Below are positions 1 through 64,000 of a DNA stretch of 64,000 nt, in pieces. Source of the stretch: Actinomycetospora sp. NBRC 106375 (GTDB lineage Bacteria > Actinomycetota > Actinomycetes > Mycobacteriales > Pseudonocardiaceae); the NCBI RefSeq assembly GCF_030269665.1, contig NZ_BSTS01000024.1:1-64000 (forward strand). The letters run 5' to 3'. Numbering within the stretch: the first letter of the stretch is position 1; the number at the start of each line of letters is the position of its first letter. Both the position numbers and the translations under genes were made by a program. Under the pieces are notes generated by a model that saw only the letters and a program-made list of their open reading frames with translations, ran no database searches and was not told the origin of the DNA.

Positions 1-37
1 ACAGTTCCCGGACGAACACCTCTGCAGGCCGTGCCAT
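1..37 (-). CDS. 5' end of a gene cut by the window edge, possibly IS630-type transposase
   Basis: Only the first 12 residues (MARPAEVFVREL) are inside the window, reading leftwards off the edge. The ATG at 35-37 follows a strong ribosome binding site (GGAGGTGGGG on the minus strand), so this is a real start. The opening resembles the N-terminus of actinobacterial IS630-family transposases as I remember them, but 12 residues cannot prove it. The 91 bases between this start and the SDR stop hold no gene and could include an insertion-sequence end. Confidence 0.4.
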   Translation of the reverse strand, partial: MARPAEVFVREL

Positions 38-128
38 CGCCCCACCTCCCGGGCGACAGCCTCCAACCCCTCAAGATCCTGATCAAGCCCTCGGTTACAG
101 CGCCAACGTTCCTTGCCGCGGCACTAGA

Positions 129-968
129 TCACCCGTCGTCCCGGTCGGTCGACGTCGACACCGCCTCCCAGCGGTCCAGGTCGTCGACGAGGCCGGTCAG
201 CCGCGCACGGATGCCGGTGACGGCGTCGCGCCCGAGCGGCAGGCGCAGCGGCGCGTCCTCGGCGTCGAGCACCCGCAGGATCGCCGCGGCGGCCTTGTCC
301 GGGTCGCCCGGCTGGCTCCCATCCCCGCCGGTGACGAAGGCCCGCGTCGGCCCGACCGTCTCCTCGTACTCGGCCATCGGCGCCGACATCACCGCCGCCC
401 CGGGCCGGAAGAGCTCGGTGCGGAACGCGCCGGGCTCGACGATGAGGAACCGGACGTGCGGGCACTCCTGCGCGACCGTCTCGGTGAGCCCCTCCAGCGC
501 GAACTTGGTCGCGCAGTAGACCCCGAAGCCCGGCACGCACACCTGGCCGCCCACCGACGACAGCTGGACCACGGCACCCGAGCCCTGCGCGCGGAAGTGC
601 GGCAGCGCGGCCCGGGTCAGCAGCGCGGGGCCCATGACGTGCAGGTCGAACAGCGCCCGCAGCTCGTCCTCGGTCGTCTCCTCGAGCGCGCCGACCTGGG
701 TGCGCCCCGCCACGTTGGCCAGGACGTCGAGACGGCCGTGGCGGGCGACGACGTCGTCGACGGCGGCGGTGAGGTCGGCGCCGGGCGCGGTGACGTCGAG
801 GGCCAGGGGTTCGACGCGGCCGGGGTGGGCGTCGGCGAGCTCGGCGAGGGCGTCGGTGCGGCGCGCGGCGGCGACGACCGTGTCACCGGCCGCGACCGCG
901 GCCTCGGTGATCGCGCGGCCGAATCCGCTCGAGGCGCCGGTGACCAGCCACACGCGGGGAGGAGTCAT
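129..968 (-). CDS. SDR family NAD(P)-dependent oxidoreductase
   Basis: A classical short-chain dehydrogenase/reductase of about 279 residues, expected to be cytosolic and to use NAD(P)H; the substrate cannot be read from sequence. The Rossmann motif TGASSGFG lies at residues 8-15, NVAG near residue 84 and the catalytic YCATK motif near residue 150, with a Ser-Ser before it. The ATG at 968 is preferred over an upstream start because the Rossmann strand then begins at the usual place. It is divergent from the LysR gene with 60 bases between the two starts, the usual arrangement of a regulator and its target. Confidence 0.9.
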   Translation of the reverse strand: MTPPRVWLVTGASSGFGRAITEAAVAAGDTVVAAARRTDALAELADAHPGRVEPLALDVTAPGADLTAAVDDVVARHGRLDVLANVAGRTQVGALEETTEDELRALFDLHVMGPALLTRAALPHFRAQGSGAVVQLSSVGGQVCVPGFGVYCATKFALEGLTETVAQECPHVRFLIVEPGAFRTELFRPGAAVMSAPMAEYEETVGPTRAFVTGGDGSQPGDPDKAAAAILRVLDAEDAPLRLPLGRDAVTGIRARLTGLVDDLDRWEAVSTSTDRDDG

Positions 969-1028
969 GCGACGAGCCTGGCGCGCGCCGCGCTGGACGT
1001 CCAAGACCTGCTGCGATCACCATCGGCT

Positions 1029-1904
1029 ATGGACGTCCACTCCCGCGACCTGCGCTACTTCGTGGCGGTCGCGCAGGAGCGCCACGTGACGCGGGCGGCG
1101 GCGCGGCTGCACGTCTCGCAGCCGGCGCTGAGCAAGCAGCTGCGGGCTCTCGAGCGCCAGGTCGGCGCGACGCTGCTGCGGCGCCTGCCGCACGGGGTGG
1201 AGCTGACGCCCGCGGGCGAGGCCCTGCTGCCGCACGCGCACGCGGTGCTCGAGCGCGTGGACCTCGCCGCCGCGGACGTCGCGACCGCGGGCCGGCGCCT
1301 CGTGGTCGGCGTGAGCACCGGCGTCGGGCGGGGCCTGCTGCCGGCGGTGCGCTCGCGGGTCGCCGCCCGCGAGCCCGGCGTCGATCCCCACGTGCGCACC
1401 GTCGCCTGGGACGACCCGACCGCCGGGCTCGCCGACGGCACCAGCGACGTCGCCGTCGCGTGGGCGCCGGTACCCGGGCGCGTGCGCACCCTGGAGCTCG
1501 CGCGCGAGCCCGTCGTCGTGGCGCTGCCGCCCGGCCACCCGCTGGGCGGGCGGGCGGCGGTGCCGTTCGCGGCCGTGCGCGACGAGGCGTTCCTCGCGCT
1601 GCCGGCCGACGCCGGGCCGCTGCGCGCGTTCTGGCTCGCCGAGGCGCACCGCGAGGGCCCGGCGCGCGTCGGCGCGGAGATCCGGTCGGTGGAGGAGACC
1701 CACGAGGCGCTGCTCGACGGGCGCGGCGTCGTGCTGCTCGCCGCCGGGAACGCCGGGGCCCTGGTGCGCGACGGTGTCACCGTCGCCGCCGTCGAGGACC
1801 TCCCACCGTGCTCCCTCGTGCTCGCCTGGCGCCACGACGACCGACGCCCCGCCGTGCGCGCGTACGTCGACGCGTGCCGTGAGGTCGTCGCCGCGCGGGG
1901 CTGA
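1029..1904 (+). CDS. LysR family transcriptional regulator
   Basis: A 291-residue LysR-type activator/repressor. The N-terminal winged helix is clear (RYFVAVAQERHVTRAAARL, then QPALSKQLRALE) in residues 1-60, followed by a substrate-binding domain that senses a small ligand, here unknown. The ATG at 1029 puts the helix-turn-helix at its normal distance from the N-terminus; the longer upstream reading frame is antisense to the SDR gene. By position it most likely controls the divergent SDR gene and itself from the shared 60-bp gap. Confidence 0.92.
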   Translation: MDVHSRDLRYFVAVAQERHVTRAAARLHVSQPALSKQLRALERQVGATLLRRLPHGVELTPAGEALLPHAHAVLERVDLAAADVATAGRRLVVGVSTGVGRGLLPAVRSRVAAREPGVDPHVRTVAWDDPTAGLADGTSDVAVAWAPVPGRVRTLELAREPVVVALPPGHPLGGRAAVPFAAVRDEAFLALPADAGPLRAFWLAEAHREGPARVGAEIRSVEETHEALLDGRGVVLLAAGNAGALVRDGVTVAAVEDLPPCSLVLAWRHDDRRPAVRAYVDACREVVAARG

Positions 1905-1984
1905 GCCCTCGAGAGGCACCGTGCGCATGATCGACAGGGCCCGGCGCCTGCGGAACGTGCCCCTCGCACGAGGGACCGGGTCCC

Positions 1985-3265
1985 TCAGCGCGGCCCGCTC
2001 GTCGGCAGCGGGCGGGGTGCGGCGACCGTGCGGTCGGTGCGCGGCACGGGCAGGAACACCGCGAACGTCGCCGGGCGAGTGCGGGCGAGCTCGAGGCGCC
2101 CGCCGTCGGCCTCGACGAGCGCCCGGGCGAGCGCGAGCCCCACCCCGGTGGACGCGGCGCCGGAGACCCCGCGGTCGAAGACGTGCGGCGCCAGCGCGGG
2201 CGGGATCCCGTCGCCGTGGTCACTGACCTCGACGACGATGGTGTCGTTGTCGCCCAGCCGCGCCGTGAGCGCGACCGTGCCGCGGCCGTGGCGCAGGGCG
2301 TTGTCGACCAGCACGCCGAGCGCCTCCCGGAACCGTCCGGACGTCGCGCGGGCCACGAGCCCCTCGGGCGCGCGCACCCGGACGGCGCGGTTCTCCGTGC
2401 GCAGCGGGTCCCGCCACTCGTCCGCGACGGCCTCCAGCTCGCCCGCGACCTCGATCGGCGCCGCGCCCGCCGCCCGCGCCTCGCGCGCCGAGGCGAGGAG
2501 CTCGTCGAGGACCTCGTTGAGGCGCTCGGCCTGCTCGAGCGCGGCGGCGCCCTCGGCGGCGACCTCCTCGTCGGGGTGCGCCGAGAGCTCGTCGAGGCGC
2601 AGCTGGAGGGCCGTGAGCCGGCTGCGCAGCTGGTGCGACACGTCCCCGACCAGCTCCCGCTCGCGCTGGAGCAGCTCCGCGAGCGCCGTGGCCGAGGAGT
2701 CGAGGACGTCGGACACGCGGTCGAGCTCGGGGATGCCGTGGCGGTGCGGCGCGGGACGGAAGTCGCCGGCGCCCAGCCGGGCGGCGCGCCCGGCGACCTG
2801 TTGGAGCGGGTCGGCCAGACGCCGCGCGGTCAGCGTCGCCACCACCGCGCCGACCGCCACCGACAGCAGCACGGCCGCGAGCACGAGCGCGACGGCCTGG
2901 AGCTGGCGGGCCCGCATCTCGTCGATCGGCTCGGAGAGCACCGCCGAGCCCGACAGCCCGAACGGCAGCGTCTCGCTGACCGTGTCGCCCGGGGCCAGCA
3001 CCCCGAGCGTGCTCACGCCGCGCGGCGTGCGCACGACCAGCGAGCCGCCCGGTGGAACGGCGATCCCCACGGCGCTGAGGTCGACGGGACGGTCGACCGA
3101 CGCCTGCGAGTCCAGCGTCGCGACGACCTGGCGCAGCCGGGAGTTGATGTCCGCCCGGGTGAAGTCCTCGACGAGGCGCCAGGTGGTCAGCGCCAGCGGT
3201 CCCCCCAGCACCGCCACCGTGATCGTGACGACGATGAGCGTGGAGACGAGGATCCGGCGCCGCAC
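1985..3265 (-). CDS. Two-component sensor histidine kinase
   Basis: A 426-residue membrane kinase. It has an N-terminal membrane helix (about residues 6-28), an extracytoplasmic sensor segment of about 90 residues, a second helix (about 122-145), a HAMP linker, a HisKA dimerisation helix with the phospho-acceptor His in DVSHQLRSRLTALQ (near residue 211), and a HATPase domain with DNALRHG and DHGDGIPP boxes. The substitution of Q for E after the acceptor His is seen in several actinobacterial kinases. It starts with GTG, 10 bases after the response-regulator stop, so the pair is one operon with the regulator first. The signal is unknown. Confidence 0.93.
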   Translation of the reverse strand: MRRRILVSTLIVVTITVAVLGGPLALTTWRLVEDFTRADINSRLRQVVATLDSQASVDRPVDLSAVGIAVPPGGSLVVRTPRGVSTLGVLAPGDTVSETLPFGLSGSAVLSEPIDEMRARQLQAVALVLAAVLLSVAVGAVVATLTARRLADPLQQVAGRAARLGAGDFRPAPHRHGIPELDRVSDVLDSSATALAELLQRERELVGDVSHQLRSRLTALQLRLDELSAHPDEEVAAEGAAALEQAERLNEVLDELLASAREARAAGAAPIEVAGELEAVADEWRDPLRTENRAVRVRAPEGLVARATSGRFREALGVLVDNALRHGRGTVALTARLGDNDTIVVEVSDHGDGIPPALAPHVFDRGVSGAASTGVGLALARALVEADGGRLELARTRPATFAVFLPVPRTDRTVAAPRPLPTSGPR

Positions 3266-3275
3266 CTGACGAGCC

Positions 3276-3953
3276 CTAGGTGTTGAAGCGGAACCCGACC
3301 CCGCGCACCGTGCTGATGCGCTTGCCGACGCTGCCGCCGTTGCCGCCGTCGTCGGCGAGCTTGCGGCGCAGCCACGACATGTGCATGTCGAGGGTCTTGG
3401 AGGTCTTCATCTCAGGGTCGTTCCAGACCTCGCGGAGGATCTCCTCGCGGGAGACCACCTGCCCGGCGTGCGCCATGAGCACCCGCAGCAGCTCGAACTC
3501 CTTGTTGGCCAGCCCGATCTCCACGCCGTCGACGGTGACCCGCCGCGCGGAGGGCTCGAGACGCACCCCGCCGGCGTCGAGCACCTCGGGTGCCCGGCGG
3601 CGCAGCAGGGCCCGGACCCGCGCCAGGAGCTCGGCGAGCCGGAAGGGCTTGCCCACGTAGTCGTCCGCGCCGGCGTCGAGGCCGACCACGAAGTCGACCT
3701 CGTCGGTGCGCGCGGTGAGCATGAGCACCGGCAGGTCGGGCTGGTCGACCCGGACCCGGCGACAGACCTCGAGCCCGTCCATCCCGGGCAGCCCGAGGTC
3801 GAGCACCATGAGGTCCGGCCCGGACGCGCCCGCCTGGTGGAGCGCGGCCTGACCGTCGCCGACGACGTCGACCTCGTAGCCCTCGCGCTGCAGGGCACGG
3901 GAGAGGGGTCCGGCGATCGCCGCGTCGTCCTCGACGAGCAGCACCATGGTCAC
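3276..3953 (-). CDS. OmpR-family response regulator
   Basis: A 225-residue DNA-binding response regulator, partner of the kinase just downstream. The receiver domain has the acidic pocket (VEDD), the phospho-acceptor Asp in MVLDLGLPGMDG (residue 52 from the GTG) and the conserved Lys in YVGKPF. The C-terminal winged helix ends in KRISTVRGVGFRF. A TANNNT box (TACTGT, minus strand 3965-3960) ends 6 bases before the GTG at 3953, so translation probably begins there on a leaderless mRNA; the ATG at 3947 is the alternative. It is divergent from the HisN-type gene. Confidence 0.92.
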   Translation of the reverse strand: MTMVLLVEDDAAIAGPLSRALQREGYEVDVVGDGQAALHQAGASGPDLMVLDLGLPGMDGLEVCRRVRVDQPDLPVLMLTARTDEVDFVVGLDAGADDYVGKPFRLAELLARVRALLRRRAPEVLDAGGVRLEPSARRVTVDGVEIGLANKEFELLRVLMAHAGQVVSREEILREVWNDPEMKTSKTLDMHMSWLRRKLADDGGNGGSVGKRISTVRGVGFRFNT

Positions 3954-4038
3954 AGCGCCACAGTAGACCTCGATCGATGGTCGAGCTCCGCTGCGCTTCG
4001 TCTCCCGCCCGGAGGTGGAGCTGGCACCATCGCCCGCC

Positions 4039-4854
4039 ATGACCTCCGCCGGTCCGACCGGATCTCCCGCCGGCCTCTCGGCCGACCTCGCCCTCGCCCT
4101 GACCCTGGCCGACGCCGCCGACGCGGTGACGCTGCCCCGCTTCCGCGCGAGCGATCTGCGCGTCGAGCGCAAACCGGACCGCACCCCGGTGACCGACGCC
4201 GACACCGCCTGCGAGGACCGGCTGCGCGCCCTGCTCGCCACCCACCGCCCCGACGACGCGGTGCTCGGCGAGGAGCGCGGCGGCTCGCTCGGCGCCGGGC
4301 GCGTGTGGGTGCTCGACCCGATCGACGGGACCAAGAACTTCTCCCGCGGCGTGCCGGTGTGGGCGAGCCTCGTCGCGCTGGTCGAGGACGGGCGGCCCGT
4401 GGCCGGCGTCGTGAGCGCGCCGGCGCTGGGCCGGCGCTGGTGGGCCGCGGCGGGCGAGGGCGCCCACACCCGGGACCCGGCCCGCGGCATCGAGGACGGC
4501 CCGGTCGGCGTGTCCGGTGTCGCCGACCTCGCCGACGCCTACGCCTCCACGACCGACCTCGACCACTGGCGCACCCTCGGCCGGCAGGAGCAGTGGCTCG
4601 CCCTGACCCGCGAGACCTGGGAGAGCCGGGCGTTCGGCGACTTCTGGCACCACTGCCTGGTCGCCGAGGGCCTCCTGGACCTCGCGGTGGAGCCCGAGGC
4701 CAACACCTGGGACCTCGCCGCCACGCAGATCCTCGTCGAGGAGGCGGGCGGGCGCCTCACCGACCTCGCCGGCGCCGCCCGCCCCGACGGCGGCGACTCG
4801 CTGACCACCAACGGGCACCTGCACGACGCCGCCCTCGCGCTCGTGCGCCGCTAA
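4039..4854 (+). CDS. hisN: Inositol monophosphatase-family phosphatase, probable histidinol-phosphatase HisN
   Basis: A 271-residue Mg-dependent sugar-phosphatase-fold enzyme, expected to dephosphorylate histidinol phosphate in histidine synthesis, the role of this subfamily in actinobacteria. The metal-binding signatures are all present: GEERGG (residues ~76-81), VLDPIDGTKNF (~90-100) and WDLAATQILVEEAGG (~230-244). The ATG at 4039 is chosen because family members start shortly before the first helix; an in-frame ATG at 4015 would add eight residues. No other histidine gene is nearby, which is common for hisN. Another member of the inositol monophosphatase family cannot be excluded. Confidence 0.85.
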   Translation: MTSAGPTGSPAGLSADLALALTLADAADAVTLPRFRASDLRVERKPDRTPVTDADTACEDRLRALLATHRPDDAVLGEERGGSLGAGRVWVLDPIDGTKNFSRGVPVWASLVALVEDGRPVAGVVSAPALGRRWWAAAGEGAHTRDPARGIEDGPVGVSGVADLADAYASTTDLDHWRTLGRQEQWLALTRETWESRAFGDFWHHCLVAEGLLDLAVEPEANTWDLAATQILVEEAGGRLTDLAGAARPDGGDSLTTNGHLHDAALALVRR

Positions 4855-5108
4855 CCGGACCCGGCGAGCCGCGCCCACACCAGCCGCCCGAAGAGCGAGA
4901 AGCAGGCGGCCGACTCGTCGTCGAACCGCGTCCACTCGAACCGACCGCCCCGTTCGCACCAGAACACCTCCCAGATCCCTTCCTCGCCACCGTCCGTTCC
5001 GGGCACGGCGCGCACGCACCACGCCCGCTCGGCCTCCGCACCCACGCTGACCGGCGCGGACGTCACCCCGGCCGCGTCCAGCCAGCCCGCCAGCTCCGCG
5101 GCTCGCAC
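4851..5108 (-). CDS. Small conserved-looking hypothetical protein
   Basis: An 85-residue product on the minus strand, read from a GTG at 5108. It is rich in Trp and aromatic residues (IWEVFWCERGGRFEWTRF, then SLFGRLVWARL), which is typical of a small folded domain and unlike the Arg/Ala-rich shadow frames around it. It fills the otherwise empty stretch between the HisN-type and MaoC-like genes and overlaps the former by four bases, tail to tail. I do not recognise a function. The start is uncertain because the frame is open further upstream and no clear ribosome binding site is seen. Confidence 0.55.
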   Translation of the reverse strand: MRAAELAGWLDAAGVTSAPVSVGAEAERAWCVRAVPGTDGGEEGIWEVFWCERGGRFEWTRFDDESAACFSLFGRLVWARLAGSG

Positions 5109-5174
5109 ACCGGGTTCGACGCAGCCGGGGCGCGCACGGTTCCGTCGGGGGAGGGAGATGGCACGATCACCGCC

Positions 5175-5654
5175 GTGAGCGAGCCCGAGGTCTTCTTCGA
5201 GGACCTGCCCGCCGGCCGTCAGGTCGCCCTGGGCACGGTGGTGGTCGACCGCGACGAGATGCTCGCGTTCAACCGGCGGTTCGACCCGCAGCCGTTCCAC
5301 GTCGACGAGGAGGCCGCCCGCCGCTCGCTCTTCGGTGGGCTCTGCGCCTCCGGGTGGTTCACCGCGTCGCTGTGGATGCGGTGCTACGTCGACGGGCTGC
5401 TGACGCGGGCGGCGTCGCTGGGCTCGCCGGGCGGCGACGAGATCGCCTGGCCGTCGCCGGTGTTCCCCGGCGACCGGCTCGAGGCCGCCATGGAGGTCGT
5501 CGCCGCGCGCGCCTCGCGGAGCCGTCCGCAGCTGGGCCTGATCACCCTGAACGGCACGCTCGTGCGCGACGACGGCACCGAGGTCTACCGGGCGCGCTTC
5601 ACCGGGATGTTCGCGCGGCGCGAGGCCGCCGACCCCGCCACGACCCCCGCCTGA
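5175..5654 (+). CDS. MaoC-like hotdog dehydratase
   Basis: A 159-residue single-domain hotdog protein of the MaoC/(R)-specific enoyl-CoA hydratase family, expected to hydrate or dehydrate a CoA- or ACP-bound acyl chain in the cytosol. The hydratase-type active-site segment FDPQPFHVDEEAA is at residues ~36-48 and is followed by SLFGGLCASGW. It starts with GTG and its start overlaps the stop of a possible six-codon leader ORF (5158-5178). Its last 56 bases overlap the end of the PH-domain gene on the other strand. The substrate is unknown; the carboxylase genes nearby fit an acyl-CoA role. Confidence 0.85.
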   Translation: MSEPEVFFEDLPAGRQVALGTVVVDRDEMLAFNRRFDPQPFHVDEEAARRSLFGGLCASGWFTASLWMRCYVDGLLTRAASLGSPGGDEIAWPSPVFPGDRLEAAMEVVAARASRSRPQLGLITLNGTLVRDDGTEVYRARFTGMFARREAADPATTPA

Positions 5655-6309
5655 ACCGCCCGGCGAGACCGCGCCGCGGCGGCGGGTCCTCGCCCGGGTC
5701 CGCGTCCTCGTCCAGCTCGTCGTCCTCGTCCCCGGGGTCCTCGTCGTCCCACGTGCCCCCGTCCGACCGGACCAGCAGCGACGACCCGGTCGCCGCGCGG
5801 TCCAGTCCCCCGCGGTCCTCGGCCATGCCCTCGACGAGCCGGGCGAGGGTGTCGACGTCGCCGAGCCCGGCGAACTCCCACGGCTCGTCGGCGCCCGCCG
5901 TCGCCACGACCAGCGTGCCGGCGCCCAGCACGCGCTCGAGGGCGGTGCGGCGGGTGCGCACCCCGGTGATCGTCGCGCCGCCGACGTCGACGCTCTCGCG
6001 GGTGAGCACCCCTTCACGCACCAGCACGCGGCGATCGGTGACGACGAGGTGCGTGCACCGCCAACGCACCAGCGGGAGGACGGCGAGCCACCCGATCGCG
6101 ACGACCGCGAGCAGCACGAGCGCGAGCCGCAGCGCCGTGCGCGTCGACCCGGCGGGGACCGCGTCCGCGAGCCCGGCGAGCAGGGCCGCCAGGAACACCG
6201 CGGCGGGCGGGACCAGCGCGGGCACGACGAGCATGCGCCAGTGCGGGCGACGGTGGGCGAGCACGTGCTCGCCGCGGCGCAGCACGCCGTCGGGGTAGGC
6301 CACGCACAC
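5599..6309 (-). CDS. PH domain-containing membrane protein (YdbS/YdbT-like)
   Basis: A 236-residue protein with two adjacent membrane helices (residues ~26-46 and ~58-80) followed by a bacterial PH domain (bPH2) of about 90 residues (VVTDRRVLVREGVLTR) and a disordered acidic tail rich in Asp and Glu. It lies 24 bases downstream of the biotin ligase gene on the same strand, as in M. tuberculosis (birA, then the PH-domain gene Rv3278c, from memory), so it is probably cotranscribed. Its function is not established. The tail overlaps the MaoC-like gene on the opposite strand by 56 bases. Confidence 0.85.
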   Translation of the reverse strand: MCVAYPDGVLRRGEHVLAHRRPHWRMLVVPALVPPAAVFLAALLAGLADAVPAGSTRTALRLALVLLAVVAIGWLAVLPLVRWRCTHLVVTDRRVLVREGVLTRESVDVGGATITGVRTRRTALERVLGAGTLVVATAGADEPWEFAGLGDVDTLARLVEGMAEDRGGLDRAATGSSLLVRSDGGTWDDEDPGDEDDELDEDADPGEDPPPRRGLAGRFRRGSWRGRRPRAARTSR

Positions 6310-6333
6310 CCCCTCCCCGGATCGGCCCCGAGG

Positions 6334-7164
6334 CTAGCGAGCCGCGGGCCGCACGTGGACGACGTCGCCCGCCGACACGACGGTCGTGTCCCCGTCGGGT
6401 GACCGCACGGCGAGGCGGCCGTCGCGGTCGACGTCCACCGCGCGGCCCTCGAGCACGCGGTCGCCGGGCAGCGTCACCGTCACCTCGCGTCCGAGCGTCG
6501 CGCACCGCGCCCGGTAGTCGTCGACGATCCCGGCCGCGACGACGTCGCCGTGCGCGTCTCGCCAGCGGCCGTCGAGGTCGGCCAGCGCGCGCAGGACGGC
6601 GACGAAGACCGCGTCCCGCGCGACGTCCGCCCCCTGCGCGGCGAGGGACGTCCCCCCGGCGGGCAGCGCGTCCGCGGGCGTCGCGACGTTCACGCCCATG
6701 CCGATCACCAGCGCCCGGTCGTCCGCGGCGCCGGCACCGACCTCGGCGAGGATCCCCGCGCCCTTCGCCCCGGGGTCGGGCCCCAGCAGCAGGTCGTTGG
6801 GCCACTTCAGGGCGGCCGGCACGGAGCTGACCGTCCGCACCGCCTCGACCAGCGCCAGGCCCGCCAGCAACGGCGCCCAGCCCCATCGTTCGGGCGCGAT
6901 CTCGCGGGGGCGCAGCAGCACCGAGAACGTCAGCCCCTCGCCGGCGCGGTCCTCCCAGATGCGCTCGCGGCGACCCCGCCCGGCGTCCTGGTGCTCGGCC
7001 ACGAGGACCGTGCGGTCGGCGGCGGGGGCGGGGCCGCCCGCGCGGGACAGGAGATCGGCGTTGGTCGAGCCGGTGCGGGCGACGACCTCGAGCGACGCCC
7101 ACGGGCCGGACGGCGGGCCGAGGGTGCGCCGCAGCGCGTCCTCGTCGAGGGGAGCAGGTTCCAC
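6334..7164 (-). CDS. birA: Biotin--[acetyl-CoA-carboxylase] ligase
   Basis: A 276-residue biotin protein ligase that attaches biotin to the carrier Lys of acyl-CoA carboxylase alpha subunits, here probably AccA3 encoded at 13160. Typical motifs are TGSTNADLL (~31-39), [15 protein letters not shown] (~56-70), KWPNDLLL (~120-127) and GMGVNV (~152-157), followed by the small C-terminal domain. It lacks an N-terminal DNA-binding domain, so it is an enzyme only and not a biotin repressor. A TANNNT box (TACGGT, minus strand 7178-7173) ends 8 bases before the GTG start, which suggests a leaderless transcript. It is divergent from accD5. Confidence 0.95.
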
Positions 7165-7234
7165 GGCGACGTACCGTAGTAGTGCGCCTGATCACCTCAC
7201 CCGCACGAAACCGGGCGCTGTCGGGGCCGGTCGC

Positions 7235-7240
7235 TACAGT
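7235..7240 (+). promoter_or_regulatory. Putative -10 box for accD5
   Basis: TACAGT fits the actinobacterial TANNNT -10 pattern. Initiation 7-9 bases downstream would start the mRNA at or next to the ATG of the 12-codon leader ORF at 7249, so that leader would be read leaderlessly. No convincing -35 hexamer is seen. Confidence 0.45.
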
Positions 7241-7248
7241 GCCGGGCC

Positions 7249-7287
7249 ATGACCGACGCGCAGCGCAGCGGAGCCGGAGCATCATGA
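7249..7287 (+). CDS. Putative 12-residue leader ORF coupled to accD5
   Basis: ATG at 7249 opens a 12-codon frame ([12 protein letters not shown]) whose TGA at 7285-7287 overlaps the accD5 ATG at 7284-7286 in an ATGA arrangement. Its start lies 8 bases after a TANNNT box, so it could be translated from a leaderless mRNA and deliver ribosomes to accD5 by termination-reinitiation. The composition does not suggest amino-acid-specific attenuation. Such frames can arise by chance in GC-rich DNA. Confidence 0.4.
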
Positions 7288-8927
7288 GTGCCGCGACGGA
7301 GCCGTTGCCGGAGCCCGAGGACTCGTCGGACGAGCCCGACGTCCACACCTCCGCGGGCAAGCTCGCCGACTGGCACCGCCGCCAGGACGATGTCGTCCAC
7401 GCGGGCAGCGAGCGCGCCGTCGAGCGCCAGCACGCCAAGGGGCGCAAGACCGCCCGCGAGCGCATCGACCTGCTGCTCGACGAGGGCAGCTTCCTCGAGT
7501 TCGACGCGATGGCGCGCCACCGCTCCACCAACTTCGGCCTGGAGGCCAACCGCCCGTACGGCGACGGCGTCGTCACCGGCCAGGGCACGGTCGACGGCCG
7601 CCCGGTGTGCGTGTTCTCCCAGGACGCGACGGTGTTCGGCGGCGCGCTGGGCGAGGTCTACGGGGAGAAGATCGTCAAGGTCATGGACGTGGCCATGAAG
7701 ATCGGCTGCCCCGTCGTCGGCATCAACGACGGCGGCGGCGCCCGCATCCAGGAGGGCGTGGTCGCCCTCGGCCTCTACGGCGAGATCTTCAAGCGCAACG
7801 TGCACGCCTCGGGCGTCGTCCCCCAGATCTCGCTGGTCATGGGCCCGGCCGCCGGCGGCGCCGTGTACTCCCCGGCGCTCACCGACTTCACGGTCATGGT
7901 CGACGAGACGTCGTTCATGTTCATCACCGGCCCGGACGTGATCAAGACGGTGACGGGCGAGGACGTCGGCTTCGAGGAGCTCGGCGGCGCCCGTACGCAC
8001 AACGCCACGTCCGGCAACGCGCACTACCTCGCCTCGGACGAGGACGACGCGATCTCCTACGTCCAGGAGCTGCTGGGCTACCTGCCGTCGAACAACCTCA
8101 CCGATCCGCCTCGGATCCCGGGCGAGGAGGAGACGGGCTCGGTGCCCGACGGGATCGGCGAGACCGACCTCGAGCTCGACACCCTGGTGCCCGACTCGCC
8201 CAACCAGCCCTACGACATCCGCGAGGCGATCACGCGGGTCGTCGACGACGGCGACTTCCTCGAGGTCCAGGCGCTCTACGCCGCGAACATGGTCGTCGGC
8301 TACGGCCGCGTCGAGGGCCGGCCGGTGGGTGTGGTGGCGAACCAGCCCACGCAGCTCGCGGGCTGCCTCGACATCGGGGCCAGCGAGAAGGCCGCGCGGT
8401 TCGTGCGCACGTGCGACACGTTCAACATCCCGGTGCTGACCTTCGTCGACGTGCCGGGATTCCTGCCGGGCACCGACCAGGAGTACAACGGCATCATCCG
8501 GCGCGGCGCGAAGCTGATCTACGCCTACGCCGAGGCCACCGTCCCGCTGGTGACGGTGATCTGCCGCAAGGCCTACGGCGGCGCGTACGACGTCATGGGG
8601 TCCAAGCACCTCGGTGCCGACGTCAACATCGCCTGGCCCACCGCCCAGATCGCGGTCACCGGCGCGTCCGGCGCGGTGAGCATCCTGTACCGCAAGGAGC
8701 TCGCGAAGGTGGAGGAGGACGGGGGCGACGTCGAGGCCCGCCGCGCCGAGCTCCAGCAGGAGTACGAGGACACCCTCGCCAACCCCTACATCGCCGCCGA
8801 GCGCGGGTACGTCGACGCGGTCGTCCCGCCGTCGCACACCCGCGGCTACGTCGCCCGCTCGCTGCGGATGCTCGAGACGAAGCGCGAGACGTTGCCGCCG
8901 CGCAAGCACGGGAACGTGCCCCTGTGA
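7284..8927 (+). CDS. accD5: Acyl-CoA carboxylase beta (carboxyltransferase) subunit
   Basis: A 547-residue carboxyltransferase of the propionyl/methylmalonyl-CoA type that moves CO2 from biotin on the alpha subunit to an acyl-CoA. It has both crotonase-like halves: oxyanion-hole glycines in [11 protein letters not shown] and [13 protein letters not shown] in the N-half, and [12 protein letters not shown] with [13 protein letters not shown] in the C-half. With AccE5 and the biotinylated AccA3 (13160) it should supply methylmalonyl-CoA or malonyl-CoA for lipid and polyketide synthesis. The gene order birA, accD5, accE5 matches M. tuberculosis. The start codon overlaps the stop of a short leader ORF and the accE5 start overlaps its stop. 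Confidence 0.95.
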
Positions 8928-9151
8928 GCGAGGAGGAGGCCCCGGCCCGGCCGTTCCTGCGCGTCGTGCGCGGCGAGCCCGACGCGGCCGAGATCGCCGC
9001 GCTGACGGCCGTGCTCGCCGCCGCGGGCGGCGGCGGTGCGGACGAGCCCGACACCGCACCGGTGTCGAGCTGGGCCCGTCACGTCGATCTCGTGCGCGGC
9101 CCCGTCCAGCCCGGGCCCGGCGGCTGGCGGGCCTCCGCCCGCCCGCGCTGA
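8924..9151 (+). CDS. accE5: Acyl-CoA carboxylase epsilon subunit
   Basis: A 75-residue small subunit of the acyl-CoA carboxylase complex that in actinobacteria stabilises the alpha-beta complex. It has the family layout: a short disordered N-terminus, the core segment [21 protein letters not shown], a Gly/Ala-rich linker, and a Trp-containing tail ending in [10 protein letters not shown]. The GTG start overlaps the accD5 stop (GTGA), so translation is coupled and the two products are probably made in matched amounts. Confidence 0.9.
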
Positions 9152-9177
9152 CCACCTCCGACCGACCTGGTGACCTG

Positions 9178-10068
9178 ATGGCCCTGTTGCGCCGACGACG
9201 TCGCTCGCTCGTGGGTGGCGAGTCGTACCGCGACGCCGACCACGCCCTCATGCCGATCCCGCCGACCGGCGGGCTCGTGAGCTGCCAGCTCCGCAACACG
9301 GAGGGCCGCCCGCTGCCGGGCGTCACCGTTGCGGTCGTCGAGACCGAGGGCCTGCGCCGCGTCGTCACCGAGTCGCCCACCGACCCGTTCGGCTTCTACA
9401 CCGCGGCGGTGCCGAGCGGCGCCTACACCCTGCGCGCGAGCCTGGGCGGCTACCGGACGCTCACCCGGGACATGATCATCGGGCGGGGCGAGCACGCCGC
9501 CCTCGGCGCCCTGACCCTCACGGCCGACCAGGGCAGCACCCGCCCCTCACCGGGCGAGTGGGTGATCGACGACGCCCACAGCAGGCTCGGGTTCGTCGCG
9601 CGGCACATCGCGCTGAGCAGGGTCTACGGCCAGTTCACGCGCTTCCGCGGGTCGATCCACATCGCCGAGGAGCTCGAGGACTCGAGCATCGACGTCGTCA
9701 TCGACGCCGCGAGCATCGAGACCCACAACGCCCAGCGCGACGCCCATCTGCGGTCCCAGGACTTCCTGGCCGTCGACGACCACCCCCAGCTGCAGTTCTC
9801 GAGCACGCGCTTCGCGGTGCGCGCCGGCAACTCCTGGACGATCGACGGCGACCTCTCGATCCGCGGGCGCACCAACGACGTCCGGCTCGAGACCACCTAC
9901 CTCGGCACGCAGTCGTGGAACGGCACACGCATCGGCGCTACCGCCACGACCTCGCTGCACCGCGAGCACTTCACGCTCAACTGGCAGCAGATGGTCGCGC
10001 GCGGCATCCCCGTCGTCGGCTCCACCATCCAGATCCACCTCGACGTGCAGGCCGTGCTGCAGCTGTAG
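9178..10068 (+). CDS. YceI family protein with N-terminal carboxypeptidase-regulatory-like domain
   Basis: A 296-residue two-domain protein. Residues ~30-110 form a carboxypeptidase-regulatory-like (CnaB/transthyretin-type) beta sandwich, seen in LPGVTVAVVETEG and GAYTLRASLGGY. Residues ~120-296 form a YceI lipocalin-like barrel, with WVIDDAHSRLGFVARH and GDLSIRGRTNDVRLE. YceI proteins bind isoprenoid-type lipids; many are secreted, but here the N-terminus is a run of arginines without a clear signal peptide. It lies 26 bases after accE5 on the same strand and may be cotranscribed. The ligand is unknown. Confidence 0.85.
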   Translation: MALLRRRRRSLVGGESYRDADHALMPIPPTGGLVSCQLRNTEGRPLPGVTVAVVETEGLRRVVTESPTDPFGFYTAAVPSGAYTLRASLGGYRTLTRDMIIGRGEHAALGALTLTADQGSTRPSPGEWVIDDAHSRLGFVARHIALSRVYGQFTRFRGSIHIAEELEDSSIDVVIDAASIETHNAQRDAHLRSQDFLAVDDHPQLQFSSTRFAVRAGNSWTIDGDLSIRGRTNDVRLETTYLGTQSWNGTRIGATATTSLHREHFTLNWQQMVARGIPVVGSTIQIHLDVQAVLQL

Positions 10069-10134
10069 CCCGGCCCGGCCCGGCCCGGCCACGTCACGGC
10101 CGGACCGTCGGGGCGGCCGGTTACGGTGACGCCC

Positions 10135-10161
10135 GTGCACGGGGGGCTGGGGCAGCGATGA
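10135..10161 (+). CDS. Putative 8-residue leader ORF coupled to the downstream methyltransferase
   Basis: GTG at 10135 opens an eight-codon frame (VHGGLGQR) whose TGA overlaps the ATG of the methyltransferase at 10158 (ATGA). TACGGT at 10122-10127 is a good TANNNT box ending 7 bases before this GTG, so the mRNA should begin at or very near the leader ORF. The layout repeats the one in front of accD5. Confidence 0.4.
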   Translation: MHGGLGQR

Positions 10162-10979
10162 CGGACGGGTTCGACAGCGACGTGCCCTCGCCGGCCAGGA
10201 TGTACGACTACTACCTCGGCGGACGCGACAACTTCGCCGCCGACCGCGAGGCCGCCGAGGCGGTGATCGCGAGCCATCCCGACCAGCGCCAGCTCGCGCA
10301 GAACAACCGCGCGTTCCTCGTCCGCGCCGTGGAGCACCTCGCGGCCGAGGGGATCACGCAGTTCGTCGACATCGGCACCGGGATCCCCACCGCACCGACG
10401 GTGCACGAGGTCGCCCGCCGCACCCACCCGGACGCCCGCGTCGTCTACGTCGACGACGACCCGGTGGTGCTCGCCCACGCCCGCGCCCTCCTCGCCGAGG
10501 ACCGGGCGGTCGCGGTGGTCGAGGCGGACATGCACGACCCGGGGGCGATCACCACCCACCCCGACGTCGACCGCCTCATCGACTTCAGCCGGCCCGTCGG
10601 CGTGCTGTTCGTCGCCGTCTTCCACTTCTCCCCCGGCGACGAGCCGCACCGGATCGTCGAGCACTTCCGGCGCCGGATGGTCCCGGGGTCGTACCTGGTG
10701 CTCTCCACGGGCAGCTCAGAGGGCCTCGACGCCGACGAGCTCGCCGAGATCGAGGCGGCCTACGCCCGCACCCCGCGCGGCGGGCACCTGCGCACCGCCG
10801 ACGAGGTAGCGGCGCTCTTCGAGGGCTTCACCGTCATCGAGCCCGGCATCGTCGACGTCAGCCGGTGGCGCGGGTTCGAGCGCCCGACGCACATCTCGAT
10901 CCTCGCCGGGGTCGGGCGGCGACCCGAGGACGGCGACGTGGTGGGCCGCCGCGCGGAGTCCGGCGACCCCGCGACGTAG
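10158..10979 (+). CDS. SAM-dependent methyltransferase, DUF574 family
   Basis: A 273-residue member of the DUF574 family, common in Streptomyces and Pseudonocardia with many paralogues per genome. The opening SPARMYDYYLGGRDNFAADR is the family hallmark. The SAM-binding loop is FVDIGTGIPT (~residues 74-83), with VYVDDDPVVL as the acidic ribose-binding strand. The substrate is not known for this family. The start is preceded by a putative coupled leader ORF. It runs toward maf, whose GTG lies 11 bases after the stop. Confidence 0.88.
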   Translation: MTDGFDSDVPSPARMYDYYLGGRDNFAADREAAEAVIASHPDQRQLAQNNRAFLVRAVEHLAAEGITQFVDIGTGIPTAPTVHEVARRTHPDARVVYVDDDPVVLAHARALLAEDRAVAVVEADMHDPGAITTHPDVDRLIDFSRPVGVLFVAVFHFSPGDEPHRIVEHFRRRMVPGSYLVLSTGSSEGLDADELAEIEAAYARTPRGGHLRTADEVAALFEGFTVIEPGIVDVSRWRGFERPTHISILAGVGRRPEDGDVVGRRAESGDPAT

Positions 10980-10990
10980 GGTGCCACCCC

Positions 10991-11623
10991 GTGCGTCTGG
11001 TGCTCGCGTCCGCGTCCCCGGCCCGTCTGGCGATCCTGCGGGGTGCCGGGGTGGAGCCCCTCGTCGAGGTGTCCGACGTCGACGAGGACGCCCTCGTCGC
11101 CGAGCTGGGTGAGGACGCCACGCCCGAGGACACCGTCGGCGCGCTGGCGCTGGCCAAGGCGCGCACGGTCGCCGCGCGCGTCGCGGAGGCGGTGCCGGAC
11201 GGGGTGGTCGTCGGCGCCGACTCGATGCTCTGGCTCGACGGCGAGCTGGTCGGCAAGCCCGCCGGGGTCGACGCCGCCCGCGGGCGCTGGGACCAGATGG
11301 CCGGGCGTGCCGCCGACCTGTTCACCGGGCACGCCCTGGTCCAGCTCACCGGCGGCGCCGTCGGCCGCGAGGTGACCGGACACGCCCGGACCGCCGTGGC
11401 CTTCTCCGAGCCCACGACCGCCGAGCTCGAGGCCTACCTCGCCAGCGGGGAGCCGCTGGCCGTCGCCGGCGCCTTCACCCTCGACGGGCGCGGCGGCTGG
11501 TTCGTCGAGGGCATCGAGGGCGATCCGTCGAACGTCGTCGGCCTGAGCCTGCCGCTGCTGCGCCGCCTGCTCGCCGAGATCGGCGTGGGCGTCGACGCCC
11601 TGTGGGGCGCGCCCACGCCCTGA
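10991..11623 (+). CDS. maf: Maf-like nucleoside triphosphate pyrophosphatase
   Basis: A 210-residue house-cleaning pyrophosphatase that hydrolyses non-canonical or modified nucleoside triphosphates to the monophosphate. Family motifs are LASASPARLAIL at the N-terminus, the catalytic acidic segment GADSMLWLDG (~residues 76-85), a GKP segment and SNVVGLSLPLL near the C-terminus. The GTG start follows TAGGGT (10977-10982) by 8 bases, which suggests a leaderless transcript from a -10 box that overlaps the stop of the preceding gene. A Maf gene also lies between accE5 and accA3 in M. tuberculosis (Rv3282, from memory). Confidence 0.93.
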   Translation: MRLVLASASPARLAILRGAGVEPLVEVSDVDEDALVAELGEDATPEDTVGALALAKARTVAARVAEAVPDGVVVGADSMLWLDGELVGKPAGVDAARGRWDQMAGRAADLFTGHALVQLTGGAVGREVTGHARTAVAFSEPTTAELEAYLASGEPLAVAGAFTLDGRGGWFVEGIEGDPSNVVGLSLPLLRRLLAEIGVGVDALWGAPTP

Positions 11624-11647
11624 GTTCCGTCGTCCACCGTCCGGCGC

Positions 11648-11907
11648 GGCTCGGAGCGCCGGTTCAGGTTCTCGCGACACGGCCCGCGAGCGGGTGCACG
11701 CCGGCGCCGGGAAGATCAGGGGCGCGGTATCCACCGCTGGACCGCGGCGAGCGTCGATGAGGTGCTCGTGATCTCCCGGCTCGGGGCGCCGGTTCAGGTG
11801 CTCGTGACACGGCCCGCGGGCGGGTGCACGCCGGTGCCGGAGAGATCACGGGCGCGGTATCCACCGCCGGAGCGCGCCGAGGGTCGATGAGGCGCTCGTG
11901 ATCTCCC
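11648..11907 (+). repeat. 130-bp tandem duplication, two units
   Basis: Units 11648-11777 and 11778-11907 are the same length and differ at well under a fifth of positions. Shared landmarks include CGCCGGTTCAGGT near the start, GGTGCACGCCGG, GCGGTATCCACCG and the closing CTCGTGATCTCCC. Unit 2 contains a perfect inverted pair, GAGATCACG and CGTGATCTC, about 50 bases apart. It fills most of the 338-base gap between maf and the secreted-protein gene; nothing in it looks coding. Confidence 0.75.
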
Positions 11908-11961
11908 TCCGGCGCCGCGCACCGGATCCGATCGCGCTCGGAGCCGCGCGCCCGGCGCCAC

Positions 11962-12915
11962 TCAGGGTGCCGGGCGGCCCGGCGACGCCGGCCCGGCCGG
12001 CTCCGCGGGCTCTCCCGGCGCCACAGCAGCTCCCCGCTCCCCGGGCGCACCCGGCTCCGTCGGCGTACCCCGCTCCGCGGGCGCACCCGGCTCGCCCGGC
12101 GCCGGTGCCAGCCGCAGCGAGCGCACCACCGCGTCGGCCGCGTCGCCGTCGGCGTCGACGATCGGCGAGGGCCGGGCCACGGCCAGCACCGCGACCGTCC
12201 GGCCGGGCGCGGCGAGGGTGCTGACGCGGACGAGCGCGCCGTCCTGCGGGCCACCCTCGACCCGCCGCACCGAGGTGCGGGTGGGCAGGTCGGCGACGGG
12301 GTCGGGGTTGTCGGTCAGGGCCGCGGTCCGGGCGTCCGGCTGGAGGAGGTCGGCGTAGGCGTCGGCCAGGCGCCGGGCCTCGGCGTCGAGCGCCTCGTCG
12401 CCGGCCGGGTCGGGCGCGCCCGGGTCGGCCCGTGGCGGCACCCGGGCGGGGTCGGCGAGGCCGACGAGGACGACGGTGTCCGCGCGCCGCACGATCGTGG
12501 CGTCCCGGAACCGCTCCGGCGGGACCTCGACGACGTCCTGGGACGGCACCACCTGCCACCCGGGCGGCAGCGCCAGCGTCGTGCCGGTGACGTCGTCGGT
12601 CACCGGCGCGGCCTCGTCCCCCGGAGGCGCCGCCTCGGGGGTCGCGGAGGCCGGACGCGACGGCTCCGGGGACGGCCCCGTGGCGGGTTCGGTCGACGGC
12701 GCGGTCGGCGGCTCGGTCGACGGATCCGTCGACGGCTCGGGAGCGGGCGATGAGGACGGCGGGGGGTCGGCGTCCGCCGCGGCACGCTCGTCCGCGGCCG
12801 CCCGCACGGAGACCGCGCGGTCGGCTGTGACGGCGACGGCGACCACCGCGACGAGGCCCGCGAGCACGAGCACGAACGCACACGCGGCCACTGACCGCCA
12901 CCACCAAGACCGCAT
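11962..12915 (-). CDS. Membrane-anchored or secreted hypothetical protein
   Basis: A 317-residue protein with an N-terminal membrane helix or uncleaved signal (residues ~8-30), a Pro/Ser/Thr/Glu-rich spacer (~45-105), a globular extracytoplasmic domain (~115-275, beginning TGTTLALPPGWQVVP) and a Pro/Ala/Gly-rich tail. The globular part (PPGWxVV..., RFRDATIV) recalls lipoprotein-type domains that decorate actinobacterial cell surfaces, but I cannot name a family. The ATG at 12915 places the helix at the N-terminus. It is divergent from accA3 across 244 bases. Confidence 0.7.
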   Translation of the reverse strand: MRSWWWRSVAACAFVLVLAGLVAVVAVAVTADRAVSVRAAADERAAADADPPPSSSPAPEPSTDPSTEPPTAPSTEPATGPSPEPSRPASATPEAAPPGDEAAPVTDDVTGTTLALPPGWQVVPSQDVVEVPPERFRDATIVRRADTVVLVGLADPARVPPRADPGAPDPAGDEALDAEARRLADAYADLLQPDARTAALTDNPDPVADLPTRTSVRRVEGGPQDGALVRVSTLAAPGRTVAVLAVARPSPIVDADGDAADAVVRSLRLAPAPGEPGAPAERGTPTEPGAPGERGAAVAPGEPAEPAGPASPGRPAP

Positions 12916-13106
12916 CGAACGCCGACCGTAGCCACGTGCCGGGTGTGACGCGCACGGGGGCGGGGCAGAGGGTGGACGGCGGGCGGAGATCGGTCCGGCC
13001 GCCCCGGACGTGTGGTGCTCGTGTGGCCATGACCACGCCCGGGCCCCCGACGGCGCCCGGCCGAGTACGAGAGAGTGACCTGACCGGGCACCCGTCCGGC
13101 CGCCCC

Positions 13107-13112
13107 TACACT
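13107..13112 (+). promoter_or_regulatory. Candidate -10 box for accA3
   Basis: TACACT fits TANNNT and lies about 47 bases before the accA3 ATG, giving a short leader that carries the ribosome binding site CCAGGAGG. A TGACCG at 13081-13086 is upstream, but its spacing is longer than ideal for a -35. Confidence 0.35.
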
Positions 13113-13159
13113 GCCCCGACCGTCCCCGGTTCAGCGACGATCCTCCAGGAGGTCCCCGA

Positions 13160-14968
13160 ATGGCCGCGTCCGCCCCGGCGGGGTTCGACCCGCTGCACAC
13201 CGTCCTCGTCGCCAACCGAGGCGAGATCGCGGTGCGGGTCGTGCGCGCGTGCCAGGACGCGGGGCTGCAGAGCGTCGCCGTGTACGCCGAGCCGGACCGG
13301 GACGCCCCCCACGTGCGGCTCGCGGACCAGGCGTTCGCGCTGGGCGGGGAGACCGCGGCGGACTCGTACCTGGACATCGAGAAGCTGATCGGCGCGGCCC
13401 GGGAGTCCGGTGCGAACGCCGTGCACCCGGGGTACGGCTTCCTCTCGGAGAACGCCGACTTCGCCCAGGCCGTCATCGACGCCGGGCTGATCTGGATCGG
13501 CCCGTCGCCGCAGGCCATCAACGACCTGGGCGACAAGGTCACGGCGCGCAAGATCGCCGAGCGCTCCGGGGCGCCGCTGGTGCCCGGGACGAAGGACCCG
13601 GTCGCCGACGCCGACGAGGTCATCGCCTTCGCCGACGAGCACGGGCTGCCGGTGGCCATCAAGGCGGCCTTCGGCGGCGGCGGGCGCGGCATGCGCGTCG
13701 CCCGCGAGCGCGACGAGATCGCCGAGATGTTCGACGCCGCGGTCCGCGAGGCCGTGTCGGCGTTCGGGCGCGGCGAGTCGTTCGTCGAGCGCTACCTCGA
13801 CCGCCCGCGCCACGTCGAGGCCCAGGTGCTGGCCGATCAGCACGGCAACTGCATCGTCGTCGGCACCCGCGACTGCTCGCTGCAGCGCCGCCACCAGAAG
13901 CTGGTCGAGGAGGCGCCGGCGCCGTTCCTCACCGACGAGCAGCGCAAGCGCATCCACACCTCGGCCCGCGACATCTGTGTCGAGGCCGGCTACTCCGGCG
14001 CCGGCACGGTCGAGTTCCTGGTCGGCGAGGACGGCACGATCTCGTTCCTCGAGGTCAACACCCGCCTGCAGGTCGAGCACCCCGTCTCCGAGGAGACGAG
14101 CGGGATCGACCTGGTGCTCGAGCAGTTCCGGATCGCCGCGGGCCAGCACCTGCGGTTCACCGAGGACCCGGAGCCGCGCGGGCACGCGATCGAGTACCGG
14201 ATCAACGGCGAGGACGCCGGGCGCGGCTTCCTGCCCGCCCCGGGCACGGTCACCCGCTTCGTGGCCCCCGACGGCCCCGGCGTGCGCGTGGATTCCGGCG
14301 TCGAGACCGGGACCGTGATCGGCGGCCAGTTCGACTCGATGGTCGGCAAGCTGATCGTCACCGGCGAGGACCGCGAGCAGGCGATGGCCCGGTCCCGCCG
14401 GGCGCTCGCCGAGCTGGTGGTCGAGGGGCTGCCGACCGTCATCCCGTTCCACCGAGCCGTGCTGGACGACCCGGCCTTCACCGCTCCCGACGGCGCCGAG
14501 TCCTTCCTCGTGCACACCCGCTGGATCGAGACCGAGTTCGACAACCAGATCCCGCCCTTCGAGGCCGCGCCGGCCGAGGACGAGGAGGAGACGGCGCCGC
14601 GCCAGACCGTCGTGGTCGAGGTCGGCGGCAAGCGCCTCGAGGTCTCGCTGCCCGGCGACCTCGCGCTCGGCGGCGGGGGTGGCGGCGCGCGTGCCGCGGC
14701 ACCGAAGAAGAAGCGCGGCCGCTCCGGCGGCGGGGCGAAGGTCTCCGGCGACGCGGTCACCGCGCCCATGCAGGGCACCGTGGTCAAGGTCGCGGTCTCC
14801 GAGGGTGACACGGTCGCCGCGGGCGACCTCGTGGTCGTCGTCGAGGCGATGAAGATGGAGAACCCGGTCACCGCCCACAAGGACGGCGTCGTCACCGGAC
14901 TCACGCTCGAGGCCGGCGCGAGCGTCAACCAGGGCGCCGTGATCTGCGAGATCCCGGACGCGAGCTAG
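13160..14968 (+). CDS. accA3: Acetyl/propionyl-CoA carboxylase alpha subunit (biotin carboxylase + BCCP)
   Basis: A 602-residue biotin-dependent carboxylase subunit. Residues 1-450 are the biotin carboxylase ([31 protein letters not shown], the glycine-rich ATP loop [24 protein letters not shown]). A short linker and a Lys-rich hinge follow, and the C-terminal biotinyl domain carries the biotin-acceptor Lys in [11 protein letters not shown]. It supplies carboxybiotin to AccD-type subunits, including AccD5 at 7284. The start is fixed by the ribosome binding site CCAGGAGG nine bases upstream. The name follows M. tuberculosis AccA3, which occupies the same neighbourhood. Confidence 0.95.
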
Positions 14969-14996
14969 GCCGTCCACCGGGGCGCATACTGGCGCC

Positions 14997-15431
14997 ATGG
15001 CCGACGTGGGGGCTCACGAGCGCGAGCTGGCCATGGAGGCGCTCGACGCGCACCGGCGCACCGGCCGGCTGGAGCGCGACGAGCACGCGACGCGCTGCGC
15101 CTCGGCGTCGACGGCCACGTCGCGGTCCGAGCTCGACGCGCTGTTCACCGACCTGCCCGAGCCCCATCCGGCCTACCCCGGGCCGCCGCCGGGACGCGAC
15201 CGCGCAGTCGCGGCCGGGCCGGTCGACGCCCCCGCCGCGCCGGAGCTGCCCGAGCTCGTCGCTCCTGGCGGCGCGGCCATCGCCCGGCACGCGGGGCTCA
15301 TCTCGCTGCTGACCCCGGCGGTCGCCGCCGTGCTCTTCGCGGTCAGCGGCGGGCGGTTCCCGTGGATCTTCATCCTCGTCCCCGTCGTGCTGGCCGCGGT
15401 GGCCTGGATCTCCCACCGCGAAGGGCAGTGA
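14997..15431 (+). CDS. DUF1707 domain protein with C-terminal membrane segment
   Basis: A 144-residue protein with an N-terminal DUF1707 (SHOCT-like) domain (HERELAMEALDAHRRTGRLE, with the DEHATRC and LDALFTDLPEPH segments), a Pro/Ala-rich linker, and two hydrophobic stretches at residues ~102-117 and ~121-138 that form a membrane hairpin. DUF1707 proteins are widespread in actinobacteria and of unknown function. It lies 28 bases after accA3. ATACT just upstream could act as a -10 for a leaderless transcript. Confidence 0.85.
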   Translation: MADVGAHERELAMEALDAHRRTGRLERDEHATRCASASTATSRSELDALFTDLPEPHPAYPGPPPGRDRAVAAGPVDAPAAPELPELVAPGGAAIARHAGLISLLTPAVAAVLFAVSGGRFPWIFILVPVVLAAVAWISHREGQ

Positions 15432-15603
15432 CGTCCGCGGCACGCGAAATTCCCGACGACCTCGTCACGACCAGGAACAGGCGCCTTCCCCGGCACGTTG
15501 TCGCGGGGGTCCGAGGGTCGAATTCGCTCGCCTGTCGGGGGTGCGTGTGATGCTCTGCCACGCCGGACCGTGACCGTCACGGCCGCTGCCACGAGGGGGA
15601 ACG

Positions 15604-17088
15604 ATGACCGGTCCGAGCGACGCCGGACCCACCCAGGCCGCCCGGCCGATGGTGATCGTCATGACGCTGGTCGTGTCGGCCTTCGTCATGATCCTCAACG
15701 AGACGATCCTCTCGGTGGCGCTGCCGCACCTCACGGGCGACCTCGGGGTCTCGGCCACCACCGTGCAGTGGCTGACGAGCGGGTTCCTCCTGACGATGGG
15801 CGTGGTCATCCCGACCACGGGCTACATCCTCAACCGGTTCACGCCGCGGCAGGTCTTCCTCGCGGCCATGTCGCTGTTCAGCACCGGCACGCTGATCTGC
15901 GCGCTCTCGCCCGGCTTCGAGCTGCTGCTCGTCGGTCGCGTCGTCCAGGCCACGGGCACCGCGGTGATGATCCCGCTGCTGATGACCTCGGTCATGCGCC
16001 TGATCCCGCCCGAGAAGCGCGGCGCGACCATGGGCACGATCTCGATCGTCATCGCCGTCGCCCCCGCGGTCGGCCCGACCATCGGCGGCCTCATCCTCGC
16101 CTCGCTCGACTGGCGGTGGATGTTCTGGAGCGTGCTGCCGCTGGCGGTGGCCGCGCTCGTCATCGGGTTCGTGATGTTCCGGCTCTCCGGCGAGACCCGC
16201 GTGACGCCGCTCGACCTGTTCTCCGTGCTGCTGTCGTTCCTCGGCTTCGGCGGCATCGTCTACGGGCTCTCGACGCTGGGCCACGGTGGCGGGGCCGTCG
16301 TCCCGCCGTGGGTGGCGCTCGTCGTCGGCGCCGTCGCGCTGACCGTGTTCATCGCGCGCCAGATGCGCCTGCAGCGCACCGAGTCCGCGCTGCTCGACCT
16401 GCGCCCGTTCGGCCACAAGCCCTTCGTGGTCGCGATCGTCCTCTCGGCGCTGCTGTTCATGTCGCTGCTCGGCGCCGGGGCGATCCTGCTGCCGATCTAC
16501 CTGCAGACGGTGCTCGGAGTCAGCGCGGCGGCCACCGGTCTCGCCGTCCTGCCCGGCGGGCTCGTGCTCGGCTTCATGGGACGCCCGGTGGGCCGCCTGT
16601 TCGACCGCGTCGGCGCACGTCCGCTCGTGATCCCGGGCGCGATCGGGCTGGCGACCTCGATGTGGCTGCTCGCCGCGCTCGGCGCCGGGGCCGCGCTGTG
16701 GATGGTCATCGCCGTCCACATCCTGCTCATGGCCTCGCTCGGTCTCATGATGACGCCACTGCTCACGGAGGGGCTCTCGGTGCTTCCCGAGAACCTCTAC
16801 TCGCACGGCAGCGCGATCCTCACGACGCTGCAGCAGGTCGCCGGTGCCGCGGGCACCGCGGGGTTCGTGACGATCGCCGCGCTCGGCTCCGCCTCGGTCA
16901 CCGGGGCGCCGGACGCCCAGGGTCTCCAGGTCGCCTTCATGGCCGCCGGGGTCATCGGGCTCATCGCGGTCGGCGTCTCGTTCATGGTGCAGCGCAAGCC
17001 GGCGCCCGGGTCCGGCGGCGAGCCGACGGGCGACGCGGACGCCGACGAGGCCAGCGGAACCCCGTCCACGCCGGTGGCCGGTCACTAG
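15604..17088 (+). CDS. MFS transporter, DHA2 (EmrB/QacA) family
   Basis: A 494-residue major facilitator exporter with about 14 membrane helices, expected to expel drugs or metabolites using the proton gradient. Motif D1-like LNETILSVALPHL lies in helix 1, GRVVQATGTAVMIPL in helix 4 and the antiporter motif C APAVGPTIGGLI in helix 5. A hydrophilic tail of about 30 residues follows. The ATG follows GAGGGGAACG. The substrate is unknown and no regulator is adjacent. The stop codon lies inside a 13-bp tandem repeat. Confidence 0.92.
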   Translation: MTGPSDAGPTQAARPMVIVMTLVVSAFVMILNETILSVALPHLTGDLGVSATTVQWLTSGFLLTMGVVIPTTGYILNRFTPRQVFLAAMSLFSTGTLICALSPGFELLLVGRVVQATGTAVMIPLLMTSVMRLIPPEKRGATMGTISIVIAVAPAVGPTIGGLILASLDWRWMFWSVLPLAVAALVIGFVMFRLSGETRVTPLDLFSVLLSFLGFGGIVYGLSTLGHGGGAVVPPWVALVVGAVALTVFIARQMRLQRTESALLDLRPFGHKPFVVAIVLSALLFMSLLGAGAILLPIYLQTVLGVSAAATGLAVLPGGLVLGFMGRPVGRLFDRVGARPLVIPGAIGLATSMWLLAALGAGAALWMVIAVHILLMASLGLMMTPLLTEGLSVLPENLYSHGSAILTTLQQVAGAAGTAGFVTIAALGSASVTGAPDAQGLQVAFMAAGVIGLIAVGVSFMVQRKPAPGSGGEPTGDADADEASGTPSTPVAGH

Positions 17089-17163
17089 CGCCGGTCACCA
17101 GCGCCGGTCACCAGCGCCGGTCACCAGCGCCGGTCACCAGCGCCGGTCACCAGCGCCGGTCAC
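17077..17163 (+). repeat. 13-bp tandem repeat, six and two-thirds units
   Basis: Unit GCCGGTCACCAGC is repeated in perfect register from 17077 to 17163. Only the first unit differs, and its single change (CTAG for CCAG) supplies the TAG stop of the MFS gene at 17086-17088. The other end touches the stop of the DUF1772 gene on the minus strand. Confidence 0.9.
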
Positions 17164-17627
17164 ACGAGCAGGGCCACCGCGCCCACGGTCGTGATCGCGG
17201 TGCGCACGGCGTGGGCCCGGGTCCACGGCCGCTCGAACGCCTCGCGGGCCCGGACGACGTCACCGGCGTCGGCGGTCTCGCCGGCGTCCGTGCGGTCGAG
17301 GGCGGTGTTGAGCGGGATGTTCACGGCCACGGTCACGCCGATCGAGGCGAGCTGCAGCACGGCACCGAGCGCCACGAACAGCACCGGCGCGCCGACGACC
17401 AGGGCGAGCACCGCCGCCGCCACCGCGACCACCGGGGCGCCGAGGAAGAGCACGACGAACCCGGGGCGCACGATCACGCGGTTGACGGTCTGCATCACCG
17501 TCACGAGCACCCGATCGGGCAGCCGGGCGAGCGAGGGCATGATCACGACGCTGAACGCGAGGTAGAACCCCGCCAGCAGCGCGGAGAGCACGCCGGCGAC
17601 GAGCTGGACGACGGTGAGAGCGGGCAT
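17160..17627 (-). CDS. DUF1772 (anthrone oxygenase-like) membrane protein
   Basis: A 155-residue integral membrane protein with four helices, roughly at residues 6-28, 54-76, 80-100 and 138-155. The pattern GFYLAFSVVIMPSLARLP and the cytosolic VNIPLNTALDR segment are typical of the DUF1772 family, which includes anthrone oxygenase-like proteins and many uncharacterised ones. The function here is unknown. It converges on the MFS transporter and is separated from it only by the 13-bp tandem repeat. Confidence 0.8.
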   Translation of the reverse strand: MPALTVVQLVAGVLSALLAGFYLAFSVVIMPSLARLPDRVLVTVMQTVNRVIVRPGFVVLFLGAPVVAVAAAVLALVVGAPVLFVALGAVLQLASIGVTVAVNIPLNTALDRTDAGETADAGDVVRAREAFERPWTRAHAVRTAITTVGAVALLV

Positions 17628-17699
17628 GCGCCCAGCTCACCGGCGCACGCCGCCGCTCACCAGTGCCGCGCGTCCGGGGTCCGTGTCCGCCCGTCCGGG

Positions 17700-17812
17700 A
17701 GCGAGGGCTTCCCTCGCTGCGTGCCACGCAGCCAGGGCGTCCCTCGCTCCCCCCGGAACGCAGCGAAGGCGTCCCTCGCTCCCCCCGGGACGCGGCGAGG
17801 GCGTCCCTCGCT
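17700..17812 (+). repeat. Four hairpin-forming units at 30-32 bp spacing
   Basis: The core CCCTCGCT recurs at 17711, 17741, 17773 and 17805. Units 1 and 4 are near-perfect hairpins (AGCGAGGG-CTT-CCCTCGCT; GCGAGGG-CGT-CCCTCGC), and units 2 and 3 carry one or two changes in the left arm. The cluster fills most of the 206-base gap between the glpD stop (17834) and the DUF1772 start (17627), so it could also end glpD transcription. Confidence 0.75.
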
Positions 17813-17833
17813 CCGTCGGAGGAGCCCGGCGGG

Positions 17834-19621
17834 TCAGCCCGTGCCGAGCGCCGCGAGCCGCGGGGCGCGGGGATCCGGGGCGGCGACGCGCAGCTTGTCG
17901 GCCTCGATGTCGGTGTCGACGGCCTGCGAGTCGCGCTCGGCCTGGACGCGTTCGACGTACGAGCGCACCTCGAGGTCGCGCTGCTCGTCGGTCCAGCCCA
18001 GCAGGTCGGCCATCTGCGCGCCGACCGCCTCGGCCGAGTCGACGCCGCGGTGGGCGTACTCGATCGAGATGCGGGTGCGCCGGGTGAGCACGTCGTCGAT
18101 GTGCAGCGCGCCCTCGTAGGCCACGGCGTAGGCGATCTCGACCCGCAGGTAGTCCGGCGAGGCCGGCACGGGCTCGAGCAGCGAGGGGTCCTCGTCGGCC
18201 ATCGACAGCAGGCCGTGCAGCAGCGAGCCGTAGCGGTCGAGCAGGTGGCGCACGCGGTGCGGGTGCAGCCCGTGGCGCTGCCCGAGGTTCTCGGCCTGGT
18301 TGACCAGGGCGAAGTAGCCGTCGGCGCCGATGAGCGGCACCCGATCGGTGACCGACGGGGCCACGCGGGTCGGGATGTCCTCGGCCGCCGCGTCGATCGC
18401 GTCGGCCGCCATCACGCGGTACGTCGTGTACTTGCCGCCGGCGATGGCGACGAGTCCCGGCATCACGCGGGACACCGCGTGCTCGCGCGACAGCTTCGAG
18501 GTCTCCTCGCTCTCGCCCGCCAGCAGCGGGCGCAGCCCGGCGTAGACGCCCTCGATGTCGTCGTGGGACAGCGGCGTCACCAGCACCGAGTTCACGTGCT
18601 CGAGCAGGTAGTCCAGGTCCTTGCGGGTGGCCGCCGGGTGCGCGAGGTCGAGGTTCCAGTCGGTGTCGGTGGTGCCGACGATCCAGTGGTTGCGCCACGG
18701 GATCACGAACAGCACGGACTTCTCGGTGCGCAGGATCATCCCGGTGTCGGAGGGGATCTTGTCGCGGGCGACGAGGAAGTGCACGCCCTTCGACGCCTTG
18801 ACCCGGAAGCGGCCCCGCGTGCCCGCGGCGTGCTGCATCTGGTCGGTCCAGACGCCCGTGCAGTTGACCACCACCGAGGCGCGCACCTCGGTCTCGCGAC
18901 CGGTCTCGACGTCGCGGATGCGCACGCCGGCGACGCGGTCGACCTCGTGGAGGAAGTCGACGACCTGGGTGGAGGTCCGCACGAGGGCGCCGTACTGGGC
19001 CGCCGTGCGGCCGACCATCATCGTGTGGCGCGCGTCGTCGGCCTGCGCGTCGTAGTACCGGATCGCCCCGACGAGCGCGCTGCGCTTGAGGGCCGGCGCC
19101 ATCCGCAGCGCCCCGGAGCGGGTCAGCTGCTTCTGGTGGGGCAGCGAGCTCTTGCCGCCCATCGTGTCGTAGAGCGTCACGCCCGCGGTGACGTACGGGC
19201 GCTCCCAGTGCTTGGTCAGCGGGTAGAGGAAGCTGACCGGCTTGACCAGGTGCGGGGCGAGCCGCGTCAGGTTGAGCTCGCGCTCGCGCAGCGCCTCGCG
19301 CACCAGGCCGAAGTCCAGCTGTTCGAGGTAGCGCAGCCCGCCGTGGAAGAGCTTCGACGAGCGGCTCGAGGTGCCCGACGCCAGGTCGCGCGCCTCGATC
19401 AGGGCCACCTTGAGCCCGCGGGTCGCCGCGTCGAGCGCCGCGCCGGTGCCTACGACACCGCCCCCGACGACGACCACGTCGAACTTCTCGGAGCCCAACC
19501 GCTCCCACGACTCCTCGCGGGTGGCCGGCCCGAGCCGCGCCGGCTCCACCGACGCGTCCAGCGACTCGGCCTCCGCACCGGCGGCCGTCCCGTCACCCCG
19601 TGCGCCTCGTCCCGTGCCCAC
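17834..19621 (-). CDS. glpD: Glycerol-3-phosphate dehydrogenase, FAD-dependent
   Basis: A 595-residue flavoenzyme that oxidises glycerol 3-phosphate to dihydroxyacetone phosphate at the membrane, passing electrons to quinone. After a ~40-residue N-terminal extension comes the FAD-binding VVVVGGGVVGTGAALDAATRG, then the family signatures SSRSSKLFHGGLRYLE, IPWRNHWIVGTTDTDW and IAGGKYTTYR, with a C-terminal helical domain. The GTG at 19621 has a good ribosome binding site (GAGAGGGG, six bases away). It is divergent from glpF-glpK, so the three form a glycerol utilisation locus around the 340-base gap 19622-19961. Confidence 0.95.
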   Translation of the reverse strand: MGTGRGARGDGTAAGAEAESLDASVEPARLGPATREESWERLGSEKFDVVVVGGGVVGTGAALDAATRGLKVALIEARDLASGTSSRSSKLFHGGLRYLEQLDFGLVREALRERELNLTRLAPHLVKPVSFLYPLTKHWERPYVTAGVTLYDTMGGKSSLPHQKQLTRSGALRMAPALKRSALVGAIRYYDAQADDARHTMMVGRTAAQYGALVRTSTQVVDFLHEVDRVAGVRIRDVETGRETEVRASVVVNCTGVWTDQMQHAAGTRGRFRVKASKGVHFLVARDKIPSDTGMILRTEKSVLFVIPWRNHWIVGTTDTDWNLDLAHPAATRKDLDYLLEHVNSVLVTPLSHDDIEGVYAGLRPLLAGESEETSKLSREHAVSRVMPGLVAIAGGKYTTYRVMAADAIDAAAEDIPTRVAPSVTDRVPLIGADGYFALVNQAENLGQRHGLHPHRVRHLLDRYGSLLHGLLSMADEDPSLLEPVPASPDYLRVEIAYAVAYEGALHIDDVLTRRTRISIEYAHRGVDSAEAVGAQMADLLGWTDEQRDLEVRSYVERVQAERDSQAVDTDIEADKLRVAAPDPRAPRLAALGTG

Positions 19622-19961
19622 GTGCGACCCCTCTCGTCCGTCGTCGTTTCTCGGGAGGCCCAGGTCCGCCGTAGCGCCGTCACGTCGCACGGCACGGCCG
19701 GCTCCACCGACGAAGTCCCCGCGCACCACGCTAACCCGGCGTCCAAGGCCCTCGGCAGCCGTGCACGCGGTGCAGCCGTCTGCTCCGTTTCGGGCTCCGG
19801 GTGCCCCCTCACACGTCTCTCCACCCCCGAGATCCCCAGAAGCGTGGACACACGGTGAGCACCGCCACTACCGTCGCCGATCGCGAGCGCACCTTCTGAT
19901 CGCGCCATCGGTACGGGGGGTCGTCGCAGGCAGGACCGGGTCGCCGTCGACAGGAGTCCTC
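19622..19961. other. Divergent control region between glpD and glpFK
   Basis: 340 bases without a gene. Promoters for both directions must lie here. The direct repeat GATCGCG occurs at 19879 and 19897, close to the glpF side, and the glpF ribosome binding site AGGAG is at 19953. I see no clear operator that I can assign to a known glycerol regulator, and no regulator gene lies next to the locus. Confidence 0.5.
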
Positions 19962-20684
19962 GTGGGCGCTGGAAGCATCATTCTCTCGGAGTTCCTCGGC
20001 ACCATGGTGCTGCTCCTCTTCGGTTGCGGTGTCGTGGCCAACGTGCTGCTGACCCGCACCAACGCCGACGGGGACACGGCATCGTGGGTGCTGATCACGT
20101 TCGGCTGGGGGTTCGGCGTGTTCGCCGGCGCCAGCATCGCGGACGCGTCGGGCGGCGCGATCAACCCCGCCGTCACGCTGGCGAGCGCGATCAACGGCGG
20201 CACACCGTGGTCGCAGGTGCCCTTCTACCTCATCGGCCAGTTCCTGGGCGCCTTCGTCGGCGCCGTCCTTGCGTGGCTCGTCTACAAGCTGCAGTTCGAC
20301 CACAACGAGGACAACTCCGGCACGCTGAACATCTTCTCGACCAACCCGCCGATCAAGAAGCCGGCGTGGAACTTCGTCACCGAGCTCATCGCGACGTTCG
20401 CCCTGGTGCTGTTCCTGCTGGTCAACCCGTACGGCAGCAGCCCCGCGATCTACGCGGGTGCGGCCGCAGTGGTCATGGGCATCGGCCAGGCGCTCGGTGG
20501 GTCGACCGGCTACGCCATCAACCCCGCCCGTGACCTCGGGCCGCGCATCGCGTACGCCGTGCTGCCGATCCGCGGCAAGGGCAAGGCCGACTGGGGCTAC
20601 TCCTGGGTGCCCGTCGTGGCCCCGCTGGTCGGGGCGACGCTCGCGGCGCTCGTCGCGCTCGTCGCACCCGTCAAGACGGGCTGA
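19962..20684 (+). CDS. glpF: Glycerol uptake facilitator (aquaporin family)
   Basis: A 240-residue MIP-family channel with six membrane helices and two half-helices. Both NPA boxes are present: GGAINPAV near residue 66 and YAINPARDLGPR near residue 186. The Asp after the second NPA box is characteristic of glycerol-conducting aquaglyceroporins. It lets glycerol diffuse in for phosphorylation by GlpK, encoded 48 bases downstream. The GTG start is set by AGGAG seven bases upstream; a much longer frame upstream is antisense to glpD. Confidence 0.93.
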   Translation: MGAGSIILSEFLGTMVLLLFGCGVVANVLLTRTNADGDTASWVLITFGWGFGVFAGASIADASGGAINPAVTLASAINGGTPWSQVPFYLIGQFLGAFVGAVLAWLVYKLQFDHNEDNSGTLNIFSTNPPIKKPAWNFVTELIATFALVLFLLVNPYGSSPAIYAGAAAVVMGIGQALGGSTGYAINPARDLGPRIAYAVLPIRGKGKADWGYSWVPVVAPLVGATLAALVALVAPVKTG

Positions 20685-20732
20685 CGCCCGCCCGCACGTT
20701 CCCACCCGAGACTCGCAGCTTGGAGCAGCCGC

Positions 20733-22235
20733 ATGACGCAGTACGTCGCCGCGATCGACCAGGGCACGACGTCGACCCGGTGCATGATCTTCGACCACTC
20801 GGGCCGGGTCGTCGCGGTCGACCAGCTCGAGCACCAGCAGATCTTCCCGCGCGCCGGGTGGGTGGAGCACGACGCCGCGGAGATCTGGGGCAACACCCGA
20901 CAGGTGTGCGGCGGTGCGCTGGCGCGGGCCGACATCAACGCCGACCAGATCGCGGCGGTCGGGATCACCAACCAGCGCGAGACGACCGTCATCTGGGACA
21001 AGGCGACCGGCGAGCCGATCCACAACGCCATCGTCTGGCAGGACACCCGCACCCAGGCCATCTGCGACGAGCTCGGCAACCTCGGCGGCGGCGCCGAGCG
21101 CTACCGTGCCAAGACCGGGCTGCCCCTGGCCACCTACTTCGCCGGCCCGAAGGCCCGCTGGATCCTCGACAACGTCGAGGGTGCCCGGGAGCGGGCGGAG
21201 CGCGGGGAGCTCGCGTTCGGGACGATGGACACCTGGGTGCTCTGGAACGCCACCGGCGGCAACGAGGGCGGGCTCCACGTCACCGATCCGACCAACGCGT
21301 CGCGGACCCTGCTGATGAACATCGACACTCTCGAGTGGGACCCGCAGCTCTGCGAGGAGATCGGGGTCCCGATGGCGATGCTGCCGGAGATCCGGTCGTC
21401 GTCGGAGAACTACGGCCCGATCCGCGCGCGGGGCACGTTCGCCGACGTCCCGGTGGCCGGCATCCTCGGCGACCAGCAGGCAGCGACGTTCGGCCAGGCC
21501 TGCCTGTCGGTCGGCGAGGCCAAGAACACCTACGGCACCGGCAACTTCGTGCTGCTCAACACCGGCACGGAGAAGGTCGAGTCGAAGAACGGCCTGCTCA
21601 CGACAGTCTGCTACAAGATCGGCGACGCGCCGCAGGTCTACGCGCTCGAGGGCTCGATCGCCGTCACCGGCTCGCTGGTGCAGTGGATGCGCGACAACCT
21701 CGGGATCATCAGCTCGGCGCCCGAGATCGAAGAGCTCGCCAAGTCGGTCGACGACAACGGCGGCGCCTACTTCGTGCCCGCGTTCTCCGGCCTGTTCGCC
21801 CCGTACTGGCGCGCCGACGCCCGGGGCGTGATCGTCGGCCTGACCCGCTACGTCAACAAGGGCCACCTCGCCCGCGCGGTGCTCGAGGCCACGGCGTTCC
21901 AGACCCGCGAGGTCATCGACGCCATGAACGCCGACTCCGGCGTCCCGCTGACCACGCTCAAGGTCGACGGCGGCATGGTCGGCAACGAGGTCCTCATGCA
22001 GTTCCAGGCCGACCTGCTCGGCGTGGACGTCGTGCGGCCCGTGGTCGCGGAGACCACGGCGCTGGGCGCCGCCTACGCCGCCGGGCTCGCCGTCGGCTTC
22101 TGGGACTCCGAGCAGGACATCCGCGACAACTGGGCGCAGGACAAGGTCTGGACCGCCTCGATGGACCCGAAGGCCCGCGACGAGACCTACGCCGAGTGGA
22201 AGAAGGCGGTCACCCGCACCTTCGACTGGGCCTAG
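20733..22235 (+). CDS. glpK: Glycerol kinase
   Basis: A 500-residue FGGY-family kinase that converts glycerol to glycerol 3-phosphate with ATP. Characteristic segments are [13 protein letters not shown] at the N-terminus, [31 protein letters not shown] (~residues 245-257) and [18 protein letters not shown] near the C-terminus. The product feeds GlpD. The ATG is preceded by TTGGAG. It shares a transcript with glpF in all likelihood and ends at a hairpin (22248-22278). Confidence 0.97.
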
Positions 22236-22247
22236 ATCCCGGCCCTG

Positions 22248-22278
22248 GGCGCCGGGGAGCCCCGCGTTCCCCGACGCC
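22248..22278. terminator. Hairpin between convergent glpK and NTF2-like gene
   Basis: GGCGCCGGGGA (22248-22258) pairs with TCCCCGACGCC (22268-22278) over 11 bases with one mismatch and a 9-base loop. It starts 13 bases after the glpK stop. No T-run follows, as is usual in high-GC actinobacteria. Confidence 0.5.
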
Positions 22279-22301
22279 GGGTCCTCTCCCGGCCCTCCCG
22301 G

Positions 22302-22748
22302 TCAGGCCTTCGTGGTGTCCTCGCCCCGCGTGGCGGCGAGGAGCTTGGCCGTGTCCAGGAAGTGGCGGATGGCGACGATCTTCCCATCGCCGTCGAAGGT
22401 CCACAGGTGCAGCTGCTCGTCCCGGTAGCGCCCGCCGCTGGGCAGCGTGTACTCGAGCGCGACGCGGGCCACCACGCGGTCGCCGTCGGCGATCACGTCG
22501 CGCACGTCGAGCTGGTGGAACGTGTTGGCGCCCATCGCCTCGAAGAAGCCGCCGAGCTCGCCCTTGCCGTGGAACGGCCGGTAGAACGCGGGCCCGCCCG
22601 CGCGCTGGGCGAAGTTGTCCTCCCACTCGGACTCCCAGCGCACGTCGTCGGCGATGAGGTCCATGAGGGTCGGGATGTCGCCGGACCCGAAGGCGCGGTA
22701 GATCGCGGCGGCGGTCTCGGCGTTGGTGCTGGTGGTGCTGGCAGTCAT
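22302..22748 (-). CDS. NTF2-like / SnoaL-like family protein
   Basis: A 148-residue single-domain alpha+beta cone protein (AAAIYRAFGSGDIPTLMDLI, then the DVRWE strand and an LHLWTFDGDGKIVAIRHFLD C-terminal strand). Such proteins act as small-molecule isomerases, cyclases or binding proteins; no catalytic assignment is possible here. The ATG is preceded by GGGGAGGACCGTC. It is divergent from the giant BTAD regulator, and the repeats at 22854-22892 lie between them, so it is a candidate target of that regulator. Confidence 0.82.
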   Translation of the reverse strand: MTASTTSTNAETAAAIYRAFGSGDIPTLMDLIADDVRWESEWEDNFAQRAGGPAFYRPFHGKGELGGFFEAMGANTFHQLDVRDVIADGDRVVARVALEYTLPSGGRYRDEQLHLWTFDGDGKIVAIRHFLDTAKLLAATRGEDTTKA

Positions 22749-22853
22749 GACGGTCCTCCCCGGTCGGTGCTGTGATCGGCCTCCGGCGCGGCAGCTCCGC
22801 TGCGCTGCGTGCCGCAGCCACGGATCACTGTCGGCGACGACGTTGTCCGCGAG

Positions 22854-22892
22854 GTCACCCGTCTGTCACTCGGACCTCACAACGATCGTCAC
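22854..22892 (+). promoter_or_regulatory. Four direct repeats at 11-12 bp spacing: candidate SARP-type operator
   Basis: TCAC occurs at 22855, 22866, 22877 and 22889 (steps 11, 11, 12), each preceded by G or C. A TANNNT box, TACTCT, follows at 22900-22905, seven bases after the last repeat, and the third and fourth repeats cover the expected -35 position. SARP regulators bind heptamer repeats at 11-bp steps in just this geometry. The downstream gene encodes a SARP-like BTAD regulator, so autoregulation is the simplest reading. Confidence 0.55.
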
Positions 22893-22952
22893 AGCGCGCT
22901 ACTCTCGGCGCGGAGCGGGTGCCGGTGGGCCCGGTCCGGGGGGTTGTCGCCG

Positions 22953-25900
22953 ATGGAGCTGCGGATCCTGGGCCCGCTCGAGGCCGTGGACGCACAGGGA
23001 GCGCCGGTCGATCTGGGCGGCGTGCGGGAGCGCACGCTCCTGGCCGTGCTGCTGGTGGCCCGCGGGCGGGTCGTGGCCGCCCCGCGGCTCGCCGACGAGC
23101 TGTGGGGCGACCACCCGCCGGCCGGCGCGGCCCACGCGCTGCGCGTCCACGTCTCGCGGCTGCGCCGGTGCCTGCGGGCCGGCGGCGCCGACGGCGCCCT
23201 GGTGACGCGGACACCGGGCTACCTCCTCGCGCTCCCCCGCCCGTGCAGCGACGCCGACCGCTTCGACGACCTCGTCGCCCGGGCCCGCGCGGACGACGAT
23301 CGCCCGGCCGCCGCCGCGCTCCTGCGCGAGGCGCTCGGGCTGTGGCGGGGCCCGGTGCTCGGCGACCTCCCGGCCGCCGCCGAGGCCCCGGCGCTGCGGG
23401 CCGAGGCCGACCGCCTGGAGGAGGCGCGCCTGGCCGCGCTGGAGGACCGGATCGACGCCGACCTCGCCTGCGGACGCCACCGGGAGCTCGCCGGCGAGCT
23501 CGACGCCCTGACCCGCGCGCACCCGCTGCGCGAACGCCTCTCCGGGCAGCGGATGCTCGCGCTCTACCGGGCGGGACGGCAGGCCGAGGCCCTCGCCGCG
23601 GACGACGACCTGCGCCGGCGCCTCGGCGACGAGCTCGGGATCGACCCCGGCGCCGCCGTCACCGCGCTGCGCACCGCGATCCTGCGCCAGGATCCGGCCC
23701 TCGATGCGGCGCCCGGTACGAGCGATGCGGCTTTCCTGGCACGTGACGCCAGGATCGCCACATCCTCGCCGCCGCGACACGCCGAGGACGGCCAGGACGG
23801 CCAGGACGCCCGGCCCGCTCCCCCACCGCCGACCACGCCGAGCACGCCCCGCGCGCCGTCGCTGCTCACCGAGATGGGTCCGGTGTTCGTCGGCCGCGAC
23901 GACGAGCTCGCGCGGCTGCGCGAGGTGTGCCTCGGCGGCCACGCGCAGGGCCCGCGGCTGGTGCTGATCGCCGGCGAACCGGGGGTCGGCAAGACGCGCC
24001 TGGCCGCCGAGCTGGGCCGCGTGGTTGCGGCGCACGACGGGACCGTGCTCGCCGGCCGCTGCGACGAGGACCTCGCCGTGCCCTACCAGCCGTTCGTCGA
24101 GGCGCTGCGCGAACGGCTCGCACAGGGACCGGCCCGCGCCGGGGACCTGGGCCGGCTCGCCGGCGAGCTCGTCCGTCTCGTCCCCGAGATCGGGCGGGCG
24201 TTCCCCGACCTCCCGCCGCCGCTGCGCGCCGACCCCGAGACCGAGCGCTACCGCCTCTTCGAGGCCGTCGCCGCCTGGCTCGCGCACGCCGCGGCCGACC
24301 GGCCGGTGCTGCTGCTCCTCGACGACCTGCACTGGGCGACGACACCCACACTGCAGCTGCTGCGCCACCTCACGCGCGCGGCCGCGCCCGGCCTCGTCGT
24401 CGGGACCTACCGCGACACCGAGACCGCCCGGGACGACCCACTGGGCGCGCTGCTCGCCGACCTGCGCCGCCAGCCCGGCGTCGAGCGGGTGACGCTGCGG
24501 GGGCTCGACGCCGCGGCCGTCGCCGACCTGGTCGCCGCCGCCTCGGACGACGGCACCGACACCACCGAGACCACCGGCGCCACCACCGGCTCCACCGGCT
24601 CCACCGGCTCCACCGGCTCCACCGACATCGCCGACCTCGCCCGCACGGTCCACGCCGAGACCGAGGGCGTCCCGTTCTTCGTCCGGGAGCTCCTGCGCCA
24701 CCTCGCCGAGTCCGGGGCGCTCGACGACCGCACCGGCGGCTGGCGGCTCGAGGACGTCGGCCTGCCCGAGGGCGTGCGGGAGGTGATGGGCCGGCGCCTC
24801 TCCCGCCTGCACGCGGACACGCTCGGCGTCCTGCGCCTCGCCGCGGTCGTGGGACCGGAGTTCGACCCGGACCTCGTCCGCGACGCGGGCGGGCTCGGCG
24901 AGGAGACCGTGCTGGCCGCGCTCGACGAGGCCACCGCGGCCCGGCTGGTGATGGAGGGCGACGGGCTGCGCTACCGCTTCGCCCACACGCTGGTCCGCGC
25001 CACCCTCACCGACGACCTCACCGGTGCCCGGCGCGCCACGTGGCACCGCCGGATCGCCGAGGCCCTGGAGCGCCGCGGCGGCGCCGACACCCAGCTCGAG
25101 GCGCTGGCGCACCACTGGTCCCGCGCACCCGCCGACCCCGGGTCGCGGCGCCGCGCCGCGGGCTACGCCGCGCGTGCCGGCGAGCGCGCCGGGGCGCAGC
25201 TCGCCCACGACGAGGCGGTGCGCTCCCTGCGCGCAGCGGTCGACCTCCTGCCCGACGGGGACGAGGACGGGCGCGTGGCGCTGCTGGTGTCGCTCGGCGA
25301 GGCCCAGCGCCGCGCGGGACACGCCGCCCACCGCCAGACCCTGCTCGCCGCGGCCGGTCTCGCCCGGTCCCGCGGGGACGCCGACGGGCTCGCCCGCGCC
25401 GCGATCGCCAACAGCCCGGGCAGCAAGCCGTCGGTCTTCGGCGTCACCGACACCGACCGCGTGGCGATGCTCGAGGCGGCGGTCGCGATGGCCGGCGCGC
25501 GCGACAGCGCCGTGCGGGCGCGCCTGCTCGCCGTGCTCGCCCTCGAGCTGTTCCACGTCGGGGACCGCGACCGCCGCCTCGCCCTCTCCGACGAGGCGCT
25601 GGCGATCGCCCGCCGGCTCGGCGACCCGCGCACGCTCGGGCACGTGCTCGTCGCCCGGCCGTTCGCGATCGGCGGCCCGGACACGCTCGCCGCGCGCCTC
25701 GCCGACACCGCCGAGCTGCTCGACGTCGCCCGCCGCCTCGACGAGCCCGTGACGGTGCACCGCGCGTGGTGGCTGCGGTTCCGGGTGGCGGCCGAGGTCG
25801 GCGACGCCGCGGAGGCCGACCGCTGCCTCGACGCGCAGGACGCCCTGATGGCCGAGATCGGTCAGCCGACGCTGCGGTGGATGACCGGACTCCAGCACGT

Positions 25901-26519
25901 CGCCCGGCACCTGCGGCGCGGGGAGCTCGACGACGCGGACCGGCTCCTGCACGACGTCGCCGAGCGCGGGCGGGTGGCCGAGCAGGAGGACGCTCTGCTG
26001 TACCACGCCATCCAGCTGTTCGCGCTGCGTCGCGAGCAGGGCCGCGTCGGCGACGCCGAGGCGCTCGTGGCCCGGGTCGCGGCGGCGTCGCCGGAGCTCC
26101 CGGCGATCCACGCGGCGCTCGGTGTCCTGCACGCCGAGACCGGCCGGGACGACGAGGCCCGGCGGATCCTCGACGCGATCGCCGGCGACGACCTCGCGGC
26201 CCTGCCCGTCGAGGCCAGCACCATGGTCGCGTACCTGTTCTGCGCCGACCTGTGCGTCGCCCTCGGCGACCGCCGCCGCGCCGCGCAGCTGGTCGACCTG
26301 CTCGCTCCCCACGACGACCAGGTCGCCGTGTGGGCGGTCGGGCTCGGGACGGGCGCGGTCGCCGCCGCCCTCGGCCGGCTGACCGCCCTGCTCGGCGACA
26401 CCGCCGGCGCCGACGCCCACTTCGCGCGGGCGCTGGAGGTCGAGGCGCGGGCGGGCGCACCGAGCTGGTCGGTGCGCACCCGGCGCGACCGGGCCGCGCT
26501 GGTCAGCCGGGCCTGCTGA
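22953..26519 (+). CDS. Large BTAD-domain (SARP/AfsR-like) regulator with STAND ATPase
   Basis: A 1188-residue regulator. Residues 1-~95 are an OmpR-type winged helix (MELRILGPLEAVD, RERTLLAVLLVARG, LRVHVSRLRRCL), ~96-250 the BTAD helical domain, ~250-310 a low-complexity linker, and ~311 onward an AAA/STAND ATPase with Walker A GEPGVGKT (~338-345) and Walker B LLLLDDLHW, then TPR-like repeats. Such proteins switch on secondary-metabolite or stress genes after nucleotide-dependent assembly. The linker contains a 67-bp REP-like element (23716-23782) in frame, and TGS codon repeats lie at ~24585-24624. The ATG at 22953 follows a G-rich stretch. Confidence 0.9.
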   Translation: MELRILGPLEAVDAQGAPVDLGGVRERTLLAVLLVARGRVVAAPRLADELWGDHPPAGAAHALRVHVSRLRRCLRAGGADGALVTRTPGYLLALPRPCSDADRFDDLVARARADDDRPAAAALLREALGLWRGPVLGDLPAAAEAPALRAEADRLEEARLAALEDRIDADLACGRHRELAGELDALTRAHPLRERLSGQRMLALYRAGRQAEALAADDDLRRRLGDELGIDPGAAVTALRTAILRQDPALDAAPGTSDAAFLARDARIATSSPPRHAEDGQDGQDARPAPPPPTTPSTPRAPSLLTEMGPVFVGRDDELARLREVCLGGHAQGPRLVLIAGEPGVGKTRLAAELGRVVAAHDGTVLAGRCDEDLAVPYQPFVEALRERLAQGPARAGDLGRLAGELVRLVPEIGRAFPDLPPPLRADPETERYRLFEAVAAWLAHAAADRPVLLLLDDLHWATTPTLQLLRHLTRAAAPGLVVGTYRDTETARDDPLGALLADLRRQPGVERVTLRGLDAAAVADLVAAASDDGTDTTETTGATTGSTGSTGSTGSTDIADLARTVHAETEGVPFFVRELLRHLAESGALDDRTGGWRLEDVGLPEGVREVMGRRLSRLHADTLGVLRLAAVVGPEFDPDLVRDAGGLGEETVLAALDEATAARLVMEGDGLRYRFAHTLVRATLTDDLTGARRATWHRRIAEALERRGGADTQLEALAHHWSRAPADPGSRRRAAGYAARAGERAGAQLAHDEAVRSLRAAVDLLPDGDEDGRVALLVSLGEAQRRAGHAAHRQTLLAAAGLARSRGDADGLARAAIANSPGSKPSVFGVTDTDRVAMLEAAVAMAGARDSAVRARLLAVLALELFHVGDRDRRLALSDEALAIARRLGDPRTLGHVLVARPFAIGGPDTLAARLADTAELLDVARRLDEPVTVHRAWWLRFRVAAEVGDAAEADRCLDAQDALMAEIGQPTLRWMTGLQHVARHLRRGELDDADRLLHDVAERGRVAEQEDALLYHAIQLFALRREQGRVGDAEALVARVAAASPELPAIHAALGVLHAETGRDDEARRILDAIAGDDLAALPVEASTMVAYLFCADLCVALGDRRRAAQLVDLLAPHDDQVAVWAVGLGTGAVAAALGRLTALLGDTAGADAHFARALEVEARAGAPSWSVRTRRDRAALVSRAC
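23716..23782 (+). repeat. 67-bp REP-like element, copy A (inside a coding sequence)
   Basis: It matches the element at 54985-55051 over its full 67 bases without a gap, with six differences. Its core is an imperfect palindrome: ATGCGGCTTTCCTGGC and GCCAGGATCGCCACAT flank seven bases. The length is one base over 22 codons, yet the regulator frame stays open through it and it encodes part of the interdomain linker (GTSDAAFLARDARIATSSPP). Confidence 0.85.
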
Positions 26520-26819
26520 CGACGGGGCCTGCCGACGACGGACCTGTTGACGAAGAGCCGACGGGGTGAACCGGGGCCGCGGCGTCACCCGAGCGGCCGT
26601 TCCCGGCACTGCGGCACCGGGGCGCCGATGCGGGCACACCGCGCCGGCGCCCGCCGTCGGTGCCGGTCCGACCTCCGCGGTCCCGCCCTGGGGGGTTGGA
26701 CGGGAACGCGCTGTCGTCGGCGGCCGCTCGGGCGACGTCTCCCACTATCGGCGCCTCCACCGGGGCCTCGCCCCAGGCACAATCCCTAGTCGTGCCGGGG
26801 GTTGCTGGGGGGTGGGCAC
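26520..26819. other. 300-bp gap between two large regulators
   Basis: No gene is seen. Just after the stop there are three imperfect 15-bp repeats beginning GACGACGG, GACGACGG and GACGAAG. The sequence immediately before the next gene is G-rich (GGGGGTTGCTGGGGGGTGGG) and supplies its ribosome binding site. A promoter for the LuxR-type gene must lie here, but I cannot place it with confidence. Confidence 0.4.
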
Positions 26820-29597
26820 GTGGTGGAGGCACCGGTCCGGGGCGGGCTCGACGGCGTCGGGCGCTCGGCCGAGCTGTACCGGTTGCTCGACGTGGCCCGC
26901 CGGGCACGCACCGGCACGCCCCCGCCGGTGCTGATCACCGGACCGGCCGGGATCGGGAAGTCCGAGCTCGTCGACCGCCTGCGCCGGCGGGTCGCCGGCG
27001 ACGGTCCTGACGGGATGACCGTGGTGCGCGCGGTCGCCCCCGACGTCGCGCTGAGCCGCCCCGGCGAGCTGCTCGCCCGGTGCCTCGCCGCGGCGCACGC
27101 CGCCGGCGCGACCGCCGCGCCCGCGCCGAACGGGCCGTCGCCCCCCGGCGCGTCGGCGCTGCTCGCCGCGCTCGACGAGCTCGACGACCACCGGCCGGTG
27201 CTGTTCGTGGCCGACGACCTGCACCGGGCGGACCCCGAGTCGCTCGCGGCGCTGCGCCGCCTGCTGCGTCGCCTGCCCCCGCTGCGGGTGATGGCCGTCC
27301 TCGCCGGCCACGACCGTCCGGACGACTGGCTCGACCCCCCGCCGGGTGACCCCTGGCCCGAGGACACGGTCCACCTCGCCCTGTCGGGCCTCACGGTCGG
27401 GGAGGTCGGCGAGCTGGCGCGGGAGGTCGACCCGGATGTCACCGCCTGGACCGCGCGCCGCCTGCGTGAGGAGACCGACGGGAACCCGACCTACCTGCGG
27501 GCGGTGCTCGCCGAGGAGGACCTCTCGGCGCGGTACCGGCTGGGCCGGCCCCGCCCGCCCGGCTCCCTCGCCGCCAGCCTGCGGCGCCGCCTGACCCGGC
27601 TGCCCGACGGCGCGCGGGAGGCGCTGGAGGCCCTCGCGGTCGTCGGCGAACCGGCCCCCGTGCGCACCCTGCGCAGCCTCACCGGGCGCGCCACGGTGTC
27701 CGAGGACTGCGCACCGCTCGTGCGCGAAGGGCTCCTCGAGGCCCAGGTCGACGAGAGCGACGAGATCCTCGCCTTCCGCTCCGCCCTCGTCCGCGACGCC
27801 GTGTACGGCAGCGTGCCGGGCGAGCGGCGCCGGGCGCTGCACCGGCGGGCCGCCGAGCTGACCGGCGGGCCGGCGCACTGGCGCCACCTCGTCGGCAGCA
27901 CCGACGGCCCCGACGCCGCCCTCGCCGACGCGCTGGAGCAGGCGGCGGCCACCGAGTTCGCGCGGGGGGCGCTGGTCACCGCCGCGGAGTACCTCCTGTG
28001 GGCCTCGGCGCGCAGCACGACCGATCGCGCCCGGGCCGACCGCCTCACCGAGGGCGTCCGCCTGCTCGTGCACGCCGCACGGGAGGGCGACGCCCTGCAG
28101 CACGCCGCCGAGATCGAGGCGCTGCCCGACGGCCCGGGGCGTTCCGGGCTGCTCGGGCTGCTCGCCTTCGCGCGCGACGAGGTCACCGCCGCGCGCGACC
28201 TGCTGCGCGAGGCACGGGCGGGCATGGCCGACCGGGTGCCCGACGAGGCAGTGGCCCGCCTCGACCTCGAGCTCGCCTACGTGCACATCCAGCTCGGTGC
28301 CGGGGAGGCGGCCCGGGAGGCGGCCGCCGACGCCCGCGCGCAGGTGCCCGAGGGCCACCGGCTGGTCGCCCTCGCCCGGGCCTTCCACGCCGCCGGCACC
28401 GCGCTCACCGACGGGCCGGCGGCCGGTCTCGACGAGCTCGCGTTCCTGCCGTCCGCACCCGGCGACGCGACCCCCTACGAGCTGGCCGGGCTGACCCACC
28501 GCGGCATCCTGCGCGGGCTGCTCGGCCGCCTGACGCCGGCGTGCGCGGACCTCACGGTCGTCGCCCGGCGGCGCGGCACGCCGCTCGCCCACCTCATGGG
28601 CGTGTCCGCCCAGGTCCACCTCGTGTGGTGCGACTACCTGCTCGGCGAGTGGGACGCCGCCCGCCGGGAGCTCGAGGTGGCCGCGGCCGCCGCCGCCCGG
28701 TACGGGCGCAGCTTCGACCACGCCACCCTCTGGTCGCTCTCGGCGATCCTGCACGCCGGTCGCGGGGAGCAGGACGCCGCCCGCGCCGACCTCCGGCGCG
28801 CCACCGAGCGCGCCGAGGCCGCGGACTTCCTCGGACCCCGGATCCACCTCACCCTCGCCGCGGCGGCCATCGCGCAGGCGGAGGGACGCGCCGAGGACGT
28901 GGCGACGGCGCTGAGCGGCCTGTCGCCGGAGCAGCTCGAGCCCGACCGCATCCAGCTGTACTCCGGGTGGTGGCTGCCCGCGCTGGTCGACAGCCACCTC
29001 GACACGGGCCGGCTCGACAGCGCGGCCCGGACGCTCGCCGCGCTGGACCGCGTCCCCGCCGCGGGCAGCTGCCTCCCGGTGGCGCGCGCCTGGCTCAGCG
29101 GCCGGCTCGCCGCGGCCCTCGGCGACCTCGCCGGCGCGCGGCGGGCCCTCGAGGCCGGGCTGGCGCTCCCCGCCGACGGCGGGGAGCCGGCCTGGTACCG
29201 CACGCGGCTGCGGCACGCGTACGGGACGACCCTGGTGCTCGCCGGGCAGCGCTCCGCGGGCCGCACGGCGCTGTACGCGGCCGCGGACGCCTACAGCAGG
29301 CTCGGGGCGCGGCCCTTCCTCGAACGCTGCCTGGCCGACGTCGACGACGCCGCGGACCCCGCCGACTCCCCCGGTCCCGCCGGCGGCGCCGTCCGCGTCG
29401 GCGGCCGGTGGGCCGACGGCCTCACCGACCGGGAGCGCGAGATCACGACCCTCGTCGGCCGGGGGTGGACGAACCCCGAGATCGCCGCCGAGCTCTTCGT
29501 GTCGTCGAAGACCGTCGAGTACCACCTGCGCAACGTCTACGGGAAGCTCGGCCTCCGCAGCCGGCGGGCGCTGCGCGACCGGGTGCAGCAGACGTGA
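26820..29597 (+). CDS. LuxR family regulator with STAND ATPase (LAL type)
   Basis: A 925-residue MalT/LAL-type regulator. The N-terminal ATPase has Walker A TGPAGIGKS (residues ~40-48) and Walker B VLFVADDLH; a long TPR-like helical region follows, and the C-terminal ~60 residues are a LuxR helix-turn-helix (LTDREREITTLVGRG, TNPEIAAELFVSSKTVEYHLRNVYGKL). It should activate its targets when inducer and ATP trigger oligomerisation. The GTG at 26820 is chosen for the G-rich ribosome binding site; a TTG at 26802 or the GTG at 26823 are alternatives. It follows the BTAD regulator in the same direction, separated by 300 bases. Confidence 0.92.
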   Translation: MVEAPVRGGLDGVGRSAELYRLLDVARRARTGTPPPVLITGPAGIGKSELVDRLRRRVAGDGPDGMTVVRAVAPDVALSRPGELLARCLAAAHAAGATAAPAPNGPSPPGASALLAALDELDDHRPVLFVADDLHRADPESLAALRRLLRRLPPLRVMAVLAGHDRPDDWLDPPPGDPWPEDTVHLALSGLTVGEVGELAREVDPDVTAWTARRLREETDGNPTYLRAVLAEEDLSARYRLGRPRPPGSLAASLRRRLTRLPDGAREALEALAVVGEPAPVRTLRSLTGRATVSEDCAPLVREGLLEAQVDESDEILAFRSALVRDAVYGSVPGERRRALHRRAAELTGGPAHWRHLVGSTDGPDAALADALEQAAATEFARGALVTAAEYLLWASARSTTDRARADRLTEGVRLLVHAAREGDALQHAAEIEALPDGPGRSGLLGLLAFARDEVTAARDLLREARAGMADRVPDEAVARLDLELAYVHIQLGAGEAAREAAADARAQVPEGHRLVALARAFHAAGTALTDGPAAGLDELAFLPSAPGDATPYELAGLTHRGILRGLLGRLTPACADLTVVARRRGTPLAHLMGVSAQVHLVWCDYLLGEWDAARRELEVAAAAAARYGRSFDHATLWSLSAILHAGRGEQDAARADLRRATERAEAADFLGPRIHLTLAAAAIAQAEGRAEDVATALSGLSPEQLEPDRIQLYSGWWLPALVDSHLDTGRLDSAARTLAALDRVPAAGSCLPVARAWLSGRLAAALGDLAGARRALEAGLALPADGGEPAWYRTRLRHAYGTTLVLAGQRSAGRTALYAAADAYSRLGARPFLERCLADVDDAADPADSPGPAGGAVRVGGRWADGLTDREREITTLVGRGWTNPEIAAELFVSSKTVEYHLRNVYGKLGLRSRRALRDRVQQT

Positions 29598-29600
29598 CCT

Positions 29601-30998
29601 CTAGTCCAGGTCGTCGTGCTGCATCAGGCGGCGCCCCGCCTCGGTCACCGAGCCCGACAGGGAGGGGTAGATCGAGAACGTGTGCGCGAGGTCGTCCACG
29701 GTGAGGTTGTTCTGCACCGCCATGGCCAGCGGGAGGATCAGCTCGCTGGCCACCGGGGCGACGATCACGCCGCCGATGACGACGCCCGTCGCCGGCCGGC
29801 AGAAGATCTTCACGAAGCCCTCGCGGAGCCCTGACATCTTCGCCCGCGGGTTCGTGCCCAGCGGCATGATGACCTCGCGCGCGGAGAACTCGCCGCTCTC
29901 GACCTGCTGGTGCCCGATGCCGACGGTCGCGACCTCGGGCCGGGTGAACACCGCGGAGGCGACGGTCTTCAGCCGCAGCGGGGCGACGCCCTCGCCGAGC
30001 GCGTGCCACATCGCGATCCGGCCCTGCATCGCCGCGACCGAGGCCAGCGGGAGCAGGCCGGTGCAGTCGCCGGCCGCGTAGACACCGGGGACGTCGGTGC
30101 GCGAGACGCGGTCGACGGTGATGTGCCCGGACTCGCGCAGGGACAGGCCGATGTTCGCGGCGCCGAGGTCGTCGGTGTTGGGCACCGAGCCGACGGTCAT
30201 CAGCGCGTGCGAGCCCTCGACCTCGCGGCCGTCGGTGAGCGTGACCCGCACGCCGTCGGCGGTGGCGACGACCTTGTCCGCCCGGGAGCGCGGCTCGATG
30301 CGCACCCCGCGCTCGGTGAAGACCTCCTCCAGCGTGGCGGCGGCGTCGGGGTCCTCGTGGGGCAGCACCCGGTCGCGGCTGGAGATCAGCGTCACCTGGA
30401 CGCCCAGCTCGGCGTAGGCGGAGACGAACTCGGCACCGGTGACGCCCGACCCGACCACGACCAGGTGCTCGGGCAGCGACTCGAGGTCGTAGATCTGGCG
30501 CCAGGTCAGGATCCGCGCGCCGTCGGGCTGGGCGTCGGGCAGCACCCGCGGCGAGGCGCCGGTTGCGATGAGGGCGACGTCGGCGGTGACCGTCTCGCTC
30601 GACCCGTCGGCGTACTCGATGCACACGTCGTGGGTGGCGCTCGTCCGGTCGCTCTCCTCGAAGAAGGCGCGGCCCGCGACGACGCGGACCCCGGCGCGAT
30701 CCAGCGTCTGGTGGACGTCGGCCGACTGGGCGAGCGCGAGCCCGTGGACGCGGCTGTTGACCCGCGGCAGGTCGACCCGCGGGTCGTCGACGTCGACCCC
30801 CATCTCGGCGGTGCGCCGGAACCCCGCACGGACCCCCGCCGAGGCGATGAACGTCTTCGACGGCACGCAGTCGTAGGCGACGCAGTTGCCTCCGAGGCTG
30901 TCCTGCTCGACGACGGTGACGTCGGCGCCGTGCTGGGCGGCGACCAGCGCCGCCTCGTACCCCGCCGGTCCTCCGCCGAGGATGACGATGCGGGTCAT
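29601..30998 (-). CDS. lpdA: NAD(P)H:quinone reductase of the lipoamide-dehydrogenase fold (LpdA type)
   Basis: A 465-residue FAD pyridine-nucleotide disulfide-oxidoreductase. It has RIVILGGGPAGYEAALVAA (FAD), GGNCVAYDCVPSKTF with both redox cysteines, VVVGSGVTGAEF (NAD(P)) and VYAAGDCTG. The His-Glu dyad of true lipoamide dehydrogenases is absent: the C-terminal segment reads IYPSLSGSVTEA, with Tyr and Gly at those sites. This fits the M. tuberculosis LpdA (Rv3303c) class of quinone reductases. The neighbours glpD and the divergent gamma-glutamylcyclotransferase-like gene also match that locus. The start follows GAGGGGAACC. Confidence 0.9.
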   Translation of the reverse strand: MTRIVILGGGPAGYEAALVAAQHGADVTVVEQDSLGGNCVAYDCVPSKTFIASAGVRAGFRRTAEMGVDVDDPRVDLPRVNSRVHGLALAQSADVHQTLDRAGVRVVAGRAFFEESDRTSATHDVCIEYADGSSETVTADVALIATGASPRVLPDAQPDGARILTWRQIYDLESLPEHLVVVGSGVTGAEFVSAYAELGVQVTLISSRDRVLPHEDPDAAATLEEVFTERGVRIEPRSRADKVVATADGVRVTLTDGREVEGSHALMTVGSVPNTDDLGAANIGLSLRESGHITVDRVSRTDVPGVYAAGDCTGLLPLASVAAMQGRIAMWHALGEGVAPLRLKTVASAVFTRPEVATVGIGHQQVESGEFSAREVIMPLGTNPRAKMSGLREGFVKIFCRPATGVVIGGVIVAPVASELILPLAMAVQNNLTVDDLAHTFSIYPSLSGSVTEAGRRLMQHDDLD

Positions 30999-31145
30999 GT
31001 GGTGGTTCCCCTCCTGTCGCGCGATGGTCCGGTCCGGCTCCGCCGCGCCGCTCATCGTCCCCGACACCGGTGACGGGCGCGCACCGATCGTGTTCCGCGG
31101 CCCGGTCGGGGCTGACGGACACCGGTCGTGGCTACCCTGTCCGCC

Positions 31146-31616
31146 GTGCCGCTCTACGCCGCGTACGGGTCCAACATGGAGCCCACGCAGATGATGCAAC
31201 GCGCGCCCCACTCGCCCATGTCGGGGACGGGCTGGCTCGAGGGCTGGCGCCTGACCTTCGGCGGCGAGGACTACGGGTGGGAGGGCGCGCTCTCAACCGT
31301 CGTCGAGGACCCCTCGTCGCGCGTCTTCGTGGTGCTCTACGACGTCAGCCCGCTCGACGTCGACCAGCTCGACCGGTGGGAGGGCGGCGAGCTGGGCATG
31401 CACAAGAAGCTCCGCCTGCGCATCCAGACGATGGACGGCCCCCAGCTGGCCTGGGTCTACGTCCTCGACGCGTACGAGGGCGGGCTGCCCTCCGCGCGCT
31501 ACATCGGCGTGCTCAGCGACGCCGCGGAGGCCGCGGGCGCGCCCGACGACTACGTGCAGGCGCTGCGCGAGCGCCCCTGCCGCTCGGTGGGGCCGGGGCC
31601 CGGCTCGGAGCTCTGA
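31146..31616 (+). CDS. Gamma-glutamylcyclotransferase-like protein
   Basis: A 156-residue protein with the cyclotransferase fold: YAAYGSNM substrate-loop motif at the N-terminus, GWRLTFGG, the GALSTVVEDP segment and a YDVSPLDVDQLDRWEG strand-helix. The family cleaves gamma-glutamyl amides or related modified side chains; the substrate here is unknown. The GTG at 31146 is set by TACCCT (31133-31138), a TANNNT box ending seven bases before it, so the mRNA is probably leaderless. It is divergent from lpdA, as Rv3304 is from Rv3303c (from memory). Confidence 0.85.
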   Translation: MPLYAAYGSNMEPTQMMQRAPHSPMSGTGWLEGWRLTFGGEDYGWEGALSTVVEDPSSRVFVVLYDVSPLDVDQLDRWEGGELGMHKKLRLRIQTMDGPQLAWVYVLDAYEGGLPSARYIGVLSDAAEAAGAPDDYVQALRERPCRSVGPGPGSEL

Positions 31617-31622
31617 GCACCG

Positions 31623-31663
31623 CCGTCGCCGACCCGTGTCCCGAGGACACGGGTCGTCGGCGG
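31623..31663. terminator. Strong hairpin between convergent genes
   Basis: GACCCGTGTCC (31631-31641) pairs perfectly with GGACACGGGTC (31645-31655) around a three-base loop. The stem extends outward another eight positions with one mismatch and one wobble. It sits between the cyclotransferase-like gene and the end of tex, so it can serve both strands. Confidence 0.75.
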
Positions 31664-31668
31664 AACCC

Positions 31669-34476
31669 TCAGCTCTTGTAGCCCGCGCGGCGCAGCGCCT
31701 CGGCCATCGCGTCGTTGGTGGGCGCGGGACGCCGGTCGCGGTTGCCCTGGCCGCGGTTGCCGCCACCCTGACCGCCGCGCCCGCCCTGGTCGCGTCCGCT
31801 CTGACCGCGTCCGCCCTGGTCGCGGCCGCCCTGGCCGCCGCGTCCGCCCTGACCACGGCCGCCGCCCTGGCCCTCGCGACCGCCCTGACCACGGTTCTGG
31901 CCACCCTGGCCCCGGCCACTCCCGCCGCGACCCCGGCCGCCGTCGCGCCCGCCCTCGGTCGGGGCGGTCGCGGTGGAGGCGTCGGCGGCGGTGTCGGCGG
32001 CGGTGTCGGCGGAGGTGTCGGCGGTGCCGGCCGCGGCCGCGGCGGCGTCCGTCGGAGCCGGCGCGGGCGCCTCGACCGTCGCGGCACCGGCGCCCTGACC
32101 CCGGCCGCCGCCGCGGTTCCGGCCGCCACGACCCCGCCCGCCGCGGCCGCCAGAGCGGCCGCCCTCGGACCGGCCGCCCTCGGCACGTTCGCCCTCGCCG
32201 GCGGCCTGCTCCTCGTCGAGGCGCAGCGTCAGCGAGATGCGCTTGCGCTCCACGTCGACGTCGAGCACCTTCACGCGGACGACGTCGCCCGGCCCGACGA
32301 CCGCGCGGGGGTCGGAGACGAAGTCCTTGGACATCGCCGAGATGTGCACCAGGCCGTCCTGGTGGACGCCGACGTCGACGAACGCGCCGAAGGCCGCGAC
32401 GTTGGTGACCTGGCCCTCGAGGACCATGCCGGGCGTCAGGTCGGTGATCTGCTCGACGCCCTCGGCGAACTCGGCGGTGGTGAACTCGGGGCGCGGGTCG
32501 CGGCCCGGCTTGTCGAGCTCGGCGATGATGTCGAGCACCGTCGGGCGCCCGAAGCGCTCGTCGGTGAAGGCGTCGGGGTCGAGGTCGGTGAGCAGCGCGG
32601 TGTTGCCGACGAGGCCCTCGACGTCGGTGTGGGTGGACTCCACGATCCGGTGCACCACCGGGTACGACTCGGGGTGCACCGCCGAGCGGTCGAGCGGGTC
32701 GTCGGCGCCGGGGATGCGCAGGAAGCCCGCGCTCTGCTCGAACGCCTTCGCCCCCAGGCGCGGGACCTCGCGCAGCGCCGTGCGCGACGCGAACGGGCCG
32801 TGCTCGTCGCGGTAGCCGACGATCGTCGTCGCGAGGCCGGCGCTGATGCCCGACACGCGGCGCAGCAGCGGCGCCGAGGCGGTGTTGACGTCGACGCCGA
32901 CCGCGTTCACGCAGTCCTCCACGACCGCGTCGAGCGAGCGGGACAGCGCCGTGCCCGCGATGTCGTGCTGGTACTGCCCGACGCCGATCGACTTGGGGTC
33001 GATCTTCACGAGCTCGGCCAGCGGGTCCTGCAGCCGGCGGGCGATCGACACCGCGCCGCGCAGCGACACGTCGAGCTCGGGCAGCTCGGCCGACGCCTGC
33101 TCGGACGCGGAGTACACCGACGCACCGGCCTCGGACACCACCGCCGCGGTGAGCCCCAGCTCGGGCTCGCGGGCGATGAGGTCGCGCACCAGCGCGTGGG
33201 TCTCGCGCGAGGCCGTGCCGTTGCCGATGGCGACGAGCTCGACGCCGTGCTCGCGCGCCAGCTCGCCGATGCGGGTGCGCGACGCCTCCCACTGCCGGCG
33301 GGGCACGTGGGGATAGATGGTGTCGGTGGCGACGACCTTGCCGGTGCCGTCGATCACCGCCACCTTCACGCCGGTGCGCAGGCCCGGGTCGAGGCCCAGG
33401 GTCGGGCGGGCACCGGCGGGGGCGGCGAGCAGGAGGTCGCGCAGGTTGCCGGCGAAGACGAGGACCGCGCCCTCCTCGGCGACCTCGCGCAGCCGGACCC
33501 GCAGGTCGACCACCAGGCGGGACAGGATCCGGGTGCGCCACGCCCAGCGGACCGCCTCGCCCAGCCAGCGGTCCGCGGGACGCCCGCGGTCGGCCACGCC
33601 GACGGCCGCGGCGATGCGCGCGAGGTAGACCTCGCCGATCGCGGTCTCGTCGTCGTCGGCGGCCAGCGGGTCGAGCGTGAGGGCGAGGACCTCCTCGGTC
33701 TCACCGCGCAGCACGGCGAGGATCCGGTGCGAGGGCAGGCGGGTGAACTTCTCGTCGAAGGCCGCGTAGTCCGAGAACTTCGCCGCCTCCTTGTCGCCCT
33801 CGCCGCCACGCCCGTCGCGGTAGACCGCGGTGAGACGACCGCGGCGCCACATCTGCTCGCGCAGCTCGCCGACGAGGTCGGCGTCCTCGGCCCAGCGTTC
33901 GACGAGGATCGCGCGGGCGCCGTCGAGCGCGGCGTCGCGGTCCGGCACGCCGTGGTCGGGGTCGACGTACGCGCCCGCGGCGGTGCGCGGGATGTGCGTG
34001 GGGTCGGTGAGCAGCGCGTCGGCCAGCGGCTCGAGACCCGCCTCCCGCGCGATGGCCGCCTTGGTGCGCCGCTTGGGCTTGAAGGGCAGGTAGACGTCCT
34101 CGAGCCTGCTCTTGGTCTCGGCACCGAGGATGCGCGCCGCCAGCTCGTCGTCGAGCTTGCCCTGCGACCGCACGGACTCCAGGACGGCGTCCCGCCGCTC
34201 CTCGAGCTCCCGCAGGTAGGTCAGGCGCTCCTCGAGGGTGCGCAGCTGGGCGTCGTCGAGCCCGCCCGTCGCCTCCTTGCGGTAGCGCGCGACGAAGGGG
34301 ACCGTCGCCCCGCCGTCGAGCAGCTCGACCGCCGCCGACACCCGGCCCTCGCCGACGCCGAGCTCGTCGGCGATGCGGCGGGGGACCGGGGGCAGCACCG
34401 GAGCCGGGGCCCGGTCCGTGGGGGCGTCCGTGGGGGCATCCGTGGCGGTCGCCGTCGCATCGCTCACGGGCGCCAT
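31669..34476 (-). CDS. tex: Tex family RNA-binding S1 protein with Gly/Arg/Gln-rich tail
   Basis: A 935-residue Tex (Spt6-like) protein involved in transcription-associated nucleic-acid binding. It has the N-terminal helical region (VPFVARYRKEATGGLDD), the YqgF-like fold (PTLGLDPGLRTGVKVAVID), the helix-hairpin-helix region (NTASAPLLRRVSGI) and an S1 domain (PGMVLEGQVTNVAAFGAFVDVGVH). Tex proteins are usually about 750-800 residues. The extra ~180 residues here are a tail of Gly-Arg-Gly and Gly-Gln-Gly-Gly repeats broken by an Ala/Thr/Asp segment. The ATG at 34476 is preferred; a GTG at 34467 is close. The M20 gene lies 53 bases upstream. Confidence 0.93.
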   Translation of the reverse strand: MAPVSDATATATDAPTDAPTDRAPAPVLPPVPRRIADELGVGEGRVSAAVELLDGGATVPFVARYRKEATGGLDDAQLRTLEERLTYLRELEERRDAVLESVRSQGKLDDELAARILGAETKSRLEDVYLPFKPKRRTKAAIAREAGLEPLADALLTDPTHIPRTAAGAYVDPDHGVPDRDAALDGARAILVERWAEDADLVGELREQMWRRGRLTAVYRDGRGGEGDKEAAKFSDYAAFDEKFTRLPSHRILAVLRGETEEVLALTLDPLAADDDETAIGEVYLARIAAAVGVADRGRPADRWLGEAVRWAWRTRILSRLVVDLRVRLREVAEEGAVLVFAGNLRDLLLAAPAGARPTLGLDPGLRTGVKVAVIDGTGKVVATDTIYPHVPRRQWEASRTRIGELAREHGVELVAIGNGTASRETHALVRDLIAREPELGLTAAVVSEAGASVYSASEQASAELPELDVSLRGAVSIARRLQDPLAELVKIDPKSIGVGQYQHDIAGTALSRSLDAVVEDCVNAVGVDVNTASAPLLRRVSGISAGLATTIVGYRDEHGPFASRTALREVPRLGAKAFEQSAGFLRIPGADDPLDRSAVHPESYPVVHRIVESTHTDVEGLVGNTALLTDLDPDAFTDERFGRPTVLDIIAELDKPGRDPRPEFTTAEFAEGVEQITDLTPGMVLEGQVTNVAAFGAFVDVGVHQDGLVHISAMSKDFVSDPRAVVGPGDVVRVKVLDVDVERKRISLTLRLDEEQAAGEGERAEGGRSEGGRSGGRGGRGRGGRNRGGGRGQGAGAATVEAPAPAPTDAAAAAAGTADTSADTAADTAADASTATAPTEGGRDGGRGRGGSGRGQGGQNRGQGGREGQGGGRGQGGRGGQGGRDQGGRGQSGRDQGGRGGQGGGNRGQGNRDRRPAPTNDAMAEALRRAGYKS

Positions 34477-34529
34477 CGTGCCCGACGCCCCCGACGCCGT
34501 GCGATGAGGATCCTTTCCGGCCGGGTTCG

Positions 34530-35750
34530 TCAGCCCCCGAGTGACGCCAGGGCCGCGTGGACGAGCGTGCGCACGCCGACCGGCAGAGCGCGCTCGTCGA
34601 GATCGAACGTCGGCTGGTGGATGTCGGACATGTCCCCGACGCCGGACCACACCCCGAGCCGTCCCATCGCCCCGGGCACGTGCTCGAGGTACCAGCCGAA
34701 GTCCTCGCCGCCACTGGACTGCTCGGTGCCCACCGCCGCGTCCAGGCCGTTCGCCCGCTGCGCGGCCAGGGCCAGCAGGTCGGCCGAGACGGCGTCGTTG
34801 ACCACCGGCGGCACGCCGCGGCGGTGCTCGAGCACGTAGCCGACGCCCGTCGGGGCGAGCAGCGCGGTGACCAGCGAGCGCACCAGCGGCTCGAGCTCGT
34901 TCCAGGTCGCGTGCTGCGCCGTGCGCAGGGTGCCCGCCAGCACGCCCTGCTGCGGGACGGCGTTGGCCGCGTGACCGGCCTGGACCGTGCCCCACACCAG
35001 CACCGTGCCCGAGCGCGGGTCGACCCGGCGCGAGAGCAGATCGGGCAGGCCGGTGATGACGGTGCCGAGCGCGTGCACGAGGTCCGCCGTGAGGTGCGGG
35101 CGCGAGGTGTGCCCGCCCGGGGAGGTCAGGCGCAGCTCGAGCATGTCGCAGGCCGAGGTGATGGCCCCGGTGCGCGTGCCGACCTTGCCGACCTCCAGGC
35201 GCGGGTCGCAGTGCAGCGCGAAGATGCGGTCGACGTCGGCGATGGCGTCCGCGGCGATGGCGTCGAGCGCGCCGCCGGGCTGCACCTCCTCGGCCGGCTG
35301 GAAGATCAGCCGCACCCGGCCGGGCAGCGACGGCGCCGACGCCAGCGCGAGGCCGGCGCCGAGCAGCATCGCCGTGTGCGCGTCGTGACCGCACATGTGG
35401 GCGACACCGGGCACCCGCGAGGCGTACGGGACGTCGTTCTGCTCCTGCAGGGGCAGGGCGTCGAGGTCCGCGCGCAGCGCGACGGTGCGGGGGCCCTGGC
35501 CGACGTCGCAGATCAGCCCGGTGCCGGGCAGCAGCCTCGGCGCCAGGCCCGCGGCCGCGAGCGTCTCGGCGACCAGGCGGGTCGTCTCGTGCTCGCGGCG
35601 GGCCAGCTCGGGGCGCGCGTGCAGCGTGCGGCGCCAGCCGAGGACGTCGTCGGCGTGGGCGGCGAGCCACCGGTCGATCCACTCCGGGCCGTTGCCTACA
35701 CCGAGGTCGGCCACGTGGGCCGGCACCGGGTGAGGCTCAGCCAGAGTCAT
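34530..35750 (-). CDS. M20 family metallopeptidase / amidohydrolase
   Basis: A 406-residue zinc-dependent amidohydrolase of the M20D group (AmiA/AmiB-like), cleaving an N-acyl amino acid or small peptide. Metal and catalytic segments are ALRADLDALPL, HMCGHDAHTAMLLGA, FQPAEEVQPGG and the ESSGGEDFGWYL-like SSGGEDFGWYL near the C-terminus; a dimerisation domain sits between. The start is fixed by the strong ribosome binding site AGGAGG eight bases before the ATG. Amidohydrolase genes also lie between lpdA and the purine nucleoside phosphorylase in M. tuberculosis (from memory). Confidence 0.9.
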   Translation of the reverse strand: MTLAEPHPVPAHVADLGVGNGPEWIDRWLAAHADDVLGWRRTLHARPELARREHETTRLVAETLAAAGLAPRLLPGTGLICDVGQGPRTVALRADLDALPLQEQNDVPYASRVPGVAHMCGHDAHTAMLLGAGLALASAPSLPGRVRLIFQPAEEVQPGGALDAIAADAIADVDRIFALHCDPRLEVGKVGTRTGAITSACDMLELRLTSPGGHTSRPHLTADLVHALGTVITGLPDLLSRRVDPRSGTVLVWGTVQAGHAANAVPQQGVLAGTLRTAQHATWNELEPLVRSLVTALLAPTGVGYVLEHRRGVPPVVNDAVSADLLALAAQRANGLDAAVGTEQSSGGEDFGWYLEHVPGAMGRLGVWSGVGDMSDIHQPTFDLDERALPVGVRTLVHAALASLGG

Positions 35751-36037
35751 CGAACACACCTCCTGTGTCGGGCTCGTGATGAGTCCGACTGTCCGGCCCA
35801 GCATGCCTGCGCCGGACGGCGGTTGCGGGCTCACGGCGCCCCCTCGCGGCGAAGGGTCGCGAACGCGCTGTGTGCGGCGCGCCACCCCGGAGAGCGATCC
35901 GACGAACGGCCGGTCGGCGCAGGTCACCGGCGTGCCCGGCCGCTGCCCGGCGATCGACGTCCGTCCGTCGCAGCCCGTCGACCGCCGGGTACCCCCGACG
36001 TGGTCCGGCCAGCGGTCGGCGTTGCCATCATGGAGTC
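35751..36037. other. Divergent gap between M20 peptidase and Ser/Thr kinase
   Basis: 287 bases. The M20 side carries its ribosome binding site and a short inverted pair around CACCTCCTGTGTCG. On the kinase side a three-codon ATG frame at 36030 ends in a TGA that overlaps the kinase GTG start. I see no clear -10 box or operator. Confidence 0.4.
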
Positions 36038-39000
36038 GTGAGCCCCGCATCCGCCGACGCGGCCGGCCCCCGCCGGATCGTCGGGCGCTACCGCCTCGAG
36101 CACGAGCTCGGCCGCGGTGCCATGGGCACGGTGTGGTCCGCGTACGACGAGGTCCTGCACCGTCCCGTCGCCGTCAAGGAGGTGCGCCTGTCGTCCGTCC
36201 CGGTCGGCGAGCGCGCCATCGTGCGCGAGCGCACCCTGCGCGAGGCACGGGCCACCGCGATGCTCTCCCACCCCAACGTCGTCACGCTCTACGACGTCGT
36301 CGAGGTGGCCTCCGAGCCCTACGTCGTCATGGAGCTGCTGCCCTCGCGCAGCCTCGCCAGCTACATCGGCGAGCGCGGGACCCTCAGCCAGCCCGAGGCC
36401 GCCGAGATCGGGTCGGCCGTGGCGTCGGCCCTGCAGACCGCGCACCGGGCGGGCATCACCCACCGTGACGTCAAGCCCGGCAACGTCCTGATCGGCGAGA
36501 ACGGGCAGATCAAGCTCACCGACTTCGGCATCGCCCGCAACGCCGCTGAGCAGTCCATGACGCAGACCGGCACGGTGCTGGGCTCGCCCCCGTACATCGC
36601 ACCCGAGGTCGCGATGGGCCGCGCGGTCGGTCCCGCCGCCGACCTGTGGGGGCTCGGCGCCACGCTCTTCGCCTGTCTGGAGGGACGCCCGCCGTACGAC
36701 GCGGGCGACCCGGTCGGCACGGTCACCGAGGTCGTGCACGGCGAGGTCCCGGTGCCCTCGGGCCGCGGTCCGGTGGTCGACGTCGTCCGCGGGCTGATGG
36801 TCAAGGACCCGACGCTGCGCATGCCGCTCGCGGCCGTGCGCCGGCGCCTGCGCCCGCTGCTCTCCGACCCCGAGGGACCCGTCCTCGCCGCGCCCGTCTC
36901 GCCGCGCACGGCCGCCTTCCGCCTGCCGCCGCAGGGCGCCCCGAGCGACCAGGCGGGTCTGATCCCGGTCCCCGGCCAGCAGCCGTCCGGCCCCCCCTCG
37001 GGACCCACGCCCCGGCCCCCGGGAAAGGGCCCGGCGGGCACGCTCGTCGAGGGCTCGCCCGACCAGCCCTCGCCCGGCCCGCGGCCACGCACCGACCGGC
37101 GCCCCTCACCCGGCCCGCGCACGGGTCCGGAGGCGACGCCCGCGGCCGCGGCGGCTGCGGCGGCGTCGGCGTCGGCGTCGGCGATCGAGGAGAAGGGCGA
37201 GACGGCGCCCGCCGAGGAGCCGGAGACCGCGGAGAAGCGGGTTGACGCCGGTGGAGCACCGGCCACGGACGTCCCGGGCCCGCCCGCCGGCGGCGAACAG
37301 GACGCGACACCACCGGGTGACGAGTCCGGGGACACGCCCGCGGCGGCGTCCGACGCGGCGGTCGCGGCGACCGGCACGGAGCCCGCCGGCGCGGAGGACA
37401 CACCGGACGCGGCGGCCTCCCGGGCGGCGGCGGCCGCGGAGCCCGAGGACGCGGAACCGGCGGGATCGGCCGGCGCGACCTCCCCGGCCGCCGGGACATC
37501 CGACGACGAGGACGCCCCGGCCGGCGGGGACGGCGCGGGGCGGGGCGCCGAGAAGGGCGCCGGCGACACCGATGGCGCCGACGCCGACGGTGCCGACGGC
37601 GTGGGGCCCGCGGCGGTGGCCGCCGGCGCGGCCGTGGCCGCCGCCGGTGCCGCGGCACGGACGACGGCCGGCGACGGGGCCGAGGCGGACGCCGAGAACG
37701 AGGCGGCCGACGCCGCCGGCGAGGCGGCCGAGGCCGGCGCGACGCCCGGTGGGCAGCCCGCCGCCGGGGACGGGGACGCCACGGGGGACGACGCCGCGGA
37801 CCCGATGGCGACCGTGGAGCGCGCCGACGGCGTGACGCCGGACCCGGCCGGCGCCCGCCCGGACGCCGCGGTGGACGCGCCCGACGAGGCGGCGGACCGG
37901 GGCACCGCGACGCCCACCGGCACGACCACCGGCACGACCACTGGCGCCACCAGCGGCGACGCCCCTGGGACGACCACCGGCACGTCCACCGGCTCGGCCG
38001 CCGGCACGTCCACCGGCTCGACCATCGGCGAGACCTCCGACGGGACCACCGACGACGCCCCCGACAAGGCCTCGGCCGAGGCGACGGACGAGGCCGCCCC
38101 GAAGGGCTCGTCCGAGGCCGCCGACGAGACCACGGGGACGACGTCGGACACGTCCGACGCCGGCGACCGGGACGCCGCCGACGCCTCCGCCGACGCCTCC
38201 GCCGGCGCCACGGGCACGGCCTCCGGGAAGACCCCGGACGACGAGGACGAGGCCGGGGACGAGACCGCCGACCGGGTCACCGACCCGAAGGCCGGCGCCG
38301 CGACGGGGACGGCCGGCAACGGTGCCGCCGCGCGCGGGCCGTCACCACCGAGCGATGCCGAGACGACGATGGTCGGCCCGCGGGTGCCCGCGTCGGAGGA
38401 CGTGACGCGGACCGTGCGGCGCCCGCCGCCGCCCCCGCCGCGCACCGGCCCGCCCGGCCGCTGGACGCCGCCGGGCGGGGCACCGGCGCCCGCGTGGCGA
38501 CCGGCCCCACCGCGCCCGGCCGCGGCGGGCACCGGCACCGGGTCCACCCAGGGCGGCCCGGGCCAGCCGCTGGCGGCCGATCCCGGGCCCCTGCCGTTCA
38601 CGCCGTCCCCGCACCCGCCGGCCCCGCCGAAGCGCTCGCCGTGGGCCGTCGTCGCCGTCGTCGCGCTGCTGGTGCTCATGGCGGCGCTCGGAGCGGTCGG
38701 CGCCTACGCCCTGACGCGGTCGCTGGCCGGCCAGGGTCCGCTCACGTCGACCCTGCGCCCGGCGGGGCCGGAGGTCGCGAACACCCTGCTCATCGCGCAC
38801 GCCGACACCGACGAGCGCTACAGCGGCACCGGGCTGGGGTTCAGCGCCCTGGTGCCCGCGAACTGGCAGCAGTTCCGGCTGGAGCAGCAGGGCGGCGACA
38901 TCGCCGTGCGGTTCGTCTCCCCGTCCGCGGACCGGGAGCTGCGCGTCGACCGCGTCGTCGGCTTCTACCCCGCCCAGCGGGCGTCCGACTACGCCGCGCT

Positions 39001-39268
39001 CCTCGCGCGTCCCGCGAGTCTCGGCGTCGACGGGAGCAGCGTCGGGCCCCTGGAGGCCGTCGGCACGGCGGCGCCGGGCCGGGAGCCGCCCCAGCAGATC
39101 GTCTACCGCACCGCGTCCGGCCCCGACGACCGGACGACGTGGACGCGGCTCGTGCCCTCGGGCAACGACCTGTGGGTGGTGCGCCTGACCACCCCGAGCA
39201 CCGACACGGCCGGGGCGGTCGAGCAGTTCCGGGCCGTGGCCGACAGCTTCGCCGCACCGCCCCCCTAG
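36038..39268 (+). CDS. Membrane Ser/Thr protein kinase with very long disordered linker
   Basis: A 1076-residue receptor-type kinase. Residues ~10-275 are a Hanks-type kinase with all key residues: GRGAMGTVW, Lys in PVAVKEV (~46), [11 protein letters not shown] (Asp ~144) and DFGIAR (Asp ~162). Residues ~300-860 are low-complexity sequence of Ala, Asp, Glu, Thr and Gly, including many TGTTTG-like repeats. One membrane helix (~868-890) is followed by an extracellular domain of ~180 residues without PASTA repeats. The GTG start overlaps the stop of a three-codon frame. PNP begins 10 bases downstream. The signal and substrates are unknown. Confidence 0.9.
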
Positions 39269-39278
39269 GCTCCGCGCG

Positions 39279-40109
39279 ATGACGGAGATCGACCCCCTGG
39301 TCCCCGCGCTGCCCGCGCCCGAGGACGCCGCCGCCGAGCTGGCGAAACGCACCGGCGCCCTGACCCACGACGTCGCCGTGGTGCTCGGCTCCGGCTGGCG
39401 CGCCGCGGCGGACGCGTTCGGTCCGCCGGTCGCCGAGATCCCGGTCGCGGAGCTGCCCGGGTTCACCCCGCCCGGCGCGCCCGACCACGCGGGCGTGGCC
39501 CGGTCGGTCGACGTCGGCGGCCACCGTGTGCTGATCCTGCTGGGGCGCACGCACCTCTACGAGGGCTACAGCCCGGCGCAGGTCGTGCACCCGGTGCGGA
39601 CCGCGTGCGCCGCCGGCGCCCGCACCGTCGTGCTCACCAACGCCGCGGGCGGCATCGACCCGTCGTACGCCGTCGGGCAACCGGTCCTGGTGTCCGACCA
39701 CCTCAACCTCACGACGAGCTCGCCGCTGATCGGGCCGGACTTCGTCGACCTCACCGACGCCTACGACCCGGGCCTGCGGGCCCTCGCGCGCGAGATCGAC
39801 CCCGACCTCGTCGAGGGCGTCTACGCCGGGCTGCGGGGCCCGCACTTCGAGACCCCGGCCGAGATCCGCATGCTGCGGACGCTGGGCGCGGACCTCGTGG
39901 GGATGTCGACGGTGCTGGAGACGATCGCGGCGCGGGCGGCGGGCGCGCGGGTCGCCGCGGTGGCGCTGGTCAGCAACCCCGCAGCCGGCACGGTCGACGC
40001 GCCGATCGACCACCTCGCGGTGATCGACGCCGTGCACGCCGCGGCCGCCCGCACCGGCACGCTGCTCGCGCGCCTCGTCCGGGCCACGCTGGAGGACCCC
40101 GACCGATGA
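39279..40109 (+). CDS. Purine-nucleoside phosphorylase
   Basis: A 276-residue trimeric-type (class II) purine nucleoside phosphorylase that splits inosine or guanosine with phosphate for purine salvage. Signatures are VVLGSGW (phosphate site), [38 protein letters not shown] and [12 protein letters not shown], with the base-binding VSNPAAG near the C-terminus. In M. tuberculosis the equivalent (deoD, Rv3307) follows the amidohydrolase genes. Its stop overlaps the next start (ATGA). Confidence 0.95.
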
Positions 40110-40582
40110 CCCGGCTGCTGGTGGTGCACCACACCCCCTCGCCGAGCCTGCACGAGCTGCTCACGGCCGTGCTGGAGGGCGCCGGCACCGACGAGATCGA
40201 GGCCGACGTGGAGGTCGTGGCCCGCCCGGCCCTGACCGCCGGCGCGGCGGACGCGCTCGACTGCGACGCCGTCGTGCTCGGCACCCCGGCGAACATCGGG
40301 ACGATGTCGGGCGCGCTCAAGCACTTCTTCGACCAGGTCTACTACCCGTGCCTCGACCAGACCGCGGGACGGCCGTTCGGCCTGTACGTGCACGGCGGGT
40401 CGGACACCGCGGGCGCGGTGCGCGACATCCTGCGGATCACCGGTGCGCTGGGCTGGGAGCAGGTCGCCGAGGTCTGTGAGTCCACGGGCGAGATCGGCAC
40501 CGCCGAGCGCGAGGCGGCGTGGGAGCTGGGCGCCACCGTCGCGCTCCAGGCGGCGGAGCGAACGGGGACTTCGCGCGCATAG
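40106..40582 (+). CDS. Flavodoxin-like NAD(P)H-dependent reductase
   Basis: A 158-residue flavodoxin-fold protein with FMN-binding loops [38 protein letters not shown] and [13 protein letters not shown]. It probably reduces a quinone or a similar acceptor. It is translationally coupled to the phosphorylase gene by an ATGA overlap. The last seven residues and the stop are encoded by an interspersed repeat (40561-40594), so the natural C-terminus may have been altered when that repeat arrived. Confidence 0.88.
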
Positions 40583-40594
40583 ACGCAGCGAACG
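40561..40594 (+). repeat. Interspersed repeat, copy 1
   Basis: AACGGGGACTTCG, then GCGC, TAGA and GCAGCGA are shared in the same register with 59558-59591. The element supplies the TAG stop of the flavodoxin-like gene at 40580-40582. The GC-rich sequence that follows up to 40660 is the leader of the next gene. Confidence 0.65.
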
Positions 40595-40660
40595 CCACGT
40601 TCGCCGCAACCCGGCAGGGCTCGCGGGCATGTGTGGGCGCGCGCGGGCGTTGGCGGGGGC

Positions 40661-41596
40661 ATGACATCGCGAGCCGTGCAGTACAGGCGTTTCGGCGGGC
40701 CCGAGGTCCTCGAGGTCGTCGACCGTGAGGACCCGGTGCCCGGCGAGGGCCAGGTCCGCCTCGCCGTGCGCGCCGCGGCGGTGAACCCGCTCGACTGGAA
40801 GCTCCGCTCCGGCGGGATGGCCAAGGAGGACGCCCCGCCGCAGCCACGCGTGCCCGGGTTCGACGTCGCCGGGGTCGTCGAGGCGGTCGGGGACGGCGTC
40901 ACGACGCTCGCCGTGGGCGACGAGGTGCTGGGCAAGTCGGTCGGCGGGGCCTACGCGGAGAAGGCGCTGGCCGACGCGAAGGCGCTGGTGCGCAAGCCCG
41001 CCGAGGTGTCGTGGGAGGTGGCCGCGTCGCTGCCCGTCGTCATCACGACGGCCTACCGGGCGCTCGCCGCGCTGGGCCTGGGCGAGGGCGACCACACCGG
41101 CACCACGCTGATCGTCGACGGAGCGTCGGGCGGGGTCGGCGTCTATGCCGTCCAGCTGGCCGTCTCGCGCGGCGCGACCGTGGTCGGCACCGCGAGCCCG
41201 GCCCACCAGGACGAGGTCCGCGCGGTCGGGGCGACGCCGGTGGTCTACGGCGACGGGCTCGTCGACCGGGTCCGCGCGATGGCCCCGCAGGGTGTCGACC
41301 TCGCGTTCGAGACCGCGGGCAAGGGCGCCCTGCGCGACCTCGTGACGCTCGTCGGCTCGCCCGAGAAGGCCATCACGATCGCCGACTACGCGGGGTCCCA
41401 GGAGCTGGGCGTCGTGTTCACCTCCGGCGGCGACCCCGACGAGGAGACGCGGGCGCTGGCCGACGGCGTGGCCCGCGTCGCCGACGGCCGATTCCGCACC
41501 ACCGCCGTCGTCACCTACCCCCTGGACCAGGCCGGCCAGGCCCAGGACGACAACCAGCACGGCCGCGTCAGCGGCAAGCTCGTCCTGGTCCCGTAG
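40661..41596 (+). CDS. NADP-dependent medium-chain oxidoreductase (quinone-reductase type)
   Basis: A 311-residue zinc-independent medium-chain dehydrogenase/reductase. It has the N-terminal GroES-like part (MTSRAVQYRRFGGPEVLEVV, AVNPLDWKLRSGG, PGFDVAGVVEAVG) and the NADP Rossmann motif DGASGGVGVYAVQLA (~residues 153-167). It should reduce a quinone or an activated enone. The ATG at 40661 matches the usual family N-terminus and is preceded by GCGGGGGC. It ends a few bases before a hairpin shared with rsmI. Confidence 0.92.
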   Translation: MTSRAVQYRRFGGPEVLEVVDREDPVPGEGQVRLAVRAAAVNPLDWKLRSGGMAKEDAPPQPRVPGFDVAGVVEAVGDGVTTLAVGDEVLGKSVGGAYAEKALADAKALVRKPAEVSWEVAASLPVVITTAYRALAALGLGEGDHTGTTLIVDGASGGVGVYAVQLAVSRGATVVGTASPAHQDEVRAVGATPVVYGDGLVDRVRAMAPQGVDLAFETAGKGALRDLVTLVGSPEKAITIADYAGSQELGVVFTSGGDPDEETRALADGVARVADGRFRTTAVVTYPLDQAGQAQDDNQHGRVSGKLVLVP

Positions 41597-41600
41597 GTAT

Positions 41601-41640
41601 GTGAGCAGTTGGCGCCCTCATGGGGTCGCCAACTACTCAC
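41601..41640. terminator. Bidirectional terminator-like hairpin, REP-like
   Basis: GTGAGCAGTTGGCG (41601-41614) pairs with CGCCAACTACTCAC (41627-41640) over 14 bases with one mismatch, around a 12-base loop. It lies four bases after the oxidoreductase stop, and the rsmI stop (41633-41635) falls inside the right arm, so it can act on both transcripts. Confidence 0.7.
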
Positions 41641-42490
41641 GTGCCCGGAGCGCCGCGTCGTAGAGGGCCTTGGTGGAGACGCCGTGGGCCTCGCCGACCT
41701 CGCGCGCGGCGTCGCGCATCTTGCGCCCGTCCGCCACGAGCCCGAGCACCTCCGCCGCGAGGTCCTCGGGCTCGGGCGTCACCGGCGTCGCGGGGGCGAG
41801 CACCACCGTGATCTCGCCGAGCACGTCGCGCGCGGACGCCCAGGCCGAGACCTCCGCGAGCGAGCCGCGCACGACCTCCTCGTGGGTCTTCGTCAGCTCC
41901 CGGCAGATCGCCGCGCGGCGCTCCCCGCCCAGTTCGGCGACCGCGACCACCAGCAGCGACGCGAGCCGGCGCGGCGACTCGAAGAAGATCGTCGTCCGCG
42001 TCTCGGCGGCCAGCGTCCGCAGCCAGGTGCGCCGCGGCCGGTCGTCGCGCGGCGCGAAGCCCTCGAAGCAGAACCGGTCGCTCGGCAGGCCCGAGACGGC
42101 GAGCGCCGCGAGCACCGCGGACGGGCCGGGCAGGCAGCGCACGGGCAGGCCGGCCCCGACGCAGGCGGTCACGACGCGGTAGCCGGGGTCGGACACGACC
42201 GGCATCCCCCCGTCGCTGACCACCAGCACCGTCGCGCCGTCGCGGATCGCCGCGACCAGCTCCGGCGTCCGGCCGCGCTCGGCCCGCTCGTCGAACCGCA
42301 CCAGGCGCCCGCCGACCGTGACGCCCAGCGACGCGGCCAGGCGCCCCAGGCGTCGCGTGTCCTCGGCGGCGACCACGTCGGCCGTGGCCAGGGCGTCGCG
42401 CAGGCGCGCCGAGGCGTCCGCGGGGTCCCCGAGCGGGACACCAGCCAGAAGGAGGACCCCCTCCGACACCCCGTCCGACACCGCCGCCAC
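41633..42490 (-). CDS. rsmI: 16S rRNA 2'-O-ribose methyltransferase (C1402), RsmI
   Basis: A 285-residue tetrapyrrole-methylase-fold enzyme that methylates the ribose of C1402 in 16S rRNA. Signatures are LLLAGVPLGDPADAS, AAEDTRRLGRLAASLG, VVSDGGMPVVSDPGYRVV, GPSAVLAALAVSGLPSDRF, FFESPRRLASLL and CRELTKTHEEVVRG. The GTG at 42490 is supported by TAGGGT (minus strand 42503-42498), a -10 box ending seven bases before it; the GTG at 42481 is the alternative. It is divergent from pmt, as in M. tuberculosis. Confidence 0.93.
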   Translation of the reverse strand: MAAVSDGVSEGVLLLAGVPLGDPADASARLRDALATADVVAAEDTRRLGRLAASLGVTVGGRLVRFDERAERGRTPELVAAIRDGATVLVVSDGGMPVVSDPGYRVVTACVGAGLPVRCLPGPSAVLAALAVSGLPSDRFCFEGFAPRDDRPRRTWLRTLAAETRTTIFFESPRRLASLLVVAVAELGGERRAAICRELTKTHEEVVRGSLAEVSAWASARDVLGEITVVLAPATPVTPEPEDLAAEVLGLVADGRKMRDAAREVGEAHGVSTKALYDAALRARE

Positions 42491-42515
42491 GGCGCGAACC
42501 CTACGATCGGAGCCC
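42491..42515. promoter_or_regulatory. Overlapping divergent -10 boxes for leaderless rsmI and pmt
   Basis: The whole gap is 25 bases. TAGGGT on the minus strand (42503-42498) ends seven bases before the rsmI GTG, and TACGAT on the plus strand (42502-42507) ends eight bases before the pmt GTG. The two hexamers overlap by two bases, so the polymerases should compete for the site. Their -35 regions would lie inside the opposite gene. Confidence 0.6.
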
Positions 42516-44078
42516 GTGACGGCCACCATCGCGCGCCCGGCACCCCCGCCGGCGGCTCTCCCGGCCCCCCGGGACGCCCCGGCCGTCGCGCAGCTCCTCG
42601 GGCGCCCGATGCCCACCGACCGCCTGCGCGGCTGGGTGGTCGCGCTCGTGCTCACGGTCGTGGGGGGCGTGGTCCGCTTCTGGGACATCGGCTGGCCCAG
42701 CGACCAGGGCACACCGATCTTCGACGAGAAGCACTACGTGCCCCAGTCGTGGCAGGTGCTGCGCAACGGCGGGTACGAGGACAACCCCGGCTACGAGCTC
42801 GTCGTCCACCCGCCGCTGTCGAAGCAGCTCATGGCCGTCGGCCAGTGGATCTTCGGCTACGACCCGGTGGGCTGGCGGGTCGCCTCGGCGCTCGCGGGCA
42901 CGATCTGCGTGCTCGTGATCATCCGGGCCGGGCGGCGGCTGACGCGCTCGACGCTGCTGGGCGGCCTGGCCGGCGTGCTGCTCATCGCCGACGGCGTCAG
43001 CCACGTCTCCGCGCGCGTCGGGATGATCGACATCTTCCCGACCGTCTTCGTCCTCATGGCGTTCGCCGCGCTGCTGGTCGACCGCGACGACGTGCGGTCG
43101 CGCCTGGCGGTGGTCGTCGCCGAGGGCCGGATCGCCCAGAGCGTCTACGGGCCGCGGCTCGGCGTGCGGTGGTGGCGGCTGGCCGCCGGCGTCTGCATCG
43201 GGCTCTCGCTCGCCGCGAAGTGGTCGGGCCTGTACTACATCCTCTTCTTCGGGGCCCTGCTGATCGGGTTCGACGCCGCCGCGCGCCGCGCGGCCGGGGT
43301 CGCGCGTCCGTTCGTCGGGACGCTGGTGCGCGACGTCGCCCCCGCAGTCTGGGCGTTCGTCGCGGTGCCGGTGCTCTGCTACCTCGCGAGCTGGATGCCG
43401 TGGATCGCCAGCGAGACCGGCACCGACCGCCACGCCGTCGGCCAGCAGCTCCCGGTGGGCGGACCGACGGGCCTCCTGCCGGACTGGCTGCGCGGCCTGG
43501 CGTACTACAGCACCAAGGTCCTCGAGTTCCACGCCACGCTCGACACCCCCCGCGGCAACCCGCACCCGTGGGAGTCCAAGCCGTGGACGTGGCCGATGGG
43601 TCTGCGCCCGATGCTCTACTACTACGAGTCGGGCACCGGCGAGCTCGGCTGCGGCGGGCCGTCGTGCGTCTCGGCGGTCATGCTCATCGGGACCCCGGCC
43701 CTGTGGTGGGTCTCGATCCCCGCGCTCGGCTGGTCGATCTGGCGGGTGATCACGGCGTTCGACTGGCGCCACGCCGCCGTCCTCGTCGGCTACGGCGCGG
43801 GCTTCCTGCCGTGGTTCACCAACATCGACCGGCAGATGTACTTCTTCTACATGACGCCGGTGGCGCCATTCCTGGTCCTCGCGGTCGTGCTCGCGCTCGG
43901 GGAGTTCCTGGGCCGTCGCGAACAAGGGCTCGAACGGCGGCGCACCGGCACGCTCGTCGTCGGCGTCTACACCGGCCTCGTCGTCGCGAACTTCGCCTGG
44001 CTGTGGCCGATCCTCGTCGGCACGTGGGTCACCGCGGACCGGTGGAACGCGGAGCTGTGGCTGCCGTCCTGGAAGTGA
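42516..44078 (+). CDS. pmt: Protein O-mannosyltransferase
   Basis: A 520-residue integral membrane GT39 enzyme that moves mannose from polyprenyl-phosphate-mannose to Ser/Thr of exported proteins. It has about 11 membrane helices. The catalytic acidic pair is in PIFDEKHYVPQSW (~residues 67-79, first extracytoplasmic loop), followed by VHPPLSKQLMA, ISARVGMID-like SHVSARVGMIDIFPT and SLAAKWSGLYY. The C-terminus ends with the WLPSWK typical of actinobacterial Pmt. The GTG start is supported by the -10 box eight bases upstream. Its 3' end overlaps the next gene tail to tail by 50 bases. Confidence 0.95.
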   Translation: MTATIARPAPPPAALPAPRDAPAVAQLLGRPMPTDRLRGWVVALVLTVVGGVVRFWDIGWPSDQGTPIFDEKHYVPQSWQVLRNGGYEDNPGYELVVHPPLSKQLMAVGQWIFGYDPVGWRVASALAGTICVLVIIRAGRRLTRSTLLGGLAGVLLIADGVSHVSARVGMIDIFPTVFVLMAFAALLVDRDDVRSRLAVVVAEGRIAQSVYGPRLGVRWWRLAAGVCIGLSLAAKWSGLYYILFFGALLIGFDAAARRAAGVARPFVGTLVRDVAPAVWAFVAVPVLCYLASWMPWIASETGTDRHAVGQQLPVGGPTGLLPDWLRGLAYYSTKVLEFHATLDTPRGNPHPWESKPWTWPMGLRPMLYYYESGTGELGCGGPSCVSAVMLIGTPALWWVSIPALGWSIWRVITAFDWRHAAVLVGYGAGFLPWFTNIDRQMYFFYMTPVAPFLVLAVVLALGEFLGRREQGLERRRTGTLVVGVYTGLVVANFAWLWPILVGTWVTADRWNAELWLPSWK

Positions 44079-44757
44079 CCCCGCCCCGCCACAGCGCGAC
44101 CGACACCGCGAGCAGCCACACGCACCACACGACGTAGCCCGCGAAGTTCGTCAGTCGCGCGAGGTCGACGCCGAGCGGGACGAGCACGCCGGTCGCGACG
44201 AGGGCGGCCGCGACGCACCCGGACACCGCGAGCCACCGGGCGAACCCGACCGCGACGAGCACGGTGAACACGGCGGTGAGCGCGTAGCCGAGGGTCTCGC
44301 CGATCATCTGACCGAGCCAGAAACCGAGCAGCTCGAACGTGTGCTGCGCCGACGCGCTCCCGTCGCGGGCGAGCCCCGGCACGAGCAGCACCCACCGCGA
44401 CAGGCCGACGACCTGGACCACCGCCGCCGCGATCCCGACCACCGTGATCCAGCGGCCCCGCGTCCCGCCGGCGAGGCGCCCGAGCGCGACGGCCGCCGGC
44501 GCCAGCAGGGCGGCGCCGACGACGAGCACACCGAACCAGGCGCTGACGGCACCCTGGTGCTGGCGGTGGAGCGCGAGGACCGCCTCGGTGGGTTCCGCCA
44601 GGACCTGCGGGTAGTGGAACACCGAGCCCAGCGCGGTGAACCCGGCCGCCGCGAGCAGCGCGGCCGCCGTGAGCGAGACGGCGGCGAGCCGTCGCAGGCG
44701 GGTGGTCGACGCCGGCGTCGGGGTCGTCGTGGCGGCGGTGGTGCGGAGGTCGGGCAT
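44029..44757 (-). CDS. DUF4386-like integral membrane protein
   Basis: A 242-residue membrane protein with about six helices (beginning with RRLAAVSLTAAALLAAAGF) and conserved-looking polar loops such as SRWVLLVPGLARD, a layout similar to DUF4386 proteins. The function is unknown. The ATG at 44757 has a good ribosome binding site (AGGAGCTG), which argues against the longer frame that starts at 44799. It is divergent from the second BTAD regulator, with the repeats at 44807-44846 between them, so it is a candidate target of that regulator. It overlaps the end of pmt by 50 bases. Confidence 0.75.
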   Translation of the reverse strand: MPDLRTTAATTTPTPASTTRLRRLAAVSLTAAALLAAAGFTALGSVFHYPQVLAEPTEAVLALHRQHQGAVSAWFGVLVVGAALLAPAAVALGRLAGGTRGRWITVVGIAAAVVQVVGLSRWVLLVPGLARDGSASAQHTFELLGFWLGQMIGETLGYALTAVFTVLVAVGFARWLAVSGCVAAALVATGVLVPLGVDLARLTNFAGYVVWCVWLLAVSVALWRGGVTSRTAATAPRSTGPR

Positions 44758-44806
44758 CGGGTCAGCTCCTGTCGGTCGGTGCGAGGGCCACACCGTCACG
44801 CAGAGC

Positions 44807-44846
44807 GCTGACGGGACGCTGACGACGGCGCTGACGGCTGCTGACG
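44807..44846 (+). promoter_or_regulatory. Four GCTGACG direct repeats at 10-12 bp spacing: candidate SARP-type operator
   Basis: GCTGACG occurs exactly at 44807, 44818, 44830 and 44840 (steps 11, 12, 10). TACGCT at 44862-44867 is a TANNNT box ending six bases before the GTG start at 44874, so the last repeat covers the expected -35. The gene encodes a BTAD regulator; autoregulation and control of the divergent membrane gene are inferred. Confidence 0.6.
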
Positions 44847-44873
44847 GTGCCCGATCCGGCCTACGCTGCTCAC

Positions 44874-47801
44874 GTGCTGTCGATCGCCCTGCTCGGACCC
44901 GTCGAGGTCCGCCGGGACGGTGAGCTGCTGGCGGTGCCGGCCGGGCGGACCACCGAGGTCCTGGTCCGCCTCGCCCTCGACGCCGGGCGCACGGTGCGGG
45001 CGGAGCAGATCCGCGACGAGCTCTGGGACGGGGCCGGCGCCAACACCCTGCAGTCCAAGGTGTCGCAGCTGCGGCGCGCGCTCGGCGACGCCGCGCTCGT
45101 GGCCCACGACCACGGCGGCTACCGCCTCGCGCTCGACCCCGACCGCGTGGACGTGACCGCCGTGCGGCGCCGCGCGGAGCAGGTGGCCGCGGCCCGGGCG
45201 GCCGGCGACACGGAGGCCGTGCACGACCACGCGGCGCGGGCCCTCGCGCTCTTCCGCGGCGACGTCCTGACCGGCGCCGGCGACGCGGCCTGGCTCGCGC
45301 CGCACCGCCGGCGCCTCGAGGAGCTGCGCCTCGGGCTCGTCGAGGACCACCTCACCGCCCGGGTCGCGCTCGGCGCCGGCGGCGAGGTCGTCGGCGAGCT
45401 CGAGGAGCTGACCGCGCGGCACCCGCTGCGCGAGGGGCTGTGGGCCGCGCTCGTCACCGCCCTCTACCGCGCGGGCCGGCAGGCCGACGCGCTCGCGGCG
45501 TACCGGCGGGTGCGCCGCCGGCTGGTCGACGACCTCGGCGTCGATCCCGGGCCGGGCCTGCGACGCCTCGAGGAGCAGATCCTCGCCCAGAACGCCGCGC
45601 TGGCCGGGCTGGAGGCCTCCGCGGCCCCGGACCTGCGGCCGGGCAACCTCCCGCCCCGCGCCCCCGGTCCGGTCGGGCGGGCGACGGAGACGGCGGCGAT
45701 CCGGGCGCGCCTCGACGAGCACCCGCTCGTGACCGTCGTCGGCCCGGCCGGGGTCGGCAAGACGAGGACCGCTCTCGCGGTCGCGGCGGATCTCGAGGCA
45801 CCGGGCGGGGTGTGGCTCGTCCGGCTCGACGGCATCGCCGACCCTGCGGCGGTCCCGTCCGCGGTGGCCGCGACGCTCGGTGTCCCGGCGGCGGATCTCG
45901 AGGCGCACCTGGCCGGCTCCCCCGCCGTGCTGCTGCTCGACAACGCCGAGCACCTCCTGGACGCGGTGGCCGCCCTGGCCGATCGCCTGCTCGCCCGGGC
46001 GTCCCGGGTGCGCCTGCTCGTCACCAGCCAGGCGCCGCTGGGCGTCGAGGCGGAGAGCGTGGTCCCCCTCGACCCGCTGCCCCCGGCGGACGCGGCGGCG
46101 CTCTTCGCGGCCCGTGCGGCGCGGCTGCCGCGGCCGGTCGTCCTCGACGACGGCGACGACACGGTGGTCCGCCTCTGCCGGACCCTCGACGGGCTGCCCC
46201 TGGCCATCGAGCTGGCTGCGGCGCGCCTGACGACGCTGTCGGTCCCCGAGATCGCCCGCCGTCTCGACGACCGGTTCGGCCTGCTGCGCGACCCGACGAG
46301 CCGGGCCCCCGCACGCCGGCGGGCCCTGGTCGACGCGATCGCCTGGAGCCACGACCTGCTCGACGACCCGGACCGCCGCGGGCTGTGGGCGCTCGCCGTC
46401 TTCGCGGAGGGCGCGCCGCTGCCGGCCGCCGAGCACGTCCTCGCCGCCCTCGACGTCCCCGGCGCGCTCGACGTCCTCGGCAGGCTCGTCGCGCGCTCGC
46501 TGGTCGGCGTCGACGTCGGCGCCGACGGGGAGGTCCGCTATCGGCTGCTCGACAGCATCCGCGCCTTCGCCCGCGACCGGCTCGCCGAAGCCGGCCTGGC
46601 CGACGCCGCGGCCGCCGCGCACGCCGCGTGGTTCGCGGCGACCGCGGAGAGCCAGGCGCTGGCCGTCCGCGGCCCCGGCCAGCCCGCGTGCCTCGTCACC
46701 GCTCGTGCCGAGCGCGCCAACGTCGACGCCGCCCTGGACCGGTGCGCCGCCCACGACCCGCGCCAGGGCCTCCGGATCGCCGTCGGGTTCGGGTGGACGT
46801 GGGTCGTGCTCGGCGACGGCGCCGCCGGCGCGGCACGGCTCCGCCGAGCGCTCGGTGCGGTCGAGGCGGTCGGGGCGGTCGAGGCGGTCGGGGCGGTCGA
46901 GGCCGTCGGGGACCCACCCGACGAGCTCGTCGTGGACGCGCTCCTGCTCGCCGGCTGGCTCGAGGCCTCCGCGGGCGACGTCCACCGCGCCGAGGGCGAG
47001 CTCGACCGCGCGCTGGCCCTGGCCGGGGGCGACGGCCCTCGCCACACCGACGCCCGCCGGCACCGGGCGTTCCTGCGCATCCAGCAGGGCCGCCCGCACG
47101 ACGTCCGCACCGAGGCGGACGCGGCCGTCGACGGCGCCCGGCGGGAGGGACGGTCCTGGGAGACCGCGGCGGCCCTGGTCCTCGCGGCCTACGGGTCGAT
47201 CATGCTCGGCGACACGGCGGAGGCGACGCGGGCGGCCGAGGAGGCGCTCGGGATGCTCGAGCCGCTCGGGGATCCGTGGGGGCTGGTGCACGCGCGCGGG
47301 ATGCTCGCGACGATCGCCGGGGCGCAGGGTCGCCTCGACGACGCCGCGGACGCGCTGGCCGGGCTGGCCGCCGACAGCGAGCGGCAGGGCTTCGCAGGCC
47401 AGGCGGCGCTGCACCTCACCCGTCTCGGCGGGGTCGAGCAGCAGCGCGGCCGACCCGACGCCGCCGTCGCCGTCCTCGACCGTGCCCTCGCCGCCGCCCG
47501 GCGCAGCGGCGACCCGCGCGTGGCGGCCACCGCGCGGACCACCCTCGCCCGCGCGCTGCACGACGCCGGCGACGACGTCGTCGCCCTGGCGCTGCTCGAG
47601 CAGAGCGACCGCTGGTACCGCGCCGCGGGCGGGGGCGAGGGCGCGCTGCTGACGCGGTGCCTGCTGGCCGTGCTGACCGGCGCGCACGACCGGCTCGTGG
47701 CCCTGCGGGACGAGGCATGGGCCGCCGGCGACGCGGAGGCCGAGGCCGTGGTGGGTGCCGCGCTCCCCGAGGACGTCGTCAGGGCGCCCGGCGGGCCGTG
47801 A
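44874..47801 (+). CDS. BTAD-domain (SARP/AfsR-like) regulator with STAND ATPase
   Basis: A 975-residue regulator with a winged-helix DNA-binding domain (IALLGPVEVRRDGELLAV, TEVLVRLALDAGR, LQSKVSQLRRALG; ~1-90), a BTAD domain (~97-242), and a NB-ARC type ATPase with Walker A GPAGVGKT (~290-297), Walker B VLLLDNAEHLLD and the plant-R-like GLPLAIELAAARL, then TPR-like helices. Residues around 660 contain three VEAVGA repeats from an 18-bp minisatellite. The GTG at 44874 lies six bases after TACGCT and is probably leaderless; an in-frame GTG at 44847 is possible. The end overlaps the methyltransferase gene by 23 bases. Confidence 0.9.
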   Translation: MLSIALLGPVEVRRDGELLAVPAGRTTEVLVRLALDAGRTVRAEQIRDELWDGAGANTLQSKVSQLRRALGDAALVAHDHGGYRLALDPDRVDVTAVRRRAEQVAAARAAGDTEAVHDHAARALALFRGDVLTGAGDAAWLAPHRRRLEELRLGLVEDHLTARVALGAGGEVVGELEELTARHPLREGLWAALVTALYRAGRQADALAAYRRVRRRLVDDLGVDPGPGLRRLEEQILAQNAALAGLEASAAPDLRPGNLPPRAPGPVGRATETAAIRARLDEHPLVTVVGPAGVGKTRTALAVAADLEAPGGVWLVRLDGIADPAAVPSAVAATLGVPAADLEAHLAGSPAVLLLDNAEHLLDAVAALADRLLARASRVRLLVTSQAPLGVEAESVVPLDPLPPADAAALFAARAARLPRPVVLDDGDDTVVRLCRTLDGLPLAIELAAARLTTLSVPEIARRLDDRFGLLRDPTSRAPARRRALVDAIAWSHDLLDDPDRRGLWALAVFAEGAPLPAAEHVLAALDVPGALDVLGRLVARSLVGVDVGADGEVRYRLLDSIRAFARDRLAEAGLADAAAAAHAAWFAATAESQALAVRGPGQPACLVTARAERANVDAALDRCAAHDPRQGLRIAVGFGWTWVVLGDGAAGAARLRRALGAVEAVGAVEAVGAVEAVGDPPDELVVDALLLAGWLEASAGDVHRAEGELDRALALAGGDGPRHTDARRHRAFLRIQQGRPHDVRTEADAAVDGARREGRSWETAAALVLAAYGSIMLGDTAEATRAAEEALGMLEPLGDPWGLVHARGMLATIAGAQGRLDDAADALAGLAADSERQGFAGQAALHLTRLGGVEQQRGRPDAAVAVLDRALAAARRSGDPRVAATARTTLARALHDAGDDVVALALLEQSDRWYRAAGGGEGALLTRCLLAVLTGAHDRLVALRDEAWAAGDAEAEAVVGAALPEDVVRAPGGP
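46857..46910 (+). repeat. 18-bp coding minisatellite, three units
   Basis: GCGGTCGAGGCGGTCGGG is repeated three times in frame (46857, 46875, 46893; one base differs in the third) and encodes three AVEAVG units in the BTAD regulator. Unit number could vary by slippage without breaking the frame. Confidence 0.8.
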
Positions 47802-48630
47802 CGAGCCAGGCCGCGGACCCGAGCACGACGCCGTCCGGGCCCGCGTGGGCGCGCAGGGTCGCGCGGAGGGTTTCCGACCGGCGGTCCGCCTCGTCCGGGG
47901 TGAGCCCCTCGAGCAGCCAACCGAGCAGGCCCAGGACGAAGGCGTGGGCCTCGTCGGCGTCGCGCCCGTAGACCTCGGGCTCGGCGACGCCGTCGAGCGC
48001 GACGTCGACGAAGCCCGCGCCCTCGAGCAGGGTGTGCACGTGGTCGGGGTCGCTCAGGGAGAACGGCCCGGGCTGCCCGGCCGGCGACGGCGGGGGCGGC
48101 TGACCGGCGAGGTCGCGGACGAAGGTCACGAACCACTCGTTGACCGCGGCGGCCTGCCACGTCAGCAGCGTGAGCCGGCCGCCGGGACGCAGGGCACGGG
48201 CGAGGTTCGCGAACGCCGCGTCGGGCCGGCCGAAGAACATCGCGCCGGTCCGGCTGACGACCGCGTCGAACCCGCCAGTGGCGAAGGGGTGCACCTGCGC
48301 GTCGGCGCGGGCGAACGACGCGTTCGCGAGACCGTCGGCCGCGGCCCTGGCCCGCGCGACGTCGATCATGCGCGAGGAGAGGTCGATGCCGAGCGCCGTG
48401 CCCGCGGGCGCCGCCCGGGCCGCGGCCCGCGTGGTCAGGCCCGTACCGCACCCGACGTCGAGCACCCGGTGGTCGGCCTCGATCCCGGCGGCCGCCTGGA
48501 ACGCGGGTTGGTAGCCCGCCAGGGCCGCGTCGAACCGGTCGGCGTGCGTCGCCCAGTAGCCGCCCTCGCGGCCGTCCCAGGCCTCGGCCTGCGCGGTGTT
48601 GGTCGGGTCGATGGTCAGGGTGGTGGTCAT
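47779..48630 (-). CDS. Class I SAM-dependent methyltransferase
   Basis: A 283-residue methyltransferase of the UbiE/Methyltransf_11 type. The SAM loop is VLDVGCGTGLTTR (~residues 55-67), the acidic strand LGIDLSSRMID and motif IV/V FDAVVSRTGAMFF, with RALRPGGRLTLLTW. The substrate is unknown. It is divergent from a PadR-type repressor and the operator-like palindrome at 48643-48661 lies 13 bases before its ATG, so it is the likely regulated gene. Confidence 0.9.
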   Translation of the reverse strand: MTTTLTIDPTNTAQAEAWDGREGGYWATHADRFDAALAGYQPAFQAAAGIEADHRVLDVGCGTGLTTRAAARAAPAGTALGIDLSSRMIDVARARAAADGLANASFARADAQVHPFATGGFDAVVSRTGAMFFGRPDAAFANLARALRPGGRLTLLTWQAAAVNEWFVTFVRDLAGQPPPPSPAGQPGPFSLSDPDHVHTLLEGAGFVDVALDGVAEPEVYGRDADEAHAFVLGLLGWLLEGLTPDEADRRSETLRATLRAHAGPDGVVLGSAAWLVTARRAP

Positions 48631-48642
48631 TCCGATCCTCCG

Positions 48643-48661
48643 ATACTCTCTTTGGGAGTAT
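48643..48661. promoter_or_regulatory. Candidate PadR operator
   Basis: ATACTC (48643-48648) and GAGTAT (48656-48661) form a perfect inverted repeat with seven bases between. A further half-site, GAGTAC, is at 48679-48684, touching the padR GTG. The site lies in the 54-base gap between the divergent methyltransferase and PadR genes and would block both starts. Confidence 0.55.
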
Positions 48662-48684
48662 GAGAGTCGTCCCCAGGGGAGTAC

Positions 48685-49305
48685 GTGTCAAGCCCACGCC
48701 TGACCAGTACGTCGTTCGCCGTGCTCGGGCTGCTCGCGGTGCGGTCCTGGAGCACCTACGAGCTCACCCAGCAGATGGACCGCAGCCTCGGCCGGATGTG
48801 GCCGCGTGCGACGAGCAAGCTCTACGAGGAGCCGAAGAAGCTCGTCGCGGCGGGGTTCGCCGCCGCCGAGACCGAGGCCGTCGGACGCCGCCCGCGCACC
48901 GTCTACTCGATCACCGAGGAGGGCCGGACCGCGCTCGCGCGCTGGCTGGCCGAGCCCGGCGACGGCCCCGTCGTCGAGTTCGAGCAGCTGGTCAAGCTCA
49001 CCTTCGCCGAGCACGGCACGCGCGAGGACGCCCGGCGCACCGTCGCCGCCGCGCGGGCCTGGGCGCAGGAGCGCAACGCCGAGAACCTCCTCGCCGCGCG
49101 CCAGTACGCCGCCGGCGAGGGCCCGTTCCAGGACCGCGCGGCCCAGACGATGCTCGCGGGCGCGTTCTTCACCGAGCTCTACGCCACGGTGGCGCGGTGG
49201 GCCGACTGGGCCGACGAGCAGATCGCCGCGTGGCCCGAGGACCCGGCGCAGGCGACCGCCGACCCGGACCAGCTGGAGGAGATCGCGCGGCGCGCCGACT
49301 GGTGA
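48685..49305 (+). CDS. PadR family transcriptional regulator
   Basis: A 206-residue PadR-s1 type repressor. The N-terminal winged helix (SFAVLGLLAVRSWSTYELTQQMDR, then the YEEPKKLVAAG and RPRTVYSITEEGR wing) occupies residues ~8-90; the rest is the helical Vir_act_alpha_C dimerisation domain. The GTG at 48685 follows CAGGGGAG. It is divergent from the methyltransferase gene with an inverted repeat between them, which fits autorepression and control of that gene by an unknown ligand. Confidence 0.92.
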   Translation: MSSPRLTSTSFAVLGLLAVRSWSTYELTQQMDRSLGRMWPRATSKLYEEPKKLVAAGFAAAETEAVGRRPRTVYSITEEGRTALARWLAEPGDGPVVEFEQLVKLTFAEHGTREDARRTVAAARAWAQERNAENLLAARQYAAGEGPFQDRAAQTMLAGAFFTELYATVARWADWADEQIAAWPEDPAQATADPDQLEEIARRADW

Positions 49306-49319
49306 GCCGGGAGACAGGG

Positions 49320-49392
49320 TGGAGCTGAGGGGAATCGAACCCCTGACCTACTCGATGCGAACGAGTCGCGCTACCAACTGCGCCACAGCCCC
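49320..49392 (-). tRNA. tRNA-Ala (anticodon CGC)
   Basis: The minus strand folds as a 73-base cloverleaf: acceptor GGGGCTG/CAGCTCC, D-arm GCGC/GCGC with AGTTGGTA loop, anticodon stem ACTCG/CGAGT with loop TTCGCAT, variable AGGTC, and T-arm AGGGG-TTCGATT-CCCCT. The loop reads CGC for GCG codons. The third acceptor pair is G3-U70, the alanine identity element. The 3' CCA is not encoded (the genome continues CCC after A73). Confidence 0.97.
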
Positions 49393-49405
49393 TGGTGCGG
49401 CGCCA

Positions 49406-49411
49406 ACTCTA
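49406..49411 (-). promoter_or_regulatory. Candidate -10 box of the tRNA-Ala gene
   Basis: TAGAGT on the minus strand fits TANNNT and leaves 13 bases to the mature 5' end, a normal distance for a tRNA with a short 5' leader. No strong -35 is seen. Confidence 0.35.
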
Positions 49412-49455
49412 GCAACGCCGCCGATCGCCGTCCGACGGCGGGTCAGGCCCTCGTG

Positions 49456-50757
49456 TCAGGCGCCGGCCGCCCGGCGGTAGCCGTAGCTGCGCTCGCCGTC
49501 GAGGTCGTGGAACGCGGGGTCGTCGTCGGTGTCGTCGACGAGCTCGAGGTCCTCGGGCACCGGCGGCGGGGGCGTGCGCGGCGCCGCCCAGCGGGGCGCC
49601 TCGTCGTGGTCGTGATGGTCGTCGCGACCGCTCCGCGCCGCGGGCACCCGCCGCGTGTCCTCCTCGCCCGGGTGGTCGTCGAGCTCGTCGTCGGCGTAGG
49701 CGGCCTCGTAGTCCCCGTCGATCCAGTCGGCCTCGTCCTCGCGGGCCGCGGCCATGCGGGCCTCGTGCTCGGCCTGGCGCACCCGGCGGGCCTCGAGCGC
49801 CCGGCGCTCGCCGGAGAGGCGGGCCGCGCGGCGGGCGCGGACCTCCTCGTCGATGCGCGTCTGACGGCGCAGGAAGATCAGGTAGCCGACCAGGATGACG
49901 TCGGCGGCGGCGTGCAGCCACCACATCGCGCTGGAGACCACCAGCGCCGCGAGCGCCGAGAGCACCGCGACCGCGATGAGGCCGAGCGCGATCCGCTGCC
50001 GGAACGCGTAGCGCGCCTGGGCCGCGGCCGCCGCCGCGTCGGCGTCGAACCCGCCGCGGCCGGGCCGGTACGGGCGCAGCTCCCGCGAGACGGTCTCGGC
50101 GTCCTCGAGGTCCTCGAGGTCCTCGAGGTCCTCGAGGTCCTCGAGGTCCTCGTCGTCGTAGCGGTCGTCGAACTCGTCGAGGTCGTCGTCGTACCCGCCG
50201 TCGATGTCGCACCGGCCGTCCCCGTCGTACCGGTCGTCCCCGTCGTACCGGTCGTCGTGGTCGTCCCGGTCGTCAAACTCGTCGACGTCCGGGGCGCGGC
50301 GCGGCAGGACCCGCTCGCGGCCGGCCGGGCGCTCGTCGGCCCCGGCCTCGTCGCCGTCGTCGTCCCCGTCGTCGAGCCCGCCGGCGAGATCGGTGTGGAC
50401 GTCCGTGTCCAGGTCGCTGTCCAGGTCGCCGCGGTCGGCATCGAGGTCGAGCTCGGCGTCGAGGGCCTCGGGCGTCTCGTCGTCACGCTCGGCGAGCGTC
50501 GTCCCGGCCGTGCCCGCGACCCGGCCCGTCGACCCGGAGCCCGCCGCGGCGCGCTCGCCGCCACTGCGGCCCGTCGTCTGCGCAGTCGTCACGGCGACCT
50601 CCTCGATCAGGGGTGCGCCGGCCGTCCGCGGCAGCACCCGGGCGCTCAGGTCGGCCTCGGCGGGACGCGGGACCATCTGGCGGCGGCGGGCGACCACGGG
50701 GACCAGCACGACCAGCCACGCCAGGACCAGGGCTGCGAACACGACCGAGCTCGGCAC
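49456..50757 (-). CDS. glpR: GlpR/SepX-type divisome membrane protein
   Basis: A 433-residue membrane protein. Residues ~3-23 are a membrane helix (SSVVFAALVLAWLVVLVPVVARRRQ region). Residues ~25-240 are disordered and extremely acidic, with a run of EDL repeats. Two more helices at ~254-275 and ~278-294 form a hairpin, and the C-terminus is a charged tail. This layout and the position in an operon with a MoeA-like gene match the gephyrin-like-protein receptor GlpR of corynebacteria and SepX of Streptomyces, which link the divisome to the membrane (from memory). GTG at 50757 is chosen because GGGAGGT lies just upstream. Confidence 0.8.
   Translation of the reverse strand: MPSSVVFAALVLAWLVVLVPVVARRRQMVPRPAEADLSARVLPRTAGAPLIEEVAVTTAQTTGRSGGERAAAGSGSTGRVAGTAGTTLAERDDETPEALDAELDLDADRGDLDSDLDTDVHTDLAGGLDDGDDDGDEAGADERPAGRERVLPRRAPDVDEFDDRDDHDDRYDGDDRYDGDGRCDIDGGYDDDLDEFDDRYDDEDLEDLEDLEDLEDLEDAETVSRELRPYRPGRGGFDADAAAAAAQARYAFRQRIALGLIAVAVLSALAALVVSSAMWWLHAAADVILVGYLIFLRRQTRIDEEVRARRAARLSGERRALEARRVRQAEHEARMAAAREDEADWIDGDYEAAYADDELDDHPGEEDTRRVPAARSGRDDHHDHDEAPRWAAPRTPPPPVPEDLELVDDTDDDPAFHDLDGERSYGYRRAAGA
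50101..50145 (-). repeat. 9-bp coding repeat in glpR, five units
   Basis: GTCCTCGAG (plus-strand sense) is repeated five times without error. It encodes the EDLEDL run in the acidic region of the GlpR/SepX-type protein. Length changes would stay in frame. Confidence 0.85.
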
Positions 50758-50983
50758 CCGCAGACCTCCCACCGGGACGACCGCGACGACCGGATCCGGA
50801 GCGTCGCAGCCGCCACGCTAGCCACACGAGTCCCTCGCGCCCCGTAGCGACATCGGCGTGTCGTGTGCGAGCGGTGACGTCACCCCTCCAGTGGGGGAAC
50901 CTCGTCCACCGGGGTCGGCCTGCGTATGCCACTCGACCGGGGGTCAGGTCAAGGGTTGAGACTGGGCCATGTGGGTGCGGGCC

Positions 50984-51655
50984 TCACGCCCGCTCGGCCA
51001 GACCCGCGCGCAGCAGCCGGGCGACCAGGCCGTCGGGCAGGACGTCCTCCTCGGTCACGGCGAGGACGAGGTGGTCGCGCCAGTCGCCGTCGACCTCCAG
51101 GTAGCGCCGCAACAGGCCCTCCTCGCGGAAGCCGAGCTTGGCGAGGACCCGCCGGCTGCGGGCGTTCTCGGGACGCACGGTCGCCTCGATGCGGTGCAGG
51201 CCGACGCGGGCGAAACAGTGGTCGACGGCCAGTGCGACGGCCGCGGTCGCGGCTCCCCCGCCGGCGACGTGCGCGGACACCCAGTAGCCGACGTAGGCCG
51301 AGAGCAGCGGCTCCCGGACCACGTTGCCGATGACGACCTGGCCGGCGAACTCGCCGTCCACGAGCAGCGTGAACGGGAGGGCCTGGCCGGCACGCCCCAT
51401 CGAGCGCAGCGCGCTCCAGCGCGCGGGCCACTCGATGAGCGCGTTCCGCTCGGCCCACGGCCCCGGCAGCGTCGGCTCCCACGGGGCGAGGTGCTCCTCG
51501 TCGCGCAGGCGCGTCCGCGACCACGCCGCCCCGTCGCGCAGGCGCACCGGGCGCAGGCTCACGACGCCGGCCGGCACCCGCAGGTCGCGGGTGCGCGCCG
51601 GCCAGCCGGGGTGGCGCCCGGTCGGCCGGGCCCCGCCCCACGGGGCACGGGTCAC
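50984..51655 (-). CDS. GNAT acetyltransferase, RimJ/RimL type
   Basis: A 223-residue N-acetyltransferase using acetyl-CoA, similar to the enzymes that acetylate N-termini of ribosomal proteins. Segments are VSLRPVRLRDGAAWSRTR, GQVVIGNVVREPLLSAYVGYW, a degenerate acetyl-CoA pyrophosphate loop VAGGGAATAAVALAVDHCF, and RIEATVRPENARSRRVLAKLGF, the RimJ hallmark. It lies 21 bases after the MoeA-like gene on the same strand, in the same order as in M. tuberculosis (moeA1, rimJ, Rv0996, from memory). A 226-base gap to glpR may hold a second promoter. Confidence 0.9.
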   Translation of the reverse strand: MTRAPWGGARPTGRHPGWPARTRDLRVPAGVVSLRPVRLRDGAAWSRTRLRDEEHLAPWEPTLPGPWAERNALIEWPARWSALRSMGRAGQALPFTLLVDGEFAGQVVIGNVVREPLLSAYVGYWVSAHVAGGGAATAAVALAVDHCFARVGLHRIEATVRPENARSRRVLAKLGFREEGLLRRYLEVDGDWRDHLVLAVTEEDVLPDGLVARLLRAGLAERA

Positions 51656-51676
51656 GCGCTGGATCCTCTCCCCGCG

Positions 51677-52930
51677 TCAGGTGCGGGGCGCGAGGAACGA
51701 CACGCGCACCGGGGCGTCCATGCCGACCTCGGTCGTGTCCTCGTCCACGACGATCAGCGCGTTCGCCTCGGCGAGCGAGGACAGCAGGTGCGAGCCCGAG
51801 CTGCCCAGCGGCTGGGCGAGGTAGTCGCCGGTCTGGCGGTCGCGCAGCAGGCGGCCGCGCACGTAGCTGCGCCGCCCGGGCGGGGAGCTGACCGGCGAGA
51901 GCAGCGCGGCGGTGACCTCGCGGCGGTGCAGCTCGCCGCGGCCCAGGGCGAGGCGGATCAGCGGGCGCACGAGCACCTCGAACACCACCAGGGCCGAGAC
52001 CGGGTTGGCGGGCAGCAGGAAGGTCGGGACCTCCTCGGCGCCGAGGCGCCCGAAGCCCTGCACGGAGCCGGGGTGCATGGCCACCCGCGAGATGTCGACG
52101 GGCCCGAGGGCCGCGAGCGAGTCCTGGACGTCCTCGCCCAGCCGCCCGCCGACCCCGCCCGCGAGGACGACGATCTCCGAGCGCGCCAGGGCGGACTCCA
52201 CGGCCTCGCGCAGCGCGCCGGCCTCGCTGGACGCGATGCCCAGCCGCGTGACCTCGGCGCCGGCGTCGGACGCCGCGGCCGCGAGGGCGTAGGAGTTGAC
52301 GTCGACGACCTGGCCGGTGCCCGGCGTGCGGTCGAGGTCGACGAGCTCGTCGCCCACGGCCAGCACCGACACGCGCGGGCGCGGGTGGACGAGGACCTTG
52401 GTGCGCCCGACCGCGGCGAGCAGCCCGACCTGCGCGGCGCCCACCACGGCGCCGCGGCGGACCGCGACGTCGCCGGGCGCGACGTCCTCGCCGACCCGGC
52501 GCACCCACGCCGCGGACGGCACCGGCGCCTTGACGGTGAGCCGCGCCCGGTGGCCGGTGCCCCGGACAGCCGGGTCGTCGGCCGCGTCGGTGTGGTCGTG
52601 CGGCGCGACGGCGTCGGCCAGCGTCGGCAGCGGGGCGCCGGTGGCGACCCGCACGGCCTGGCCGGGCTGGAGGCGGTGCGCCTGGCGCGACCCGACCGCG
52701 ACCTCGCCCACCACGGGCAGCTCGACCGGCTCCTCGGCCGCGGCGCGCACGTCGACGCTGCGCACCGCGAAGCCGTCGACCGCCGCCTGGTCGAACCCCG
52801 GGAGCGCCCGGTCGGCGACGACCTCCTCGGCGCAGAGCAGCCCCTGGGCGGAGGAGATGTCGACCCGGATGGGCGCCGGGCGGACGGCCGCGTCGAGCAC
52901 ACGACGCAGCTGGGCCTCCACCGTCCTCAC
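51677..52930 (-). CDS. glp: Gephyrin-like MoeA homologue (Glp)
   Basis: A 417-residue MoeA-fold protein. Some molybdotransferase features remain: FDQAAVDGFAVRS near residue 50 and VLAVGDELVDL near 190. Others are lost. The usual GGVSxGxxDxxK reads GGVGGRLGEDVQ; the usual KPGKPxxFG reads HPGSVQGFG without its lysines; PGNPVS reads PANPVS. This suggests that the insertion of molybdenum is not its main role. In corynebacteria the MoeA-like Glp binds FtsZ and the membrane protein GlpR (from memory), and a GlpR-type gene lies in this operon. The GTG start overlaps the stop of a nine-codon leader frame (52927-52956). Confidence 0.85.
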   Translation of the reverse strand: MRTVEAQLRRVLDAAVRPAPIRVDISSAQGLLCAEEVVADRALPGFDQAAVDGFAVRSVDVRAAAEEPVELPVVGEVAVGSRQAHRLQPGQAVRVATGAPLPTLADAVAPHDHTDAADDPAVRGTGHRARLTVKAPVPSAAWVRRVGEDVAPGDVAVRRGAVVGAAQVGLLAAVGRTKVLVHPRPRVSVLAVGDELVDLDRTPGTGQVVDVNSYALAAAASDAGAEVTRLGIASSEAGALREAVESALARSEIVVLAGGVGGRLGEDVQDSLAALGPVDISRVAMHPGSVQGFGRLGAEEVPTFLLPANPVSALVVFEVLVRPLIRLALGRGELHRREVTAALLSPVSSPPGRRSYVRGRLLRDRQTGDYLAQPLGSSGSHLLSSLAEANALIVVDEDTTEVGMDAPVRVSFLAPRT

Positions 52931-53038
52931 CGTGATCGCCCCGTCATGGCGGCCATGGTCCTACGCCGGGCGCGTCGGATCGGGTTCCGACGCGCCCGAT
53001 ATCGTGGGACGGACCGGAGATCCGCACGTGGGAGCCGC

Positions 53039-54400
53039 ATGAGCTACGTCGACGCCGCCCTGGCCGCCCTCACCGCGCGGGACGCGCACCCCGCGGAGGT
53101 CGAGGCCTTCCGCCGCCGGCTCGAGCAGCTGGCCAAGCCCGAGAGCGCGGTGGTGCCGGGCGAGGAGCTCGACGAGGTCGGCGGCCTGCCCACGCTCGAG
53201 GAGCTGGGCGAGCCCTCGGACGCCGACGCCCGCGCGGCGCTCGACCGGCTCGCGGTGATCAAGCTCAACGGCGGCCTCGGCACGAGCATGGGGCTCGCGG
53301 GCCCGAAGTCGCTGCTGGAGATCAAGCCCGGCACGAGCTTCCTCGACGCCGTCGCCCGCCAGACCCTGGCGCTGCGCGCGCACCACGGCGCGCGGCTGCC
53401 GCTGCTGCTCATGGACTCCGAGGGCACCCGCGAGCCGTCGCTCGCGGCGCTGCGCCGCCACGACGGGCTCGAGGACCCCGACCTGCCGCTGGACTTCCTC
53501 CAGGGCTCGGAGCCCAAGCTGCGCGCCGACGACTGGGAGCCGGTGTCGTGGCCCGCGGACCCGCGCCTGGAGTGGTGCCCGCCGGGGCACGGCGACCTCT
53601 ACACCGCGCTCGCGGCCTCCGGGACGATCGAGAAGCTGGTGGCCGCCGGCGTGCGCTGGTGCTTCGTGTCGAACTCCGACAACCTCGGCGCGATCCCCGA
53701 CGTGCGGGTCGCGGCGTGGATGGCGGCCCACGAGGTGCCCTTCGCCCTCGAGGTCGCGCGCCGCACGCCGATGGACCGCAAGGGCGGGCACCTGGCCCGG
53801 CGCCGTGGGTCGCTGGTGCTGCGCGAGACCGCCCAGGTGCCCGAGGGCGACGAGTCGTTCACCGACATCGAGCGCTTCTGCTTCTTCAACACGAACAACC
53901 TGTGGTTCGACCTCGAGCACCTGCGGGAGCTCCAGGACGCCGACCCCGCGGCCCCGTTCCTGCCGCTGATCGTCAACCGGAAGACCGTCGACCCCACCGA
54001 CAAGGCCTCGACGGCCGTGCTCCAGCTGGAGACGGCGATGGGCGCGGCGATCGGCTCGATCGAGGGCGCCCGGGCGATCGAGGTGCCGCGCACCCGGTTC
54101 GCGCCGGTCAAGACCACCGACGACCTGCTCGTCGCCCGCTCGGATCTCTACGACCTCACCGACGACGGGCGCATGGTGCCGACGCTGGACCGGTTCCCGG
54201 TGGTCGGCCTGGAGAAGGCCCGGTTCGGGATGCTCGGCGACTTCGAGCGCCGGTTCGCGGGCGGCGCGCCGTCGCTCGCCGGGGCGTCCTCGCTGACGGT
54301 CTCGGGTGACGTCACATTCGGGTCGGGCGTCGTCGTCGAGGGTGACGTGACGGTGGACGGGCCGCGCCACGTCGAGGACGGCGAGACGCTGCGCGGGTGA
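53039..54400 (+). CDS. UTP--glucose-1-phosphate uridylyltransferase, eukaryotic (UGP2) type
   Basis: A 453-residue UDP-glucose pyrophosphorylase of the eukaryotic-like family, not the bacterial GalU type. The signature KLNGGLGTSMGLAGPKSLLEI (residues ~78-97) is clear, followed by LLLMDSEGT, the nucleotide-binding GHGDLYTAL, FVSNSDNLGA, MDRKGGHLARR and FFNTNNLWFDL. It makes UDP-glucose for envelope glycans and trehalose or glycogen. In M. tuberculosis this place next to moeA is held by galU. It is divergent from glp and its stop overlaps the 5-FCL start (GTGA). Confidence 0.92.
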   Translation: MSYVDAALAALTARDAHPAEVEAFRRRLEQLAKPESAVVPGEELDEVGGLPTLEELGEPSDADARAALDRLAVIKLNGGLGTSMGLAGPKSLLEIKPGTSFLDAVARQTLALRAHHGARLPLLLMDSEGTREPSLAALRRHDGLEDPDLPLDFLQGSEPKLRADDWEPVSWPADPRLEWCPPGHGDLYTALAASGTIEKLVAAGVRWCFVSNSDNLGAIPDVRVAAWMAAHEVPFALEVARRTPMDRKGGHLARRRGSLVLRETAQVPEGDESFTDIERFCFFNTNNLWFDLEHLRELQDADPAAPFLPLIVNRKTVDPTDKASTAVLQLETAMGAAIGSIEGARAIEVPRTRFAPVKTTDDLLVARSDLYDLTDDGRMVPTLDRFPVVGLEKARFGMLGDFERRFAGGAPSLAGASSLTVSGDVTFGSGVVVEGDVTVDGPRHVEDGETLRG

Positions 54401-54984
54401 CGAAGCCCGAGCTCCGGCGCTCCCTCCTGGCCGCCCGGCGTTCCCGGTCCGGCGAGGCGCGGCGGGACGACGCGGCCGCCCTGGCCGCGGGGTTGCCGAC
54501 GGTGCTCGAGGGCGTCGACGACCCGATCTGCCTCTTCGTCGCCGTCGGCGGCGAGCCCGGCGCGACCCCCGACGGCGCGCTGCCCGTGCTCGACGCCGCC
54601 CGCGCCCTCGGGCGGCGGGTGCTCCTGCCCGTGACCGTCGGCGACGCGCCCCTGGACTGGGCGGAGTTCACGGACGCCGACTCCCTCGGTCCCGGCCCGC
54701 ACGGGCTGCTCGAGCCGACGGGCCCGCGGCTGGGCCCCGGCGCGGTCGCCGACGCGGGCCTCGTCGTCGTCCCCGCCCTCGCCGTCGACCACCGCGGCGT
54801 ACGCCTCGGGCGCGGCGGCGGGCACTACGACCGCACCCTCCCCCTCGCGGGCCCCGCGACCCGTCTCGTGGCGCTGGTCGGCGACGACGGCCTCGTGACC
54901 GACCCCCTGCCCGCCGAGCCCCACGACGTCCCCGTCCACGCCGTCTGGCGCCCGTCGTCCGGGGTGACGTGGTTGTCCCGGTGA
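54397..54984 (+). CDS. 5-formyltetrahydrofolate cyclo-ligase
   Basis: A 195-residue ATP-dependent enzyme that converts 5-formyl-THF to 5,10-methenyl-THF. The N-terminal RRSLLAARRSRSG, the HGLLEPTGP substrate segment and the nucleotide loop GVRLGRGGGHYDRTL are typical. The GTG start overlaps the UGPase stop, so the two are translationally coupled. A REP-like element begins on the base after the stop codon. In M. tuberculosis the equivalent gene Rv0992c lies between galU and the FmdB-type gene (from memory). Confidence 0.93.
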   Translation: MTKPELRRSLLAARRSRSGEARRDDAAALAAGLPTVLEGVDDPICLFVAVGGEPGATPDGALPVLDAARALGRRVLLPVTVGDAPLDWAEFTDADSLGPGPHGLLEPTGPRLGPGAVADAGLVVVPALAVDHRGVRLGRGGGHYDRTLPLAGPATRLVALVGDDGLVTDPLPAEPHDVPVHAVWRPSSGVTWLSR

Positions 54985-55051
54985 GTACGAGCAATGCGGC
55001 TTTCCTGGCGCCTGACACCAGGCTCGCCACATCCTCGCCGGCGCGACACGC
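54985..55051 (+). repeat. 67-bp REP-like element, copy B (intergenic)
   Basis: Full-length partner of 23716-23782 with six base differences and no gap. It begins immediately after the 5-FCL stop and ends 37 bases before the CIRCE element. Its core palindrome (ATGCGGCTTTCCTGGC against ACCAGGCTCGCCACAT) is weaker than in copy A. Confidence 0.85.
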
Positions 55052-55087
55052 GGGGCGTGCAGCGGAACAGCCGTGACGCATCCGGCG

Positions 55088-55114
55088 TTGGCACTCGCAG
55101 GGCGCGAGTGCCAT
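55088..55114. promoter_or_regulatory. CIRCE-type HrcA operator
   Basis: TTGGCACTC, nine bases, then GAGTGCCAT, against the consensus TTAGCACTC-N9-GAGTGCTAA: 15 of 18 arm positions agree and the spacer is exact. TACACT at 55116-55121 is a TANNNT -10, so the operator covers the -35 region of the FmdB-type gene. HrcA repressors bind CIRCE and release it on heat stress. Confidence 0.8.
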
Positions 55115-55174
55115 CTACACTCTGCGCGGACATCACCACCCCGTCACCGGGGGCGGACGACCTCAGGAGTGCAC

Positions 55175-55561
55175 GTGCCGACCTATCCCTACGCCTGCAC
55201 CGCCTGCGACCACCGCTTCGAGCAGGTCCAGGCGTTCTCCGACCCGTCGCTGACCGAGTGCCCGGTCTGCGGCGGCCGGCTGCGCAAGGTGTTCTCGTCG
55301 GTGGGGATCGTGTTCAAGGGCAGCGGCTTCTACCGCAACGACGCGCGGTCGGGCTCGAACTCGGGCGGGTCGTCGGAGAAGTCCGAGAAGAGCGAGAAGG
55401 CGACGGCCGACTCGTCCGCGGGCTCGGGCGACGCCAAGGGCTCGGGTGACACGAAGAGCTCGTCGGACTCCGGGTCCTCCAGCTCGTCCGGCTCGAGCTC
55501 CGCGAGCACGAGCTCGTCCGGCTCGTCGACGACGTCGGGATCCTCGGCCAAGTCCGCCTGA
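55175..55561 (+). CDS. FmdB family zinc-ribbon protein, Ruc-like
   Basis: A 128-residue protein. Residues 1-~50 are an FmdB zinc ribbon (PTYPYACTACDHRFEQVQ, CPVCGGRLRKVF) with four cysteines in two CxxC pairs; the remaining ~75 residues are disordered and almost entirely Ser, Gly, Lys, Thr and Ala. The M. tuberculosis counterpart Rv0991c, which has the same neighbour and the same Ser-rich tail, is a redox-regulated chaperone named Ruc (from memory). A CIRCE operator upstream supports heat-shock control. The GTG start is set by AGGAG. Confidence 0.88.
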   Translation: MPTYPYACTACDHRFEQVQAFSDPSLTECPVCGGRLRKVFSSVGIVFKGSGFYRNDARSGSNSGGSSEKSEKSEKATADSSAGSGDAKGSGDTKSSSDSGSSSSSGSSSASTSSSGSSTTSGSSAKSA

Positions 55562-55760
55562 GGGAGAGTCGAGGGGTGATCCGGGACGCCGACCCCGAGC
55601 CGGCGCCCCGGACCTACCTGACGCCCACCCGCTCCCCAGCGGTCGGCGTCGAGGTCCTCGCACCCGTCAAGACGGATCAGCGCCCGGATGGTTCCGGACT
55701 TCCCGACACGTCACCCTGTCGGGTGACACCGGTGACGTTTCGGCCCACGGAAATCGGGTT

Positions 55761-56669
55761 CTACAGCGGTCGCCGGCGCTCCCCGCCCTGACGCCCGGTC
55801 GCGGACGTGTCGCGCGGCCCGCCCTCCTGCGCCGCCAGGAGAGGCGAGCGCGACAGGAGGAACACGCCGACCGTCATGAGGACGGCGCCCGCCAGGCCGC
55901 CGAGCACGGCTGCCCCGCCGTTGACCTGCTCGCCGAGCAGGCCGATCCCCCAGATCGACGACAGCAGCGGGTTCCCCAGGATCAGACCGGGCTGCGACGC
56001 GAGCAGCCGGCCGGACCGCAACGCGTGCTGCAGGGTGAGGAACGCCGCCGGCGCGACGGGCACGAGCAGGTAGCTCTGCCAGGTCGTGAGAACGCCGACG
56101 AGGCCGCCCTCGGCCAGCGCCTCGGTCATCGCCTTGACGATCACGGCGACGAAGCCGGACCCGATACCCGCGGCGATGCCGTAGAAGGCGGCGCGACCGA
56201 CCGCGCGGGAGCGCCTCGCGATCACCGTGGTGAGCCCGAGGAGGCCGAGGGTCACGGTCGTGCCGAGGATCCAGACGAGCGCGCCGGCGCCGAGCGCGTC
56301 GCCGCCGCTGGGCTGCAGGGTGACGAGCAGGACCACCAAGCCGACCGACATGATCGCGACGGCCGTCCACTCGTAGCGCCGCAGCGCGCCGCCGAGCACC
56401 AGCCAGCCCAGCAGCAGCGTGAACGGCAGCTCCATGACGAGCACCGGCTGCACGAGCGCGATGGACCCGATGCTCAGGGCCGTGGCCTGCAGCGCGACGG
56501 CCACCGCGAAGATCGAGGTCCCGATCAGCCAGGCCGGTCGCTGGACCATGTCGCGCAACGTCCCGGCGCTGATCCCGCGCGACCGCGCGCTGTCCTGGGC
56601 CGCCTTGCGCTGCAGGACCAGAGCGGTCGCGTTGGCGATGGTCGCGAGCAGCACGAGCACCACGGCCAT
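55761..56669 (-). CDS. DMT superfamily transporter (EamA-like)
   Basis: A 302-residue membrane protein with nine to ten helices and the internal duplication typical of EamA/DMT proteins. The first helix is MAVVLVLLATIANATALVLQRKAA, and the second half starts near GRAAFYGIAAGIGSGFVAV. It resembles the DUF-type DMT transporters often annotated in mycobacteria and Streptomyces. The substrate is unknown. The ATG at 56669 is right at the first helix. The 199 bases between it and the FmdB-type gene hold no convincing gene. Confidence 0.88.
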   Translation of the reverse strand: MAVVLVLLATIANATALVLQRKAAQDSARSRGISAGTLRDMVQRPAWLIGTSIFAVAVALQATALSIGSIALVQPVLVMELPFTLLLGWLVLGGALRRYEWTAVAIMSVGLVVLLVTLQPSGGDALGAGALVWILGTTVTLGLLGLTTVIARRSRAVGRAAFYGIAAGIGSGFVAVIVKAMTEALAEGGLVGVLTTWQSYLLVPVAPAAFLTLQHALRSGRLLASQPGLILGNPLLSSIWGIGLLGEQVNGGAAVLGGLAGAVLMTVGVFLLSRSPLLAAQEGGPRDTSATGRQGGERRRPL

Positions 56670-56883
56670 TGCCTGCGCCCGCCCTCTTCCGATGTCTCGG
56701 CGACCCTCGGCCGCAAACTACCCGCGGGACGCCGGCCCCCACGCGCCGGGCCGATCGTGCACACCCGACCGGGCGCTCCCGGACCGCCGCCTGCTCCGGA
56801 CGCCGTCCCCATCCGCCGAACGCGTCCCCAGCCCTCGAGAAGGTCCTCGGTCCCCGGGTGGCGCGCGCCCTACCGTCGATGAC

Positions 56884-57567
56884 GTGCGAGAACGCGAGAA
56901 GCCGGCCCCGCGCCGGCGGCGCCGACGGCTCCCGCCGCCGGGGTGGCGACGGGTCGTGGCGCTGCGCCGGGCCGCCGCGGCGCTGCTCGTCGTGCTCGCG
57001 GCCGTGCTGCTCGCCGCGCCGGCGGCGGCGCCGTCCGGGACGCCGGTGCTCGTGGCGGCGCGCGACCTCGCCGCCGGTGTCGCCCTCGGCCCGGGGGACG
57101 TCACGGTGCGCCTGCTGCCCGACGATCTCGTCCCGGCGGGCGCCCTGCGCGAGCCCGGGGCGGTCACGGGGCGCCAGGTGGTGGGTGGGGTGCGGGCCGG
57201 GGAGGCGCTCACCGACGTGCGGCTGCTCGGCGCCGTCGCGGCCGTCGCCGCGGCGGGCGTGCCGGACGCGGCCGGGGTGCCGGTCCGCCTCGCCGACGCG
57301 GGCGTCGCGGCGCTGCTCACGCCCGGCACCCGGGTCGACCTGGTCGCCGCCGGCGACCAGCACGGTGCCGGCGAGCTGTCGACACCGCAGGACCCGCCCG
57401 GCGTCCCCACGGTGCTGGCGCCCGGTGCGGTCGTCCTCGCCGTGCTCCCGGCGCCCGAGCGGACGGCCACGGCGGCGCCGGTCGTGGTCGTCGCGCTGCC
57501 GGCCGGGCTCGCGGCGCGGGTCGCGACCACCTCGCTGCGGGAGGAGGTGACCGTCACGCTGCGCTGA
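56884..57567 (+). CDS. SAF domain-containing membrane-anchored protein
   Basis: A 227-residue protein with a very basic N-terminus ([20 protein letters not shown]), one membrane helix (residues ~28-48, AALLVVLAAVLLAAPAA), then an extracytoplasmic SAF domain (VLVAARDLAAGVALGPGDV, GRQVVGGVRAGEALTDVRL) followed by an RcpC/CpaB-like region ending PVVVVALPAGLAARVA. Such proteins are related to CpaB/FlgA assembly factors, but no pilus or flagellum gene is nearby, so the role is unknown. TACCGT (56871-56876) ends seven bases before the GTG, suggesting a leaderless start. Confidence 0.85.
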   Translation: MREREKPAPRRRRRRLPPPGWRRVVALRRAAAALLVVLAAVLLAAPAAAPSGTPVLVAARDLAAGVALGPGDVTVRLLPDDLVPAGALREPGAVTGRQVVGGVRAGEALTDVRLLGAVAAVAAAGVPDAAGVPVRLADAGVAALLTPGTRVDLVAAGDQHGAGELSTPQDPPGVPTVLAPGAVVLAVLPAPERTATAAPVVVVALPAGLAARVATTSLREEVTVTLR

Positions 57568-57594
57568 GATGCGCTGAGGCGCTGTCCCGCGCCG

Positions 57595-57777
57595 TCAGGC
57601 CCGGTCGTGGTGCGGCGGGCGCTCGTCGTCGTAGCGACGTCGGTCGTCGTCCGGTCCCCCGCGGTCGTTGGGCTCGCGCTCGTCGGCCGACGCGACCGGC
57701 TCCTCACCGAAGATCGCCGCCCGGCGTGCGGCGCGGCGCCGGGCCGCGGTCTGCTCGTCGGTGACCGGCTCGTCCAA
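57595..57777 (-). CDS. Small charged protein downstream of moaB
   Basis: A ~60-residue Arg/Asp/Glu-rich product containing ARRRAARRAAIFGEEP and ending DDERPPHHDRA. The IFG-acidic segment followed by an Arg/Asp tail and a final PPHH is a pattern I recall from small proteins encoded after moaB in many actinobacteria. A TTG at 57777 is used here as a provisional start; the frame is open further upstream to the moaB stop and the true start may be there. The function is unknown. Confidence 0.5.
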   Translation of the reverse strand: MDEPVTDEQTAARRRAARRAAIFGEEPVASADEREPNDRGGPDDDRRRYDDERPPHHDRA

Positions 57778-57872
57778 GGTCGGCTCGTCCCGGGCCCCGT
57801 CGCCGCGTTCCTCGGAGACAGCCCGGTCCGCGGACGACCGTCCGCGCGTCCCGGGATCGTCCCCGGAGGAGC

Positions 57873-58391
57873 TCAGTGCTCCTCCATCCCCGACAGCTCG
57901 GCGATCACGTGGGAGATCAACGGGGTGAGCGTGGCCATCCCGTCCCGGACCGCCGCGCGGGAGGAGGCGAGGTTCACCACGAGCGTGCTGCCCGAGACGC
58001 CGACGAGCCCCCGGGAGAGCCCGGCGTCGACGGCGCCGGCGGCGAGACCGGACGCGCGGATGGCCTCGGCGATGCCCGGGATCGGGCGGTCGAGCACGCC
58101 CGCCGTCGCGTCGGAGGTCACGGCGCGCGGCGACACCCCGGTGCCGCCGACGGTGACGACGAGATCGACCCCGCCGATCACCGCGGTGTTCAGCGCGTTG
58201 CGGATGGCGACCGACTCGCCCGGCACGACGATCGTCCCGTCGACCACCAGGCCGGCCTCACCGAGCAGCTCGGTGACCAGCGGGCCGATGGTGTCCGAGG
58301 ACTCGCCCCGGCTGACCCGGTCGTCGACCACGACGACGAGGGCACGTCCCAGCAACTCCTCCGCGCCGCCGTGCAGCGGCTGGTTCTCCAT
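57873..58391 (-). CDS. moaB: MogA/MoaB family molybdenum cofactor biosynthesis protein
   Basis: A 172-residue MoCF-fold protein that binds molybdopterin and, in the MogA branch, adenylylates it. The conserved core is VVVVDDRVSRGESSDT, LVVTVGGTGVSPRAVTSDAT and the GVSGSTLVVNL C-terminal segment. Its genuine motif retention contrasts with the degraded MoeA-like protein at 51677. TACGTT (minus strand 58404-58399) ends seven bases before the ATG at 58391, suggesting a leaderless mRNA. A moaB-htrA neighbourhood is also found in M. tuberculosis (moaB2, pepD; from memory). Confidence 0.9.
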   Translation of the reverse strand: MENQPLHGGAEELLGRALVVVVDDRVSRGESSDTIGPLVTELLGEAGLVVDGTIVVPGESVAIRNALNTAVIGGVDLVVTVGGTGVSPRAVTSDATAGVLDRPIPGIAEAIRASGLAAGAVDAGLSRGLVGVSGSTLVVNLASSRAAVRDGMATLTPLISHVIAELSGMEEH

Positions 58392-58483
58392 GGCGCCCAA
58401 CGTAGTCGGGCGTCCGGCGGCGCCGAGCAGGCCGTCGGGGGTGTGCCACCACCGGGTGGGACCTGGGCGGATAGCGTGCCGGG

Positions 58484-59542
58484 GTGCGAGTTCTCGTGAC
58501 GGGCGGAGCCGGGTTCATCGGCTCGCGCATCGCCGACGCCCTGGCCGAGGGTGGTCACACCCCGGTGCTGCTCGACGCGCTGCTCCCGCAGGCGCACGCG
58601 GCCGGGAAGGCGCCGCCGTGGCTCGACCGCTATGAGCTGGTGCAGGGCGACGTCCGCGACGCGGCCCTGCTCGACCGGCTGCTGCCGCAGGTCGACACGG
58701 TGTGCCACCAGGCCGCGATGGTCGGCCACGGCGTGGACCCGAACGACGCCCCCGACTACGCCGAGAACAACGACGTCGCCACGGCCGTGCTGCTGGCCGC
58801 GATGTACCGCTCGGGGCACCGCGACCTCGTGATGGCGAGCTCGATGGTCGTCTACGGCGAGGGTCGCTACTCGTGTCCCGAGCACGGCGTCGTGCCGCCG
58901 CCGGACCGTCGGCAGGCCGACGTCGACGCCGGCCGCTACGACCTGCCGTGCCCGCACTGCGGCCGCGACCTCGCCGGCGAGCTCGTGCCCGAGGACGCCC
59001 CGCTCGAGCCGCGCAGCACCTACGCCGCGACGAAGCTCGCCCAGGAGCACCTCGCGGTCGCCTGGACGCGCGCCACCGGCGGGCGGGTCTGGGCGATGCG
59101 CTACCACAACGTCTACGGCCCGCGGATGCCGCAGAACACGCCGTACGCCGGCGTCGCGTCGATCTTCCGGTCGTCGCTCGAGCGCGGCGAGGCCCCGCGC
59201 GTCATGGAGGACGGGCGCCAGCGCCGCGACTTCGTGCACGTCTCCGACGTCGCCGCCGCCAACGTCGCCGCGCTCGAGACGCCGGCCGCCGACGGACGCT
59301 GCGTGCCCCTGAACGTGTGCTCCGGTGAGGTCCGCACGATCGGCGACCTCGCCACCACCCTCGCCGGGGCCATGGACGGCCCGTCGCCGCAGATCGTCGG
59401 CGGGGCCCGGCCCGGCGACGTCCGCCACGTCACGGCCGACCCCGCCCGCGCCGCCGAGCTGCTCGGCTACCGCGCCCGGACGACCTTCGCCGACGGCATC
59501 GCCGCCTTCGCGACCGACCCCCTGCGCGACGCCGTCGGCTGA
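58484..59542 (+). CDS. NAD-dependent nucleotide-sugar epimerase/dehydratase with zinc-ribbon-like insert
   Basis: A 352-residue extended SDR. It has VLVTGGAGFIGSRIADAL at the N-terminus, ASSMVVYGEG, the catalytic YAATK (~residues 181-185) and RRDFVHVSDVA. Between the Ser and Tyr of the active site is a ~45-residue insert with CPEHG and CPHCG pairs (near residues 129 and 160), which could bind zinc. It probably modifies a sugar nucleotide for the glycosyltransferases downstream. TAGCGT (58472-58477) ends six bases before the GTG start. Confidence 0.88.
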   Translation: MRVLVTGGAGFIGSRIADALAEGGHTPVLLDALLPQAHAAGKAPPWLDRYELVQGDVRDAALLDRLLPQVDTVCHQAAMVGHGVDPNDAPDYAENNDVATAVLLAAMYRSGHRDLVMASSMVVYGEGRYSCPEHGVVPPPDRRQADVDAGRYDLPCPHCGRDLAGELVPEDAPLEPRSTYAATKLAQEHLAVAWTRATGGRVWAMRYHNVYGPRMPQNTPYAGVASIFRSSLERGEAPRVMEDGRQRRDFVHVSDVAAANVAALETPAADGRCVPLNVCSGEVRTIGDLATTLAGAMDGPSPQIVGGARPGDVRHVTADPARAAELLGYRARTTFADGIAAFATDPLRDAVG

Positions 59543-59557
59543 CCGACCCGGCTGATC

Positions 59558-59591
59558 AACGGGGACTTCGGGCGCGTAGAAGCAGCGAGGA
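59558..59591 (+). repeat. Interspersed repeat, copy 2
   Basis: It shares AACGGGGACTTCG, GCGC, TAGA and GCAGCGA in register with 40561-40594. It lies 16 bases after the epimerase stop, between convergent genes. Confidence 0.65.
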
Positions 59592-59635
59592 TCCGGTTGA
59601 GCACGCCGATAGGCCGTTCGCTGCGACCACCACGG

Positions 59636-61015
59636 TCACCACACGGTCGCGAGCAGGCTGTTGATCGCGAGGGCCAGGACGGCCTGGGCGAGGAGCCACC
59701 AGCGCGCCGCGGCGCGGGGCAGGAGCGCCGCGAGCGGGAGGATCCACACCGCGAACGGCAGCCAGATCCGCTCGACCTCCGACTTCGACAGCCCCGAGAG
59801 ATCCGCGGCGAGCACCGCGACGAGGCCGGCCGCGGCGAGCGCGACCAGGGCGACCGGCGCGGCGCGGGGGCGCCAGGCGGCACGCCGCAGGCCGGCGATC
59901 ACCGCGGGGCCGAGCACGAGGACCAGCGCGGCGAGGTTGCCCCACACCCAGTACTCGTACGGGCGCAGGAGGCCGAACTCGCCCTCCTGGTAGTAGCGCA
60001 CCTGCACCTGCTCGTAGCCCTCGTACCACCAGAAACCGCCGGCGGTGAACGCCGCGACGACGGCCGCGACGCCGACGCCGCCGGTGATCAACGGGGTGAA
60101 CCGCCGGGCGAGGACCGCGACGACGATCGGCACCAGGCCCGCGACCACGAGCCCGTAGGAGAGGTAGAGCGAGAGCCCGAGGACGACGCCGCCGGTCAGG
60201 CTCAGGACGTGCCCGGCGACGCCGCGGCGGGCGACCCCGAGGGCGAACAGGGCGACGCCCCAGGCGAACACGGCCGCGAACATCCCGTCCGCCGAGACCC
60301 CCACCCAGACCGCGGCCGGGGCGAGCACACCGAAGGGCAGGTAGGTCCGCGCGAGGTCCCGGTCGCCGACGGCGGCGAGCGTGATCGCCACGGCGACGGC
60401 CGCGGAGGCGCCGATCGCGGCGGTGACCGCTCCCGCGTACTCGCCGCCCGGGAACCCGGCGCGGTCGAGCAGGACGTAGAACAGCGTCGCGCCCGGCGGG
60501 TGCCCCGACGAGTGCGTGACGAGCGTGTCGGGCGTGCGGCCCGCGATCCGCTCGGCGAAGGTCTGCAGGAAGACCGCGATGTCGGGGGTGCGCGGCACCT
60601 CGGCGAGGTACTCGGTCGGCGTCGCGAGCCGCTCGGCGACCCCGACGATCCATCCGTCGATCGTCGCGAGCGCGAAGGTCCACGCCAGCGAGGCGACGTA
60701 GGCCACCGCGAGCAGCGGGCCCCAGCGCAAGGAGCGCGCCACCGCAGGGCCACCGAGAGCGACCAGCAGGGCCACGACGACCGCCGGGACGGTGCCCGGA
60801 CCGACGTGCGGCAGCCAGGCCGCCAGCAGCGGCGGCCAGCCGACGAGCACCGGCACGCCCGCGTCGATCAGCATCCATCCGACGACGGACGACGCCGTGA
60901 CCAGCAGCGCAGCGGCCAGGACGGCGAGGAGGTCGCCGCGCAGGCGCAACGGCCGCCGGGTCGGCGACGGGGGTCCGCCGGCGGAGCCCGGACGGTCGTG
61001 CACCACGGTCGTCAT
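59636..61015 (-). CDS. Polytopic membrane protein, glycosyltransferase-like
   Basis: A 459-residue integral membrane protein with about 11-12 helices. The long loop after helix 3 carries LVTHSSGHPPGATLFYVLLDRAGF, which resembles the HPPG-type loop of GT-C membrane glycosyltransferases, and VSADGMFAAVFAWG fits their following helices. It probably uses a polyprenyl-phosphate sugar, but the acidic catalytic residues cannot be assigned with confidence. The ATG at 61015 is the start of the cytosolic N-terminus. It is divergent from the GT2 gene across 162 bases, so it likely belongs to the same pathway. Confidence 0.72.
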   Translation of the reverse strand: MTTVVHDRPGSAGGPPSPTRRPLRLRGDLLAVLAAALLVTASSVVGWMLIDAGVPVLVGWPPLLAAWLPHVGPGTVPAVVVALLVALGGPAVARSLRWGPLLAVAYVASLAWTFALATIDGWIVGVAERLATPTEYLAEVPRTPDIAVFLQTFAERIAGRTPDTLVTHSSGHPPGATLFYVLLDRAGFPGGEYAGAVTAAIGASAAVAVAITLAAVGDRDLARTYLPFGVLAPAAVWVGVSADGMFAAVFAWGVALFALGVARRGVAGHVLSLTGGVVLGLSLYLSYGLVVAGLVPIVVAVLARRFTPLITGGVGVAAVVAAFTAGGFWWYEGYEQVQVRYYQEGEFGLLRPYEYWVWGNLAALVLVLGPAVIAGLRRAAWRPRAAPVALVALAAAGLVAVLAADLSGLSKSEVERIWLPFAVWILPLAALLPRAAARWWLLAQAVLALAINSLLATVW

Positions 61016-61177
61016 CAGCGCAGGACGGTACGACGACCCGGTGATCCCCCCGTGAGGAGGTCCGCCCGGACGCCGTCGGTCGCCCGTCCGGACCAGGACG
61101 GACCCGTCGCGACGGCGCACCGTCCACCCGACACGGGGACCCACCCCGTGCGTCGGGTTCACAGGCGATCTCATAGC

Positions 61178-61903
61178 GTGACCGAGGTGGAGCAGCCCGC
61201 GGACCGTGTGGACGTCGTGCTGCCCTGCCTCGACGAGGTCGAGGCCCTCCCCGGTGTCCTCGCCGCGCTGCCCGCGGGCTTCGACGCCGTCGTCTGCGAC
61301 AACGGCTCCACCGACGGGACGCCCGAGGTCGCCGCGCAGCTCGGCGCGCTGGTCGTCCACGAGGCGCGACCGGGTTACGGCGCGGCCGTGCACACCGGGC
61401 TGGAGGCGACGCGGACCGACGTCGTCGCGGTGATCGACGCGGACGGGTCCCTCGACCCGGCCGAGCTGCCCGCGATGGTGCGGCTGCTGCGCGACACGGA
61501 CGCCGACCTCGTGGTCGGGCGCCGCGTCCCGGCGGCCCGCGGGGTGTGGCCGTGGCACGCGCGGGTGAGCAACCTCGTGCTGTCCGGGCTGATGCGCACC
61601 CGCGGGGTCGGCGTGCGCGACATCGCGCCGATCCGCGTCGCGCGCCGGCAGGCCCTGCTCGACCTCGGGATCACCGACCGGGCCTTCGGCTACCCCCTCG
61701 AGCTGCTCATCCGGGCCGGCGCCGCCGGGTGGCGGGTCCGCGAGGTCGACGTCGCCTACCGGCCCCGGGCCGGCGGGCGCTCCAAGGTCTCCGGCTCGGT
61801 GAAGGGCACCGTGCGCGCCGTGCGGGACATGTCGAAGGCCATCGCGCGGACCCGGCCGGACCGACCGTCCACCGCCGTCGACGGCCGGGGCACCGCTTCA
61901 TGA
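61178..61903 (+). CDS. Glycosyltransferase family 2 (polyprenyl-phosphate sugar synthase type)
   Basis: A 241-residue GT-A enzyme similar to DPM1/GtrB-type transferases that load a sugar onto polyprenyl phosphate. It has DVVLPCLDEVEALP, CDNGSTDGTPEVA, the metal-binding VAVIDADGSLDP and GRRVPAARGVWPWH, and ends with RPRAGGRSKVSGSVKGT. There is no C-terminal membrane domain. The GTG at 61178 is chosen for fit with the family N-terminus. The stop overlaps the next ATG (ATGA), and the following methyltransferase is joined in the same way, giving a tightly coupled three-gene operon. Confidence 0.9.
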   Translation: MTEVEQPADRVDVVLPCLDEVEALPGVLAALPAGFDAVVCDNGSTDGTPEVAAQLGALVVHEARPGYGAAVHTGLEATRTDVVAVIDADGSLDPAELPAMVRLLRDTDADLVVGRRVPAARGVWPWHARVSNLVLSGLMRTRGVGVRDIAPIRVARRQALLDLGITDRAFGYPLELLIRAGAAGWRVREVDVAYRPRAGGRSKVSGSVKGTVRAVRDMSKAIARTRPDRPSTAVDGRGTAS

Positions 61904-62655
61904 CCGGCGGGGTCGAACCGATCACGAGCCCGCGCACGAACACGCCGTCCATGCGGACCAGTGCGCCGGTCACGAGGGTCGTCCTCGTGCTCGCGAAGGC
62001 CCCGGTGGCGGGCCGGGTGAAGACCCGCCTGACGCCCGCGGCGACCCCCGCGGGAGCCGCGGACGTCGCGGCGGCCGCCCTGCTCGACACCCTCGACGCC
62101 GCGCACGCGGTCCCGGGTGCCCGGGTCGTCGTCGCCCTCGACGGCGACCCCGCCGCGGCGGCGCGTCGCGAGGAGATCGCCGCGGCCCTGGCCGACGCGG
62201 TCGTCGTGCCGCAGCGCGGCGAGAGCCTCGGTGAGCGGATCACCGCCGCACACGGTGACGTCGCCGACACGTTCCCGGGCGCGGTCAGCGTGCAGATCGG
62301 CATGGACACCCCGCAGGTCGACGCGACCCTGCTCGCCGACGCCCTCGATCTCGTCACGACCGACGCCGAGGCCGCCCTCGGCCACGCGCGCGACGGCGGC
62401 TGGTGGGCGCTCGCCCTCGCCGACCCCCGGCAGGCGAAGCTGATCGCCGAGGTCCCGACGTCGCGCGACGACACCGGCGACCTCACGCTCGCCGCACTCC
62501 GGGCGGGGCACCCGGGCCACGTGCTCGCGCTGCCGCCCCTCTCCGACGTCGACACCCCCGACGACGCCGTCGCGGTCGCCGACCTCGTCCCCACCGGCCG
62601 TTTCGCCCGCGCCGTCGCGGACGCTCTCCCCGCCTCCGGAGGCCTCCCACGATGA
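61900..62655 (+). CDS. TIGR04282 / DUF2064 family glycosyltransferase-like protein
   Basis: A 251-residue GT-A fold protein with the family signature VLVLAKAPVAGRVKTRLTPA, VVPQRGESLGERITAAH, QIGMDTPQVDATLLADAL and DGGWWALALADP. Members are annotated as arsenosugar-type glycosyltransferases, but the family is widespread and its real substrates are mostly unknown. An N-terminal tail of ~25 residues precedes the first strand. It overlaps both neighbours by four bases, so its product is likely made in step with theirs. Confidence 0.88.
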   Translation: MTGGVEPITSPRTNTPSMRTSAPVTRVVLVLAKAPVAGRVKTRLTPAATPAGAADVAAAALLDTLDAAHAVPGARVVVALDGDPAAAARREEIAAALADAVVVPQRGESLGERITAAHGDVADTFPGAVSVQIGMDTPQVDATLLADALDLVTTDAEAALGHARDGGWWALALADPRQAKLIAEVPTSRDDTGDLTLAALRAGHPGHVLALPPLSDVDTPDDAVAVADLVPTGRFARAVADALPASGGLPR

Positions 62656-63365
62656 GTTCCCTGACGTCGGCCCGCGCGAGCGCACCGGTCCGCCCGGGCG
62701 ACGGGGTCGAGCCGGGCCCGACCGACACCGGGGCGGTGTTCGACGCGGCGCTGGCGGGACGGTGCCACCGGCTGGTGCGCGGTGACGGACTTGTCCTGCC
62801 GCTGGCCGTGCAGCGCTGGCACGACGACGCCGACGGCGACGACGCGTGGCTGCTCGAGCGCTGCTCGGGCGCGACGCTCGACCTCGGCTGCGGCCCCGGC
62901 CGTCTGGTCGTGGCGCTGGCCGACCGCGGCGTGGCGGCCCTCGGCGTCGACGTGTCGGTGCAGGCCGTCGAGCGCTGCCTCGAGCGCGGCGCCGCCGTGT
63001 TGCACCGCGACGCGTTCGAACGCCTGCCCGGGGAGGGCCGCTGGCAGCACGTCGTGCTCGCCGACGGCAACATCGGCATCGGCGGCGACCCGGTGGCGCT
63101 GCTGCGCCGCTGCCGCGCCCTGCTCGCCGACGGCGGCACCGTGCTGCTCGAGCTGGAGGCCGGCGCCGACCTGTGGTGCGGCACCGCCTACCTCGAGGGC
63201 CCCGACGACCTGACCGTCCGCGAGGCGGGCGGGCCGTGGTTCCCGTGGGCCGTGCTCGGCCCGGACGGCGTCGACGCCGTCGCGGCGGAGGCCGGGCTCG
63301 AGGTGGCCGAGCGCCACCAGACCGCCGACGGTGCCCGCTGTTTCGTGACGCTGACCCCGGCCTGA
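62652..63365 (+). CDS. Class I SAM-dependent methyltransferase
   Basis: A 237-residue methyltransferase. The SAM loop TLDLGCGPGRLVVALA is at residues ~75-90, followed by LGVDVSVQAVE and the motif LADGNIGIGGDPVALLRRCR, with LLADGGTVLLELEAG. Together with the epimerase, GT2 and TIGR04282 genes it is part of a conserved actinobacterial cluster that I recall from Streptomyces, where a molybdopterin-dependent oxidoreductase often follows; here an HtrA gene converges instead. The substrate is unknown. Confidence 0.88.
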   Translation: MSSLTSARASAPVRPGDGVEPGPTDTGAVFDAALAGRCHRLVRGDGLVLPLAVQRWHDDADGDDAWLLERCSGATLDLGCGPGRLVVALADRGVAALGVDVSVQAVERCLERGAAVLHRDAFERLPGEGRWQHVVLADGNIGIGGDPVALLRRCRALLADGGTVLLELEAGADLWCGTAYLEGPDDLTVREAGGPWFPWAVLGPDGVDAVAAEAGLEVAERHQTADGARCFVTLTPA

Positions 63366-63381
63366 GCCGACCCGGGTCGCC

Positions 63382-64000
63382 TCAGCGCCCGCCGATGACC
63401 CGGCTGCCGAGGGTGACCGTGACCTGGCGCGTGCCGCCCGGCGCCTGCAGCGTGAGCGTCACGGTCTGACCCGGCGCCCGCGACTGGATGGCGGCGACGA
63501 ACGCGTTGGCGTCCTCGATCACCCGGTTGTCGACGCCGACGACGACGTCGCCTGCCGCGATGCCCGCGGTCTGCGCCGGCGAGCCCGGCTGCACGTCGGC
63601 CATCGCCGCGCCGCGGGGCTGGGCGTCGGCCACCCCGACCCCGATGACCGCCTGCGTGGCCTGGCCGGTGTCGACGAGCTCGGTGGCCAGCCTGCGGGCC
63701 TGGTTGATCGGGATCGCGAACCCGAGACCGATCGACCCGGCCTCCTGCCCGGCGCTGCCGGTGACGCTCGCGATCGCGGTGTTGACCCCGATCACGCGGC
63801 CCTGGCCGTCGACGAGCGGTCCGCCGGAGTTGCCGGGGTTGATCGCGGCGTCGGTCTGGATGGCGTCGAGGACGCTGCTCTGGCCGGACCCGGAGCCGCC
63901 CGCCTCGACCGGGCGGTTCAGGGCGCTGACGATGCCGGTCGTCACGGTGCCCGACAGCCCGAGCGGGGAGCCGACCGCGATGACGGTCTGGCCCTGGGCG
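63382..64000 (-). CDS. HtrA-like serine protease, 3' part (cut by window edge)
   Basis: About 206 C-terminal residues of a trypsin-like serine protease with a PDZ domain; the N-terminus with the catalytic His and Asp lies beyond the right edge. The catalytic Ser is in [18 protein letters not shown]; upstream [15 protein letters not shown] is typical of HtrA/DegP, and the PDZ domain covers the last ~90 residues ([28 protein letters not shown]). Expected to be a membrane-anchored, extracytoplasmic quality-control protease like M. tuberculosis PepD (Rv0983), which is also near moaB2 (from memory). Confidence 0.92.

Follow-up and report, generated by a model that had tools for sequence, protein, structure and literature searches.

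Comparative analysis of a Glp, RimJ-type acetyltransferase and SepX/GlpR receptor module in an Actinomycetospora-like actinomycete

The closest described counterparts of the locus analysed here are Glp and GlpR of Corynebacterium glutamicum (Cgl0883/Cgl0885), where Glp is reported, in the available text, to bind both FtsZ (4.7 uM) and GlpR (5.5 nM) via one loop (PMC10522489). SepX of Streptomyces is, in the part of its description available, a divisome membrane protein of the GlpR family from a locus of the same type (PMC8748795). Gephyrin likewise couples a MoeA fold with a membrane receptor and a protein of the tubulin family; it differs from Glp in its receptor site (PMC10522489) and in a MogA fusion that Glp lacks. 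This kind of module is already known from published work, and the locus is a further example. What is new is the comparative pattern around it, in which intact and decayed Glps are spread across the relatives. A literature search found no paper treating Rv0994 and Rv0995 together.

The window (the whole 64,000-nucleotide stretch analysed, from Actinomycetospora sp. NBRC 106375) contains three minus-strand genes coding for a MoeA-fold divisome protein (glp; 417 aa, 51677..52930), a RimJ-type GNAT acetyltransferase (223 aa, 50984..51655), and a three-helix membrane protein (glpR/sepX; 433 aa, 49456..50757); all coordinates within these genes refer to the minus strand. Open reading frames and Pfam matches agree with the gene positions and motifs given in a preliminary description of this DNA. 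Glp scored 538 bits against its family model NF045515 (cut-off 475) and matched MoeA_N, MoCF_biosynth, and MoeA_C above the Pfam cut-offs. The acetyltransferase matched Acetyltransf_3 and the solved chains 6c30/6c32 (E 4.9e-78); at 87.9 bits against the RimJ equivalog model NF008072 (cut-off 190), it is RimJ-type and not a RimJ equivalog. GlpR had no Pfam match and was recognised by the NCBIfam model NF045516 (SepX_GlpR_1; 203.9 bits, cut-off 160). Its reading frame was first called at 49456-50772, and a GTG start at 50757 (MPSS) is more likely because the model begins there and [MV]PSS opens the protein in 65 of 93 relatives in the clade. Divergent from glp lies a plus-strand UDPGP-type UTP-glucose-1-phosphate uridylyltransferase gene (53039..54400; PF01704, 376.6 bits) at the place of galU in most relatives (GalU motif upstream in 160/201 loci), and a MoCF-domain gene of MogA/MoaB type (57909..58337, minus strand; PF00994, 78.1 bits) is found ~5 kb upstream. 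The window resembles C. glutamicum in family models, gene neighbours, the HPGSVQGFG motif, FtsZ contacts, and a three-helix receptor with an acidic disordered region (IDR1); it differs in a longer, repeat-rich receptor region and in the UDPGP type of the upstream pyrophosphorylase. The proposal that an enzyme fold is reused here as a division scaffold was supported by family membership, the retained FtsZ contacts, and the published C. glutamicum work. By homology, the locus is very probably a Glp-RimJ-GlpR module of the actinomycete divisome with Glp as a catalytically released scaffold. Glp would then be a dimer with the fold of MoeA and an active site that has become superfluous, would bind the C-terminal tail of FtsZ on its domain IV hairpin, and would be held at the membrane by GlpR.

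Glp shares its fold and four-domain plan with MoeA of E. coli and actinobacteria (NF050098) and departs from them in the loss of domain III catalytic residues and the gain of a proline hinge and an FtsZ hairpin. Its motifs include VDGFAVR, VGDEL, GGVGGRLGEDVQ at the former GGVSxGxxDxxK loop (52124..52159; variable inside the clade), HPGSVQGFG (52049..52075), and PANPVS in place of PGNPVS (51995..52012). Alignment to E. coli MoeA shows D59, T100, R137, D142, E188, P298, P301, R350, and S371 retained, and the substitutions D228S, S254G, G256R, K262Q, K275R, K279H, P283V, and G299A, at positions whose functional roles we take to be those of the E. coli enzyme. Like 28 of 30 actinobacterial MoeA sequences, the window Glp has E at D259; at K279 it has H, where all 30 have Q (the 30 include two Glps, L234 and L235). 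These two differences were rejected as marks of catalytic loss because actinobacterial MoeA carries E and Q there. Only one of seven signature positions in domain III is canonical in the window Glp, compared with all seven in the 26 MoeA sequences scored, two of which are Glps. D228, S254, G256, K262, and P283 are gone, and the catalytic set was not found intact at shifted positions. The same genome has a separate intact MoeA (C4:332314-333516; 589 bits, cut-off 560), the second copy whose presence the preliminary description had proposed to check, as well as MoaC and PF00384 matches at eight loci, some of which may be NuoG. This MoeA would serve molybdenum-cofactor (Moco) synthesis, leaving the Glp active site dispensable. 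Molybdotransferase activity persisting in the window Glp despite its altered residues is hardly credible given the 1/7 signature and the intact MoeA elsewhere, even with several cleft residues retained and E at D259 being normal for actinobacterial MoeA.

The motifs had been described as degraded, which holds for the window Glp; the change is clade-wide, and HPGSVQGFG is frozen rather than decaying. HPGS is present in 94/94 Glps from two families and the exact motif in 87/94, so motif loss special to the Actinomycetospora genome was rejected. The motif is identical in C. glutamicum Glp (8bve), and 8bve/8bvf is the closest solved chain to the window protein (E 9.9e-126). The search that yielded 80 of the 94 relatives used patterns including AMHPGSVQ and is biased toward the motif; the 14 relatives from a profile search free of this bias (nine from family f2, five from f1) all have HPGS. 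All 94 Glps share the H, P, G, S, and Q of the loop, and mean column entropy is 0.09 for this loop, 1.30 for the GGVSxGxxDxxK loop, and 0.69 for all columns. Such invariance beside a drifting loop, together with retention of D59, T100, R137, D142, E188, and R350, would fit a reading in which HPGSVQ now serves ligand binding or regulation within the former active-site cleft, making the protein re-tooled and not dead. We consider this unlikely: demands of folding or of dimer contacts could also keep the loop invariant, and Glps lacking domain II, which lie outside the clade, lose half of the cleft. We know of no ligand for the rewritten cleft. Modelling the window Glp in AlphaFold together with 27 relatives gave a mean pLDDT of 60, too low to show how open the hinge of the dimer would be.

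Residues that contact FtsZ in C. glutamicum were located by alignment to the published contacts (PMC10522489). The domain IV hairpin is LLRDRQTGDYL (51818..51850), and the positions of V338, L343, L360, M361, R362, Y369, L370, and F414 are occupied in the window by V, L, L, L, R, Y, L, and F. L360, R362, L370, and F414 are retained in 94/94 clade Glps and Y369 in 93/94. The FtsZ of the organism itself has the tail DEDDVDVPSFMRR. These groove residues and the longer hairpin are limited to the clade of the window (Mycobacteriaceae/Pseudonocardiaceae). Among 83 intact Glps, F414 is F in none and the R362 position is a gap in 45; because the contacts are not retained there, an ancestral FtsZ link via the domain IV groove is unsupported. 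The proline-rich hinge is broader in distribution. Hinge 2 of the window Glp is HPRPR (52373..52387), accompanied by P18/P20, and P183 occurs in 96% of the 83 intact Glps, 100% of 23 Glps from MoaC-less genomes, and 100% of the 94 clade Glps vs 21% of 24 MoeA sequences.

GlpR has the three helices (residues 5-22, 256-274, and 279-296) and two disordered regions typical of SepX/GlpR. The acidic region between helices 1 and 2, IDR1, was previously put at ~215 residues and measures 233 aa by helix calls (49993..50691), with 72 D+E vs 28 K+R. It contains DNA tandem repeats (GTCCTCGAG, 9.8 copies, 50101-50188; further repeats at 50182-50274). The receptor had been called unusually acidic, and it does rank fourth in net charge of this region among 184 GlpRs (3 of 187 were excluded, having no clear helix pair). 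Uniqueness was rejected, as acidity is typical of the clade; the available text on C. glutamicum gives its IDR1 a pI of 4.05 (PMC10522489), and the surplus in the window overlaps repeats that vary among species of the genus. Near the C-terminus is the motif DDDPAF (49510..49527), which resembles the FtsZ tail of the same organism (DVDVPSFM). D[DE][DE]PxF occurs in 87/94 GlpRs paired with an HPGS Glp (window included) and in 2/93 others, both from the sister family f44; by clade, it occurs in 89/96 GlpRs of the window's clade and 0/91 elsewhere. The available text of the C. glutamicum paper has no mention of it (the word "motif" has 0 occurrences; PMC10522489). A second motif at the very end, RRAAGA (49459..49476), fits R-x-A-[VA]-[NG]-x, found at the C-terminus of 163/206 GlpRs class-wide against 1.6 expected by shuffling.

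Surveying Glps across the class revealed that the loss is not general. MoeA motifs are kept in 68 of 80 Glps examined, mostly in a glp-moaC-mog-rimJ-glpR operon, and Streptomyces-type Glps (family f20, probably Streptomyces) retain intact motifs and moaC-mog, unlike the window. By the f20 pattern, Streptomyces venezuelae would also possess another gene of MoeA type. A table of 118 genomes, from which 80 named loci, a second locus of one genome (L109), and L269/L271 were excluded, has 82 intact and 36 decayed Glps. Every decayed Glp occurs with a second MoeA_N (32) or without MoaC (4), and none is the sole MoeA of a MoaC-bearing genome; MoeA_N copies are over-cut-off matches only, and in a few draft assemblies the number of second copies may be too high owing to fragments at contig edges. 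In 44/118 genomes no MoeA other than an intact Glp was found; PF00384 matches in the 26 of these searched reach at least 120 bits in 16, the rest being weaker and possibly NuoG. Because another 38 genomes carry a second MoeA and still have an intact Glp, redundancy permits decay and does not force it. MoaC adjoins glp in 70/82 intact loci and 0/36 decayed. The decay pattern gives a Fisher P value of 2e-9, which ignores kinship; a phylogeny-aware test, limited to six pairs (mean 3.3 agree, 0 oppose), was not significant. Trees built by a quick method (155 and 153 rows, after removal of the Glp rows L234 and L235 from MoeA and the non-Glp loci L269 and L271) recover MoeA as one clade at support 100 with the window protein in the Glp clade. 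Trees without motif columns require seven changes between intact and decayed, six or seven of them forced by well-supported branches. The survey suggests that in many relatives Glp still resembles a working enzyme and decays only where another copy is present or the entire pathway has gone.

Genomes without MoaC retain decayed Glps, ten of which have no domain II. Glp matches fell below the family cut-off in 26 of 30 MoaC-less genomes searched, those of G080, G083, and G167 being so weak that they may not be Glp. These three and G067, G091, G175, and G184 were left out of the set fetched from the 28 MoaC-less genomes of the class, and rimJ and glpR follow Glp in 19/19 of those fetched. In other families, too, rimJ and glpR accompany a decayed Glp in genomes that lack MoaC (L060, L067, L273, and L275), which points to a non-Moco role of Glp outside the clade. 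One genome, G203, has an intact Glp and no MoaC found; in a sister genome MoaC lies 6 kb from glp, and we therefore take it to have been lost in G203 where the contig ends.

These patterns bear on how the scaffold arose. Ancestrally, Glp may have combined catalysis with a part in division, and it may have been released from catalysis several times. We give somewhat less than even weight to the full account, in which a single Glp doubles in many actinomycetes as the sole MoeA and the division partner of GlpR, and catalysis was lost on at least six occasions, always where a second MoeA or loss of Moco synthesis had made it dispensable. Streamlined genomes would have dropped domain II, leaving a mini-Glp by rimJ and glpR. 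In the clade of the window, the FtsZ groove seen in the crystal structure would have been acquired by the released Glp, and GlpR would have acquired a D[DE][DE]PxF tail, an FtsZ-tail mimic that may dock on, and compete for, the same groove. Alternatively, intact Glps elsewhere could be plain MoeA enzymes, division function having arisen only in Mycobacteriaceae/Pseudonocardiaceae upon catalytic loss. Confinement of groove residues, longer hairpin, and GlpR tail to that clade fits this alternative, as does the fact that most intact Glps are encoded together with moaC and mog in one Moco operon. It is nevertheless rather unlikely, since rimJ and glpR follow glp in 74/76 intact loci with rimJ nearby, MoaC-less genomes of other families retain rimJ and glpR beside a decayed Glp, and nearly all intact Glps have the hinge proline that most MoeA sequences lack. 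The acetyltransferase itself raises another option, that it acetylates Glp or GlpR and thereby controls the module. It follows glp within 2.5 kb in 192/201 loci, with glpR next in 187 of the 192, and is retained at mini-Glp loci; gene neighbourhood alone is no proof of substrate. RimJ-like enzymes prefer an N-terminal Ala, Ser, or Thr after Met removal. Residue 2 of Glp is R or K in 165/199, which with the [MV]PSS start of GlpR makes poor sites for such an enzyme. From their residues, neither N-terminus looks like an ordinary RimJ substrate, and control by acetylation seems doubtful.

The tail motif of GlpR is a specific candidate for the means by which FtsZ and the receptor may use one binding site between them. 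If Glps that are the sole MoeA of their genome also serve division, the parallel with gephyrin would be closer than thought, as both proteins would be moonlighting. Three natural test sets would then exist: Glps with both functions, Glps whose catalysis is dead, and mini-Glps lacking domain II.

Glp, the MoeA-fold divisome protein (417 aa), is encoded on the reverse strand within 52930-49456, together with a RimJ-type GNAT acetyltransferase (rimJ, 223 aa) and the three-helix membrane receptor GlpR (433 aa, likely GTG start at 50757). Glp passes the NCBIfam Glp_gephyrin equivalog with 538 bits (cut-off 475), and the membrane protein passes SepX_GlpR_1 with 203.9 bits (cut-off 160). Named relatives group this genome with Actinomycetospora; Glp is 94% identical to its A. 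straminea counterpart. The best solved relatives are C. glutamicum 8bve/8bvf for Glp and 6c30/6c32 for the GNAT. The organism's own FtsZ has the C-terminus DEDDVDVPSFMRR. In the window Glp, the FtsZ-tail contact residues of C. glutamicum Glp (PMC10522489) are kept or conservatively changed. Divergent to glp is a UDPGP-type UTP-glucose-1-phosphate uridylyltransferase gene (53039-54400), present in five of five fetched Actinomycetospora relatives; in 160 of 201 relatives this position holds a GalU-motif gene in the same orientation.

Window Glp residues were mapped by alignment to E. coli MoeA positions that we take to have catalytic roles. D59, T100, R137, D142, E188, P298, P301, R350, and S371 are kept, and D228, S254, G256, K262, P283, and G299 are replaced. 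HPGS occurs in all 94 Glps of Mycobacteriaceae and Pseudonocardiaceae, 80 of them retrieved by a search with this motif among its six patterns and 14 otherwise. Because the exact form HPGSVQGFG is also found in 87 of the 94, the loop is frozen. The adjoining GGVSxGxxDxxK loop drifts in these families (mean entropy of 1.30 vs 0.69 over all columns).

The preliminary description had proposed checking the genome for a second, intact moeA, and one was found (589 bits, cut-off 560), as was MoaC of the molybdenum cofactor (Moco) pathway. A third MoeA-like gene (contig C50, 4064-5194) has a partial score of 174 bits on NF050098. PF00384 matches occur at eight loci; two (C10, 239736-240998; C23, 9960-11333) contain one in-frame TGA, as do matches in several other genomes, and these are possibly selenocysteine formate dehydrogenases.

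MoeA_N count and MoaC status were known for 118 genomes. Decayed Glps, with catalytic motifs lost, occur in 36, of which 32 have a second MoeA_N and four (G011, G109, G217, and G249) lack MoaC; none of the 118 has a decayed Glp as the sole MoeA alongside MoaC. Intact Glps occur in 82, with a second MoeA in 38, as sole MoeA with MoaC in 43, and as sole MoeA with no MoaC found in G203, where the absence is probably contig-end loss since its sister G215 has MoaC near glp. In trees built without the motif columns, MoeA and Glp form separate clades. Since MoeA and the deep branches of Glp have intact motifs, the intact state was treated as ancestral. Seven intact/decayed changes are needed, six or seven of them (in the two trees) forced by well-supported branches. 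A phylogeny-aware test gave six pairs, none opposing, too few for significance.

Glp exceeded the cut-off in 147 of 197 Actinomycetes genomes. From these, 80 class loci were fetched, picked to spread over genera. To them were added 80 named loci and 40 belonging to the window's order, some of the 40 under the cut-off. A signature of seven positions (D228, S254, G256, D259, K262, P283, and G299) scored 6-7 in 68 class loci and 0-4 in 12. In 60 of the 80, glp and rimJ are separated by moaC and a MoCF gene (Pfam confirmed one example of each). Across genomes, moaC adjoins glp in 70 of 82 with intact Glp vs 0 of 36 with decayed Glp. As a MoCF gene lies inside the glp operon in many other families, the window's MogA/MoaB-type gene (57909-58337, beside mscL-, fmdB-, and 5-FTHF-ligase-like genes) may have left it. 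Of the 192 loci that have rimJ close by, 187 carry the GlpR gene directly after it, whether Glp is intact or decayed; the five others include loci cut by contig ends. Seven loci (L266-L268, L270, and L272-L274) encode divergent Glps under the family cut-off that form their own decayed clade; rimJ is present, and GlpR is weak or missing in some.

The acidic disordered region IDR1 of the window GlpR (233 aa, net charge -44) ranks fourth among 184 for negative charge. Per residue, the median net charge is +0.11 in class receptors with intact Glp vs about -0.08 to -0.14 in the window's families. The window's acidic excess overlaps tandem repeats and varies between Actinomycetospora species. Close to the C-terminus is DDDPAF; the pattern D[DE][DE]PxF occurs in 87 of 94 GlpRs paired with an HPGS Glp, window included, whereas the 93 others have two matches, both from sister family f44 (0.1 expected on shuffling). 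Since one Glp loop is required for binding both FtsZ and GlpR (PMC10522489), this tail may mimic that of FtsZ, which it resembles as an acidic stretch followed by PxF. However, GlpR has acidic residues in place of the FtsZ anchors L435 and V437, which argues against a perfect copy. At the extreme GlpR C-terminus, R-x-A-[VA]-[NG]-x is class-wide, in 163 of 206 with 1.6 expected (window 49459-49476 plus 187 relatives).

For this sample, the 44 sole-MoeA genomes with intact Glp contradict the first point of the published general view; its second point is unlikely to hold in them. Intact Glps do not conserve the crystallised FtsZ groove: 0 of 83 have phenylalanine at F414. No open-access literature was found on intact-site Glp, Glp without domain II (mini-Glp), or the GlpR tail.

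MoaC is lacking in 28 of 197 class genomes, 19 of which were fetched. Ten genomes carry mini-Glps (loci L286-L295): nine from family f27, with genomes of 1.2-1.5 Mb, plus G137. Mini-Glps are short by about 105-115 residues matching domain II (residues 46-145 of the C. glutamicum structure). A genome-wide search of these ten found no MoeA_N domain; the one mini-Glp scanned retains MoCF and MoeA_C, with MoeA_N at its first 42 positions only. A single mini-Glp origin was not rejected (AU test, p 0.64). All 19 MoaC-less genomes fetched retain a decayed Glp (score 0-4), and in each of them rimJ and glpR follow it; G015 additionally encodes a distinct MoeA whose motifs are intact. Glp thus retains a function other than Moco synthesis where catalysis is pointless, also outside the window's clade.
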